DNA from: Sialis fuliginosa
Taxonomy: Eukaryota > Arthropoda > Insecta > Megaloptera > Sialidae
Direction of reading: 5' to 3'
NCBI GenBank assembly: GCA_961205875.1
Contig: OY540810.1
Coordinates: 19,158,001-19,222,000, forward strand
Length of the DNA stretch: 64,000 nucleotides
This document shows positions 1 through 64,000 of the stretch, piece by piece. Both the position numbers and the translations under genes were made by a program. The notes under the pieces were generated by a model. The model saw nothing but the letters and a program-made list of their open reading frames with translations, made no database searches and had not been told where the DNA came from. Within the stretch, counting starts at the first letter, position 1. Each line of letters starts with the position of its first letter.

Positions 1-1110
1 CGCAAATAAGTCATATTGCAAATTGCATGTTAAAAGATGACAAAACATGTGTTCAGAATTCCAAAAAGAGATGATATCCAAGCGTGGGCTAGAAATTATT
101 ATACTTTTAATTGATTGAAACTTTAATTTTTGTAACAGCATGAGTGGACTTTAAAATATGTTGCGTAGGTATTAGAATCCGTAAAAGCTTATGTCATAAT
201 CGCCTTATCTGTTGTCATGTTTACAACAAAAAATATGTTTTAATTATTGTTATGTTTGTACGTTTTTTTTTTATTATTTATATTTAAATTTTCTCAATCT
301 TTTTATGTCTGTTTATTAGAGATCTTCAAGTGTCCTCAAAAAGTTGAATGACACTTGATTTTTTTAAGCCATCGTTGTGATTAATTATTATTAATATTTA
401 ATGTAGGCACTTGTATTTTCGTAAATATTATACATTTTGTATTATTATCTAGTTGTGTTGAATTATTTTCTTTTTATTGTATTTTTTATCGTATAAGGTG
501 AAGTGGGGGTTTTACCGGAGAGAAAGTAATAACGGTCTATTATTATTTTCAATGTAATCGAAGCGGTTTTCATCTCTTGAAAGTTATAAATACTTTATTT
601 ACTACCTACTAATCAGTTAATACCTCAGAAAGTTTTTATCTGATCTCAGTAAAATTGATTTAAAATTGTGAATTTTATTTACATTACTCCTAATGCTCTT
701 GAATATAATTCACCAGTAAATTGTACTGCATTGTATTTATTTATTTATTTTATATGTTATAATTGGCCGATGTGCAAATAAATTGTTATTATCATAATAA
801 TGATTATTATTACATTAGCCCCGAATCCCTGGGCAAATGTTGTTCGCTGCCAATTTCTTTTCATTTGTGGTTTTCATTTGTGGTTGCAAGAGTTTAATAT
901 AAGGTCAATCTAACCCAGCAAAAAGTAGTAAAAATTAACAAGATATAGCTAGAATATATAATATTAACAATGAGGTTTGAATTTACCCCTCTTTACCCTA
1001 ATTCAGTTTTCACATCAAACATGTTCCTAACAAAACCGATTAAAAAATATATTTATTGGATTTCACATTTTGTTGTATTAATTATATGTATTTAATTTCT
1101 AATGTTATTC
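1..1110. other. AT-rich DNA, no gene seen
   Basis: No coding pattern or clear element boundary was seen. The stretch holds simple-sequence patches such as TTTATTTATTTATTT near 735-752 and a short AATAATGATTATT-type palindrome near 795-810. Confidence 0.6.
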
Positions 1111-1118
1111 ATTTAATG

Positions 1119-1320
1119 CAGCGGTTCTTAAACTTATTTAGTCTAGGGACCCACTTTTGAACAATTACTTTTCAGGGACCCCCTCCTTGACAGAAAAACA
1201 AAGAAGGTCGTTAGATACTAATTAATCACTGGTAAATAGAAATGTAAAAGTACTTTAATTTATACCAAACATGTTTCACGGACGCCCGGGGGTTCGTGAA
1301 CCCTAGTTTAAGAACTGCTG
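1119..1320. mobile_element. hAT-type MITE, 202 bp
   Basis: The element starts CAGCGGTTCTTAAACTTA and ends with the inverse, TAGTTTAAGAACTGCTG. A perfect 8-bp direct repeat ATTTAATG flanks it (1111-1118 and 1321-1328). CAG...CTG ends, an AACCGCTG-type inverted repeat and an 8-bp target duplication are the hallmarks of non-autonomous hAT elements. It has no transposase, so it must have moved by help from elsewhere. The 65-codon frame over it is not a gene. Confidence 0.9.
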
Positions 1321-1328
1321 ATTTAATG

Positions 1329-2050
1329 CATGCGAATATTAAAAAAAACAATACAGAATCAAAGTATGATGTTTTTAGTATATGAAGTATTCTATAAATA
1401 AAATAAAATTTCAAAACTTGCATTTAAAAAATGTTTAATTTAAATTGTTAGAAACATTTTGTTAATAATAATCTGTGTATTTTTTATAATGTTGAATATG
1501 AATGATATTTTTTGCTTCAAATTTCCTGTGGTAAGGTGAGTCTATTTTTATATCTAATTATTTTATGAAAAATGGTTAATTTAATTTGCAAAGGTAGCAT
1601 ATAATGTTATGGTTAAATAAATCGATAAATATAACAATATTTGTATACAAAAAATGACCTTTATTTGAAAATATACAAAAATTGTATATAAAGCCTTATT
1701 GCAACACCACTGTACATTTAACTCGCTACGCATTGGCTTCCGGAGCGATGTTTTTATATTGTTGTATTATAGTATACGAATTATAATACTATAGTACGAT
1801 GACATGCATGTATGTATGTAATATATTCACATTACAATGTTTATATGTCATCACTTGCATGGGGTACACAGAGGTCATGTATAAGCCAATTGTATCATTA
1901 ATTCACTAAATGATTTAGTACATATTTTTAAATTTGATTGTGCATGATTTTTTGCTAAAATAAAATTACATTTACATATATTTACATTTGTAATATAGAT
2001 CATACATTATGTGTTGAACATATTTTTTAACTCAATATTATTAGCTACAA
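1329..2050. other. AT-rich DNA with small hairpins
   Basis: No gene was seen. A near-palindrome built on TATAGTAT / ATACTATA lies around 1765-1795, and a (TATG)n microsatellite around 1808-1820. Confidence 0.5.
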
Positions 2051-2056
2051 ATAAAA

Positions 2057-2096
2057 TCGACACGTGTTTTGCAAGAAGTCCTCATCAGTAAACTTG
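2057..2096 (-). ncRNA. Degenerate hammerhead-like motif
   Basis: Read on the minus strand, CTGATGA (2088-2082) is followed about 11 nt later by AAAACACGTGTC. This is the layout of a hammerhead ribozyme core (CUGANGA, stem II, GAAA, short stem III, NUH), but the GAAA is changed to AAAA and no good stem I is visible. It shares AAACACGTGT with the better motif at 48368-48413, so it may be a decayed relative. It is unlikely to be active. Confidence 0.25.
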
Positions 2097-2224
2097 GATT
2101 GTCAAGTACTTTTTACATTTTTAAATTAACTTTACTTTACTTTTACTTTTTTACTTATTTTACATGAAGTATCGACAGCTCTAGTTATGAGTCAAAACAA
2201 CGTTGTTGTGGGTAGCTGTAGGGC

Positions 2225-2715
2225 ATCTAAAAACCCGATAAAATTTCAAAAACGGGTTTGCGGTTTTTAATAAAGTGAAAAACCGGCTAACAGGTTTTTA
2301 GTCGAGTTTTTCAATTAAGTATAAATTTTTTTAAAATTATTTAAATAAAAAAATAAATTAATATTAAAAAAAAACGATTTAATAAACTAAATTCAATTTG
2401 ATCTCCTTTATTATATGTATTATTATTATACACTTCATAAATTAACACTCAAATTCTAATTACTCCGCTATAATATTTTCTTTACACATTGCGCGGTCGT
2501 TTATAGATGTCACCTTTTTTCTTTTCTTTTTTAATTTAAATAAATACAAAACATAAATACTTCATGAATAATAGTAGAAAAATAAAATGATTTATCACTT
2601 GGAGAAAAAAATTTATAAGTGACTTTCGGTTTTTGGGAAAAAATCCGGTTTTGGTAAATTTTAACAAAACACCGGTTAACCGGTTTCGGTTTGAATCGGT
2701 GACTGTATATTTTTG
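2225..2715. repeat. Unclassified block rich in AACCGG-type motifs
   Basis: Repeated forms of AAACCGG and CCGGTTTT sit at both sides of this block (2230-2310 and 2630-2700), including ACCGGTTAACCGGT near 2674. This looks like the subterminal repeats of a non-autonomous DNA transposon, but no clean terminal repeat or target duplication was found. Confidence 0.25.
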
Positions 2716-3330
2716 TCGGGCGTATTTTACACTAAAGTTTGAAAAATCATAACATTCATAAAATACTTAAATCGTGATCGTGAGCGAAAATCACTAATAA
2801 AGCTCAACCTCAGATATCACCACGGACCACAGATTGTAGTTTGTTATCTTGACGTAGAATCCGGTTCTGTACGAAATATTTAATTTATTTAATAAATAAA
2901 TGTATTTACATATTTCATATGTGTGACACGATATATGTATGTAAACACACACATACGCACAAGATATACCGGAAATACCTTTACCAAATACAATTCGTGA
3001 ATAGTTGAATCACATGGACATCAATTGTATGTAATATATCTATTATGATAGTTGCGTATGTTCTGAAAATAGAAATGAACTGCGTGTACGCGTAGAACAG
3101 ATGTAAAGTAATGACTGTTTTTATAAACATTTATTGACAATTAGGAATTAGTCTTGATATGTATAATTGCACATCTAATGCAATTATGTTGTTTGTTGTT
3201 AGATTGTAAAGATAACATTAGTGACGTATTGCTGTAAGATATATTGCGTTTTATTGTTTGTTTTCTTGTTTTTTGATAAACCGTTGATATGTTAATTGTA
3301 ATTATATGTATGCTTGAATATATATATGAG
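2716..3330. other. AT-rich DNA, nothing recognised
   Basis: No gene or repeat boundary was seen. The 90-codon minus-strand frame here is low-complexity and AT-driven. Confidence 0.5.
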
Positions 3331-4270
3331 CATTTCCAGTAGTTTTTTAAAAAACAGGATGCACGTATGTCACCGATTTTGCTCCCATTTTTTTTTCTCA
3401 AAGTATATATCAAAAGAACACGTTACCCAAAATCTTTTCTCCCCGCCCCCTTTTTTGAGCGAATAACGATTTTTAAACTTTTGAAATCGAGCGCAATTAG
3501 ACTTTTTTCGATAGTACCTTATTTTTCCAAATGTCCCTTATTATGCATGTTATAGGGCTCATTTTCTTCGTTTTTTGTTGATCTTTCATTTGAAATCGGT
3601 TTCAGAGCCAAATATTCAATTTTGGCCGAATGCGGTACCATAACATTAAGTTTGATTTTTTGTAAAAATAGTCGATTTTGAAATTGCCGCCAAATATTTT
3701 GGTTTCAACCAAAATACTTCCGATAAAGGTCATTTTATTCTATTTTTTATGTAGTTTCCAAATATATACTGCTCTAATAAAACTGGTGTGAAATTATTGC
3801 GCATTCAAATATCTTTTAAGGTGTTATATTATCTCAGTAACAGAGAAAAATATTTGAATGCGCAATAATTTATATTAAAGAGCAATCCTGTGTCTTTAAA
3901 ATAATATGTAATTTTAAATTTTTTTTATAGTTAATTGTTTATTTTTTTTTTTTTTTATAAAACAGTTAATTATAATAAATGTTTGATTGTTTATATCATT
4001 TTAAAGGTACTAAATGTCTCTTTAATTTAAACTATTGCGCATTCAAATATCTTACCCCGTTCCCGAGATATAATGCCCAAAAATTTATGTTTTTTTCTAA
4101 TAAACAATCATTTAGGAACCTCAGGATGATATCCAATTACAATTTCCTTTGGTAGGTGTTTTAAGGATATACAAATGCAGTTTTTGCGCATATAGTGTTT
4201 CGAAGATTCGAAAAAAATATTTTTTCACTCCACTCGCACTCTAGTGCGTACTCTTATGACATACACACAT
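3331..4270. repeat. Block with three copies of an ATTGCGCATTCAAATAT motif
   Basis: The motif ATTGCGCATTCAAATAT occurs at about 3798 (+), 3850 (-) and 4034 (+). The first two form a hairpin of about 25 bp per arm. The rest is T-rich unclassified DNA with no coding signal. It is probably part of a decayed interspersed repeat. Confidence 0.4.
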
Positions 4271-4271
4271 A

Positions 4272-4460
4272 CAGGGCCGTAACTACCACCGGGGCAGCGG
4301 GGCAATTCCCCCCGCGGCAGAGTTGAATTTTTTTTTATTTGGTTCTAACTTGAAAATGATATTCATTATCATTAGGAAAATTAAAATAATTTTGCATATT
4401 CTGGGGGGGCCCTCGGACACTTCTTGCCCCGGGCCCCCCGAGCCTCTAGTTATGGCCTGG
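4272..4460. mobile_element. hAT-like MITE, 189 bp, GC-rich ends
   Basis: The terminal inverted repeats are CAGGGCCGTAACTA on the left and TAGTTATGGCCTGG on the right. The flanking 8-mers CACACATA and CACATTTA agree at 6 of 8 positions, which fits a decayed hAT target duplication. The interior has G/C homopolymer blocks. The 60-codon frame across it is a by-product. Confidence 0.75.
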
Positions 4461-4485
4461 CACATTTATGTCTTAACCGATTTTT

Positions 4486-5805
4486 TTTACTTTTATTAGT
4501 GTAGTTTTTGTTTGAGGGGTGAAATATTTTGGAATATGAATGAATTTAAAATTTTTTTGAGAAGTTAAATTGTGATTGTAGCTTTTAAATTCAAACAATT
4601 AAATTATTTCGTGTAGTGGCGTCAGACTGGCGCGGCGCCGAATCGACATCACCAACAATATCTATAAACACAGTTTGGATACGAATTTTTATTTTATTTT
4701 ATGGGTGAAATATTTTGGAACAACGTAAGCAACAAGTAGCACAATTGAGCACAACTTTCAAAATTCTTAAATTAAACATAATGGGGACTAACTTCACCAA
4801 AAAACAATAAAAAAAAGTTTTTTTAGTTTTATTATTGCAATCTTTATTTGAGGGTGGAAATATTTTGGCACAATGTAGCACAACTTTAGCACAATTCAGC
4901 ACACTTTTCAAAATTTTGAAATTCAACAAAAAGGGGGCTAACTTCACATAAAAAAAACCGTTTTTTTAGCTTTATTAGCAGTTTTTATTTTAGGGGGGAA
5001 TTATTTTGGCACAATGTAGCACAAGTATAGCACAATTTAGCACATATTTCAAAATTTTGAAATTCAACAAAAAGGGGGCTAACTTCCCACCAAAAAAAAC
5101 GTTTTTTCAAGTTTTATTAGGGAATTTTTTATTTTAGGGGGGAATTATTTTGGCACAATGTAGCACAAGTATAATACAATTTAGCACAACTTTCAAAATT
5201 TTGAAATTCAACAAAACGGGGGCTAACTTCGCACCAAAAAAAAACAAACGTTTTTTTAGTTTTATTAGAGCAGTTCTTATTTTAGGGTGGAAATATTTTG
5301 CACAATGTAGCACAAGTATAATAGAATTTAGCACAACTTTCAAAATTTTGAAATTCAACAAAAGGGGGGCTAACTTCACACTAAAAAAAAACGTTTTTTT
5401 GTTTTTATTTGAGCAGTTTTTATTTTAGGGTGGAAATATTTTGGCACAATGTAGCACAAGTTTAGCACAATTTAGTACAACTTTCAAAATTTTGAAATTC
5501 AACAAAAGGGGGGCTAACTTCACACTAAAAAAAACGTTTTTTGGTTTTATTAAAGCAGTTTTTATTTTAGAGCGGAAATATTTTAGCACAATGTAGCACA
5601 AATATAGCACAATTCAGCACAACTTTAAAAATTTTGAAATTCAACAAAAGGGGGGCTGGTGTGAAAAATGTATTTTTGTTCTGGGGGGCAGGAAAATTAT
5701 ATTAGAGTATTGATGTTTTGGCACAATGTTAGGAACAACTAGCACAATTTTGCACAACTTTCAAAAATTGGAATTTCAACAAAAGGGGGGCTAACTTCAC
5801 ACAGG
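4486..5805. repeat. Tandem array, unit about 145 bp, 8-9 copies
   Basis: The phrase GGCACAATGTAGCACAAG, or variants of it, recurs at about 4719, 4869, 5011, 5154, 5301, 5445, 5587 and 5722, giving a period of 135-150 bp. Each unit also carries AAAATTTTGAAATTCAAC, AGGGGGCTAACTTC and a poly-A/T block. A more divergent first unit starts near 4500. Several frames on both strands repeat the same peptide (LLNFKILKVVLN) once per unit. They are shadows of the array, not genes. Confidence 0.9.
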
Positions 5806-7165
5806 TCTAATTAGGTATGCAGCAAAACTTTGGTGATTTTCATAAAATATTATTAACCACGATACTGCTCAGAAAAATGATCTAACTATTGATGAAAACC
5901 GCATTGAAATTGGCTCAATAATTCCCGAGTCTATAAGTCACATTTATTAATTAATTAATTATTTATTAATATTGAACATTCAATTGAATTCTCGAACACA
6001 TTCTTAAATTTTTATTTTTATCTATTGTAGTTTTATCTCCCAAACGCTGACTGAGTATGAATGTCCACTTGTAAGTGCAAATGGAAATTTTCAGTGTGCT
6101 TTTTAGTACTTCAGTTGAGATACTATTATTTTTTTAACCGTATAAAAAATAAAATAAAAATGCTTTCATATTACGAGCCCTCTCTCAGTCGCATTCGCTC
6201 AGAGCCGGCTCTATGTATAATACAGAACATCAAGACTGCAGATAATTTTAAAGTACGGGTTGAAAATACTGAACGGAAAATTATGTACGTATAACAATTT
6301 TGTTGATTAGAAAAATGTGGTTTACCCTTAGTGGCCATGCACGAATCAGATTTGATATAATACTGTAGCGACGTTCCCACGCTAAAATATTAGATTTCCA
6401 AAATTTTAATGTAAATATTTCATACACACATTTATTTTCAAGAAACAACTTTATTGCAGTTAGGCGACAAATTTCTTTAGTTGTTTACAATATTATAAAA
6501 CTTTTAAATTTCGTAAGCCTGTTCATTTTGTTTTAAATACGTTCGATTTGGATATCCCAGGATCGGCGGTAAAGGTCCAATAAAGATCGGCGGTAAAGGA
6601 CCAATAAAGCTTAAGGTTTTAAACATGTCGACCGGGGTTTTTCCAAACGCTCTGAATTTTTCTCCCTCTCTAAATATCTATCGCTATCCTTTTCTAACCG
6701 CTCTAAAACAGGATCTTTCATTTTTCAAAACAAGGCACTTGGTTTCAACTCCTGACATAGTAAACATCTCGCTACAGTACCTTCGCGCTGATTACTGCAC
6801 ATAATACATTATACATCTCGTACAATAGATTTTTACAATTAATAAATAAGTAATTACTAAAACTTCAAAAGTGTTATCATTAAAAATGTACCTTGCACAC
6901 AGTCACTAAAATACGATTATTAATAAAATGTTCAAAATCATCGATGACGTTAGATCTAATAATTCATTTCATGGTTGTCGAAATGGTGCAATCTTGCATC
7001 ATAAAGTCTCGCTATCATTATATTTAATTGTATGTATAACAAGAAAAATAAATTTTAAACAGCTACGGTTGTAAATTAAAATTTGTGATTTGAATGAACT
7101 GAATCAGTGGCATCGACAGATAAGGTAAATGAACGGCGTTGCGAATTTTCGAACACATTTTAAGA
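5806..7165. other. No gene; short tandem duplication at 6561-6608
   Basis: A 24-bp unit starting GATCGGCGGTAAAGG is present twice back to back at 6561-6584 and 6585-6608, with one base different. The rest is AT-rich with no coding pattern. Confidence 0.6.
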
Positions 7166-7167
7166 TA

Positions 7168-7678
7168 AGGTACTGGCACCAGTGTTGAACCCTTTAAGAG
7201 CAAAGTATATTATTTTTTGGGCTTGAAGGGCTTCTTTTTGTAAAACTCATGTTACTAATAAAAGAACTACCTCTTTATTAGAACAATTCAATTACCAAAA
7301 TCCGCAAATATAGTTTAATTTTTACATTAAAACCTTTTATTTTGTATATGTTTTTTGTCCAGTAATGAATACTTGCTAATGGTTACAAAAACGTTATAAA
7401 ATAAAGAACCGTAAAATGTAAAAAAAATGTAAAGCATTTATGTACATAAGAAAATAATTTTTCTTGATAGTCTGCCAAACCGCGATAAATATTTGTCCAC
7501 TGTTTTTAAACAAAATTATCAATTATCGTCAAATCATTCTGTAAGACAATTAAATGTCATAAATGTTCTTATCCAGTAATGGCTATAGTCAATTATCAAC
7601 AAATATTTCTAATTCAGTACATTTAATTTAAAAAATGTTCAATACTGGTGTATTGTTCAAGACTGGTGCTAGTACTTT
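7168..7678 (+). mobile_element. TA-flanked MITE, family M1, copy 1
   Basis: The left end AGGTACTGGCACCAGT is matched by the inverse of the right end, AGTACTAGCACCAGT. With the flanks the inverted match is 26 bp with 3 differences. TA dinucleotides sit outside both ends. A second copy in the same orientation lies at 18800-19353 and shares interior text such as GCAAATATAGTTT and CCTTTTATTTTGT. A TA duplication and inverted ends suggest a Tc1/mariner-mobilised element. No transposase is present. Confidence 0.85.
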
Positions 7679-7680
7679 AT

Positions 7681-8648
7681 ATTTAAATTCTGCATATTTA
7701 GGTTAATAAATGATAACAACTTATATTGTCTACACGTCAGAATTTCATAAAGATAAAAGTAAATGAAAGCTTTCGATACACGCAGAATCGTAATCTCAAA
7801 TCTTATTCCTTCTAAAAAAAGCTTCACGATGATTCTGTGAATCGAAATATCGAAAGCTTGCATTTCCTTTTATCTCCATTAAATTCTGACGTTTAGACAA
7901 TATGTGGTTATTATTTATTACATTTAACGTCACTATTATTATATTATAAAAGTTTTTATAAAAGAAAACAGGTAATTTATATCGTAGTACATGGTTCGTT
8001 TTTAATGAAACAAAATCTTAATTAATACCATGCATGTATTTAATACCACTTTGTACATGTACGCATTTTTTTGTTACAATCTATTTATATATAATATATA
8101 TTTAAGAGAATAATAATTTTTGAGAGCTATATTTCTTGATCACGTGCCCTAAAGTAGATAAGTAACTTATTGTTAGGTAAAGATCTTAGCTTGGCGTTGT
8201 CTCTATGGAGTTTCAGTCCTTTTACATTTCATGGTTGCTATTATATTTTATATAATAAAATGTATTATATCTGCGAAGAAATAAACAGGTACTCATAATT
8301 TTTTACTATAAAAACCAATGAAAACACTATGCCATTTTTGTTCTGGTTAATGTTAATAGCAGGTTTACCACACTAACAAAAAGTACTTAATTACATTACA
8401 CAGTCATTTATTCGCTAATAATAAATTACACCTTGCCATCTCAAACCCAGTGTTCGTCGTCATCTCGTAAATTGACATATGAGATCATACAGTTGTGAAA
8501 AAAATTATACATAGTTTAGCACTTTTTATTTCTTAATGGTTTTAATCTGGTATTCCGGGTAAGAAATGAATGTGGTGTGAATTATACAGTTGCATTATAA
8601 ATAATTGTGTGTTTTACATAATATCATTTAAATAAATTAATAAATAAA
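7681..8648. other. AT-rich DNA, nothing recognised
   Basis: No gene, inverted repeat or tandem repeat was recognised. The 64-codon minus-strand frame at 7669-7863 overlaps the MITE end and is not supported. Confidence 0.5.
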
Positions 8649-8663
8649 ATATACTGAGAAACA

Positions 8664-8727
8664 AGTCTTTGAGGCTTCCGCGGTGGTCTTGATATGGATC
8701 TTGGCTTCTGGGTGTAAGCCAAGATCC
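8664..8727 (+). mobile_element. Snap-back insertion (family S), short copy
   Basis: A 64-bp insert is flanked by a perfect 15-bp direct repeat ATATACTGAGAAACA (8649-8663 and 8728-8742). It starts AGTCTTTGAGGCTTCCGCGG, then folds back: GGATCTTGGCTT is followed by an 8-nt loop and AAGCCAAGATCC. The same left end and the same inverted right end occur in the longer copy at 43298-43529. The long target duplication suggests reverse-transcription-based insertion rather than cut-and-paste. Confidence 0.75.
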
Positions 8728-8742
8728 ATATACTGAGAAACA

Positions 8743-9614
8743 TTTATCTATGTATGATTTAAATGAAAGTAGTTCGGAAAACTCAAACAGTGCATTTTTA
8801 AATTTGTTTGACTTTTCCTGTAAATAATATTCATTATTTGCTTTAATAATAATAAATATGTTGTTTTCAATTTTTATCTCACAATCAGTATGCATATACG
8901 ATGTTTTTAAATCAAAATAGATCAGTAGAAATTTCTAGGAGTGTTCTAATAACTAAACTAGAGCACTCCTACTCTAGTTAGGGGTAAAGTCCAAGCTGTA
9001 TAGTTTTTTTGTACACATATATTTTCATTTCAAGTAGAATAATTCGTTGTCAGTTAAAAATAATCGCAAAATTTCTAAAAAAAATAAATCTGAAACTTTA
9101 AAATGAAAGATACCAAGAACATTTGTCTATCTGATTTTATCAACCCCTAGTAACTGTCAAAACTGATTTTTTTTATTCTTGCTTCACTGTATCTTATAAC
9201 TTAGATATTTTGATCTTTTAGGAAAAATAAAATAGAGATTTTCAGTTAAAAAATGCTTTTGTCGGTTTCCTTTTTCAATTTTGACAGATATTACAAAGCT
9301 TTGGACATCACTATTTTTGAAGGAAAAATGTTTGAACTCTGAATCATATTTATTGAAATTAATGAATTTTTTTGAGTTTGTGTAAGGCTTATAGACTCGT
9401 AAATTACTGAACCGATTTCAATGCAGTTTTCACCAATAATTAGATAATTTTTCTGTGCATGTTCGTGGCTATTAATATTTTATGAAAACCTAAGATTTAA
9501 TATCAAAATACTAAAAAAATCTTTATCAAGTCGTGTTTTGGTATTGTCACAACTCACAGCATATAATAATATCTGTCATTTACTATGTATGTATATTGTA
9601 TATATAACAATTAA
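8743..9614. other. AT-rich DNA, nothing recognised
   Basis: No coding pattern or element end was seen. A small CTAGAG / CTCTAG hairpin lies near 8955-8980. Confidence 0.5.
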
Positions 9615-10306
9615 CAAGACATACACGAGTCTATGCCATAAGGGTTCCGAAGTACGTAATACGTGAACTGTTTGGAGCCACTTACAGGCACCATTTTTGA
9701 ATTAAAAAATGCCTAAACATGAAAATAAAAAAAAATTCTATGACACCCCTCCCTATAATTCCAAAATTTTAAATTATTTTGTTGACTTTAGTATTTGTCG
9801 TTGGTAGTCCCACCAAAGCCTCGTTACCAAATTTTTTTCAGATTGAGTCAGTAGTTACAAAGTTAGAGGGGGTGGAGACAATATAAAACAGTACTTTTAG
9901 CCCTCTACAGGCGCCCATTTTTGAGTTAGAAAAAAAAATTGTCATGTTCTATTATTTGAGATGTACAAAAGTACATTTTGACATCCCACATGCCTAGATA
10001 TGAAAATAAAAATAAAAAATTCTATGACCCCACATCTCTATTATTCCGAAATTGAAAATTATATTGTTGACTTTAGTCGTTGGTAGTTCCACCTAAGCCT
10101 CATTACTATTTTTTTTTTCAGATTTTTTGAGCCAGTAGTTACAGAGTTAGAGGGTGAGGGGCCAAAATAAATTACTGTTTTTAGCCCCCTGGTGTCGCCA
10201 TTTTTGATTTAGAAAAAAATTAGAAAAAGAGTCAAATTCCGCTTGTTTGGTTATACATTTTAACGTGTCACATGCCTTGATATATATATTTTTTTACCTA
10301 GCTAGT
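9615..10306 (-). mobile_element. Family X element, truncated copy 1
   Basis: This is the reverse complement of the tail of the copies at 14799 and 16438. It carries the 3' hairpin CATACACGAGTCTATG (9620-9635), the GGGTTCCGAAGTACGT terminus and two internal units of about 280 bp containing GGTAGTCCCACCAAAGCC-like text. The head with (GTCC)n is missing. No protein is encoded. Confidence 0.8.
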
Positions 10307-11029
10307 TCAATGTATATACATATATGTTGTGAGTTTGACTGAGTATCTAAACAATTTTCCAACCTCTCATTAAAAACTACCCCGTTATTTTAAACATTGT
10401 GAAAAACATTTGTGCATATATTTTTATTGCCGTCTACTGTGTCATTACATAACAGTTCAATATTTTTAATCCCCAATGGCAAGAGTTGAATATTTCCATG
10501 TACACTCGGAGTAAAAGGCTGACTGACAATCATCAGGTTTTATAATTTTTAAGCCTTTTTTTGGAAGGGAGTCACTCACATTTCAAAACATGTGAATTTA
10601 AGGAATTTTTGCACCCTTTTTAAAGGTAGAAAAAAAATGTGTGACCTAATGGAGCAATTCTGAGGTCAGATTCGGTTTAAGCGACCCCTGAAATGCGTTG
10701 GTCTATAGTCTCTGGCACATGATTTTTTTTGTGTGGCTGTGTAATGAATGTTAAAGAACATAGTTTGAATTATTATGGTCACTATGATTTTGTAGAAATT
10801 AACCCGGATAACACCGGAACCAATGCGCTAGTCATAAATAATTATTGAAAAATATTATGATACGAAACCTTGCGAAACAACATAGTTAGGTATCAGATTT
10901 ATTTAGTGGTATTGAACGGAATCAATACCACTATTGACGTACTTTTGAATGTTTTTCTAAGAAAAATTTTTATTTTTATATTTCAGTATCAATACAAAAC
11001 CACATAAACAGGATGATTTATAACAAGTG
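10307..11029. other. AT-rich DNA, nothing recognised
   Basis: No gene or element boundary was identified between the family X copy and foldback D1. Confidence 0.5.
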
Positions 11030-12640
11030 TAAAAAAATCTAACAGTAGATCGAGGATGTTAGCAAAAAATTTATACATTGCATGTGAAATTCTTCGTGAG
11101 AGAGATACAGCTTTCCAAAAAGTTTGCTCAAAATGAGTGTTTATTTAAAAATTAGAGGACCCATTGTGGCACAGTTATGAAATTTGAAAACTGGTTTAGT
11201 ATTAATAAGTGTTATCGATTTCCAGTATCAGACAATAATAATTTAGACCAGGGATATATGGAGCCAGTGGGCCCATAGATAATAAAGTATTTTTTTGTTC
11301 ATTAATTTTTCTGTTACTAAATACGGATGCTTCAAATTACACAAAATAAGCTTATATTCTTGTTCTATCTGATTGAAAATAAGATAAAAAGTTAATATAA
11401 ATAATCTCCAAAACTGCATTTTTATCAACAAATAGCCACTTATAGTTTAATTTTTTTAGTCATGTTATAGTAAATTACGTGTAACAGTACTCGTAATACA
11501 ACGGCTATATGTCTATGATGATAAGTATTAGGAGGTATCAACTTTATTTTTATTTTTAATCATAGAACAAGAATATAAGCTTATTTTCTGTGATTTGAAG
11601 CATCCGTATTTAGTAGTATATGTCTATTTGTATACAGGGTGAGTCATTTTAATCACCGCAGTCAAATTTCTTGAAAAGTAAGCGAAATTGAGAAAAACGT
11701 TTCAAACAAAAGTTGCTTGGTTTCAAGGGGGTCAACAAATGGTGACCTTGCGGTTGACCTTCAAATCATTTTTCAAGGTCAAATCAAGGTCAACTTTGAT
11801 TTTTGGACGTAGTAGTTGTATGTTTACTTTGGGGTGCTATTTTAATGTGAGAGGCAAACGGAACTCACATTAAAAAGCACCCCAAAGTAAACATACAACT
11901 ACTACGTCCAAGCCGTTGTTTCTGGGTTATGCTTAAAGTAGTTTGAGTGCAACTTTTTTTCAAATATTTGAGTTCGTTGATTAATCTTACAGCGCCCTCT
12001 ACCGAGGGAAGTAAACATTTTTTAGAAAAATTTTTCCTACTAGATACTATTTTTTTCACGTAGAATACGAATATGCAATACAAAATATAGGTTTTTAGTT
12101 AAGAAATCAAAGTTAACCTTGATTTGACCTTGAAAAATGGTTTGAAGTTCAACCGCAAGGTCAACATTGTTTGGCCCCCTTGAAACCAAGCAACTTTTGT
12201 TTGAAACGTTTTTCTCAATTTCGCTTACTTTTCGAGATATTTGACTGCGTTGATTAAAATGACTCACCCTGTATACAGTACGTATGTATAAGTCATGTAT
12301 GCAGTAATTTATTTTATCAATATAATTTCTTGAAAACGGTTGATCCTATGACAAATGAACAAAGTATATTTTTGTGTATTTGTGTATACAATCTTCTACA
12401 AGTATCCAACTCAGGAAAAAATTGAAGAGCAAAAATTACTTGATAAAAATCGGCGAGCTAATTGACCATATACACCGTATCAAATTTCATAACTGTTCTT
12501 TACTAAATAAACACTAATTTTGAGCAAAATCTTTGGAAGGCTGTAGCTCCCTTAGGAAAAATTACCGGAAACATGTTCACATATAGAGTTTTTTGCTTAA
12601 AATAACATCCTTGATTTACCGTAATTTCTTTTGGAATATC
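11030..12640. repeat. Foldback element D1, two inverted copies of family D
   Basis: The left part (11030-11445) is the inverse of family D text seen at 43220-43970. The right part (about 11530-12640) is the same family in direct orientation, sharing GAACAAGAATATAAGCTTA, TTTGGAAGGCTGTAGCTCC and AAACACTAATTTTG. The right part is interrupted by a separate MITE at 11633-12273. No coding capacity is visible. The arms are clearly diverged from each other, so this is an old foldback. Confidence 0.75.
11633..12273. mobile_element. Palindromic MITE nested in D1, 641 bp
   Basis: The ends are TACAGGGTGAGTCATTTTAA and its inverse, with TA on both outsides. The outer inverted arms run about 11633-11805 and 12105-12273. 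Inside lies a second, near-perfect hairpin with arms 11815-11851 and 11864-11909 and a 12-nt loop. The frames of 60-75 codons here mirror each other across the palindrome and are not genes. The interior also contains an unpaired 12.0-kb segment present on one side only. Confidence 0.85.
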
Positions 12641-13910
12641 AGATAAAACGGTAGTTAACTTTGTAATAAAATATATTTCTTTATCTAAATGTTCATTTAA
12701 ATTGTAAAACAGATATTTATAGAACATTTGACGTTATAAAACTTATTTTGAATAACTATATTAACTTTAAGGATAGATTCATCGATATAAAAAAAAACGG
12801 TTGATAAATTATATCTTTTGGCAATTTGACTTATAGGATTTAGACACGTTTTACTTTGTATAAAAAACATACCTATATATTTTGGCAACATAGCAGTATC
12901 CATAAAGTATCTCTAGAATTAACTGTTTTCTTGGCGAAGCTTTTCACAACTGCACTTGAAGCGATTGATGTTGAAATGTAAAGTTGCATAAAAATGTGAC
13001 AGATGCTTATTGTATATTATTTATAATTGTTAATTCTGATAATGTTTTAGTTTGTGATAAATGAAATAAATTGAAGAGGGACTGTCAAGTAAATAAATAA
13101 AAATTAAGTTGCGTATATTTTGACCTTGATATGATTTCTTATTTTTATCTCTTAGTGCAAGATCACGTGATAATGACAATTTTAAAATTATTTACATGAA
13201 ATATAGTTCTTTAGATTATTACTTTTGCTAAAATATTTATAACTGATGAAGAACCACTCTGACAAAACGATAATAATATATTTTTTTAATTTATAAACGT
13301 TATGATAATTGTGATTGGCGTTTGGAATTAATCTAATGCTGGTTGAAAAACGAACGATTAACTAATCACGATTAATTTTACTTTATGCAACACGAGGTCA
13401 TACTTGTAACAAAATATTTATAACGATTTTTGAATGTGATGTGATATGGGTATATAGGTTATTTATGTATCTTATTTAAGTATCTAAGTTGTATTCTAAA
13501 ATTGACGTCTTTCGAATTAACGGGCCATATGCATGGTTTTGGTTACATGAGCCCCGACCTTTTAGAGGCCCTGGCGCTTAACTTATACCCACCGCCCGCC
13601 ACTTTATTAATTTGTGTTTAATGAAAAAAGGTAGTCATAGAAAAAGTTAAGTTTTGTATAACTTAATAATTACCATCTTTCTTATACCCTTTACTGGTGC
13701 CATTTTTCAGTTAAAAAAATAAAATAAAAAATAGGTTCAAATTCACATGCATCGGTATATTTATTTTCCCCAACTTGGCGTCCTCCTGAAATAAATATTT
13801 TCCATGTTCGGTTAAAATTTCAAGTTTTTGGCTTGTATAGTTTACGAGATATTTTGCAATGAGTGGACAGTCATACATAAGTACATATATGAACAGACGA
13901 CAAAGTGAGA
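12641..13910. other. AT-rich DNA with a short GC-rich relic and a weak ribozyme-like motif
   Basis: A GC-rich patch with GGCCCTGGCGCTTAA at about 13570-13585 resembles the end of an old hAT-type element. At 13243-13249 (+) CTGATGA is followed by CAAAACGATAATAAT, a layout like decayed Penelope hammerheads. No gene was found. Confidence 0.4.
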
Positions 13911-14200
13911 TTAAAGGCTCTGTCAAACAGGAAGCGGACTGTCCGCCGCGGACTAGGGTGGTCAAACAGAACGCGCAAGTGACAGCGAACTAGGGCAAAT
14001 TCTTTCTTCATCTAGTGGTAATCATGTCATGAATTACTTATTTTCTTAGTTGTGAGTTCGGCAGCAAGACGAAAAAGGAAATAGGTATGCCATAGTCAAT
14101 GTGCATAATGCAGGCATTCTATATAGTGACTAGGCATTCTACGTTCGAGAGGGTTGTTTTTCAAGCTAAATACTGAAGCGATATCATACTAACAAATATA

Positions 14201-14251
14201 CTACCGCACAAGATCAATCAACTTTCCATCATTATCTTCTCTTTTACTCAT
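14201..14251 (-). pseudogene. MADF-protein N-terminal fragment, left arm
   Basis: The frame reads MSKREDNDGKLIDLVR and then stops. A cluster of acidic residues followed by KLIDLV is how many insect MADF (Myb/SANT-like, DNA-binding) domains begin, and PIF/Harbinger elements commonly carry such an accessory protein beside the transposase. Only the first 16 codons survive. Its mirror image on the opposite arm is at 14400-14450. The identification rests on a short match to a family pattern and is moderate. Confidence 0.45.
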
Positions 14252-14399
14252 TTTGTCATCCAGTCCGCGCGGACAGTCCACGCGGACAGCCGCGAACTCT
14301 GTATCGTGTAATGTTGCATTACCCTGGTCAAACAGAAAGCGGACTACCGCGGCGGACAGCGGACAGGTTTGTAAATTCGCGCGCGGGCTGGATGGTAAA

Positions 14400-14450
14400 A
14401 TGAGTAATAGAGAAGATAATGATGAAAAGTTGATTGACCTTGTGTGGTAG
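14400..14450 (+). pseudogene. MADF-protein N-terminal fragment, right arm
   Basis: The frame reads MSNREDNDEKLIDLVW and then stops. It differs from the left-arm copy at three residues, and the stop falls at the same place. This shows the truncation came before the arms were duplicated. Further along the same arm, 14603-14659 reads MKRSNSSSSDELLDMM, resembling the serine/acid-rich start of some Harbinger transposases. Confidence 0.45.
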
Positions 14451-14798
14451 TGCAGTTGTTTGTATGACTTCGCTTCATATTTAGCTCGTAAAACAACCCT
14501 CTCGAACGTAGAATGCCTAGTCACTATATAGAATGTCTGCATTATGCACATTGACCATGGCATACCCATTTCCTTTTTCGTCTTGCTGCTGAACTCACAG
14601 CTATGAAAAGAAGTAATTCTTCTTCGTCAGACGAACTGCTGGACATGATGATCACTAGATGAAGAAAGAATTTGCACTGGTTCGCCGTCACTTTCGCGTT
14701 CTGTTTGACCACCTTAGTCCGCGCGGACAGTCCGCTTCCTGTTTGACAGAGCCTTTAATAGGATTTCTAGAAAATCGAACGCGCGTTTTCGTTTTTTT

Positions 14799-15770
14799 AG
14801 GGTTCCGAAGAAACCCTATTAATATCGCTTTGTCGTCCGTCCGTATGTCCGTCCGTCCGTCCGTCCTTTTCACTCAAAGCTAAATAGCTCGTAAACTATA
14901 TAAGCTAGAAACTTGAAATTTTTACTGAACATGTAAAATGACACCCTCTAGTAAAATATGTACAAATTTATTGAATAAATAATTTTTCAGAAGGGGCAAT
15001 AAGGAGCTAAAGCTAGGTAAAAAAAATATTTTTTTTTATACCAAGGCATGTGGCACGTTAAAATATATAACCAAACAAGCGGAATTTGACTCTTTTTTTA
15101 ATTTTTTTCTAACTCAAAAATGGCGCCTGTAGGGGGCTAAAAGCAGTATTTTATTCTGTCCCCCCCCCCCTCTAACTCTGTAACTACCAGCTCAAAAAAT
15201 CTGAAAAAAATTTGGTAACGAGGTTTTGGTGGGACTACCAACGACAAATACTAAAGTCAATAATATAATTTTTAATTTTGGAATAATAGGGAGGGGTGTA
15301 AGAGAATTTAAAATTTTTATTTTCATATCTAGGCATGTGATATGTCAAAATGTACATCTCAATTCGTAGAACATGACCATATTTTTTATTTTTTTCTAAC
15401 TCAAAAATGGCGCCTGTAGGGGGCTAAAAGCAATGTTTTATTTGCCCCCCCCCCCTCTATCTCTGTAACTACTGACTCAAAAAATCTGAAAAAAATTTGG
15501 TAACGAGGCTTTGGTGGGACTATCAACGAAAAATACTAAAGTCAACAATATAATTTTAAATTTTGGAATTATAGGGAGGGGCGTCATAAAATTTTTTTTT
15601 TTGATATCTAGGCATGTGGTATGTCAAAATATAGATCTCAATAAGTAGAACTTGACACTTTTTTATATTTTAACTTTAAGTTAAAAATGCACCTGTAAGT
15701 GGTTCCAAACTTTTCACGTAGTACGTACTTCGGAACCCTTATGGCATACACTCGTGTATGTCTTGCCCGA
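14799..15770 (+). mobile_element. Family X element, copy 2
   Basis: It starts AGGGTTCCGAAGAAACCC, followed by (GTCC)n near 14833-14866, and ends with CTTCGGAACCCTTATGG, a 16-nt palindrome CATACACTCGTGTATG (15745-15760) and TCTTGCCCGAATTATT. The inside holds two full units of about 280 bp and a partial third, each with AGGCATGTGG, a TAACTCAAAAATGGCGCCTG segment, a poly-C block and GGTGGGACTACCAACGA. The start and end share an inverted AGGGTTCCGAAG. No coding. It begins 45 bp after the Harbinger-like element. Confidence 0.85.
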
Positions 15771-16437
15771 ATTATTTACTATTAAAGTCAATTTAAAAAA
15801 AAACTGAAACGGATACTTTTCATCTGGGGGCCAAGTCCGCTACTGCAAATATTAGTAACATTTTTTAAGATTTGGTTTTTTCAAAATTTATTTGGCTTTG
15901 TATCCGGAACGAACTTAAGGTTTCATCACATAGGGTAAAGCACTCGTTGTCAATTTACAATTAAAACGTAATTATAATTTCCTAGTAAATCACATAAACT
16001 CTCGCACCGTGACGTAACAGCTATCATCATCTTTGATTGATGTTAAATGTTTCTTGGAACAGCAGTTTGCAGATTCTCCGGCAGTTTATTTGTTGTTGAT
16101 CCAATGCATTTTACAGCTCATAGACGCTGACATGCAAGGACGCGTTTTATTGTGAGTAGTTAAGTAGGTAGTGGCAGCATTTGCGCGAAACTACATATAT
16201 TATATGTTAATGTCCGGTATTACAAACAAGCTAGCAAAATTTCAAATGAGGTTTCTATTCTATTCTCTTTAATATATTGATATTATTAATTGTTTATCAT
16301 CATTATCGAAAAAAAACTTAACCCGCATCTGGGAATAAATTCAACATTTGAAAAAATCATTCAAACATCTGTTTTGTTGATCATCGAGCGAAGCCCCTCA
16401 GGCAGAACGTAAACTTATTTACTTTTTAGGGTTCCAA
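15771..16437. other. Spacer between family X copies 2 and 3
   Basis: AATGTCCGGTATTACAAAC at about 16208 matches the end of the MITE at 31022, so a fragment of that family is here. A stretch around 16000-16190 has more even base composition, but no protein could be recognised in it. Confidence 0.45.
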
Positions 16438-17663
16438 AGAAACTTTATTAATCTAACTTTGTCGTCCGTCCGTCCGTCCTTTTCACTCAAAGCTAAATAG
16501 CTCGTAAACTATATAAGCTAGAAACTTGAAATTTTTACTGAACATGTATAATAACGCCCTCTAGTAGTGTTTAATGGATATTTTTTATTTTTTAGGGATC
16601 CGAAGAAACTCTATTAATCTCACTTTGTCGTCCGTTCATCCTTTTCACTCAAAGATAAATAGCTCGTAAACTATATAAGCTAGAAATTTGAAATTTTTAC
16701 TGAAGATGTAAAATGACACCCTCTAGTAAAAGATGTACAAATTTATTGAATAAATAATTTTTCAGAGGGGGCAATAAGCTAGGTAAATAAAATATTTTTT
16801 TTATACCAAGGCATATGGCACGTTAAAATGTATAACCAAACAAGCGGAATTTGACTCTTTTTCTATTTTTTTTCTAAATCAAAAATTGTGCCTGTAGGGG
16901 CTTTAAAGCAAATCTAAAAAAACAAAAAAATTGTATACCAAGACGTGTGGCATGTCAAAATGTACATCTCAATTAGTAGAATTTTTGACCATATTTTTTA
17001 TTTTTTTTCTAACTCAAAAATGGCGCCTGTAAGGGGCTAAAAGCAGTATTTTATTCTGACCCCCCTCCCTCTAACTCTGTAACTACCGGCTCAAAAAATC
17101 TGAAAAAAATTTGGTAACGAGGTTTTGGTGGGACTACCAACGACAAATACTAAAGTCAATAATATAATTTTTAATTTTGGAATAATAGGGAGGGGTGTAA
17201 GAGAATTTAAAATTTTTATTTTCATATCTAGGCATGTGTTATGTCAAAATGTACATCTCAATTCGTAGAACATGTCCATATTTTTTTTTCTAATTCAAAA
17301 ATGACGCCTGTAGGGGGCTAAAAGCAGTGTTTTATTTTGTCCCCCCCTCCTCTATCTCTGTAACTATTGGTTCAAAAAATCTGAAAAAAATTTGGTAACG
17401 AGGTTTTGGTGGGACTACCAACGACAAATATTAAAATCAACATTATAATTTTAAATTTTGGAATTATAGGAAGGGGCGTCTTAGAATTTTTTATTTTGAT
17501 ATCTAGGCATGTGGTATGTCAAAATATAGATCTCAATTAGTAGAACTTGACACTTTTTATATTTTAACTTTAACTTAAAAATGCACCTGTAAGTGGTTCC
17601 AAACATTTCACGTAGTACGTACTTCGGAACCCTTATGGCATACACTCGTGTATGTCTTGCCCG
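16438..17663 (+). mobile_element. Family X element, copy 3, duplicated head
   Basis: It has the same layout as copy 2, with the palindrome CATACACTCGTGTATG at 17639-17654 and the same TCTTGCCCGAATTATT end. The head (AGGGTTCC, (GTCC)n, AAGCTAAATAGCTCGTAAAC) is present twice, at 16438 and again at about 16595. Internal units begin near 16806, 16938, 17230 and 17505; the second is short. The close match to copy 2 beyond the hairpin suggests local duplication or the same sharp 3' end. Confidence 0.85.
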
Positions 17664-17750
17664 AATTATTTATTCTTGAGTTGTTAGAGTAGTTAGTTTT
17701 AATTTTCTGGGGATTCTTATTATTTTTGTTTAAATTATTTATTAATACTA

Positions 17751-17850
17751 CATGGGTTGAAAAGTCTTTGGTCTGATATACAGATAGTGACATAAACAAA
17801 AAATCTTGATGCTTCCCATAGAGTACCAACATTTTAAAACACTTCGTATT
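17751..17850 (-). mobile_element. Possible mariner end fragment
   Basis: The text GGGTTGAAAAGTCTTTGGTC, then CAGATAGTGACATAAAC and CTTGATGCTTCCCATAGAG, resembles a terminal repeat and untranslated leader of mellifera-type mariner elements. No transposase or second end was seen nearby. The 74-codon minus frame covering it is not a transposase. Confidence 0.35.
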
Positions 17851-18797
17851 TAAAAATGTATAGGGTATTTTTCGGTCTAAACACGGTATTAGAATTTTGT
17901 CAACTTTGATGTCTAATAGTGATTTGTTGCAAACTTTACAGTTACATAAAATAAAAATACAGTGTACAAAAAGAGGAATTTCTAGCTTCTAGGACCCCCA
18001 TAAAAGGCGTCGTGGATTAAACAATAACTCTTTGTGTTATTTTATATTTTATACCTGTATCTTTATACTAGTATATTTCAAATGCTAATACTTTAATGTC
18101 AAGTTCGTTACTCACGTTTTCAACGTTTTTGTGATATGTGCAAAGTTATTTGTAAAAAATGAATTATTGGTGGGAAATTCTCGAGAACAAAAGATATGCT
18201 TTTTTAATAAGCCGGTTTTTTTTAATTTCTGAGAAGTATTATCATAATCAATTAAATTGATTTCAATCACTCATATGTATGTATATAAAAATTGTACTTG
18301 ACTCCGTAACTTTTAATGTTAAAAGTTAGAGTTTAATTTTTTTATGTAAAAAAAATAGTTGAGATTATTATTATTTATCATGGTTACTTTACAATACAAC
18401 ATTTATAATGAGTATGAAACACTAATAAATTTAATATCATGGTGTCTTTAATAACCAAATAAAATTCGAATTATTAAGCATATTAAAGTTTTTAACGTAT
18501 TGGCATGTTTTTTTCTTCTGAAAACCAGAAGCAATTAGTCATATATATGTTTCAAGTTCTAATGAAAATATATGAATTTGTTTTTTACTATAATACAGGT
18601 ATTTTTAAATACATATGTTCCAAGTTGTATTATTTTTTATTTTCATCATAATTTTTAATTACCTGTCTGATATGTGGCGCCGGCTGTTTTTATCTTTTAC
18701 ATTCCGTTCTTAGTAGTTAATATTAATATAAGACAATTGTGTATATTAGCACGAGTTTTTTTTGTGTAACTTAATATGTATAATGTTTATATATGTA
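17851..18797. other. AT-rich DNA, nothing recognised
   Basis: No gene or element boundary was seen up to the M1 MITE. Confidence 0.5.
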
Positions 18798-18799
18798 TA

Positions 18800-19353
18800 A
18801 GGTACTGGCACCAGTTATGGCCGCTATAAGAGCAAGGTTTACTGTTTTTGTGATTGACGGGCATCTTTTTTGTAATTCTCATGAACTCTTTTTACTAATA
18901 AAACAAGTAACTCTTTATTTAATCAATTTAATTACAAGAGTCTGCAAATATAGTTTGTGTTTTAAATTATAACCTTTTATTTTGTTTATGTATTTTCTCC
19001 AGTAATGGATAAAGTAAAACCAGTAATGAGTACGCAGTGATGGACACTTGCTAATGATTACAAAATGATAAGTACTACGACACAAAAGATATAAAAGAAA
19101 GAATCGTCAAATTTGAAACAATGTAAAGCAGTTGCTATGATAATATAATAATTAATAAATAAATTATACTAATAATTAGTTTGAATGTTCACCATTTTGA
19201 CACCTATTTCCCGATTTTCATCAAATCACGCAAGACAGTTAAATTATCAGAAATATTAGTAAAAAAATATCTACAAATATTTCTAATTCAGTCCTATATT
19301 TAATTCAAAAATAGCCATTACTGGGGTCATATCCAAGACTGGAGCCAGTACCT
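18800..19353 (+). mobile_element. TA-flanked MITE, family M1, copy 2
   Basis: The left end AGGTACTGGCACCAGT and the inverse of the right end, AGGTACTGGCTCCAGT, differ at one base. TA lies outside each end (18798-18799 and 19354-19355). The interior matches copy 1 (7168-7678), with extra CCAGTAATGGATAAAG-type text. Its terminal repeats match each other better than those of copy 1, so it may be the younger insertion. Confidence 0.88.
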
Positions 19354-19513
19354 TATATTGTAAATTCTTTCATTAATTTATTGAACCGAACCATTTAAAC
19401 GTGTATTATTTTATACACTTTACATCTTTAACTTTAAGTACTAAATTTATTATTTTATATACAAATATTTTGTGTTTTGTGCATTATACAGAACATGCAT
19501 ATTGGACAACTTA

Positions 19514-20100
19514 ATGCTGGTTTACACGCTATGATTTATCGTAACAATTCGATCGTTACGATAAATTGTTACGATAAATCGAAAGAGTGTGTACTGTTTA
19601 CATGCAACGATTTCATGTCTAATATACATTGTCGACCGCGGTACACTCGGTTAGCTTTTGCCATGGAGGAAGTACTGTTGTGGTCGTTATATATCGTTTG
19701 TTTAGCAAGAAAAGTGAAAAGGTCACGAAGACCAAGAAGAAATTGGAGCCGCCAGTGGTTGCTGAAGAAAAGGGTATTTTATCATATAAAATTATTGAAA
19801 GAATTGCGAAATGAACCCAATGACTGGCGGAATTATTTAAGAATAGATGAAGAGACTACATAGACATGAACAGCTAATGCAAACTGAGTCAAATTGTAAC
19901 AATGAATGGCTGCTACTTGTTTACACGTTCCAATTTGTCGTTACGATTCACAGAAATTAATGCCGGCCGGTATCAACCATCCAATCCAATTCCAATTCCA
20001 ATAAATCGCTACAATGTCCTGTTTACACGCAACGATAAATCGTAACAATTCGATCATTACGATAAATTGTTACGATTTATCGTAGCGTATAAACCAGGCT
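19514..20100 (+). mobile_element. PIF/Harbinger deletion derivative, 587 bp
   Basis: The terminal repeats ATGCTGGTTTACACGCT and the inverse of AGCGTATAAACCAGGCT match at 14 of 17 bases. The 3-bp duplication TTA (19511-19513, 20101-20103) is the standard PIF/Harbinger target. Just inside both ends lie dense small palindromes built from ATCGTAACAATTCGAT and TTACGATAAATTGTTACG, which could be transposase-binding sites. A fragment of transposase remains inside. Confidence 0.88.
19663..19863 (+). pseudogene. Harbinger transposase N-terminal fragment
   Basis: The 66-codon frame starts at the ATG in CCATGG. It contains a basic run KVKRSRRPRRNWSRQWLLKK, then LLKELRNEPNDWRNYLRID, ending at TAG. A basic R/K tract followed by W-x-W/L, R, LL-x-EL and F/N-YLRM is the usual start of HARBI1-type DDE nucleases just before the catalytic domain. 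The DDE catalytic part is missing, so it cannot act as a transposase. The longer frame beginning at 19477 reads through the inverted repeat and is not the real start. Confidence 0.7.
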
Positions 20101-20123
20101 TTAAAAATCAACTATCCATGACT

Positions 20124-20405
20124 CAGTGGCGTAGCAAGGGGGGGGGGCAAGGGGGTCTATTATGCCCCGGGCGCTACTTACAGAAGGGCGCCAAATGGCC
20201 CTTAACTTTTTGAACCACATAGCATAAATCCAATTTACAAAAAGCTATAGGCCAGAATATGCAACTGAAGACCTTTTTTTTTTTTTAGTCACGCCAATTT
20301 CAATTCAGATTTATAAAATTATTATTATTATTTTTTTTTTATAATTTTTAAGGGCGCCAAAAGGGTATCGTGCCCTGGGCGCCAATTATGCTTGCTACGC
20401 CACTG
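20124..20405. mobile_element. hAT-type MITE, 282 bp
   Basis: The ends CAGTGGCGTAGCAAGG and CTTGCTACGCCACTG are inverted. The flanking 8-mers CCATGACT and CCTTGACT agree at 7 of 8. The subterminal blocks GGCGCC and GCCCTGGGCGCC are typical of this widespread hAT MITE type. It sits 23 bp from the Harbinger derivative. Confidence 0.88.
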
Positions 20406-20469
20406 CCTTGACTAGGGCAATCTCTATGAGCCAAATATCCTGTTGGGAGATGCAGACGTGGTCATTTTT

Positions 20470-21531
20470 AGGTTTCCGTAGAAAACTAGGAAACCTTATA
20501 GTTTCGCCATGTCCGTCCGTCCTGAAAATTTTAAGCCGATTAAGATGAAATTTGATATACGGGCGAAGACTGATAACCTAATAACAGAAATGATGATTTT
20601 TGAAAAAAAAATTTTTTGAACTCTCTTTCCATAGATTGAATAGTATATTAAAAAAAATTTCACTTAATTTATTAAGTAGGGTGTCTTTAGATAGGTCTCC
20701 TAAAATGCAATAAAAAAATATGACTTTTTGATTTCAACTCTTCAGTCACGATATATTTGCGTTCAAAGTCGTTATCAGAGCGTCCCCCCCCCCTCTATTT
20801 TCTAAACTATCAAAATAAAAAATCTGTAAAAATTCGAGAATATAGCTTTTAATTAGTACTAGATCACTCTCAAAATTATTTTGGACCCCCCTCCCATAGA
20901 CTGAAAAGTGAACTCACATTTTTCTTTTCACTGACCTTATTGAGTGGGATGTTGTTAGATAAAATGCAACAAAAAATGTTAAATGATCTTTTGATTTTAA
21001 CCCTTCAGTCACGATATATTTGCATTTAAATGTCGTTATCAGAGCGTCCCCTCCCCCCTAATTACTAAACTATCAATTCAAAAAATCTGAAATTCAGAAT
21101 GTAGCTTTTAATTAGTACTTTCACTAAAAATTATAACGAACACTATCAAAATGATTTTGGAAACCCTCCCATAGACTGAAAATTGTACTCAAATATATTT
21201 TTCACATACCCCATTGAGTGGGGTATCTTTAGATAGGTCTCCTAAAATATAACAAAAAATGTTATATGACCTTTTGATTTTAACCTTTTAGTAACGATAT
21301 ATTTGCTTTTCAATGTGGTTATCAAAGCGCTCCCCCCTTCTACTTTCTAAACTATCGATGCAAAAAATCTAAAAAAAATCCAGAATGTAGCTTTTAGTTA
21401 GTACTTTCAATAAAAATTATAACGAACACTATAGCTAGAATAGTTTATAAAAAAAATTGAAATAACTCTTGTTTATAAATCGTAATGACTACGGAAACCT
21501 ATCATGTGCGTGCCCAACACGCACTTGGCCG
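20470..21531 (+). mobile_element. Family Y element, copy 1
   Basis: It starts AGGTTTCCGTAGAAAAC with GTCCGTCCGTCC nearby, and ends CTACGGAAACCT plus a hairpin GTGCGTG-cccaa-CACGCAC (21506-21524) and TTGGCCG. Three internal units of about 290 bp carry ACCTTTTGATTTTAACCCTT, CACGATATATTTGC, a poly-C block and GGACCCCCCTCCCATAGACT. The plan mirrors family X. No coding. Ends of this kind are very common in lepidopteran genomes. Confidence 0.85.
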
Positions 21532-22201
21532 TTTTATTTTGAAATAATTTTTATAATGTGAAATTTTTGTACTACAATAGTTAATAACAATTTTATCAAA
21601 ATGGTAATGCATATAAATTAAAATAAAATACAAATAATGTTCCGATACTTATAATAAATTAACACCTACCTACTTTTAAAAATAATAGATAATAGTTTGT
21701 GGTTTCAACTTATTGAATTAATTATAAATTCGAACAATTTAAAAACTGTAAACTCAAAATGCTAATATTACAATTATGTTAATATTTTCTAATACTGCAT
21801 GCAACATAATATTGTAGAAAAAAGTACATGGCAATAAAATATAATTAAAATAATAATTTATACAATGTCACAAATGATTTGTGACAAGCAAAAAAAGTTC
21901 GTCTTACTAGGGAACTTATTTTCTGAAATTACTTAAGGTCTATGGAATGTAACCTGCTAAATCATTAATTATGTAAATGTTTCCCAAACGATGACGCCTT
22001 GCGGGCTTTCTTGGTTAGTTTTTGAAATGTATTCAATGTTTTTGCTTCAATTAAAATTTTACTAATTACTGAATTTTATTTGAAATATCTTCTATATTTC
22101 AAGGTAATTTTTGAAGTAGTAATTTTACACTAATTTTTAAATGTATATTTTATAGAATTTCTTTTGATATTTTTCAAGAACATTTATTATATTTTATTAC
22201 C
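21532..22201. other. AT-rich DNA, nothing recognised
   Basis: No coding or repeat structure was seen here. Confidence 0.5.
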
Positions 22202-22203
22202 TA

Positions 22204-23061
22204 TACAGGGTGTTTTGTTCGGCGATACGAATATTTTGAAGGGAGGTAGAATGAGTCATTTGGAAGTGATTTAAGCAAATATACCTATATACAAAGGGCA
22301 ACAGTTTTTTTAAATCGGCCATTTTAGTAAATTTTTGAAAAAACCCAGATTTATACATGTTAATGTCAAAAATTCAAAAGTTAAAGAGTCTATATTTTTT
22401 AAACATGATTTTGATATTACTTAATGTTTATGCTACACTATCAGATCAAAATAAAATTTATGAATTACAAAAACAAAAAATGGCTGCAGTTTAACATTTA
22501 AAACTTATAAAACTTTGATAAAATTATTTATTTAAAAAAATATTTTATAAAATCTAGTACACCTACAGATGTTCAGATGGTTTTAAAAACTGCTCTATTT
22601 TATACCCTTTCGAAAAACCTACCATAATACTTACATGAATTGGCTATTTTTGTTAAAAAACTTACATTTATCCCAGAATAAGAAAGATTTTTACAGTGAG
22701 TCGATCGTAGTATGCTATTCTAAATAAGTCATTAAGAACGTGATGTGATGCTTTTCAAACATTTTTTTATATGCATTGGACAGTGTAACATCTCCTACTG
22801 TGCAAAATAATGATCCTGTCCATTGAATATAAAAAAATATTTGAAAAGTAACACGTTTTTAACGACTTATTTATAAAAGTATACTACGATCGACTCATTG
22901 TAAAAATGTAAAAATCTTACTTATTCTAGGATAAATGTAAGTTTTTTTAACAAAAATTTATTTTAATATATAGGTATTTTAAATATTTGCTTAAATCAAT
23001 TCCAAATGACTCATTCTACCTTCCTTCAAAATATTCGTATTGCCGAACCAAACATCCTGTA
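22204..23061. mobile_element. Palindromic TA-flanked MITE, 858 bp
   Basis: The ends are TACAGGGTGTTTTGTTCGG and the inverse of CCGAACCAAACATCCTGTA, with TA outside both. An inner palindrome (about 22640-22950) is centred near 22795 and includes inverted TACGATCGACTCA-type blocks. The left arm carries about 340 bp (roughly 22280-22640) that the right arm lacks, so one arm has gained or lost a segment. Confidence 0.85.
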
Positions 23062-23193
23062 TATTGAAACCCAAAACAACTGTGTTGTTTGAAAAAAAAG
23101 AATAATATTATTCGTTTTGAAATTTTACCATTATAGATTTATTACTTTTGCAAAAAATATTTTCTACTGTTTTATTTACGGAGCTAGTTCTAT

Positions 23194-23470
23194 TTATGAT
23201 TTTACAGAGTAAAGTTCCGTATGTTCGTCGTTGAAATACACCTGGAACCGCCTTTCTTTAAGGTATGACCTCAGAACTCTGTAGAAAGGATGGGGTATTT
23301 CTCTTTTAATTTTGTATAGCAATCCTGTGTGCCATACCTTATCAAATTATTGGCTTACGTGAAGGAAGGTTGCCGAACAGTATTTATTTTCTTGGAGTTG
23401 TGACTGTTTCCGTAATTCTATGAACCTGTTCTATTGCAGAGTGTGCACTTCGAAATACCCGAATATACAT
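23194..23470 (-). pseudogene. Jockey-type LINE reverse transcriptase fragment
   Basis: The minus-strand translation gives WHTGLLYKIKREIPHPF, then FYRVLRSYLKERRFQV, ending in a stop. Just upstream come YCSATFLHVSQ-stop-FDKV and, in another frame, SAIEQVHRITE. The order QVHRI, C-SA-FLDV-QAFD-VWH-GLL-KL, P-Y, L-SYL--R-F-V is the middle of the reverse transcriptase of Jockey-clade non-LTR retrotransposons. At least one frameshift and one stop (in the QAFD motif) break it. No endonuclease or 3' tail was found next to it, so this is an internal scrap. Confidence 0.75.
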
Positions 23471-23681
23471 AAAAAAATCTGAAGTCGGTTAAAAATCTAT
23501 TTATTTTTAACCAACCTTATTTAAATTAAATAGTATAATAAGCACTTGCGGGTGCAAAAGCGAATAAAATAATTAAATTGTAAGTAACTTATTCTTTATA
23601 AGTATTTTATATTTGTATTTTTATATTATTTTTCTTTAGTTAACAAAAATCAAATGTGTATGTACAATATTGTACAATGTA

Positions 23682-24038
23682 CAGTCGCCTGCAGAACTCG
23701 TCTGGCACAATCGCTTACAACAACATCGGTTATCTTTTTCTAAAGTTTAATATATTTAAATACTAAAATTCGGAATATCAAATATTTATTGGCACAAAAT
23801 TTACGTATACAATTTTCAATAGATTACATAATAATTTAATTGCACAAATATATATGAGTACCACCTATTATAAACGAAGAGTAGTTTTTTATCTAGCAAA
23901 TGAATTTTAAAACATCTGTCTTTATTTGATACATGGAGAAATGATTTAAATATTATAATAATCAAATGGGAGGAGCCTACTATGTTTGTGATAAACGAAA
24001 ATGAATACAAACTGCAGGACCATTAATGCAGGCGACTG
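23682..24038. mobile_element. TA-flanked MITE, 357 bp
   Basis: The ends CAGTCGCCTGCA and TGCAGGCGACTG are perfect inverses, with TA outside both (23680-23681, 24039-24040). CA-starting ends and a TA target fit a mariner-type source. The 64-codon minus frame inside it is not a gene. Confidence 0.85.
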
Positions 24039-24040
24039 TA

Positions 24041-24941
24041 CATTATACATATATTTTATTTGCAATGAACATAAAACCAAGTATACATGAAATTTGAAGA
24101 AAACAGTGAAGTTGTTGATAACATCGTGTATTTGTTTGTTGTATGTATGTTCGTTCTACGCAGTAATATTGAACAAGTGACTGACACATACCTATATATA
24201 AATGTGAGATCAAATAAACATTTATCTTAGAAAAAGCGAGCAAGAGTAGGTTCATTTGGTCAGCTGTGTTATTATCCACAGATGATGGGCGGGTGTCAAT
24301 GCCTCGCTCCGTGGATTACTCATAGCCAAATTAGTCTCTTTGTAAGTACGCGCTTGTCGAACAGAGCTGTATTTTAAAACAATATAAAATCTAATGTACG
24401 CAGTTTGTTTACATGAACATTTCTAATGTAGATATGAAAAACATAGTTTACAGGCGTGCACGCGTACTGTTTTTACAAGATTTTACTAACCAACTGACTA
24501 ACTTAAAAAAGGTAATTTTTCCTTTATGGACTCTTAGACATTTTTTTCTATTTCCAAATATTACATTAAATGTAAAATGAATGCCTTTAGCTTTTATTTT
24601 TAGTCATATGAATTCTGGAATACTCAGTAATAACTGAAAGAACACCGTAAAAGTTTAAAATTTTATTTTTTACTTTTTAGTGCATATTACTGCATATTTA
24701 TTAAATAAAGCTTAGTTTTTTAAATTGATTTTTCTTAAACAAGGAAAGATATTAGGACTCATAACACCATTACCTAGCATTGTTACCACGTTGCACCGCA
24801 AAAAAATCGCTCCACATTAATAAATGTTTTATATTACGTTTAAAAGTATTTAACATAAGTGAAAAATCATTAATAGAGAAATGTCTAATTGCAATCATCA
24901 TTTCTCTTACAGAACAAATTCAATTGTAATTTAAAGTATAT
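24041..24941. other. No recognised gene; patch of even composition at 24245-24370
   Basis: About 24245-24370 is less AT-rich and has several CpGs, but neither strand gives a recognisable protein. The rest is AT-rich. Confidence 0.45.
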
Positions 24942-25015
24942 TTGAAATAACACTTGTTTATAAATCGTAATGACTACGGAAACCTATCATGTGCACTTGG
25001 CCGTTTTATTATTAT
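24942..25015 (+). mobile_element. Family Y, 3'-end fragment
   Basis: The text matches the last 90 bp of copy 1 (TTTATAAATCGTAATGACTA, CGGAAACCTATCATG, ACTTGGCCGTTTTA). It lacks exactly the 13 nt that would form the loop side of the terminal hairpin, leaving GTGCACTTGG. Confidence 0.75.
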
Positions 25016-25436
25016 TTAACATATTACATACATATGTATATGTATGTCGGCTGGGTCTTCTCTTCCGAACGCTCTTCGTGTTTTGTTCTGTGTATTTGTG
25101 TGTGTTGTTTTGTTTTCCATTTTTGGGAGGTTCACGGAGACACAAGATGGATATAGGATATTGCTGATAGACCGATCATCGCAGGATAAGACTTACTGGG
25201 TGGCCAAGATTGAGACATGCTTAAGGTTTATTTGTGCAATAATTTGAGTCTATAGGTACTATTCTCATCGCGTCGTTTTATAGATTGTAAAAATAAATTA
25301 TATTAATTTGATAGTTTTTAAAAAAAAATTCAGTCTATCTTGATACGAAACTATTGAATTAGTTAATTGATAATTGAATTAAATTAATTGTATAAAAATA
25401 ATAAAAAAAAAAACTCAGTGGTGATGTTGATGTACC
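25016..25436. other. No recognised gene; unassigned frame at 25044-25247
   Basis: A 67-codon plus-strand frame has a hydrophobic start and then FTETQDGYRILLIDRSSQDK. It does not match a family I know, and there is no support beyond being open. Microsatellite-like ACATACATATGTATATGTAT lies at about 25025-25045. Confidence 0.35.
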
Positions 25437-26025
25437 TAATAGAGTAATCCGGAAATTTTTGATATACATATCGTTTATCTTATTTAATTGCAAAGATTAG
25501 GCTGAAAAAATAATAATAGCATTGAATAAATTGTTTAATTTTAAATTATTCAATATTAAAAATCTTAAAAATCAGCTCGCATTAAAACGCAACTTAATTG
25601 ATTAAAGGGTTTGTGACGTCACAAATCGTATTCTGTCAATTATATAGAATAATTTTACTTTAAATTTTTTCATTAGTTTCTTTCTAGCACAGTTATAAAT
25701 CTTTTTCCAGGAGTTTTATAAGTTCAATTATTACAACAAGGTCCGAAACAATATGTATAACTTATTATTTTTCATGCGTTTTACATGTTTATCGTTGACA
25801 CTTGTATGTATATTTAAGCATTGACTGACATTTCAATTCTGGATTATGACGTCACGCCACATGGCGCGCAATTGGGAGCGTTTGAAAAGTACCTTTTTTA
25901 AATTTGATATTTTGGGGTCGGGATAAACTTTTGAAGTATGAAAAAATGTTCTACAATATTTTTTTATCTCTAGAGTACATTAAACAGGTTTTTAGGGGTT
26001 TTCATTTTACCGCATTACTCTATTA
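25437..26025. mobile_element. Probable MITE, 589 bp
   Basis: TAATAGAGTAATCCGG on the left is matched by the inverse of the right end, TAATAGAGTAATGCGG; over 22 bases 17 agree. The exact target duplication is unclear because the TAA at the end is shared. The interior holds TGACGTCACGCCACATGG at about 25845. No coding. Confidence 0.6.
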
Positions 26026-26188
26026 AACATGTTATATTTAAAAATTGAACTATGCCGAGTATGCGCGCTATTAAGAAAAAACATAAATGTGTTAAAAAAA
26101 GTAAATCAAAGATAGTTATGATATTAATGTAACTTAACCAATAATTATGTTGAATAATTAGGTTAGGTATGTATTAAGAAAAATTCAG

Positions 26189-26226
26189 AAATTATAATTT
26201 CTAATACGTATTAGAAATTATAATTT
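26189..26226. repeat. Perfect 38-bp palindrome
   Basis: AAATTATAATTTCTAATAC is followed directly by its exact inverse, with no spacer. It is an isolated structure in AT-rich DNA. Confidence 0.85.
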
Positions 26227-26239
26227 TTTTTATAAACGT

Positions 26240-26337
26240 CGTGGTAGGGGTGTGATGTCTACGTTTTAAGAGCAGACAATCGCACGAACATTATTCAATT
26301 TTGAAATACACGTGGGCGAAGCCGTAAGAAATTCTAG
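26240..26337 (+). mobile_element. Possible Helitron-like 3' end
   Basis: The text ends ACGTGGGCGAAGCCG, then TTCTAG|T, resembling the C-G-rich, CTAG-terminated ends of small lepidopteran Helitrons. The 5' end was not found and the hairpin is weak. Confidence 0.35.
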
Positions 26338-27320
26338 TTAATAATAAAAGTTTGTTGTGATATTATTGTCTAACTCTAAATCATATTTTGGCTACTGAAA
26401 TTGTAGTCATATCAGAACCATTTATAGTAGATGCCAAAAACAACAAATTTATACTTACTACTACTCTGAATATCATTATTATATTTTGTCTTTTATTATA
26501 ATCACAGGGACACTGATGAGCAAAAAGGTCATTCGTCTATCAGTCGTAACAAGAATTTAAAAACATGGCGACCTTAATCAAGGATCAGATAACGATGTTG
26601 AGATCTTCTAGCAGTTTATCACATTAATTTAAAATAAATATTTTAAAAATAACATTTACACAATCGTCATATTTTTGGATCATAAAATAAATGAAAAATA
26701 TGATTATCAAACTGTGACGGATCTGATAGTTTCATCTTGACCAGATGGCGTATATATATATAGCGTGTGCGTATCCCTTGACATTGCGAAATTCAATTGG
26801 CCCTAATTGCCTACTTCAGATGCTTTCATGTAAGTGTATTTTAAACGGTTCGTTTGTGGGAAACACTTTTTACCTACGGTGTTGAGATGGCAATGAAGGA
26901 ATTTATTATATACCTATAGTTAATTGTTTTTAAATTAATTTAGGTGTGTCATACATATGTATAATGTACTTACATATGTAACATATGCAACTGTATATTA
27001 GAATTAAATATTAAACACAATACTGATTCTATGTATGTATGTATATTAACGTGGGATTTAAATCCATAATTGTTAACTTTATAATATTTATATTAAACGT
27101 AATATGCATTAGTATTGGGGATATATTTGTAACTGACTAATTTATTTATATTATATTTTAATGTAAAGTATTTATCAATTTTAATACTCCTAATTAATAA
27201 TTATAAATGCAACTATTATGAATTACAATTATTATTAACATACGTAATTGCAACATAGGGCAGGGTACAATTTGTTAGTTCATATCAGAAAAATTCATGA
27301 CGGGTAATGCTAAAATTCAA
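26338..27320. other. AT-rich DNA, nothing recognised
   Basis: No gene was seen. A short (TA)n tract lies at about 26751-26763, and TATG repeats near 26955 and 27030. Confidence 0.5.
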
Positions 27321-27328
27321 CACATGTG

Positions 27329-29457
27329 CAGGCGCGTATACAGGGGGAGGGTCAAAGGGTCATGACCCCCCCCCCAAGAATTAAAAAAATACACTAGATA
27401 TTATGAAGAAATCCGAAAGTTATTTAAATTAGACAAATGAGTTCAAATCACTATGTATTAATAAATTTTCAACTACAAAATCATTTGAATAAAAAAATTG
27501 TATTTTGATAATTAGCTCCTTGACACGTAGAATTGAAGATTGACATACTATTTTTAATATATCTAATTAGTAATTATTTTATATGAGTTATAAGAAATTG
27601 ATTTGACTTCATTTCTAGTTGCCATATTGTGCATTTCTCTCTACTACCGTTTATTGCAAAATTCGAATTTGTAAAATAAAATAAACAAGTAAAGAATTTG
27701 CAGTCAAGAAAATATTTGTTAACTAATATCTCGAAAAACAACAGCCTGAGATAAATTTTGATTTATAGCTTATTAATCAGCGAATTTTCGGTATAGTCCA
27801 GGAACATTAGATTTTCACTGGGGAAAAATAAATAAGCTGAATTTTTGTATACACCTTCATTTTGTCTTTATAAATAAGGTACCAAAAGTCCCCAACAATC
27901 CATTGCGAGCATACTTTTTTACAGCCCACAAAAGGTGCTAACAATTAGTTTTAAGTAAGTATCTCTGTATCTATTGGTTCTATGACTAAAATAGTTATTA
28001 TCAAATATAAAGTTTAGAAAATTACCTACAATAAATATCTTACAACTTTTTTCGTACAAGTAATCGTTTTCGCTTATTAAGAGGGTATTCTAGTCTAAAA
28101 ATGTGAAAATATCAAAACATTTTTTTTGCATTTTATCAATAAACAGGGTTTCAAAAATATATGTTCAAAACCCTATACCTCAATTCCAAAAACTGACGGA
28201 GTTACAGCGATTTGAAGATGATGCGTAGCATTAAATAGCCAGCTATGTATAAACTTTGAACGCGTTTTTCTCGAAACTGAATACTGAAAATGGCTGCCAT
28301 AATATCACAAGATCTACTGAACTGATTGACTTCAAATTTTCTGTGTACATACCTTCAGTACACATGTTATTATCACCGTTAGCAGAATTGAGTCAAAAAC
28401 ATTTATTTTTATTATATAGACAGCGAAAGATTAAAAACATAAAAAAATAGAAAATAATAGTCACTTTTCAAAATGCCGCCATTTTTTTATTTTAATTATT
28501 TTTTTATTTTTTTTGCAACCCGCTATAGCCCAACTTATATATATAAAGAAAATTATTGGTTTTGTTGGCCACTGATATAATTACGATAAAAATTACCTAC
28601 ATACAATTATTCATTTTTATTTTTTTTATGTTTTTAATCTTTCGCTATCTATACGATACAAAAAAAATGTTTTTGACTCAATTCTGCTAACGGTGGTAAT
28701 AACATGTGTACTGAAGGTACACAGAAAATTTTGAGTCAATTGGTTCAGTAGATCTTGTGATATTATGGCAGCCATTTTCAGATTTCAGTTTTGAGAAAAA
28801 CGCGTTCAATGTTTATACATAGCTGGCTATTTAATGCTACGCATCATCTTCAAATTGCTGTAACTCCGTCAGTTTTTGGAATTGAGGTATAGGGTATTGA
28901 ACATATATTTTTGAAACCCTGTTTATTGATAAAATGCGAAAAAATTGTTTTGATATTTTCACATTTTTAGACTAGAATACCCTCTTAATAAGCGAAAACG
29001 ATTACTTGTACGAAAAAAGTTGTAAGATCTTTATTGTAGGTAATTTTCTAAACTTTATATTTGATAATAACTATTTTAGTCATAGAACCAATAGATACAG
29101 AGATATTTACTTAAAACTAATTGTTAGCACCTTTTGTGGGCTGTAAAAAAGTATGCTCGCATGGGATTGTTGGGGACTTTTGGTACCTTATTTATAAACA
29201 CAAAATGAAGGGGTATACAAAAAATTCAGCTTATTGCGAATTTTTCCCCAGACACAGTTATTTTTCGTCTAAATGTACTGGACTAGTATACTGTGTTGGA
29301 TTTTTTTTTTACAAAATCTAAACAATAAAAAATACTTTAAGATTTATTATACGTTTATTTCAAATATATGTATATGCTGCTATTTGAAAGTTAAATTTAT
29401 AATTTTTTTTTCTGTATGACCCCCTCCGAGTAGTGAAACTGTATACGCGCATGACTG
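27329..29457. mobile_element. hAT-type foldback element, 2.13 kb
   Basis: It has CAGGCGCGTATACAG on the left and an inverse GTATACGCGCATGACTG on the right. The flanking 8-mers CACATGTG and CATATGTG agree at 7 of 8. A poly-C/G block follows each end. Inside, inverted arms of about 660 bp (27793-28449 and 28618-29290) flank a 168-bp spacer. They match closely, including GAACGCGTTTTTCTCGAAAC / GTTTTGAGAAAAACGCGTTC. The outer left segment (27380-27790) has no counterpart on the right. No transposase frame was found. Confidence 0.82.
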
Positions 29458-29465
29458 CATATGTG

Positions 29466-31021
29466 TAATGTGTAGTATATGTATGTATGTATTTTATAAG
29501 AACACAGCCATAAGCTGAATTCACTATTATCTAATAAGTGTTAATAACTAGCTCTATTATTAGTACTATATTTGATATGTCTAACATGTGTTTGCTTACT
29601 CAGATTAATTTTGGTGGTTTACTGATTGTGCTTATTGTTAGATGGTATTGTTTCAAATTATGCTGACTATCTAATGCTATTTTTGTTTTTAAGTATTGTG
29701 TAATATTAATATACAATATATAGCTACTAATATTCGTTAATCATAACTTATAATTGTATTACCATAAAATTTCTATAAAAGTATAAATTATAATAAGTAT
29801 TTATACATACAGGCGTATCCAGGATGTTGTATTCCGTAAACGCGCGTCGTCTGCTTGTATAAAAGTCGTCGTGTGTTGAGGCCCTAACATAAAAAATATT
29901 ATATTTATATATTATCTCATTGTCAGTACCTATATGATTTTTTTTTAATTTTAAAACCTTTACTATTAAAGACTATAGCCGGGTAAGCATGTAAAATCGA
30001 CCTTTGCATAGATTTGGCTGATTTTTTTGGAAGTCACATTATATGTTACCTTAAATCTGACCGAGTACAACGTAGTATTTTTTTATTTTTTTCTGATTTA
30101 CTATGTACAGAGAATCATCATAATATTACCTATGAAAAATCATTAGTACCTTTATAATATACCACAAGCGACATAAAATTTGATTGACAGATTATCAACA
30201 AATTAAATTCCGTTCTGGATACAATATTAAGCACCCTGTTGTGTGTAATTTATAAAAACTTAGATCACGATTCTTTCTAAGAAAATGTTCGTAATAATAA
30301 CAGGAGACCAAATATTAGCATATATCTAAAATAACATATATAACCGTAGTTAAACTGTAAAGTACAGTTAACCTCTGTACTAGGAGCCAACAATATATTT
30401 TACAATTGCGTCATGTTGTCTATGGACCAACAAGACAGCTCAAAATTCATAGACAATAACACAATTAACACTGTGTGTGGGAAGATTTTGCTTTTGTTTT
30501 AATATGGGAATTTAGTTTCTTACCCAAGTCATAATCTTAAGTTTTCACGAAGATCCTTGTTCAATTGTTGAATGGAAATATAAATAAGTATTAGGTTATT
30601 ATTAAAGCGTTTTGTTTCTCGAATTCACAATCCTAAAATGATTTACTAATTATAAATCTTCGACCTTGGCGAGTCACCGCTCGCGCCGCTATCTTGGGAA
30701 AAGAGCTGACAAAAACGGGTTTTTCGTAATATCTCTTCTCCGACAACCCTACGACCAAGATGGGTATTATCAATATTATAGAAGAGACAATTTCAAACAA
30801 CTTTTGAAGTTTTCCAACTTTCCAATTTATTTCACGGCGTTTAATTGGCGTTACTATTTTACAAATTCATTAATTTTAAAGGATATTTATAGTTTTAACA
30901 TTTAAATTGAATGCTCATTATGTCAGTGCCTGTAAACTATGAATGATTAGTTAATTTTAAAAGTTGTAACGGTTTGAAGGCAAAAAATAAAGACATTTTT
31001 AAATCACATTTTGTGACAATA
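29466..31021. other. No gene; CpG-rich islet at 30660-30750
   Basis: Most is AT-rich and unassigned. Around 30660-30750 the base composition shifts, with about ten CpGs in 90 bp (for example GCGAGTCACCGCTCGCGCC). The 79-codon frame starting in it has no family match. Confidence 0.4.
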
Positions 31022-31343
31022 ATGTCCGGTATTATAAAGGAGCTAACAAATTTGCTAGCTAGCAAGCACTTTCAAAGGGGTATTATATCTGTACTAGTAT
31101 CTATGGATTAGCTATGGAATTTAGAGCAGCGGTACTTCAACTTATTGTAACACAGTTGGCGACTCTGACCGTACAAAATAATTTTCATAATATGGCCCTT
31201 GTTTTAATACCGTTGGTGTTTATATACCACGCGTGCGCGAAAATTGTCAAACACTTCATGAAACTTAAGGGAACTGTCAGATAGATTAGAAACCTCATTT
31301 GAAAGTGCTTACTAGCTAGCAGATTATGCTAACTCCTTTATAA
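31022..31343. mobile_element. MITE with about 55-bp inverted repeats
   Basis: The left TGTCCGGTATTATAAAGGAG and the inverse of the right end, TGCTCGGAATTATAAAGGAG, agree at 17 of 20. The match continues inward through GCTAGCTAGCA and GCACTTTCAAA. A fragment of the same family is at 16208. The centre has CAGCGGTACTTCAACTTATT, like the left end of the hAT MITE at 1119, but no right end. No clean target duplication. Confidence 0.7.
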
Positions 31344-31878
31344 TTCCGAGCATAAGTTTTAACGTTATTGAATTTAAAAAAATCCAATAAGAAATTCATG
31401 TGTCATTACAATGTAAGCGTGCTATTATATTCAGATTTAAAATTTCGGGATAAACATTTTAAATATAAAACATAAAAGTTAATTATAAATAAGATATTTT
31501 GGTTGTTTGCCTATTTCTTGTATAAAACAGGATTATGTGTTTTTCTGACATCAAATAAAAATCGTGTGCTGTAGGACGATATGCGCAAGCTATAGTTAAA
31601 AACTATATTGTTCAACATGTTTATACATTGTTTACAATTATTTATAAAAATAATATGGATACAGACATATAATTATTTATACGACGACATATAAAAATAT
31701 CATACAGTTTAAACATCAATCTTGTATTTTATCTTTCCGTACCTACTTGGACCCAAATATGGAAACGTTCACTTCCCAAGGATAAAACAAACATGTAAAT
31801 TCAACATACGGTGTATAAATGCGTATATTCATACACAGGGCGTGATTATGCAAAAAATACTATATTTTTGTATTAAAT
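31344..31878. other. AT-rich DNA, nothing recognised
   Basis: No gene was seen. Confidence 0.5.
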
Positions 31879-32010
31879 GTTGTCGTCGCGATGGCCTCGT
31901 CTGTGGACGGTTCAATGTTATCGGGCCAATGCTGTCGACGCGAGTCGTCCTGAGAGGTCACTCGCGCTGCTCTACATCACTACCGCGTTCACGACTGATG
32001 CGTAACGTAC
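31879..32010. other. CpG-rich islet, possible unrecognised exon or promoter
   Basis: About 130 bp carry roughly 18 CpGs (GTCGTCGCGATGG, GTCGACGCGAGTCGTCC, ACCGCGTTCACGACTG) in a region otherwise below 30% GC. A 101-codon plus frame crosses it, but only its last 45 codons lie in the islet, and they match no family I know. It is outside all identified elements. It could be a first exon or promoter of a host gene, or an unknown element. Confidence 0.3.
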
Positions 32011-32103
32011 AAACACGATACATATAACAACAGTTACTTTTAATCGGAACTTCCTTGTTTTATCGGTATGTTTGTATTGTAGTATCAAGGAAAGTAGGAA
32101 GAA

Positions 32104-32914
32104 ACATCTGCCAAGTAAATGCACAGTGCTTCCTCGTGCTAAATTCACTAAAACCGATAGTGTTCAGATAAATTGCCTGGCATTGGTTAACCATTTAATT
32201 TTTATACAAATTTTACTAAAAAATCTTTGTTCGAAATTTTTCTTAAAACGCACCTGAATATTTTTTCATATATTTTTAATTTTTTGACAATTTCAATCGA
32301 AATCTAAATTTATGCAAATGTCAAAATCACATTTAAAACGTCAAAGTGACATTTAAAACGTCAAAATGACATTTAAAACGTCAAATGACATTTAATATAT
32401 CCAATCAAATATCAATTTAGAAAAACAAAACACGAATTTTTAAAATAAATTGAGATAAATCTTTGTAAGGGAATATTTTACAGCAATCGTAGTAGACCCA
32501 TATTATAGGAAATTTAATGCTCTACAAAAAATATTCTATAAAATTTTCTCGTAACATGTGTCGTTCTTGAGATATCTTGAAAAAAGAAATATTTTGGGGT
32601 GTCACCCCTCCCTCTTACACACGATTTTGATGATTTTGAAATAGGACCGTCCTCAAATCAAACCCAACCATCCGACCAAGTTTCAATAATATCGGTTCAG
32701 TGGTTCATGAGTTATGCGTGTGACAAGGATTCAGGGGACAGACGGACGGACGGACGGACACACGGACAGACAGACAGACACGGAACGAAAAGTGTTTGTC
32801 TTGACGTGAAACGGATAAATCAATTTAAAATTTTGAAATTGGAGAACTTTTTTTTTGTCTTAATCTGAAACGATCACATAGCTTCTCGTATCTTCGATAT
32901 TGCGAGGAAGCAAA
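32104..32914 (+). mobile_element. Retroposon-like repeat R, copy A
   Basis: It is nearly identical along its length to 49825-50660. It runs from ACATCTGCCAAGTAAATGC to GCGAGGAAGCAAA. It includes a 20-bp tandem block ACATTTAAAACGTCAAAGTG (about 32325-32393, 3-4 copies) and an (ACGG)n tract at about 32737-32790. There are no terminal inverted repeats. The frame MSPLPLTHDFDDF occurs in both copies only because the repeat is shared. Confidence 0.85.
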
Positions 32915-33414
32915 AGCAAACAGAAGCGTACAAACTGGTTGGTATTGGGGTAGTTCATAAGAACCTACCGAGAAAGTGGGATGAGATCGGACTGTCAGTT
33001 ATTAAAAACGGCAAAAAAGTTTTATTTATTTATATTGCAAAGAAAAGTCAATCCACAATTTTATATAGTCTACATCTGTTATTTTTGGGTCGATTCATTT
33101 TAATTTTATAAATTTAGTTTTAGCTTGCCAGGCCATAGGCTACCGGAAAATTTTTGGGTATGAGCCATTCACGATAGATTAAAGGAGCCTAATTGAAACC
33201 CATTTTGAAAAAAATAAATAAATAGAAAACATAAAATAAAAGTAAATAAAACATGACTGAATTTAAGATTATATATGTATTTATTTAACAAAAATATTAC
33301 AAAAAGATCTTATATTTGATTAAAATTTCGAATTATTAAAAAAAAAAAACAAGTAAAAACGGCAAAATCACCTTTTTTTTTTAAAATATGAGACCTATAA
33401 CTACTATCTTGTTT
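32915..33414. other. AT-rich DNA flanking the pogo-like relic
   Basis: No coding was seen. It may include the 3' flank of the element that contributed the zinc-finger fragment. Confidence 0.4.
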
Positions 33415-33575
33415 TCATCGTTTTTTGCACGATGGAGAAATGAAATTTGCCTCATCTAATCCGCAATCTTCAAAGGCCCAGCGATAACACTTGGTGCACT
33501 GGATCCATTGCTCGCCATGCTTGTCTATCGAATAGTAACAACCACAAAATAGAAATTGAGCAATAGCGTTACTGT
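33415..33575 (-). pseudogene. Pogo-like (DDE_1) transposase C-terminal finger
   Basis: The minus strand reads FLFCGCYYSIDKHGEQWIQC, then TKCYRWAFEDC, ISPSCKKR and a stop. The arrangement C-x2-C, GE-WIQC-x2-C-x2-WA-x3-C, C is the PHD-like finger at the C-terminus of many insect pogo/Tigger-type transposases. The expected WAH histidine is F here. It opens after a TTTTTAACATACAG tract that would serve as a splice acceptor. No catalytic domain was seen beside it, so this is a relic. Confidence 0.6.
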
Positions 33576-33590
33576 ATGTTAAAAATAATT

Positions 33591-33623
33591 GCCTTAATAT
33601 GAGACATTATCTCATATTAAGGC
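33591..33623. repeat. 33-bp hairpin
   Basis: GCCTTAATATGAGA and TCTCATATTAAGGC are perfect inverses around a 5-nt loop. It sits just outside the pogo-like finger fragment. Confidence 0.8.
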
Positions 33624-34827
33624 ACTCAAAGTGTCTCATATTTGTCATCATATTTGGCACGGAATAGTGGAACATGATAAATTTTTTTGAGTTTTGTTAT
33701 TAAAAAACTAGAAAGTATCAGCTGTGAACATGAAGAAAAAAAAATCGCAGCAACTTGCAATTTTGGGTAACTTTTTGGGATACTATTAACTAAATAAAAA
33801 CACTTTTACATTTAAGATTTTGCCATTTTTCACAAAATGGCGGCCAGATAACTAAAAAATGAGAAAATACCGTTTTTCTACATGTTTTAAAAACGAAAAT
33901 CATGGGTGGAATAACTTTTTTTTACAAAATCATATGCAATTATTTTATAGAGAATACTTTCAGCTTTCTAATGATATCAAGCCGATTCTTGTGCGATCAT
34001 TATTTCAGGATATACAGGAGTTTAAAGTCAAATATGTTATTTTTACTACGATAAAAAACGCATTTTCAAGAGAAAAGAACAAGCTTTCGAACGCTTGTAT
34101 TGAATTTCTTGTAAACAAACATTTGCAAAAATTTTATACTTCTTATGTTTATAAAAAATTAAGTGATAATTTTTCAAACTCTTTTAACCCTTGGCACAGA
34201 GCGGCAGGGAATGATAAAAATTGTTGAGCTTTTGATTAAAAAACTAGAAAGTACAAGCTTACGAACGAACTTTGGATCATGCAAATCCAATCATTTTTCG
34301 CTGAGATATAACTGTTTGAAAATTCGTAAAAAAATTGTTTTTTAAAAATTATCCTTTAATTTTTTTTGATGAGTTTATTACCAACGTGATTTAAATCAAT
34401 ATTTAGGCTCTCAATAAAAAATGTACAGAATATGCGTTGTAAAAACATAATGAAGAAAATTAAAAATCCCTTTAATTAAATGTATTATGCTTGGTTCTCT
34501 TGATAATAAGTATGGCCTTTCTAAGATTTTTGCGGAATCGAGGCAAACTTGAATATTATCCGAGTAAACTACTTCTAATCAGAAGATCAGTATTTATGAA
34601 TCTTTATGATTGTATTGCAGTATCAAGGAAAGTAGGCAGGGAAATAGAGATATAACTTATTTATTTATTTTTTTGTAAAACCAAGGCACCCTTCAAACAT
34701 AGCTATAGTATAATTACGTTTAATATCAAGGAATGGCATAAGTTACGTAAGCAACAACCGTATTAAGAAGCTTTGTAAGTCCAAGACAGACTTTTTGTAA
34801 CTGTATTTGGTTTAGAAAACCTAATTA
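33624..34827. other. Unclassified repeat-like AT-rich DNA
   Basis: The phrase TTAAAAAACTAGAAAGTA occurs at about 33703 and 34229, and AGTATCAAGGAAAGTAGG at 34619 also occurs at about 32082, so this is repeat debris. The 122-codon plus frame at 33859-34227 is AT-driven with no domain. Confidence 0.45.
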
Positions 34828-36568
34828 CATGTCGCACCTCCAATAAAATAGAGTCATAACTTGAAAAAGTCAAATGTTCAGGAGAGCTAAAAACGTGTGA
34901 TCATAATTTTATTAAATTATTATCTTTATTGTTTATACAAATAACCCCAATGTGTTATATATATTCGGAATCCTTATAGAATAAGCTATCGATTGCCGTA
35001 GTTACTTATGCAATATTCCTGAAAAAAATGCGTACAGATAAATCGTTATTACATTTGGTAAAATGACTGTAAATTTTTTTTTCTTGACATATCAGATAGA
35101 CAGATGCTTTAGGAAGCTATTTACTCAAGATTCAAGTCAAAATGTTAATTTGTTTATTAATAATTGGCCAAAAACTAAAAAAATGAATAACTCATTAAGG
35201 AATCAATATTTATTTATGTTTTTTTTTTGTACTGTTCATCTTGTCAAATGCTATTAAGTGAAAGAAAATAAAAAAAATTTCAAGCAATATTAAGAGGTTA
35301 AACTGCCATATGTTTATTACAATTCATAAATAAATAGCCAAAAAAGGGTCAAGGAGTAATTGGAAAAAAAAACTTTTTTTTAATTTTGATAGTACTCTCT
35401 ACAACCTTCATTTAAAAAAAAAATTTTTTGGCCCTACACTATTTGCACCCAATGAATTTGACCTTCAAAAATTTTCGTAATTTGTTTATTGTGGCCGTTA
35501 AAACAAAAACTATGATATGAGATGTTGCACATCAGTTTGTACCGTTAAAAGCTATCTTTTGAAGACATTTTAAAAAAATTAATAGTTTTATTTATTTTTT
35601 TATCTTAACTTTAAAAATATCGTGTTTTTCACTACTAAGAGATTTCACGAAACAGCCTTTTTTCAGATAAATCGACGCTACTATTAAGATTTGGGTATTT
35701 TACTGAAGAAAATATCACAGTTGAGATAGTACAAAATTTATTTTCAGAAGATTTTCCTACTTTTATCCACTTAACATTTAGCAGACAATAAAATTGAGAT
35801 CAGAAAACAAATATAGTACACGAATTTAAGTATGAAATAAATACAAAGTCGATACATGTCGAAATCACACTTGCATTATAAAAATAAAGTATTATAATTA
35901 TTTGAAATGCACTTTCAGTACGCATGGTGGTTAGAAAATTATAATAATATTACAATAATTAAATTATAATAATCTTCTCCGTTGTTATTTGTACATAATC
36001 ATCAAAATTATTGTTTATATTATCCAAATCTTAATGTTTCAAGTTCTTCATGTTAGCAAGAAAATAATCACATTTCAAAACGAAACAATAACTTTAACCA
36101 TCATATTAGCCACTATAATGAGCCATTTTAGATTACTATGATGAAAAGTCAATTTTCTAATCAAATAATCAAAACTAATATATAGCATCTCAAATACAGT
36201 ACCAACTTAAAATAGTACGGTATTTTATATCAGTTTATGAAAATAAATACAAGATTTAGCACAATTATGTACAACTAAAAAGACACATTTCGAAATGAGT
36301 CTCTATTGAGCTGAATCTGAAACATAAAATATCACTTACCATTTTTAAATAATGTCACAATTCGTATTAGAACAGTATTTACGAATAAGTGCAAACGAAA
36401 CAGCTATAGTATAAAACAGTCACATCGCCATTTAGTGGCGAATTTGTGGAGTTACAGATGTAACGTTTTTATAGATAATAGGGATTATTTTTTTAATCAT
36501 TTGTGTCTATTTAACTGAAAAACGCAAATTTTCAAGTTATGACTCTATTTTATTGGAGGTGCGATGTG
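34828..36568. mobile_element. Element with 40-bp terminal inverted repeats, 1.74 kb
   Basis: GCACCTCCAATAAAATAGAG at the left recurs inverted at the right (CTCTATTTTATTGGAGGTGC); over about 40 bp only two bases differ. The ends start CATGTCGCACC and CACATCGCACC. No clear target duplication was seen and the interior has no recognisable transposase. The superfamily is unknown. Confidence 0.7.
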
Positions 36569-36625
36569 AATATTACGCGAAAAAATATTCTGTTAGTTGA
36601 TCGATTTTAAATATTATATTATAAT

Positions 36626-36894
36626 CAGAGCTGTCATAAGTAATCAGTGAAAGTACATGAAGTACACTTACCAAGTACTCAGTGAAAGAACTTTAAGTAT
36701 TAAATATTTTTTTCTATTTTTAAAAGTCAAGTATTTCATGTACCAAAAAGTACCTAATTGAAATTGTACAAGTAAGTAAGTACTTTTAAAATATTAATTT
36801 GTTAGAATTATTCAAATAAATTATTATTTTGCATTGAGCAATCAGGTAAAAGTAAAGTAATTCAAGTATTTTACTTGAATTATTGATACTTCTG
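36626..36894. mobile_element. hAT-type MITE, 269 bp
   Basis: It has CAG...CTG ends (CAGAGCTGTCATAAGTA left) and a perfect 8-bp duplication ATTATAAT (36618-36625 and 36895-36902). The interior has many AAGTACTT-like inverted motifs, such as CAAGTATTTTACTTG, resembling a widespread hAT MITE type. It lies 58 bp from the 1.74-kb element. Confidence 0.88.
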
Positions 36895-36998
36895 ATTATA
36901 ATGGTAATGATCATGTTAATATAATATCCACTGTAATGTGTAATGAAACATTTGCCTAATTTACGACAAAAACAACATACTTTACATTTAAAAACTAT

Positions 36999-37097
36999 AG
37001 GTGTACCGGAATTCCGGCCGGAATTCACGTCTAACGTCACTACTATTATATTTTAAATATAAATACATTGAGTTCCGGCCGAAATTCCGGTACACCT
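36999..37097. mobile_element. Tiny MITE, 99 bp
   Basis: AGGTGTACCGGAATTCCGG and its inverse form arms of 29 bp with two differences. The flanking 4-mer CTAT is repeated at 36995-36998 and 37098-37101. The GGCCGGAATTC-type GC-rich arms contrast with the AT-rich surroundings. Superfamily not assigned. Confidence 0.75.
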
Positions 37098-37105
37098 CTA
37101 TTAGA

Positions 37106-39500
37106 AACCGAGATTCATTAATTTTACTTGTTTTTTTTTCATATTTCACTAAATATGTATTCGCAATACTATTTACAGATAAGCCAAACGCCGCTGTTTC
37201 TAAATAAATCTCTTACAACAAATAAAAATCATCGCTATTAATAATGGTTCTTTATTTTCACACAATGATTTCAGTGTTCATGTCATATACAGATATAAAC
37301 ATACAGAAATTATAAATATTTTGACGTAAATACGGATTACGTAAACATGTAATTGCATCTTTGGTTAGTTTTTACGCATAATCGTTTTGCAATTTTTCTA
37401 TAAATATCTACATATTTATAATATTATTAGATATTACTACCATTATGATTTTTTTAGTAAAAATATTTGTTTAATAAAAATATTTATTTATTTCTATATA
37501 AAAATATATAGTACAGGCAAATTAGACAAAAAATCGACCTGAAAAGAACATAATTCTTAGATCTATTTTTTTTTGTTTTAAATCACTTTGTTATACACAT
37601 ATATATACTTTAAGAATCCAATGAGTCTCGAGTTTTAAGGCTGTTGCGTATGAGTCATTCCATTTATAATCATCAAATTTATTAAAATATATAAGTTGCA
37701 CCATTTTTAATTTTGATGAAAGTTTAATCAGTTGTTATTATACTTATTAGATAGCAGAAACTGTACTTAGAAAAATTTTAATGGCCATAGTTCGGGGGTG
37801 GTGACCGTTTTACCCTCTTAAGATATGAAGATTTCGTCGATTTTCAACGTTTTTTCAACTCGCTATAGCACGCGTTCTAATAAAGCAATTACAACGAGCT
37901 TAATGTCATTTGAAAGACTAAAGAATCTAGTTTCAATTGATCTAGCACAATTTAAAGTTTAAATTATTTTTTTTGTAGATAGAGGCTTTTCAAATTTATT
38001 AATAAAATTGTCATTTTTTCTATTTTTCGAAATTTATTGTGGCTCTAAGGTTAAACTGAGAAAGCTATAATTGTGTGTAAGTTATGTTCATTTATAGTAC
38101 TCAGTACCCACAAAAAATCAGCTTGATGGATGCACATCTTTTATTAAAAAAATTTTGTTAAATATCGCAAAAATCACGAAAACACCAAAATCAGCTGTTT
38201 TCGAAGCAAAAAAAAGTTATGTGGGGGACGAGATAAAATTCTGAATTTTTTTTTACAAATGCTCTAAATAGTTATCTTTGAAGGCCTTATAGATTCGTTT
38301 TGTTATTTTCATTTTTATAGCAACCAAAATTTTATTTAAATTTAAAAAAATACGAAAACTTCAAAAACGGTTATTTTTAAACATAATACAAAAATATGTT
38401 GGGCATTTTTGTAAAAGGTTTACTATTTAAAAAAAAAATAACTAAGAATGTATTATTTTTAACTTAAGTTATTGTAATCGGTCCGAAAATCAAAATCAAA
38501 AATTTAAACATATTTGTACGTTTTAAGGTCACTATAGTACATTTACACTATTTTCAGTGTGCGTGCGTGCGTATGTGCGTGTCATTTTTTACGTGCACGA
38601 AATCTTGCAAATAAAAAATGCTATTGACTTCGTTGGGGTGCCAATCGAAGCGTCTTGACGTGAAAGGGTGAAAACCACCCTCAGAATTTAAATTTTAAAT
38701 ACCAATAAATACGTTTTTTTATCTCTTATAGTTTACAAGCTATCGAACTTCTACACACTATTGCCCCACCCTGTATATTAAAGATAAAGTATTTCTGAAG
38801 CCATTTCAGGAGGTATTTATAATCTTTCCGTTTTTTCCTTAATAAAACCTAATTTTAATGCACACTTGTCAATTTTATGTAAATAAATATTTACCGTTAC
38901 AAAATAATTAATTTTACCTTACTATTTTTTTTTTGTCATTTTATAACCCCCAGTCATCTTCCCAACATTAATTTTGACCTCATTAATTACTTAATGTTCG
39001 TTATAATCTTTTTAGTACAGGAATATTCATTATTTTCATACATTTGATCTAACATATCCTTTTTACCCCACTTTCCCCTAAACGCAACAACTTCTGACCT
39101 CGGGACTCATTGAATTCTTTAATGAGAAATACTATTGGATACATTTCCGAAATAAAATTTAATCTAATAATTATGTTTTAGTTAAATGTAAATTTGCCTG
39201 TACTAATATGCGAATAGTGAATTTTAATGTTTTTAGTAAATATTGTCGATTAATAAAATAAATTATACAGTATGTTCTATTTACAAAACGTAGTACAATT
39301 TGGTAACTCGTAAGATATTTTGCTTTTATTTGGAATTATTTTATAATATGGGAGTAAATAAATGCCCCCAAGTATATAGTACCTACTCTATCGGTTTTAA
39401 TAACACTATTTATGTAACATTGTAATGTATGGAATAGAATCCAGCAAAAATACCGAAACAAGAAATCTATATGTAGTTTTGCGATTGATTTTGCTTGGCT
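37106..39500. other. AT-rich DNA, solo element end near 38770
   Basis: No gene was seen. GTGCGTGCGTGCGTATGTGC-type simple sequence lies near 38560-38582. CCCCACCCTGTATA at 38763-38778 looks like the right end of a TACAGGGTG-type MITE, but no left partner was found. Confidence 0.45.
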
Positions 39501-39530
39501 TTGGCCTGCAAACTCTCAGTTTTTAACTGC

Positions 39531-39575
39531 CTTGATGTGTTCGTTACAACTTGCAACATGTGACGAAACGTTAGT
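39531..39575 (+). ncRNA. Degenerate hammerhead-like motif
   Basis: TTGATGTG and, after a short stem-like stretch, GTGACGAAACGTTAG match the layout and letters of the motif at 43444-43478 (CTGAAGATG ... GTGACGAAACGTTGG). The first core box is damaged. It is probably a decayed relative. Confidence 0.3.
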
Positions 39576-41214
39576 CGAAAGGATACCTTCTACATATAAA
39601 TTTGTATACTATATATACAAAAGTTTCATAATGCTATGCATAAGATTAAAAAAATTAACATTTTTTTGTTAATTTATACCATCTTGCAGCAAACTGTGGA
39701 TATTACAAAACAATTTATTACGAATAAAATTCTTGTAAATATACATTTTTGACGTGATATTGACACACAAAAAACATCTGAGACCTGGGCAGTTTTGCCG
39801 GAATTTATGGAGTTTATTTATAAATAGCGCATCTCTAATAAATGTAAAAGGCCACGGCGAGTTAAATTTGTATATAATCCTACAGTGTCATTGACTTGAT
39901 TATGATGTTTGTTTTTAAAATGTGCTGTTTTAGTAGTTATAATAAATTAAGTGTTGTTAATAGAAATTAATTGTGTTAGTTACGTTTAATTTTTAAAACG
40001 TGTTTTTTCTTACACTTTAAACTTAAAGAAAATCAGGTTCAATAAGACAAATCTTATACCATATTATATTTATGATTACAACAACGCGCTTACTAATGGA
40101 ATTTTTTACATATTTATTCTAATTAATTATAAATGTTTGCATAAATAACATAATGCAATTTAAATCAATAAGTGTGATTGGCATCGAAAAGGTTAAAAAG
40201 TTCATTTAGTTAAAAAATAATAAAATTATACATGTATAATGTATAATATATTATTCACAGTAGAATCGGGTTAATGCCGTTTTATGAAATGGTTTTAATT
40301 TATTAGTTTTATCTATGCATTTATTTTAAACAAATTACTTTCTTATTAAAAAGAAACACTTATTGTCAGTTATAAATTAAAAAAATTCAAATAAATTTTT
40401 TTTAATATTTAAATTTAAAATTTATTGAAAGTGAAAAACAAATATTTAAAAAGTATTTTTATAATAAGTAAATAAGTGTACCTATAGATTATTATAAATA
40501 AATATAATGTGACAAGCACATCGACAATATATAGGAATTATATTATTTGTAAATAAATAGCATTACTGATATTAAATGATTATTAATACATAATGTTACG
40601 CAGTTATTCAGTATGCCATGATATTAAGATAAATTATTAATGATGCTTAAGACAAGTATACAATATAATAAATTAACTTAAGAAACGTAATGAAATGTAA
40701 AAAGCATTCATAATTCATATAGATGCTGACTTTAGCAAAGAATAGAGTTAATTATTGTTTTTCTTATCTTTTTTATACAATTGGCTAAATTAGTATTGAT
40801 TTTTTCGAATTATTTGATCTATTGTATAGGTATTATTATTATTAATAGGTATTATTATGTATGTATTTATTATTATTAAGCCTGGATTGAAACATGACAG
40901 GATCCCACTTTTTTAGCTGTCATAATTTTTTTTAATAATGACAGCATATAATAACTTTCTTGTTTCCTTTAATTTTTTATTTGTTATAATTTTAAATATT
41001 AGTAAATTACGAGATATAAAAAACTTTTTAAGAAAAAAAAACGAACTTCAAAAAAACTTTAAAAACATTGAAAAGTATACCTAATAATTATTAAAAACAG
41101 TTTTTGAAGTCGGTTTTCTTTATTAATAATTATTAGATATACTTTGCAGTATTTTTATGCTTTTTTGAAGTCTTTTTTATTTTTTATAATTCCCTTTTGA
41201 GTGGCGTATCTATG
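39576..41214. other. AT-rich DNA, nothing recognised
   Basis: No gene or element boundary was seen. Short ATTATTATT runs occur near 40830-40875. Confidence 0.5.
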
Positions 41215-41545
41215 AAACCCGTGGTCAGATTCTGATGAAATTTATACGAGACCACCTCGAGTGAATACTCTTTCAAACAAAAAAAATTTCACCGAATATG
41301 TGCATATTTATCTGAGTTATGCCCGAAAATAGAATATAAAAAATATATATACAGAAAAATTGAAAACTCCTTCCTTTTTTATCCGTGGTTAGATTAAAAA
41401 AATATACATGGGAGTTAAATTGGGAGTATACTCTTTCAAACAAATAAATCGTCCAAAGCTGGCATGTTTGTTGGAGTTACGCCCGAATATATCATAAAAA
41501 ATATATACAGACGAATTCAGACCCTTCTTCCTTTTTTATGTCTGT
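41215..41545. repeat. Two diverged tandem units of about 165 bp
   Basis: Both units contain CGTGGT(C/T)AGATT, ACTCTTTCAAACAAA, GAGTTA(T/C)GCCCGAA, AAAAAATATATACAGA and CTTCCTTTTTTATG or a close variant, in the same order. They are diverged by substitutions. Confidence 0.6.
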
Positions 41546-41671
41546 TAAAAATGTTTAAAAATTAGAACAATTAAGAAGAGCGTCTTCTCACTCGTACAGT
41601 TTACATTTAATGTCGAGTAGACCACATTTCTAAAAGTATAATATTTTCCTTGTCTACTTTGAACGTAAATA

Positions 41672-42222
41672 AAAATTTTAGGGTTCCGTACCGAAATCGG
41701 AAAAATGAGACTCAAGGTTTGTCTGTCTGTTTGTGACAGACTTGTATCTACACTGTACCGTTTGGTGGACAAACAATAGATCTGAATTAAATATTAAAAT
41801 TTATTAAATTCCGGTGCTTGAAGTATCAAATGAAAGCTGACACTTCAAGAAATTTTAATATGTAAACGTTTTAGTATGTTCTCTAGCCGGGTTTTATGAT
41901 ATACATATTTTGTTACGTTAGGTAAAATATGGAATAAGCAGTGACGATAATAATAAAAAGTAGAAGAAAAGTTTGCCGCCAGCGCGCTCTTTTGCAATAC
42001 GCTGCCTAAACCGTTAAATATTGAACAATATAATGCAATAAAGAATTGTGTCGAGTAAAAAGATCTAAAATTAACTCCGCTACACCATATATCTAACTTT
42101 TGTATTTAAGCCACAATGACTGCTTTTATGATACAAAGAAAATTTAAAATGTTTAGGTAGTGTTTACGTGGACTTATGACCTGCAAAACATTAATCATTA
42201 TCGAAATAAATAAATTTTTAGC
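41672..42222 (+). mobile_element. Repeat mosaic with a Helitron internal fragment
   Basis: 41672-41770 opens AGGGTTCCGTACCGAAATCG, a common lepidopteran repeat head. About 41878-42222 matches the internal part of the Helitrons at 44173 and 56300 (GCAGTGACGATAATA, AATACGCTGCCTAAACCGTT, TGGACTTATGACCTGCAAAA). Both Helitron ends are missing. Confidence 0.7.
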
Positions 42223-43219
42223 AGAAAACAATTTTTTTTTGTTGTAATTAGAAAATTACAATGTATTGAAAATAATCAAATTTTCTTTAAACAATGGTCA
42301 TAATTTCTGAACCGCTCAGTACAATCCCACACATGCTATATCAAAATATCCAAAAAAATAAATGCTTTTAGAGTATCAACTAAAAATACACACTTTGTAT
42401 TTAAAAAAATATAACATTGATTTGTAACGCACTTATAAGACTAATGGCACTAATGTAACTATTTTAAAAATGTGCTGCTTGTCTATCCTGACAACTTTTG
42501 TTTTTAAAGTTTTCTTCCATTTGTTATAATAAATGAAATATTGACACAGTCTTGGGACACTGTATTATTTAGTCATATACCTATTATTCACAAAACACAT
42601 GGTTGTTCAACTAATGACTGAATTATTCACGCACATTCCCAGTCTACATCTCCGTAGCGTGCATAATTCCGATTCAGAATTTATAAATACTTCATCCAAT
42701 ATATGACGTCACATAATGCTATGATTATTTTCGAGAGTTATCTGTAGAAGCTGACCACTTCACAATATGCTAGTGAATAATTGTCCAAATTATAGAAATT
42801 ACAACAAATTGATCATCAAACACTCTAGATGGCGCTCCTATATGAATCATAAGTAGAACGATAAGTTGGAAGCCACTGTTTAGATAGTTTGTTTTCATTG
42901 AGCGTACGTGCGAAGGCGGGAATGGCCAATGCCAGAAAGAGATTTCACTGTATCGTATTTAATTTTTAATTTTTGTAAACACTCATGAACTAATATTTCA
43001 CCGTATGTATAGTGGATGAAGCCTTGATATAAATTCCTATAAAATATGTAAACAGTTTGTTTGAGTTTATTTGAATTATTTGTATGTCATATCATCAGGG
43101 AAAAAAGGTGTTGATGATGGTTTAATGTGATACATAAAATAAAAAGTGACATGCATGATCAGTGATATTGTATTCAAGGATAAGTAAAATAATTTCGAGG
43201 TATTAAGAATTTCTAAAAA
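42223..43219. other. No gene recognised
   Basis: The composition becomes more even at about 42640-42960 (for example GCGAAGGCGGGAATGGCCAA), but there is no protein match. The rest is AT-rich. Confidence 0.45.
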
Positions 43220-43970
43220 TAATAATTATTGAAAATGGAAGTAATTATGAGTAATAACTTTTTTATCTTATTTTTAATCATAGAACAAGAAGTAAGCTAT
43301 ACAAGTCTTGAGGCTTCCGCGGTGATCTTGATTTGGATCTTGGCTTCTGGGTGTAAGCCGCGTCGATTTGATCGTGTTATCGGCCAACGTTTCGTCACAC
43401 ATTGCAGTGGACATCTTCAGGGCTCTTCTAAAAGTACAGAGCCCTGAAGATGTCCACTGCAATGTGTGACGAAACGTTGGCCGATAACACGACCAAATCG
43501 ACGCGGCTTACACCCAGAAGCCAAGATCCAAGAATTAAGGTTATTTTGCTAAATTTGAAGAATAAATAAATAAAATTCTGCAATTATTTCTTTTTCTTTC
43601 TCTTTTATCGATATTTCTCACAACAAAGTATATTTTTGTGTATTTTGTGTTATATAATCTTATTTAAGCGCCAAACTAAAAAACAAAAATATACTAGATA
43701 AAAATCGATGGACCAACTGACCCCATACATCCCTGATCAAAATAATTATTAGTTGATACTAGAAATCGATAACACTTATTATTAATACTAAACAAATTTT
43801 CAAATTTCATAACTGTATGACAATGGGTTCTCAAGATATTAAATAAACACTAATTTTGGGCAAAATCTTTGGAAGGCTGTAACTCCCTCACGAAGAATTT
43901 CCGGACACATGTTTATATAAAGTTTTTTGCTTAAAATAACATCCTCTATCTACTGTTATTTTTTTTACAT
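43220..43970 (+). repeat. Family D repeat, copy 2
   Basis: It matches the arms of D1 (AATCATAGAACAAGAA at 43278, AAAGTATATTTTTGTG, TTTGGAAGGCTGTAACTCC). It is split by the snap-back insertion at 43298-43529. Here there is only one arm, not the inverted pair seen at 11-12.6 kb. Confidence 0.75.
43298..43529. mobile_element. Snap-back insertion (family S), long copy
   Basis: It starts AAGTCTTGAGGCTTCCGCGG, then GGATCTTGGCTTC begins a 91-bp arm (43335-43425) matched by an inverted arm (43439-43529) with a single difference and a 13-nt loop. The right end AAGCCAAGATCC is the same as in the short copy at 8664. The flanks AAGAAGTAAG and AAGAATTAAG both align to AAGAATATAAG in the uninterrupted family D copy, showing a target duplication of about 11-12 bp. 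Each arm carries CTGAAGA ... GACGAAACG, a hammerhead-like core, as in Penelope-like elements. Confidence 0.75.
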
Positions 43971-44172
43971 TTGTAATAATTGTAATTATGTATAACCCTG
44001 TTTATTAATAATATTAATTTTACATTGTATATTTCTTTCTAATATAACTATACCAATCAGAATGTTTATACATTTAAATAAAATAGTAAGTCAAATTACT
44101 CACTACCTATAGATGCAGAATATCAAAAGGTATTTTTTTTTCTATAGGCTACAATTTTATAATGAAACGTAA

Positions 44173-45057
44173 TCTATATAAATATATAAAACTCAACGTG
44201 TCTCTGTCTGTCCGTCTGTCCGTTAGAGCGCTTATCACTCGAGAATCACTTATCCGATTTACGTGTTTTTTTTTTTTTGTTTTTTTTCATAGGTACGTTC
44301 TCTGACCAGGTTATAGGCTATATTTTGTTACATTAGGTAACATAACAACTAAGCAGTGACGATAATAGTAAATCAAGTTTGAAAAAAAATTACAATACGC
44401 TGCCTAAACCGTTCAATATTGAACAAAATAATGTAGAAAAGAATTGTGTAGAATCAAAAGATTTACTATAAAGTCCGCGACACCATATGTCTAACTTTTA
44501 TATTTAAGCCACAGTGACTGCTTTTATGTTACAAAGAAAATTAAAAATATTTGAGTTCTGTTTACGTGGACTTATGACCTGCAAAAAAACATTAATCCTT
44601 ATCGAAATAAATGATTTCATCGTCATAAGTACTTAATGTAGATATGATTTGCCCTTTACAGCATCCAATTTGGTCGTATAGTTTAGAAAATATCTTGATG
44701 TATACATACGGGAACATATTATTCGCGTGATGAGAACCCGTGTCGCGGCGTGTGGTAAGGAAGGAGCGTGCCGAGTAGGCGCAGGGCAGAAGGAATGATC
44801 ACAGGCCGGTATTCTTTTGATTTTGATTGTCTATTGTTTATTTTGTTTTCAATAATTAACTTTTAAAGTTAAACAGGAAAAAATTATTTTTACTTTTTGT
44901 TCTGATTCGGTTTTGTTAGGTAGGTAATTTAAGTGTTGTTTGGTTTTTATTACAATAATAACTAATCGTGTTTGTATTTAAATTCAACTATATATTTTTT
45001 AAATCCTAAACAATAACTCCGTAGTCCTCGCGAGCGAAGTCGCGCGGGCCCAGCTAG
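44173..45057 (+). mobile_element. Non-autonomous Helitron, 885 bp
   Basis: It begins TCTATATAAATATATAAAAC after an A, and ends with a CGCGAGCGAAGTCGCG hairpin, GGGCCCAGCTAG and then T. Insertion between A and T, a 5' TC, a 3' CTRR (CTAG) and a hairpin about 8 nt before the end are the Helitron rules. (GTCC)n-like text follows the head. A second copy lies at 56300-57134 (-), a fragment at 41878. No Rep/helicase is encoded. Confidence 0.88.
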
Positions 45058-46320
45058 TTCGTTTATAAAATAACTAACCAATAACGATCTGACATTATAA
45101 CTTTCGTGAAATTTTGCACAGTTTATTATTCATACAATTTTCTAATCACTTTGTGCTACATTAATTGAATTCTGGTATGTTTGTATATAGTACCCATTTT
45201 AAATTGTAGATTACAGCGGGCATAAATTTGGTTTGCGACATAAATAATGATGGTACATTAGAAACGTGCGATTATTTATTCATTTGTAAAAAGAAATAGT
45301 TGCCTACGCAAAACCAGAAAGTTGGTATAACTGATTAATTTTTCTCAACAAAAAAGCATTGGGATTTTGGATATATGAAGTATGCTATTGTATATAAGGA
45401 TGGTATGTAGTAACATTTTAAGTTGGCCATGAACCTTAGGAAGATCCGCTTGACAATATTGTAAAATATTATTATTTATTTGTAATTGTGTTTTGTGATG
45501 CTTAGATTATATTGTTGGATGTGTAGGAAAAACGGTACATGGAATGGTATTGTGTTTTATTTATTGTTGTGCTGTCGTTTATTTTGTAGTTAATAAAAAA
45601 TTAGCATGTTGATATTTTCTTTTAGAGTATCTACCGTTTGTGAATACTTTTAAAGAGTTATTATAAAACGCATTTATCTTTCTTGTATTACAAGAGAATT
45701 TAACTTTGTTTAGGAAACAAAAACAACAACATAAGTATAGTAATAAATTATAACTCATGCTCATAATCTAGAATTTTTGTATAAAATATTTATTTCCAAT
45801 TTTATTTTGTCTTTTGTCGATTATATGTAAGTGCTTTTGCACACAAAAAATAAGACTTATATAATAATAATTAAAATATTATGTATTTATTCAAAGACAT
45901 TAACTTATTGTTAAGAAAAACTGAAAAAAGGTTGATTCAATTTGGTCTTATTTCATTCTGTTTTGGACTTTTTTATGAATGGTCACTCTTTAATAATATC
46001 TTTCATTAAAGCACGTCATACCACCTGGGGTCCAAGATGAATTTTGGGACTAATAAAAAACATTTCAATCTCATCCACGTATTTTTTTGTTTTATTAATT
46101 TTCTATTCTATACAATAAAAAAAATATTTCTGTTCTTGGTGATTTTTAAGAGGGTAAATGGGTTTCCAAAAAAATGTTTTCAATCTTAGCAAGTGGAGTA
46201 TCAAATGAAAGCTGACAAGGAATTTAGATGTACAAACTGTAAATGTTTTGTTATTATTAAAATCATCAATTACTTTTTTTAAAATCGTAAAAATATAATC
46301 TGATAAATTGGGAATATGTA
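45058..46320. other. AT-rich DNA, nothing recognised
   Basis: No gene was seen. GAGTATCAAATGAAAGCTGAC near 46197 matches text at 41822, a shared repeat scrap. Confidence 0.5.
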
Positions 46321-46329
46321 TAATGATGC

Positions 46330-46420
46330 TGAGATCCAAGGTATATAAAGACAAGGTAGTCTCATCAGTTTCTTGACCAATCAGCGTTGGCGCGGGAATT
46401 GACGTCACCACGAAGACGTA
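46330..46420 (-). promoter_or_regulatory. Promoter-like box cluster, leftward
   Basis: On the minus strand the order is TGACGTCA, CGCGCC, ATTGGTCAAG (inverse CCAAT) and TTTATATA, with spacing of about 45 bp from CCAAT to TATA. No transcript or coding sequence is known downstream, so function is inferred from motifs only. Confidence 0.25.
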
Positions 46421-46518
46421 TTCAAATGTTATAAATGTATAATAGAATATCAATCCTTTATTTATTCTTGTCTTCGTATTTTTTGATATTTTAACAACAT
46501 ATACAATCAAAGAAGTAC

Positions 46519-46646
46519 AAATTCGACATTGCAAAATTATAAAAAGCTGTCACAGACAATTTGGTCTATTCTATTTTTACTTTTCTTAAGTTGGCAATAC
46601 GTTCTGTAATTCTGACAGCTTTTTATAATTTTGCAATGTCGAATTT
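46519..46646. repeat. Hairpin with perfect 34-bp arms
   Basis: The arms 46519-46552 and 46613-46646 are exact inverses (CGACATTGCAAAATTATAAA is part of the left arm) around a 60-nt loop. It sits just inside the left promoter-like segment and may be a small MITE. No target duplication was seen. Confidence 0.8.
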
Positions 46647-48214
46647 ATACTTCAGAGAGAAAAGTCATGATAATTTTTATACAGAAAATCTTAGAAAAAT
46701 TACTGTGTTCTCTTATAATGCGTGCGCAATCGACGATACAAGTAAAAAATATATATACGTCCATATAAAAATTATCAGTGCTTACTTTATATAAATTGCT
46801 TTTTTACCACGGTAAAAATTACAGTGCTAGCATGGCTAGCATGGTAATATTTGGAATGCTGTATCAGAAAACTGCCTTACCGATTCAGTAAAATTTCTAT
46901 AGCTTATTATTTATTTTTTTTAAACTGAAAGGTAAAAACAATAAAAAGCAATTTCATTTTAAGAAAGTTATCGATTTATTTATATAATATACATTGTTTT
47001 GAATTTTACAATTAATAATAGTTTACAAATATAGTTGTATAACAATTTACATAAAGATATGACAAGCAATACATGTGCAAAGAGACCGATTCACAGAACA
47101 AATTAAATATAAAATAACGTATTTTCAATATCTAAAATCTAAACTAACCTTTATCTGTCAAAACTTATTTTACAAATAAAACTTCTAAAAATAACACATT
47201 AAAACCGAGCAAAACATTATTGTAAAACATTTGTCACCCACTTTCATTTAAAATTCGCACAAAACAATAATTTTAATAAAATAAAAACAATCATAGCCAT
47301 TTTGAATCTAAATATGCTACATTTCCCGCTTTAATATTATTCATAACACTTTTTAATATAAATTATAATATAATACTTTAAAATCACGATAACATAGAAA
47401 AATATCTTTAAAATAGAAAACACTACACAATTACAATATGTACTTTTAAAACAAATAAGTATACATTCCAATACAAGTATGTAACTGTCAGCTTATACGC
47501 CGTCGGAAATCGAAAATAGCCGACTGTACTCGAACCTTACTACCTTGTTTATGCTGATAGTAAAATTTGCTTTATATCCCAACTTTCTATTAAAATATAT
47601 CGAAAACCATAAATCTGAGATCTAGACATGATGTGTATGATTTTTAGAGAATCGTTTTACAAACAAAATAAAACCATACATACATCTCCACGACTAACAG
47701 TTAATGAGATATAACATTTTTAGTTTTTGTGTTTTCAACATAATTGGTATCTTCTGTCTTTTTCTTTCTTTCTGCTTTAGCCAGATATCTTTGAAATATC
47801 ATTGAATTTTATAAGTCTGTATTGTAAAATTTATCAGACCGCCTAATAATTTACATCAACTTAAATAGCATTTTTTTTAAGAAAAACAATTAAAAAATAC
47901 AAATTTGTCGAGATAGGAACTTTTTACTGTGCTGTTTTATAAATTTCGCTGGGCTGTATTTTAAAAAATAATATTGTGTCCTATACTTTTTATATTATGA
48001 ATTTTAATTTTTCTTATTTTACCGTATAAAATTGACCATATTCGACTTTCGCACATCGTTTATAGTGCAGAGCACAGTAATTTTTCTAAGATTTTTCTCT
48101 CCGTGTATGTGTTTAAAATATCAAAAAATACGAAAACAAGAATAAATATAAATGAATTTTTTGTTATTGATATTCTATTATACATTTCTAACATTTGAAT
48201 GTGTCTTCGTGGTG

Positions 48215-48290
48215 ACGTTAATTCCCGCGCCAACTCTGATTGGTCAAGGAGCTGATGAGACTCCTTGTCTTTATATACTTTGGCTGAGAT
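48215..48290 (+). promoter_or_regulatory. Promoter-like box cluster, rightward
   Basis: The plus strand shows TGACGTTA, CCCGCGCC, TGATTGGTCAAGG and then CTTTATATACTT. The layout is like that of a compact RNA polymerase II promoter. The hammerhead-like motif at 48368 lies about 80 bp beyond but on the other strand. This is motif evidence only. Confidence 0.25.
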
Positions 48291-48367
48291 CAAAAACAAA
48301 TTATGAGCACTTTGTAAACATCTGTTATTAAATACAAATCCCCTAACCATAAAAATTGTAAGAGTTT

Positions 48368-48413
48368 AGACTTACACGTGTTTCAATAGCAATGCTATCA
48401 TCATCAGAGTCCT
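48368..48413 (-). ncRNA. Hammerhead ribozyme candidate (Penelope type)
   Basis: On the minus strand the order is AGGACU, CUGAUGA (48407-48401), a stem GAUAGC-AUU-GCUAUU, GAAA (48384-48381), ACACGUGU, A, AGUCU. AGGACU pairs with AGUCU (stem I, 5 bp, one G-U). Stem II has 6 bp with one spare U after the core box. Stem III is only ACA/UGU around CG, so it would form best as a dimer through the self-complementary ACACGUGU. That very short stem III is known from hammerheads of Penelope-like elements. Cleavage would fall after the GUA. No Penelope reverse transcriptase was found nearby. Confidence 0.6.
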
Positions 48414-48970
48414 AGAGACGCTCTGTTTTTAATAAATCGTTACTGTCATTTCGGTTATCATTCAGAACACGAAGCTAGAATTCTAGAATATTCTTAATAA
48501 TAGATACTATTTTTTTTATTTCACATAACAAAAACTGCATCATATTTTGACACTGTTTAATCATTACATAAAACTCAATTTTAATTACCTTTGTTTAATT
48601 TAACTAATAATTTTATTTATAACGTCATTCGTTATTACCTATCATTGACATTTCATAATTTAATTGTTGCAGAAACTATTACCAAACAATTCATTTCATA
48701 ATACATTTTTGTATATCTTGACATAAGCGCCAAAAATAGTTTGATGAATTTATGATTGAAATAATGTCAAAGTCACGATTCTTTGACAACTCTCGATCGT
48801 TGAAATTCTGAACAATTCTTGACATTTTCAAACACATATGTAAAAGGATAATTAATTCTTATCTTTAAAAAATCAACGTCACATGGCACAGGCATATATA
48901 CACATGACAAATTATTTGTTCTAAAATTAAAAGTTACGTACGAAAAAATCAACACATGATATAATAATAT
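48414..48970. other. AT-rich DNA, nothing recognised
   Basis: No gene or repeat boundary was identified. Confidence 0.5.
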
Positions 48971-49147
48971 ATTATATTTTTTTGCCAGTCTTTTGTTGAG
49001 GTTTGCACTTGACACAGATTCCAACCAACTGTTTTGATTTTTCAAGGCGGTGTGAATATCGCAATTGTCAGTTGATGACTTAGATAGTGTGTATCTATGG
49101 GCACCCGCAGGAATTTTGTGATGATGCACCCTATATATGTATACGTA

Positions 49148-49228
49148 TTATGTCCCATTTGCGTTCATGTTTGTGTCTGTGGCTGAGGTAGTCACCAAAA
49201 ATAAGCCAATGACAATCGTAGTAAACAT
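49148..49228 (-). CDS. Possible short secreted peptide (26 codons), weak
   Basis: The minus frame starts with an ATG in TAAAATG and reads MFTTIVIGLFLVTTSATDT, which looks like a signal peptide with an A-x-A-like cleavage region, then reaches TAA after 26 codons. After that single stop the same frame stays open for about 120 more codons (to 48773), with HRYTLSKSSTDNC and NQNSWLESVSSANLNKR. The region 48990-49260 is less AT-rich than its flanks. It could be a broken gene, a first exon, or chance. No family is recognised. Confidence 0.2.
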   Translation of the reverse strand: MFTTIVIGLFLVTTSATDTNMNANGT

Positions 49229-49666
49229 TTTACATGGATGGAAAGAAGACGTTCTTTGTGCTGGAATCCAACTGAATTCTATTCTAGAAATTATAGTAGC
49301 AACTGTTTTTGTAGATTTGTATCAACTGGGCGTGTTCGTCTGCTGCTGAGTTCACAGAACGTTGAGCGTAAATAGTTTTGTGTTTTTATTGCAAAAAGTT
49401 CATTGACAAACAACGATTCATAATTTTTATTTTAAAATTTCATGGCTCTTTCACCACTGCCTGTATTATTAATATTCAACATTATCTATATTTAAAAATA
49501 TTGGATAAATAGAAGGAAACTAGTCAACTAAATAATCGGTAGATATTCGCAGTTCTATAAATATATCACCATAACAATTGTTATGGTGATTTGGCAATTG
49601 CCAAACCGATCAAAGTATCGGCCGACTAACAAAAGTGTCTGTAGTATGCGCGAGGTCTATACGTAT
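49229..49666. other. AT-rich DNA with two adjacent perfect palindromes
   Basis: ATCACCATAACAA is followed by its exact inverse (49565-49590), and directly after it lies TTGGCAATTGCCAA (49591-49604). No gene. They sit about 65 bp before the piggyBac-like element. Confidence 0.7.
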
Positions 49667-49824
49667 TTAACCCTCAGGGGAAGCACTATAGTCAATACGA
49701 TATGTAGAAGAAGCACATGGGTATGTGGTACCCTGTATTTTTGATCGTGTATATCTCCACTTCTAAATAATGAAAATTAAACATTTTTTAATCGATGCGT
49801 ATAGAACTCGAATATATAGAAAAA

Positions 49825-50660
49825 ACATCTGCCAAGTAAATGCACAGTGCTTCCTCGTGCTAAATTCACTAAAACCGATAGTGTTCAGATAAATTGCCTG
49901 GCATTGGTTAACCATTTAATTTTTATACAAATTTTACTAAAAAATCTTAGTTCGAATTTTTTCTTAAAACGCACCTGAATATTTTTTCATATATTTTTAA
50001 TTTTTTGACAATTTCAATCTAAATCTAAATTTATGCAAATGTCAAAATGACATTTAAAACGTCAAAGTGACATTTAAAACGCTAAAGTGACATTTAAAAC
50101 GTCAAAATGACACTTAATATATCCAATCAAATATCAATTTAGAAAAACAAAACACGAATTTTTAAAATTAATTTAGATAAATCTTTGTAAGGGAATATTT
50201 TACAACAAACGTAGTAGACCCATATTATAGGAAATTTAATTCTCTACAAAAAATATTCTATAAAATTTTCTCGTAACATGTGTGGTTCTTGAGATATTTT
50301 GAAAAAAGAAATATTTTGGGGTGTCACCCCTCCCCCTTACACATGATTTTGATGATTTTGATATGGGACCGTCCTCAAACCAAACCCAACCATCCGACCA
50401 AGTTTCAATAATATCGGTTCAGTGGTTCATGAGTTATACGTGTGACAAGGATTCAGGGGACAGACGGACGGACGGACGGACGGACGGACAGACGGACGGA
50501 CGGACGGACAGACAGACAGACAGACGCGGAACGAAAAGTGTTTGTCTTGACGTGAAACGGATAAATAAATTTAAAATTTTGAAATTGGAGAACTTTTTTT
50601 TTGTCTCAATCTGAAACGATCACATAGCTTCTCGTATCTTCGATATTGCGAGGAAGCAAA
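49825..50660 (+). mobile_element. Retroposon-like repeat R, copy B
   Basis: This copy matches 32104-32914. It is flanked by an 11-bp direct repeat ATATAGAAAAA (49814-49824 and 50661-50671), which defines the ends ACATCTGCC and GAGGAAGCAAA. There is no inverted repeat, so retroposition is more likely than a DNA transposon; a Mutator-type duplication of similar length is the alternative. Its (ACGG)n tract (about 50459-50530) is longer than in copy A. It inserted after the piggyBac element. Confidence 0.85.
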
Positions 50661-50939
50661 ATATAGAAAAACTATTATTGTTTGAGATATCGAAAAAAGA
50701 AACTTTATAAAATCAAAAAGTTTTTGAGAAAATCGAGTATTTTCGAATATTCGTCGTTTAACTTTTATAAATGATAAAACCATTTAAATAACGGATTTTG
50801 AAAGGGAATCGTTGTATTTTAAGGGAAAAGTATCAAGAATTCGATACCTTCCAAAAAGTATATTTATTTTGATAGGTAAAGTGAAGTTATTGAATAATTA
50901 TAATACGAAGATGCTTAAATATAACTTAAGTTGACAATT

Positions 50940-51191
50940 GTACTGAACATTCAAAACAGATTTTTCCAGTATGTTCTTTACACATAGGAGCTGACACTAT
51001 AAGCATTTGTACGAGGTTTTTCGATCTAAAAAGTACGGACAACACCCGCACCGTTGAGTTTTAGACATTTTATTTTCTGCTAACATATCAGAGGGGTTTT
51101 GATCTTCAGGTATATCTAAATAATCTAAAAATTCTTCTATTTGAGAGCACAATGTCAATCTTAAAGTTGAATATGTCAACCTTAGTGCCAA
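50940..51191 (-). pseudogene. piggyBac transposase C-terminal fragment
   Basis: The minus strand reads SQIEEFLDYLDIPEDQ, then QRCGCCPYFLDRKTSYKCL, a stop (50999-50997), and in the same frame CQLLCVKN. The C-x2-C, D-R-K-T-x-Y-x-C-x2-C, C-x2-H/N spacing is the cysteine-rich zinc-binding tail of piggyBac transposases, which binds the terminal repeats. The final histidine is N. The catalytic DDD domain is absent, so it cannot transpose itself. The strand and place inside CCC/TTAA ends confirm each other. Confidence 0.75.
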
Positions 51192-51468
51192 GAATGGTTG
51201 AGAGTGTGTGACATGCTCAATTATAATATAAATTTATGACGACGCAACAATTTGTTATTTATATTAAATTGTAAAATAATTAAGGACTTATGAATATTTG
51301 TAAGTCCATTTTTACACTCCTTTTTACTTTCAGAAACAATAAAAATGCGTAATATTCACTCAGAGATTCAATTCACTGAAAAATATTTTTTTGATCATTT
51401 ACTCAAAAATTAACTTTTACAGAATCTCTGGGTATATTAGACCCTCACATTCAATTGAACCACTGTAG

Positions 51469-52128
51469 CAGTGTTGCCAGTATGAATTCTCTAAAAAGTA
51501 CGATAGGCGTACCAAAAAGGTACGAAATTTGACAAAAAGGTACGGTGTCAATTATTATTCAACCCCCGATACTACAAATGTTAAAATTGTTAGAAATGTA
51601 TTTGAATTATTCTTTTTTATTTAATTATACCCTTTATTTTTTATGAGATTTTTTTGAAATTATACTGTACATTTTATATTAGTACGATTTATTGTATACA
51701 ATTGTATGACAACAGGGCAGTGTAAATTTATGATTCTACATATATTACAAGAGGTTCACTTAGAGATGTGCATTTCGATAATTTTAAGATGTAAAAAAAC
51801 ATTTTGTGTTAAAAAACACCAAGTTTCAAGTGATTTATATACGCCCCCCGACACACCCCTTATTTTTCGTTAGGAAACCGTCAATATTGAAAAATAGGTA
51901 TAGACGAAAAAATTAAGGCACGTTTCGTTTTTACTTTAATTTTTATTGGTTTTATTCATAATAAACACTTTATTTTATTTTTTATTTATTTTTTTAGTAG
52001 TGAAGCTGAATAAAAGTTTGTAAAAATCGTTTGTGGGGAAAAAGGTACAGTCAGAGCTGAGGTACGATTTTGGTACGGTCGGGTCATGAATAGTACAAAA
52101 ACCGTACTTAAAAGTTCTAACAACACTG
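51469..52128. mobile_element. hAT-type MITE nested in the piggyBac-like element
   Basis: The ends CAGTGTTGCCAG and TTCTAACAACACTG are inverted, and the flanking 8-mers CACTGTAG and CGATGTAG agree at 6 of 8. Inside, GGTACGAAATTT- and GGTACGATTTT-like text repeats near both ends. The CAGTGTTGCCA start is common among insect hAT elements. No transposase. Confidence 0.75.
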
Positions 52129-52317
52129 CGATGTAGCCTTACTTACAGTTAACCGACAAAAGTCGCTATGGAGGGGATTTTGTGGTAAAGGGTCTTAAGT
52201 TTTCCCCCCTTAGTCTAAAGCCCAATATTCTAATTTAGGAATACTACGCACTAGTTTCCGGATACAGGGTATACGTATACCATACCCTGTGCTTCCCCTA
52301 AGGGTTAATATTTAAAA

Positions 52318-52393
52318 CCAAACCGACCGCGACGCAGCTTATACCCATAGGTCAAGATCCATATCAAGATCACCGCGGAAGCTTGAAAGCTTC
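52318..52393 (-). mobile_element. Family S fragment, unfolded
   Basis: On the minus strand it reads GCTTCCGCGGTGATCTTGAT, ATGGATCTTGACC and GGGTATAAGCTGCGTCG, matching the left part of the copies at 8664 and 43298. No inverted arm follows. It abuts the right end of the piggyBac-like element. Confidence 0.65.
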
Positions 52394-53144
52394 TATAGCA
52401 TTTTGTACTTACAATGTCGAAATGATTTAAACAATAACAGTTTGTTTAGCCTTTTTATGAATAAATTGCTTTGACATTTGACTTGTTAATTTATTGTTTT
52501 ATATCTTATTCTGCAACTTTGATTCATATTTGGTTCGCTTTTAATAAATTAACAGGTATTATAGTATTAATAACGGTCTATTTTTAATAACGCGCCTTTC
52601 ACAAATTACCTAAGTAAGTTATTGTTTCTATCAGATTTTTTCAAGGTTTGTAAAGTGTGAGGTCAAATATTGAGCAGCTCTGAGTCAGTGCATGCATTTA
52701 TAAAAAGTTTTATTGTTTTGATGGTAATAATAAACAATCAATTCACTTTCTATGTAGTTATTATGTATATAAGATATTTTATTATTATTTATGTTCTCTG
52801 TTGTATTTATTTATTTTCATTCGATCCATGTTTCTTAGGATATACATATATTCCTGATATATTGTAATAATCCTACGATGAATGACTAAATTGTCATTAC
52901 AATAAAAAAAACCTCTGTATGAATATTTTTTCTTCCAAAGTATGTTAAACTTAATAAATAAACTAAGTTTTATTATTTATTTATTATATTACATTATAGA
53001 TTAAGTGAATAGATTTAAGTAGTCTAAACTATATTATATAAATACCTATATACGAGTAGGTACACTTGCAATTAATTTAGTAATACGAGAGTATTGTTAC
53101 TGAACAATATTCTCACATGCCATTATTTTTTACCATACAATTTG
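52394..53144. other. AT-rich DNA, nothing recognised
   Basis: No gene was seen. The 65-codon plus frame at 52670 is hydrophobic by base composition only. Confidence 0.5.
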
Positions 53145-53563
53145 TTGAATTTTTTTGAACTGAAAAGAATTTTCAAAAAAAAAAAATTTCACTTAATCCA
53201 TTAAGTGGGTGTCATTAGATAGGTTTCCTAAAATGCAATAAAAAATGCAATATGACATTTTGATTTTAACCCTTCAGTCACGATATATTTGCGTTCAAAG
53301 TCATGATCAGAGCGTCCCCCCCCCCCCTTAATTTCTAAACTATCTATTCAAAAAATCTGAAAAAATTCAAGAATGTAGCTTGTAATTAGTACTTCCACTG
53401 AAAATTATAACGAACACTGTCAACATTATTTTGGACCCCCCTCCCATAGACTGAAAAGTGAACTCACATTTTTTTTTCACTTACCGCATTGAGTGGGATG
53501 TCATTAGATAGGTCTCCTAATATGCAACAAAAAATGTTATATGACCTTTTGATTTTAACCCTT
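53145..53563 (+). mobile_element. Family Y, internal fragment
   Basis: It matches copy 1 through TTTCACTTAATCCATTAAGT, CACGATATATTTGCG, poly-C, GGACCCCCCTCCCATAGACT and TTTTGATTTTAACCCTT, then stops abruptly. Both ends are missing. It covers about one and a half internal units. Confidence 0.75.
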
Positions 53564-53715
53564 GTACATTTTATATCATTGATTTAAACGTTACTCTATA
53601 TTCTATATCTACATGTTCAAGAAATATCATATATAAATCAGCACTGCCGATTGCATACATATGTAATTATGTACAATATGCTTTCTTCATCTTATTTTCT
53701 TGAAAACGTTTATAC

Positions 53716-53963
53716 TAGACTTGTGTAGTTCACGAACGAACTAGTTCAAAAGAGCGCTCCCACATGAGATCTAGAAGAACTAGTTCGTATGCGGTCCGCT
53801 CTTTTAGTTCAATAATTCCCGATACACTTCAAATACACTGTTCTAAAAATGAGATTGTACGATTTTTATGTTTAATAATTTACGTTTTCAATACTTGATT
53901 ACCAATTTTGAATTTATTTTACTAAAGATATATTATTATATTGAATTTAAATGCCCAACTCTA
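53716..53963. mobile_element. hAT-type MITE, 248 bp
   Basis: A perfect 8-bp duplication GTTTATAC (53708-53715 and 53964-53971) flanks ends TAGACTTGTGT and GCCCAACTCTA, which are imperfect inverses. Subterminal GAACGAACTAGTTC and AGAACTAGTTCG and the two GAGCGCTC / GAGCGGAC-like blocks form internal hairpins. Confidence 0.85.
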
Positions 53964-53971
53964 GTTTATAC

Positions 53972-54563
53972 TTTGTGAATAAAAAGATAATACACACATC
54001 TATTTTAAAACGGTTGCAATTTTATCAATGTGAATCAGAGACATATATTTAAAAACAATGTTATACGAGTAAATCTGTAAGAACAAATCAACAATAAAAA
54101 CCAGACATAAACATAATATGTGTAATTTTTATTTTTACGACAATGTTAATTACCGCAAGTCGTTTAAAGATAATAACCATTTACAAGCACTGCTCTATGT
54201 ATACTATATTTATTATGGTTTCTATTATACTGTGTCGTACTTCATTGTAATTAGAGTGCTATTTTAACAAGATCGCTGTAGTAATCATAGGTACTAACAT
54301 AAAAATATCTTCCTACCTAATCATAAATGAACGTAGGTAGACTGAGCGCACACTGCATGACGTAATGATCGAGACAAGTTGTCTGAACCTACAAGACAAG
54401 ACATAATTCTGTTTTTCTGAATATGGAATATGGTAATTATCGCAATGACATAATAACTGTAATATAATATAAATAATTATTACTTTGACTTTCATGATGA
54501 TTATGATAAATTAAAAAAAATCGTTTGAAACATATTTTACAATATATTTTTATTTTTTATATA
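53972..54563. other. AT-rich DNA, nothing recognised
   Basis: No gene or repeat boundary was seen. Confidence 0.5.
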
Positions 54564-54565
54564 TA

Positions 54566-56281
54566 TAGGGTCAATCCATATGAACTGGTCCAGCACTGGT
54601 TGCTCGATCATTCTAAAAAAATTAATTTTTTGTGTGTAATTACCCTAACATGTTGGTAGTTCGAAACGACCATTTTTTTAATTTTATTGTTTTTTGTTTT
54701 CGCGTGACGGCCATATTTGTTATACAGGTCGCAGCATTTTTTGTACTTTAAAGGGTTCGCGGAAACTAAAATATCTCAGCTTCTATCAAACCTTTCAACA
54801 CGGGACTAAAAGCAAATTGTTCAGAATAAAACGGGCTACAAGATTACTTCTAGACATTTTCACCTAAATGTTATTCTAAAGGGTGAAATTTCAGCCTTAA
54901 TTCTTAGTTCTATTTTTGAAAAAATCCCATTTTCAAGGGGATGTTTTTGCAAGAAGGGGAAAAGTTAACAAGTCATATTATTTTTTACAAATAGGTGGGT
55001 ACTAGTTGTATGCACACACCAAAGTTCAACTCTGAGACTTGCCCCCCTTTATTTTAAAAAATTCTCAAAATTTGAAAATTCGAGAAAATGGCACTTTTCG
55101 AAGCTAAATAACTCTGGTGGGGGACCATATAAAAATCTGAAATTTTAGCCCATAATAGTACTACATAATGGTATTATGTACCAAAAATTTTGAGATTGAG
55201 ATTTGACTACAAGCAGTGGTATTGCAAACACAAAAATGCATGTTTCAATGAGCGTATACATGTTGTGATTTTGTTTCAATAATAATTAAAACATGTTATA
55301 TCTTTGTTATGAGTTACTTTAAGTTATTATATGTGTTATAAATTTTTAAAGCTGACCTAATTTTCTATCTAAAAATAAAATATATATAGGGTGTCACCTT
55401 TGAAAAACAAAAGTTGACATCATTTCCGGTACAACCGGAAGTGACAGAAAATAAAAAATGAGATTTTAAAAACATTCAGAAAAAATACAATGTTTTTCTT
55501 CATTCAAGCATTCTTCTATTTCCAAGAAGAAAAAAGATAGTAATAGATATTATATTAATGTTGACATTCTATATTAACATATGAACTCCTATTGAATATT
55601 GTGGTTGCAATACCACTGCTTGTAGTCAAATCTCAATCTCAAAATTTTTGGTACATAATACCATTATGTAGTACTATTATAGGCTAAAATTTCAGATTTT
55701 TATCTGGTCCCCCACCAGAGTTATTTAGAAGTTATTTGAAAAGTGTCATTTTCTCGAATTTTCAAATTTTGAGAATTTTTGAAAATAAAGGGGGGCAAGT
55801 CTCAGAGTTGAACTTTGGTGTGTGCATACAACTAGTACCCACCTATTTGTAAAAAATAATTTGACTTGTTAACTTTTCCCCTTCTTGCAAAAACATCCCC
55901 TTGAAAATGGGATTTTTTCAAAAATAGAACTAATAATTAAGGCTGAAATTTCACCCTTTAGAATAACATTTAGGTGAAAATGTCTAGAAGTAATCTTGTA
56001 GCCCGTTTTATTCTGAACAATTTGCTTTTAGTCCCGTGTTGAAAGGTTTGATAGAAGCTGAGATATTTTAGTTTCCGCGAACCCTTTAAAGTACAAAAAA
56101 TGCTGCGACCTGTATAACAAATTTGGCCGTCATGCGAAAACAAAAAACAATAAAATTAAAATAATGGTCGTTTCGAACTACCAACATGTTAGGGTAATTA
56201 CACACAAAAAATCAATTTTTTTTAGAATGGCCAAGCAACCATTTAATTTAATTTTGGACCATTTCATATGGATTGACCCTA
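54566..56281. mobile_element. Giant palindromic TA-flanked element, 1.72 kb
   Basis: The arms 54566-55227 and 55605-56281 are inverses of high identity (TAGGGTCAATCCATATGAA at the end, CAATACCACTGCTTGTAGTC at the inside) around a 377-bp spacer. TA lies outside both ends. There is no transposase; the 62-codon plus frame at 56164 lies in the right arm. Ends and target suit a mariner-mobilised foldback. Confidence 0.88.
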
Positions 56282-56299
56282 TACATGAAATATACTGTA

Positions 56300-57134
56300 C
56301 TAGCTGGGCCCACGCGGCGTTGCTCGCGTGGACTACGGAATTTAGGATTTAAAAAATATATAGTTGAATTAATTACAAACACGATTAGTAATTAATGTAA
56401 TAAAAACCTAATAACACTTAAATTACCTACCTAACAAAAACGAATCAGAACAAAATTAAATTTAAAAGTTAATTATTGCAAACAAAATAAACAATTGACA
56501 ATCAAAAGAATACCGGCCTGTTCGGCGTGTTGGCACGTTCCCTCGCCGCACCCCGCGCACGGTCACAATCGCGCGAATAATATGTTCCAATATGTATATT
56601 TCGATATTTTCTAAACTATTCGACCAAATTGGATGCTGTAAATGGCAAATTATATCTACATTAAGTACTTATGACGATGAAATCATTTATTACGATAAGG
56701 ATTAATGTTTTGCAGGTCATAAGTCCATGTAAACAGAACCCAAATATTTTATGTTTTCTTTATAACATAAAAGCAGTCATTGTTGCTTAAATATAAAAGT
56801 TAGACATATCGTGTCGCGGACTTTATTGTAGAACTTTTGATTCTACATAATTTTTTAATACATTATTTTGTTCTATATTGAATGGTTTAGGCAGCGTATT
56901 ACAAAACAGCGCGCCGACGGCAAAAATTTTTCCGACTTGATTTACTATTATTGTCACTGCTTAGTTGTTATGTTACCTAACCTAATAAAATATAGCCTAT
57001 AACCTGGCCAGAGAACGTACCTATGAATTAAAAAAAACACACGTAAATTGGATAAGTGTTCTCGAGTGATAAGCGCACGAACGGACAGACAGACAGACAG
57101 ACAGAGAGACGTTGAGCTTTATATATATTAAGGA
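56300..57134 (-). mobile_element. Non-autonomous Helitron, 835 bp
   Basis: On the minus strand it starts TCCTTAATATATATAAAGC after an A, and ends with a CCACGCGAGCAACGCCGCGTGG hairpin-type block and GGGCCCAGCTAG|T. The interior matches the copy at 44173-45057. It begins only 18 bp after the giant palindrome. Confidence 0.85.
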
Positions 57135-58397
57135 TAATAAAGTATAGTGATCATTAAAAAATTCGAACTCGAGATTTCAACGGAATTATACGTCTTGAGG
57201 GTCCCTGAACCACGTACGACCATTATCTCAATGTCGTCTGTATGTGTGTGTCTGTGAACGCTCTACAGACAAAACGGGAAGACTTACACAGAAATGAAAT
57301 TTTAAATTTAAGGTTCTTGTATACTATAGATGTGCACATCCTATTTTTGAAAACCATCACTAAACCGGAAACGGATGTTAACTGATGTCAATTTTTGAAT
57401 TTTTCGAATTATTTTTGAAACGGTGCGCAGTAAAAAAAAATGTTATAGAAAATGCTCTTATCTATAATAATTTATGTTCTGTTCATTTTTCCCCCCAAAT
57501 TTTTTTTTAGGAAATAATCCATTTTTTTTAATTTTTTTATTTTTTGAATTATTTTTTAAATGGTGCGTATTAGAAAAAAATGTTTTAGATAGGTACAAGT
57601 TATAGAGAATATTACTATCTATAATTTTTGTTATATTTATATATTTAAAAAAAAATGTGTAAGGAAATAATCATTTTTATTTTATTTCAATAGGTTCATA
57701 ACAGAAAAAAATGTTTATAATAAAAGTTGTAGAGAACGTTATTTTCTATAATTTATGTTCTATTCTTTTTTGTAACATTTATGAATTGACCAAACAATAA
57801 TAATTTTAGTTTTTATTTAAAAGTAATTTTAATAATATGTATGAATCACCTAGTTATCTATGAAAATAGTATTTATTCTTACAACTGTCAATTAAATAGA
57901 TGTATAGAAATATGTCATTTCTTCTGTATCATGATGTATAAAAAAGTCAGGGCAGTTTATTTTAGTATGATTTAATTGTAAGTTATAAGATCAAATGGAT
58001 TCTAATTGTCTTTTTTGAGTTTTGAACAGTTATCAAAAAGTTGATTCTAGCTCTGATTTTAAGAAAAATTATAATAAACTCTACAAGCTGTAAGGTGTCT
58101 ACAGTCAAATTTAAGTGATTCTGAGTCTTTTGGTATTATCAGCGTTATTTTGGCCAACGTTTTACATTGCAGTAGGTAACTTTGGGAAAAGTCCTCAAAA
58201 TCTCCACTGTCTGGGGATAATAACTAGAATAATAAGAGGTTTCACCATAAATACAAATATATTTTCTTTCATTTTAATTCATCTTTGCAAAGAAAAATAA
58301 ATTAAGTTTTAGCAAAAACACTGGCTCCAATTCCAAAATCTTGATCAGTCTTGTAAATAAGTCCCGCAGATTCGGCAGCCTAACCTAATATTTTCTA

Positions 58398-58714
58398 CAC
58401 CTGGTGGTCTATTTAAATTAGGACACCCAAATATCTCGTAAACTAAAACTGTTCGGTACAAAAGTTTCAGGGTTAGGATGGGGAACACCGATGGAGGTAA
58501 AAATGTTTACCTTAAGTGAAAGTGTTTAGATCATTTTGAGGTAAACTTCATTTTTTTAATGTAAACCTATTTCTTTGTTTCGATATTCGTATTTTACAGA
58601 AAAAATAAACACAGTTTTTTCAGTAACCTCAATTTTAAAGGGAATTTTATTTTATTTTTATTTTTTTGTTCAAAAATTCTGTTCAATTTAAAATATTAAA
58701 TAGTCCACCCGGTA
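58398..58714. mobile_element. Probable MITE, 317 bp
   Basis: TACACCTGGTGGTCTATTTAA on the left and the inverse of the right end, TATACCGGGTGGACTATTTAA, agree at 17 of 21 bases. TA lies outside both. No coding. Confidence 0.6.
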
Positions 58715-58739
58715 TACGTACATAGGTATAATAACATGT

Positions 58740-59440
58740 TTTGACTACTCCTGACTAACTGACTGATTCATCATCACCAAGCCGAAACCCCTGGGTCCAG
58801 AAACGTAAATTTTCGTGGGTGTCTTACTTTTATGACGTAAGCTCCTACTTAGAAAGGCTTTTTCAAAATTCAACCCCTACGGGGGTAAAAGTTTATATGG
58901 AAAAAATAGTTTTTTAATCATATTTACTTGAAACTTACTACAATGCAAATAATGAAACACGGTATTTCAGCATTTCTCAAAATTCAACTCCTAAGGGGTT
59001 GCAAGGGGATAGAAAAGTTTGTATGGAAAAAAATATTTTTGACAAATAGCATTTTCATAAATTCTACCCCTAAGGGATGGGGGTGTAATAAACTTTTTTA
59101 AATTTTGATTTACATGTTTATCAACATAACTGTAAATTCGGACAAAATAATATTCAATAAAAATAAAAATTTCGACTTTAAACCCCTAATAGCGTGGGAG
59201 GAGGAAGAGGGTGGAATTTTGGTATGTTTATTTGCATAAGTGTTTAAAATAGTCTTCAATAAAAATTAAAATTAAAATTTCGACATTAAAAAAAAAACGA
59301 ACCCCCTATCTCGCATAGGTGCCAAGATATTTACGATTTCTTATTAATGAATGAAAGGCAAAAAAATAATAATTTGATATTTTATTCTCTGTCACAGGGG
59401 TCGGGGTTTCGAAATTCACGCAAGCGAAGTTTTAGTTATA
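58740..59440 (+). mobile_element. Helitron-like lepidopteran repeat, degenerate
   Basis: It contains CTGACTAACTGACTGATTCA, AGCCGAAACCCCTGGGTCC, then repeated units with AAATTCAACCCCTACGGGGG / AACTCCTAAGGGGTTG and TATGGAAAAAA, and near the end TTCACGCAAGCGAAGTTTTAG. This order matches a widespread lepidopteran repeat whose intact copies end CGAAG...CTAGT. The end here is decayed. Confidence 0.5.
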
Positions 59441-60290
59441 GATAAATATGAAAGGAGAGACGAGAATTTGAAGTCATTATTGGCCTTGATGCAGTAAGAT
59501 TAAAATACACCTTAATTTATAGTATTTATACCATTTCTTTATAGTCCGACTGTTATGCCAATGCGATTCCACATTTTGTGTCTCACTCGTGTGATTTGTT
59601 TCTTATTTGTTATTTTGGTTGATTATTCTTAACAGAAAATAATCAAACATGCGATACGTAAATTAATCATGATGTTTTAGACATCGTTATTTTGACTAAC
59701 CAGTGTGATGCTAGCGAAAGAGCCTCGGCCGATTGTAATTCATGCTGTACACGGAGAACTTACATTAGCGCAGACAGACATATAAATCAAAATTAGTGTA
59801 ATTGCTTGGCGGCCACCAAGCACAGCAAAGAAGTATACTCTGTGCGTAGGTAGAAAATGCAATATCTACATGCAGATTGCATATATTTACATAAATGTGT
59901 GAATGTGTGCACTCGCGGTTTATGCGTAACAAAAAAAATAAAAATAAAATCATAGAACTTATAGTACGTCTGGTATGTAAAAAAAACCCTGCACTTTTTG
60001 ATTGGGGCATGACACTTTCTGTACTCATAGATAAGGTCAAAAGAAAGATTTTCAGATAGGGAGCCACTTTAAAATCCATGTAGAACACTGTTATATCGGC
60101 TATTAAAGATGGCCCCAACCGTTTTTATTAAATTAGCTGTATCTCAGCTCCTAGTCATTCGATTTCAATTTTCTTTTGTTTGTTTTAAAGTTCTTTTTGA
60201 GTAGATAATTTTTTGTCATTATTCATTTTTCTCTAAATCTTAAGGGTTCCCCACAATTTTCGAAAATCTGAAAATTTTACTTTTCTTACG
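59441..60290. other. No gene recognised
   Basis: The 117-codon minus frame at 59765-60118 has no domain, and the opposite strand looks like repeat text. No support for a gene. Confidence 0.45.
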
Positions 60291-60560
60291 AACTTAATAA
60301 TAAATAATTCGAATAATTATAAAAATTACAAGAGTAAACATCCGTTTCCGGTTTTAAAAACAGCAGGTTTTCTTTTTTTTTAAAAACGAATCCTACATAT
60401 AAAATTTTACCCCTCTATGTAGGTACTGTCATTTTTGAGTTACAGAGTTTAAAGACAAATAGATTCACAGACAGACATTATGATAAAAATAGTCAGAATT
60501 GATTCAAAGAGGGTATAAATGAACATTTCCATCAAAATCTCGAATCCGAGAAACCAATAT

Positions 60561-60882
60561 AGGTAAACTGGACATGGAATGATCCAAAAATAGTATATTT
60601 TTCGTAGTTTAACACGCTATTTCCAAAGAAGTTTTAATTACAGTATTATATCTTGTTATCAATGGAACATAATTCATATTATTTAAAAAGGGAATTTTGT
60701 GACAACCTGCATCTTACCTAGGTCGGAGCCAAATTTTTCAATAGGCTTGAGAGGCCCAGACCTAGGGCGCAAAATTTTGTAATTTTTGCGAAAATACCAT
60801 AGAAAGGGAGATATTTGCAAAAAATCGACCACGTTTCAAATTACAAAATTAGTATAAAATCGTTTTACAATATTACGGATAA
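60561..60882. other. AT-rich DNA, nothing recognised
   Basis: No gene or element end was seen before the TA at 60883. Confidence 0.45.
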
Positions 60883-60884
60883 TA

Positions 60885-63368
60885 CACTGCTTGTCACAAT
60901 TAGTGGGACACTTTTTCAATGTAACACAGTTTTGGTAAAAATTGTCATATTAATATGAAAATTCATAAAAATCATTAGTGTGGCGTTGTTTCAAAGCCCA
61001 AAGAGTAAAAACTTTGTGCGTGCATCGATAGCGGGTGTACAACCCTTGGAGGGGTGAAAACTGGAAAGTGACAATTTCAAGTATTGAAAAAAAAGTTTAA
61101 AAACTGTTTATTCCAAGATAATGATAAAAATTCACATTAATTTTTATACGTAGAACTTATTTGAACCCTAAAGGTATAAATTATTTTTTTAAATCAATAT
61201 TTAATTCTATTTACCATCTGTTATCATCCCCTAAATTTAGGTTATTAGAAATATAGGAAAATATGAAAGAAATTTTAAAAATCTTCAAGGGTTGTTAGAA
61301 ATAATCACAATAAATATAAATTTACAATTTCAATAAAATCCAGTAATTTTCAGCCACTTTTCTACCCTTTAATATTCAACCCCCTGTGTATTACAATTAA
61401 TTCGAACAACGTAGGTAAAGATAAATTTTTGAAATTTACAAAATAGGTAGTAAACTGTATATACAACGGTACTGTATGTTAAAAAACACAAATAAATTAT
61501 AAGGGTAGGAATCAACCCTTAAATACTAAACCGCCCCAAATAGTAGGGTAGAATATTAAATTTAAGTGTGATTTTATAAGAAATCAATTAATGCTCTTAT
61601 TTGAAGATTTTTGTGAAAATTTTGTGCACCACAATTCACCCCTACGGATGTAGCTACCCTAAATTTAAAAAATATACACTTTTTTAAAACATCGTATCTA
61701 AAAATTCAGTGGAATTTTTTTATCATCCTTTCGTAATATAAAAGGCCGACATTTGATCATTCTACACCGGTAAAATTAAAACAATACACTATCAGGAACT
61801 ACCCTTAAATTTTTATTTCTTAAAAATAAAATAAATTTTATTTCAATTAATATTGAAAATATAGGTGTCTATGGAAATTAATGGACAATTTACGAGTTTT
61901 TCATAAGTTTGGCTCAAATTAATTCAATCGTTTTGAGACGTTGAAATTTACTAAATGTGTAGTAAACTGTGTACACAACAGAATTGTATGTTAAAAAACA
62001 CAAATAAGTTATAAGGGTAGTTATCAACCCTTAAAAACTAAATCACCCCCGATAATAGGGTTGTAAATTGAATTCAATTGCGATTTTATGAAAAATCAAT
62101 TAAAGCTGTTATTTAACAAGTTTTTTGAAAATTGTGTGCACCACAATTCACACCTACGGTTATAGGTACCCGCAATTTAAAAAATATACACATTTTTTTA
62201 AATATGGTATTTAGACAGTCCGTGGTATTTTTGTTTCATCCTTTCGTAATATAAAAGGCCGACATTTGTTCTTTCGTTACCGGTAAAATTAAAACAATAC
62301 ATTATCAGAAACGTCTCAAAACGATTGAATTAATTTGAGCCAAACTTATGAAAAACTCGTAAATTGTCCATTAATTTCCATAGATACCTATATTTTCAAT
62401 ATTAATTGAAATAAAATTTATTTTATTTTTAAGAAATAAAAATTTAAGGGTAGTTCTTGATAGTGTATTGTTTTAATTTTACCGGTGTAGAATGATCAAA
62501 TGTCGGCCTTTTATATTACGAAAGGATGATAAAAAAATTCCACTGAATTTTTAGATACGATGTTTTAAAAAAAGTGTATATTTTTTAAATTTAGGGTAGC
62601 TACATCCGTAGGGGTGAATTGTGGTGCACAAAATTTTCACAAAAATCTTCAAATAAGAGCATTAATTGATTTCTTATAAAATCACACTTAAATTTAATAT
62701 TCTACCCTACTATTTGGGGCGGTTTAGTATTTAAGGGTTGATTCCTACCCTTATAATTTATTTGTGTTTTTTAACATACAGTACCGTTGTATATACAGTT
62801 TACTACCTATTTTGTAAATTTCAAAAATTTATCTTTACCTACGTTGTTCGAATTAATTGTAATACACAGGGGGTTGAATATTAAAGGGTAGAAAAGTGGC
62901 TGAAAATTACTGGATTTTATTGAAATTGTAAATTTATATTTATTGTGATTATTTCTAACAACCCTTGAAGATTTTTAAAATTTCTTTCATATTTTCCTAT
63001 ATTTCTAATAACCTAAATTTAGGGGATGATAACAGATGGTAAATAGAATTAAATATTGATTTAAAAAAATAATTTATACCTTTAGGGTTCAAATAAGTTC
63101 TACGTATAAAAATTAATGTGAATTTTTATCATTATCTTGGAATAAACAGTTTTTAAACTTTTTTTTCAATACTTGAAATTGTCACTTTCCAGTTTTCACC
63201 CCTCCAAGGGTTGTACACCCGCTATCGATGCACGCACAAAGTTTTTACTCTTTGGGCTTTGAAACAACGCCACACTAATGATTTTTATGAATTTTCATAT
63301 TAATATGACAATTTTTACCAAAACTGTGTTACATTGAAAAAGTGTCCCACTAATTTTGACAAGCAGTG
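60885..63368. mobile_element. Giant palindromic mariner-like element, 2.48 kb
   Basis: TA lies outside both ends. The terminal CACTGCTTGTCACAATTAGT and the inverse of the right end differ at one base, and resemble Tc1/mariner terminal repeats. The arms 60885-61942 and 62310-63368 (1058-1059 bp) are almost identical inverses. The 367-bp spacer is itself a diverged direct copy of arm sequence around 61430-61800. No transposase frame was found on either strand. Confidence 0.9.
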
Positions 63369-63641
63369 TATAACCAATTATGGTAGTTTTTAAATTTTTG
63401 TCTTTCTTAACTTAACATTATTCCTGCTGAACCGATTTAGATGGAACTTTCACTGTTGGAAAGACTGAGACTAGTTGCTAATTGATTTAAGCAATGTAGT
63501 ATTTTAAGGAAAAATCTGAATTTGATATATTTTAATATAAATATTGTATTAAAAAATCAGTTAAGACATACACGGGTGTAGGTATACCATTAGGCCATCA
63601 TTAAGGTTACGTTGGTATCTACTAAGAAGGGAACTTTTTCA

Positions 63642-64000
63642 AGTGATAAAATCGTATCGAATTAAAATTTTGTATATAGTTAGTAAGAGTCAAAGGTAGT
63701 AAAAAAAATATTTTAACTGCGGTAAACAGTTTAAGGGGGTGAAATACCCCTATGAAAATGTGCAAAATAATCGTATATTTCAAATAAGTCATTAAAATTT
63801 TATATTATAGATTTTTAAAAATCTTCATAAGTTTTAGAGTTATTTGAAATATACGATTATTTTGAACTTTTTCATAGGGGTATATCACCCCCTTAAACCG
63901 TTTTCCACAGCTAAAATAATTTTTTTCTTGCTACACTTGACCCCCTCTAATAGGCGCTCTAAGTATATATAAAATTTAAATTCGATACGATTTTATCATT
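63642..64000. repeat. Inverted repeat cut by the window end
   Basis: TGATAAAATCGTATCGAATT at 63642 has its inverse at the very end of the window. The arms run about 63642-63795 and 63838-64000, with further matches at AAATAATCGTATATTTCAAA and GGGGGTGAAATACCCCTATG. The outer end lies beyond the window, so its type is unknown. Confidence 0.75.

Follow-up and report, generated by a model that had tools for sequence, protein, structure and literature searches.

Short insertions in the genome of Sialis fuliginosa consist of two inverted copies of one leader sequence, and these copies begin at two narrow start sites, one each per inverted insertion, with either arm being the longer. The two arms carry common template letters, and the insertions also display microhomologies and target-site duplications. 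We propose, with a probability of about 0.72, that a single RNA is copied twice, from one start site by priming on one target strand and from the other site by priming on the opposite strand, and that the two copies then join. The insertions were recognized in a 64,000-nucleotide stretch of contig OY540810.1, referred to here as the window, and were then followed across the genome.

Inverted leader copies in the window

The window contains two inverted copies, A and B, a copy with a single arm, C, and relics resembling the same leader. Their features are as follows, in window coordinates:

43287..43296, plus strand: left target-site duplication of copy B, AAGAAGTAAG, read directly
43297..43435, RNA sense on the minus strand: tailed arm of copy B (alignment 43298-43435); its outer ~36 nt are the tail, and its distal start lies ~117 nt into the ORF
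43438..43529, RNA sense on the plus strand: second, tail-less arm of copy B, with its proximal start ~80 nt into the ORF
43530..43539, plus strand: right target-site duplication of copy B, AAGAATTAAG, read directly
43386..43420, minus strand: hammerhead-ribozyme core letters around the start ATG (CTGAAGATG...GAAACGTT) in the tailed arm of copy B, by motif match
43444..43478, plus strand: the same hammerhead core letters in the second arm of copy B, by motif match
8649..8663, plus strand: left target-site duplication of copy A, ATATACTGAGAAACA
8664..8720, minus strand: tailed arm of copy A; the alignment starts at 8661, within the duplication
8716..8727, plus strand: short tail-less second arm of copy A, with a 5-nt overlap (AAGCC) with the tailed arm at the junction
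8728..8742, plus strand: right target-site duplication of copy A
52330..52397, RNA sense on the plus strand: copy C, a single tailed arm, by alignment
36924..36976, plus strand: old relic resembling the element leader, by similarity (E 4e-5)
39552..39578, plus strand: short relic resembling the leader around GACGAAACGTT, a weak match (E 0.016)

Sequence comparison confirmed what a preliminary description had reported of copies A and B: they have a common left end, which is the tailed one, and the same inverted right end, which is tail-less and lies at ...AAGCCAAGATCC in both. The arms differ in length between the copies, as had been claimed, with 94 nt rather than 91 in copy B (43333-43426 and 43438-43531; 99% complementary, with a spacer of 11 nt) and 16 nt in copy A (8692-8707 and 8716-8731; 100% complementary). 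Of the latter, 12 nt lie outside the target duplication, and the outer ATAT doubles as part of it. The long target duplications also claimed for both copies were found in part as described, that of copy A being exact over 15 nt and that of copy B agreeing in 9 of 10 letters, slightly below the 11-12 nt originally given. The unfolded fragment that had been placed at 52318 is real and occupies about 52330-52399 on the minus strand; no second arm was found for it at 52330..52397. Save for such small coordinate shifts, the inserts had been described correctly. Elsewhere in the window, at 37000-37096, an inverted repeat (GGTGTACCGGAATTCCGGCCGGAATTC ... GGCCGAAATTCCGGTACACC) resembles a small fold-back DNA element.

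Read in the RNA sense, which is the minus strand of copy B's left arm and the plus strand of its right arm, the element runs ...GAAGAGCCCTGAAG-ATG-TCCACTGCAATGTGTGACGAAACGTTGG..., and in copy B the frame is open from the ATG through to the left end. Relative to this ATG, copy B has its right end near +80 and its left end near +112 to +118. The minimal-hammerhead core, CTGANGA...GAAACGTH, matches once in each arm of copy B; these are the only 2 matches in the window, against 0.00 expected in shuffles. An Rfam search of the window returned no family at the gathering threshold, and a permissive Rfam search of 331 bases gave 19 matches with no hammerhead among them, mostly microRNA precursors below the cut-off that match weakly because of the hairpin shape. 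As single strands, the arms do not fold unusually (z -0.69 and -0.98).

Two start sites and one tail per pair

The 15-mer at the left end, GAGGCTTCCGCGGTG, occurs exactly 1,674 times (838 + 836) in the 392 Mb and 20 contigs of the genome searched, and the same 15-mer read backwards occurs 0 times; the left end is therefore not a product of chance. Twenty random 10-kb stretches held matches at three loci only, and we therefore sampled by pattern, taking the first 100 left-end places in order along contig C1 (0.30-15.14 Mb). These represent 99 distinct loci, with one place left out as a tandem repeat of its neighbour (L049). Because the sample requires an intact 15-nt tail stretch, old copies are under-represented in it. 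The first 28 fold-back loci (L001-L028), a biased set picked by similarity to copy B, are excluded from all counts. Second arms were called at an alignment score of at least 11, a value reached by 0.1% of shuffled controls; by this measure an inverted second arm is present at 79 of the 99 loci, and none was detected at the other 20. Target duplications could be placed at 60 of 99 loci, compared with 113 of 9,702 mismatched pairings. A second arm and a placed duplication occur together in 52 copies, which we call bounded, and 7 of the 20 single-arm copies also have a placed duplication. On the inner side of the 99 loci (about 450 nt), we found no second unit adjoining the leader. The copies collected in this way support the earlier view that these inserts belong to one element family.

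All 79 inverted copies have left starts at +107 to +117 after the ATG, positions that are read from genomic ends rather than from an assay, and in a reference that ends at +117, so that starts beyond it cannot show. By single alignments, the right starts fall at +76 to +90 in 66 of the 79 inverted copies and in 50 of the 52 bounded ones; with internal gaps bridged, 70 of 79 lie at the proximal site. Bridging revealed a further segment beyond a gap in 8 of 79 tailed arms and changed the start or end of 9 of 79 second arms. The 9 second arms (of 79) that lie off the proximal site after bridging comprise one distal start (L059, which has two tails) and eight starts elsewhere. Variable arms with a nearly fixed, tail-less right end, as foreseen in the preliminary description, are thus a property of the family (66/79; 70/79 when bridged), and so are long target duplications, which measure 9-18 nt in the 52 bounded copies, with a median of 13 and 81% A+T. 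A link to Penelope-like elements (PLEs) had also been suggested and is supported by three of their hallmarks: a tail of 30-40 bp at one end only of inverted copies, a start within the ORF at about 110-118 nt after the ATG (here +107 to +117, by genomic ends) and variable target duplications in AT-rich DNA.

At their far ends, 17 of 99 left arms and 12 of 79 right arms stop exactly at one common letter, 23 nt before the ATG, which we infer to be the usual 5' end of the RNA. Three of the 99 copies (L065, L087 and L147) run at least 28 nt past this point into a sequence common to them, about AACAGAGGCAAGGGTTCGCACTCGTTAA; longer RNAs therefore exist, and this sequence is probably their upstream leader. 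In four other tailed arms that extend to the RNA end (at L126, L135, L143 and L144), several letters of the arm's own inverted end follow before the join to the target or to the second arm, and these could reflect a small local fold-back or a palindromic RNA end.

Some loci have a more complex structure. L096 and L102 carry inserts of 240 and 145 nt between their arms, with leader pieces in both orientations, for which nested insertion and several template switches are possible readings. At L049 (C1:304088-304829), the insertion and its duplication, AATCCAGTTTTACAA, stand three times head to tail with a period of 187 nt; here the insertion has seeded a small tandem array through its own duplications. 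Beside L071, in which the second arm and flank are repeated, C1:1485573-1486155 holds four arm matches on one strand at a spacing of 187-190 nt, which we read as a probable second array of this kind derived from an insertion.

The arm pattern, defined without the tail, occurs 2,023 times genome-wide; together with adjoining tail letters it occurs 813 times. From the pattern without the tail we took the first 100 arm places, chosen regardless of tail, and defined pairs as convergent places within 300 nt. In 17 of 17 convergent pairs a tail was detected on exactly one arm, and the number of divergent pairs was 0; if sites were chosen independently, the probability of 17/17 would be 7.6e-6 at most. 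Eleven of these pairs are also in the first sample, one (L157, with a partial tail) was read separately, and five are known from pattern positions only. Among the 79 inverted copies, 70 end at the proximal site opposite a tail and one has two tails. Outside the tail-filtered sample 8 loci were read: four single arms from the proximal site, including one (L153) with a possible short second arm below the cut-off, two single tailed arms, and two inverted copies (L154 and L157) that start within the tail at about +96/+97, possibly at a third start site.

Origin of the two arms

Both arms bear the marks of a common source. At three diagnostic positions they carry the same letter in 49 of 52, 46 of 49 and 49 of 56 copies, where random pairing would give 28.7, 34.9 and 41.6, respectively; such agreement is expected alike from a single RNA molecule and from two RNAs that stem from one source copy. 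The 52 junctions divide into 24 without and 28 with extra letters, and the insert-free junctions overlap by at least 4 nt in 11 of 24 cases, compared with 1% of random junctions. Target and RNA are also identical over a mean of 2.6 nt per end just outside the start, against 1.0 expected; this value comes from 50 and 43 of the 52 copies at the two ends (excluding 2 and 9 copies with extra letters there), and filtering by duplication score may have raised it.

We propose a model in which a PLE complex would cut both strands of an AT-rich target, and the 3' end of each cut strand would prime reverse transcription within the same RNA. At one end, synthesis would begin at the distal start, about 112-117 nt after the ATG, giving an arm with a tail; at the other, it would begin at the proximal start, about 79-85 nt after the ATG, giving an arm with none. 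Both copies would extend toward the 5' end of the RNA, usually ~23 nt before the ATG, or stop early. The 3' ends of the two cDNAs would then be joined head to head via short matching letters or filler, and the staggered cut would be filled in to yield the duplication of 9-18 nt. That the enzyme would be a PLE protein is suggested by the tail, by where the two starts lie and by the hammerhead letters. With less certainty, the arm lengths, the diagnostic letters and the one-tail pairing suggest that a single RNA molecule served both ends; the 5' end of the RNA and the sequence of steps would likewise be our reconstruction from the copies. Several observations count against the model: the 9 of 79 off-site second arms, the 20 of 99 single arms, the 28 of 52 junctions with extra letters, the starts inside the tail at 2 of 8 further loci, the 3 of 99 copies that run past the usual RNA end, the lack of a hammerhead match in Rfam, a non-significant trend to more unequal arms in older copies, a driving enzyme that was not found, and the correlation between arm lengths.

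The preliminary description had proposed that the copying enzyme switched to its own strand, such that a single copy strand folds and copies itself, with differing switch points producing differing arm lengths. Bridged arm lengths do correlate (for the 52 bounded copies, rho 0.44 with p 0.001; for all 79, rho 0.42 with p 0.0001; unbridged, rho 0.17 and 0.22), and this correlation, which favours snap-back, would also fit one RNA with a common 5' break, or local hairpins. Microhomology at the junctions, the natural 5-bp/8-nt hairpin at the junction of copy A, and the few copies that append several letters from their own end in inverted form favour it as well, and a study of rotifer elements argues for self-priming from palindromes at inverted junctions (PMC3846280). 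A snapped-back strand cannot, however, exceed its own template, and the tail-less arm reaches more than 10 nt beyond that supposed template in 16 of 52 bridged, bounded copies; the tailed arm reaches further in 21, and the two end within 10 nt of each other in 15. The corresponding counts for all 79 bridged copies are 22, 28 and 29, and without bridging the tail-less and tailed arms reach further in 19 and 23 of 52 copies and in 27 and 32 of 79, with little change under different alignment scoring. These longer tail-less arms therefore rule against a general snap-back. A switch to its own strand further predicts that the second arm runs through the tail; in 70 of 79 copies it instead has its own narrow start at a separate site, ~33 nt further in than that of the tailed arm. 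The computed spacer, moreover, is shorter than 3 nt in 4 of 52 copies, below the minimum for a hairpin loop. Collecting copies by their left end did reveal the fixed right end and variable arms that had been put forward as a check of the idea, but this pattern does not discriminate, because two copies begun at two sites would leave the same pattern. Snap-back is refuted as the general mechanism; it could still hold for some of them, and individual ones such as A may be compatible with it, but we give it little chance of accounting for the family. Nor is self-priming of the rotifer type, as set out in PMC3846280, the general mechanism here.

Alternatively, the source element could have supplied two RNA molecules, one for each arm. 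A lizard PLE protein is predicted to be a dimer (PMC11167929), which would suit this reading, as would the fact that either arm can be the longer. We nonetheless consider it unlikely: the strict pairing of distal with proximal starts (17/17) is unexpected if each end chooses freely, and the diagnostic letters common to both arms and the correlated arm lengths also speak against it. Long inverted repeats are unstable, and variable arms might also arise if long perfect palindromes inserted first and the host later deleted their centres unevenly. This instability, the extra letters at 28 of 52 junctions, the internal deletions in some arms (8 of 79 tailed arms have a further segment beyond a gap) and a slight rise of inequality with divergence (rho 0.22, p 0.12, a tendency toward unequal arms in older copies that is not significant) are in keeping with such decay. 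Arm length is unrelated to divergence, however (median divergence 3.9%; rho 0.06, p 0.69 for total arm length and rho -0.02, p 0.88 for the shorter arm), and short or unequal arms occur even in the least diverged copies, for example 53/58, 62/75, 37/63 and 138/51. Decay also leaves one tail per pair unexplained, and we regard it as highly improbable. A fold-back, MITE-like DNA transposon with decayed terminal inverted repeats would likewise place inverted repeats between target duplications, but its chances are close to nil: the ends differ by a fixed tail, the duplications vary from 9 to 18 nt in length, arm lengths differ from copy to copy, and single-arm copies exist. A terminal-inverted-repeat DNA transposon or MITE proper was rejected, as the inserts lack identical ends and a constant duplication length.

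Related elements and the reach of the model

The inserts are PLE-type products and not an autonomous PLE. An ORF with reverse transcriptase and GIY-YIG endonuclease is absent from the copies read, and among the best 150 of 7,094 candidate matches to the first 39 codons of the leader, the longest open frame was 215 aa and there was no full-length element. Phage records, viral contigs and bacterial and archaeal contigs contained no relatives. Other PLE ORFs are present in the genome. L149 is an AT-rich, PLE-type GIY-YIG endonuclease fragment, with no leader in the 601 bases read; when it was used as a query, the best 150 of 732 candidate relatives were scored, many of them in 896-aa frames. The multi-copy clusters among these 150 (n=30) are head to head in 22 cases (all minus-strand copies left, plus-strand copies right), the reverse in 2, in one orientation in 4 and mixed in 2. 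Tandem arrays of PLE ORFs that face each other head to head stand at C10:1718-41345, C7:61755-90213, C3:36751825-36772381, C1:22117719-22138910 and other places, many of 896 aa, with a period of about 3.56-3.6 kb and differing unit numbers per arm, and several near contig ends. In topology, the head-to-head arrays match the short scars. None of the leads to the driving element held up: besides L149, the 896-aa family has in one unit (L158) a leader whose score does not exceed that of shuffled sequence, and the GIY-YIG match at L148 (C3:8307700-8308300) resembles a host gene that we take to be SLX1.

L1 twin priming, or 5' inversion, produces neighbouring, inverted parts of one RNA. It was rejected as an explanation here: it needs cDNAs of different, neighbouring RNA parts, whereas both arms of the present insertions repeat the same part, from two narrow starts. 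What L1 insertion (PMC2837659) has in common with the proposed reaction is priming by both target strands on one RNA and joining of the cDNAs by microhomology.

A 2024 biochemical paper on the lizard element PAc, from the Penelope/Poseidon clade, reports two internal sites at which its enzyme begins reverse transcription, with starts most frequent at 111-118 nt into the ORF; the stretch between the two is the optional tail of genomic copies (PMC11167929). There, the ATG is preceded by hammerhead residues C3 and G8, and the purified enzyme cuts and extends both target strands (PMC11167929). The present family resembles PAc, as portrayed in that text, in its hammerhead core letters just before the ATG, its AT-rich targets, its two internal starts with the tail between them and, under our model, the extension of both target strands; judged by sequence, the distal start at about 112-117 nt appears to agree closely with the 111-118 nt of PAc. 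In the same text, PAc uses the same start sites on top and bottom strands, whereas the pairs examined here use one each, and its starts are reported to be non-homologous to the cut DNA, whereas here 2-3 target letters match the RNA on average (PMC11167929). The present family further differs in that no ORF-bearing copy of it was found.

The Penelope elements of Adineta vaga (PMC3846280) are similar: their pLTRs are inverted, one of these bears a 31-bp tail, palindromes lie at the inverted junction, and the duplications measure 8-10 bp in the quoted cases. They are mostly ORF-bearing and of very low copy number, in contrast to the 1,674 left ends found here and the lack of an ORF in the copies read, and the self-priming explanation given for them there misfits a good part of the arm lengths in the present family. 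Non-LTR retrozymes are likewise short and non-autonomous, with type I hammerhead letters and a proposed dependence on PLEs (PMC7761336). They differ in having circular RNAs and tandem ribozymes, whereas the present family consists of leader pairs in inverted orientation; direct tandems were seen here at L049 and L071 only, and they repeat the insertion plus flank.

These insertions bear on how PLEs synthesize their second strand and on why they carry inverted repeats with a tail on one side only; later steps of insertion are described in the 2024 paper as still to be validated (PMC11167929). The open literature, in our limited reading, contains the tail, the inverted pLTRs, self-priming and internal initiation; it does not state the one-each use of two start sites, and we found in it no arm-length test against snap-back, though either could have been published before. 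The family, whose members are short and simple and whose exact left ends number 1,674 in one genome, is a natural experiment on these questions, and it speaks against self-priming as a general mechanism. A tentative extension, to which we give somewhat less than even odds, is that PLE insertion is intrinsically two-ended, and that the same reaction, acting on multi-unit RNA or on circular RNA made by the hammerhead, gives rise to full-length PLEs. If true, the two-ended reaction would also account for the head-to-head arrangement of the 896-aa PLE ORFs in arrays with unequal units per arm. The rule that emerges can be checked: one tail per pair, two arms of one template, and either arm the longer. 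Should other genomes follow it, PLE enzymes would have to be modelled and tested accordingly.
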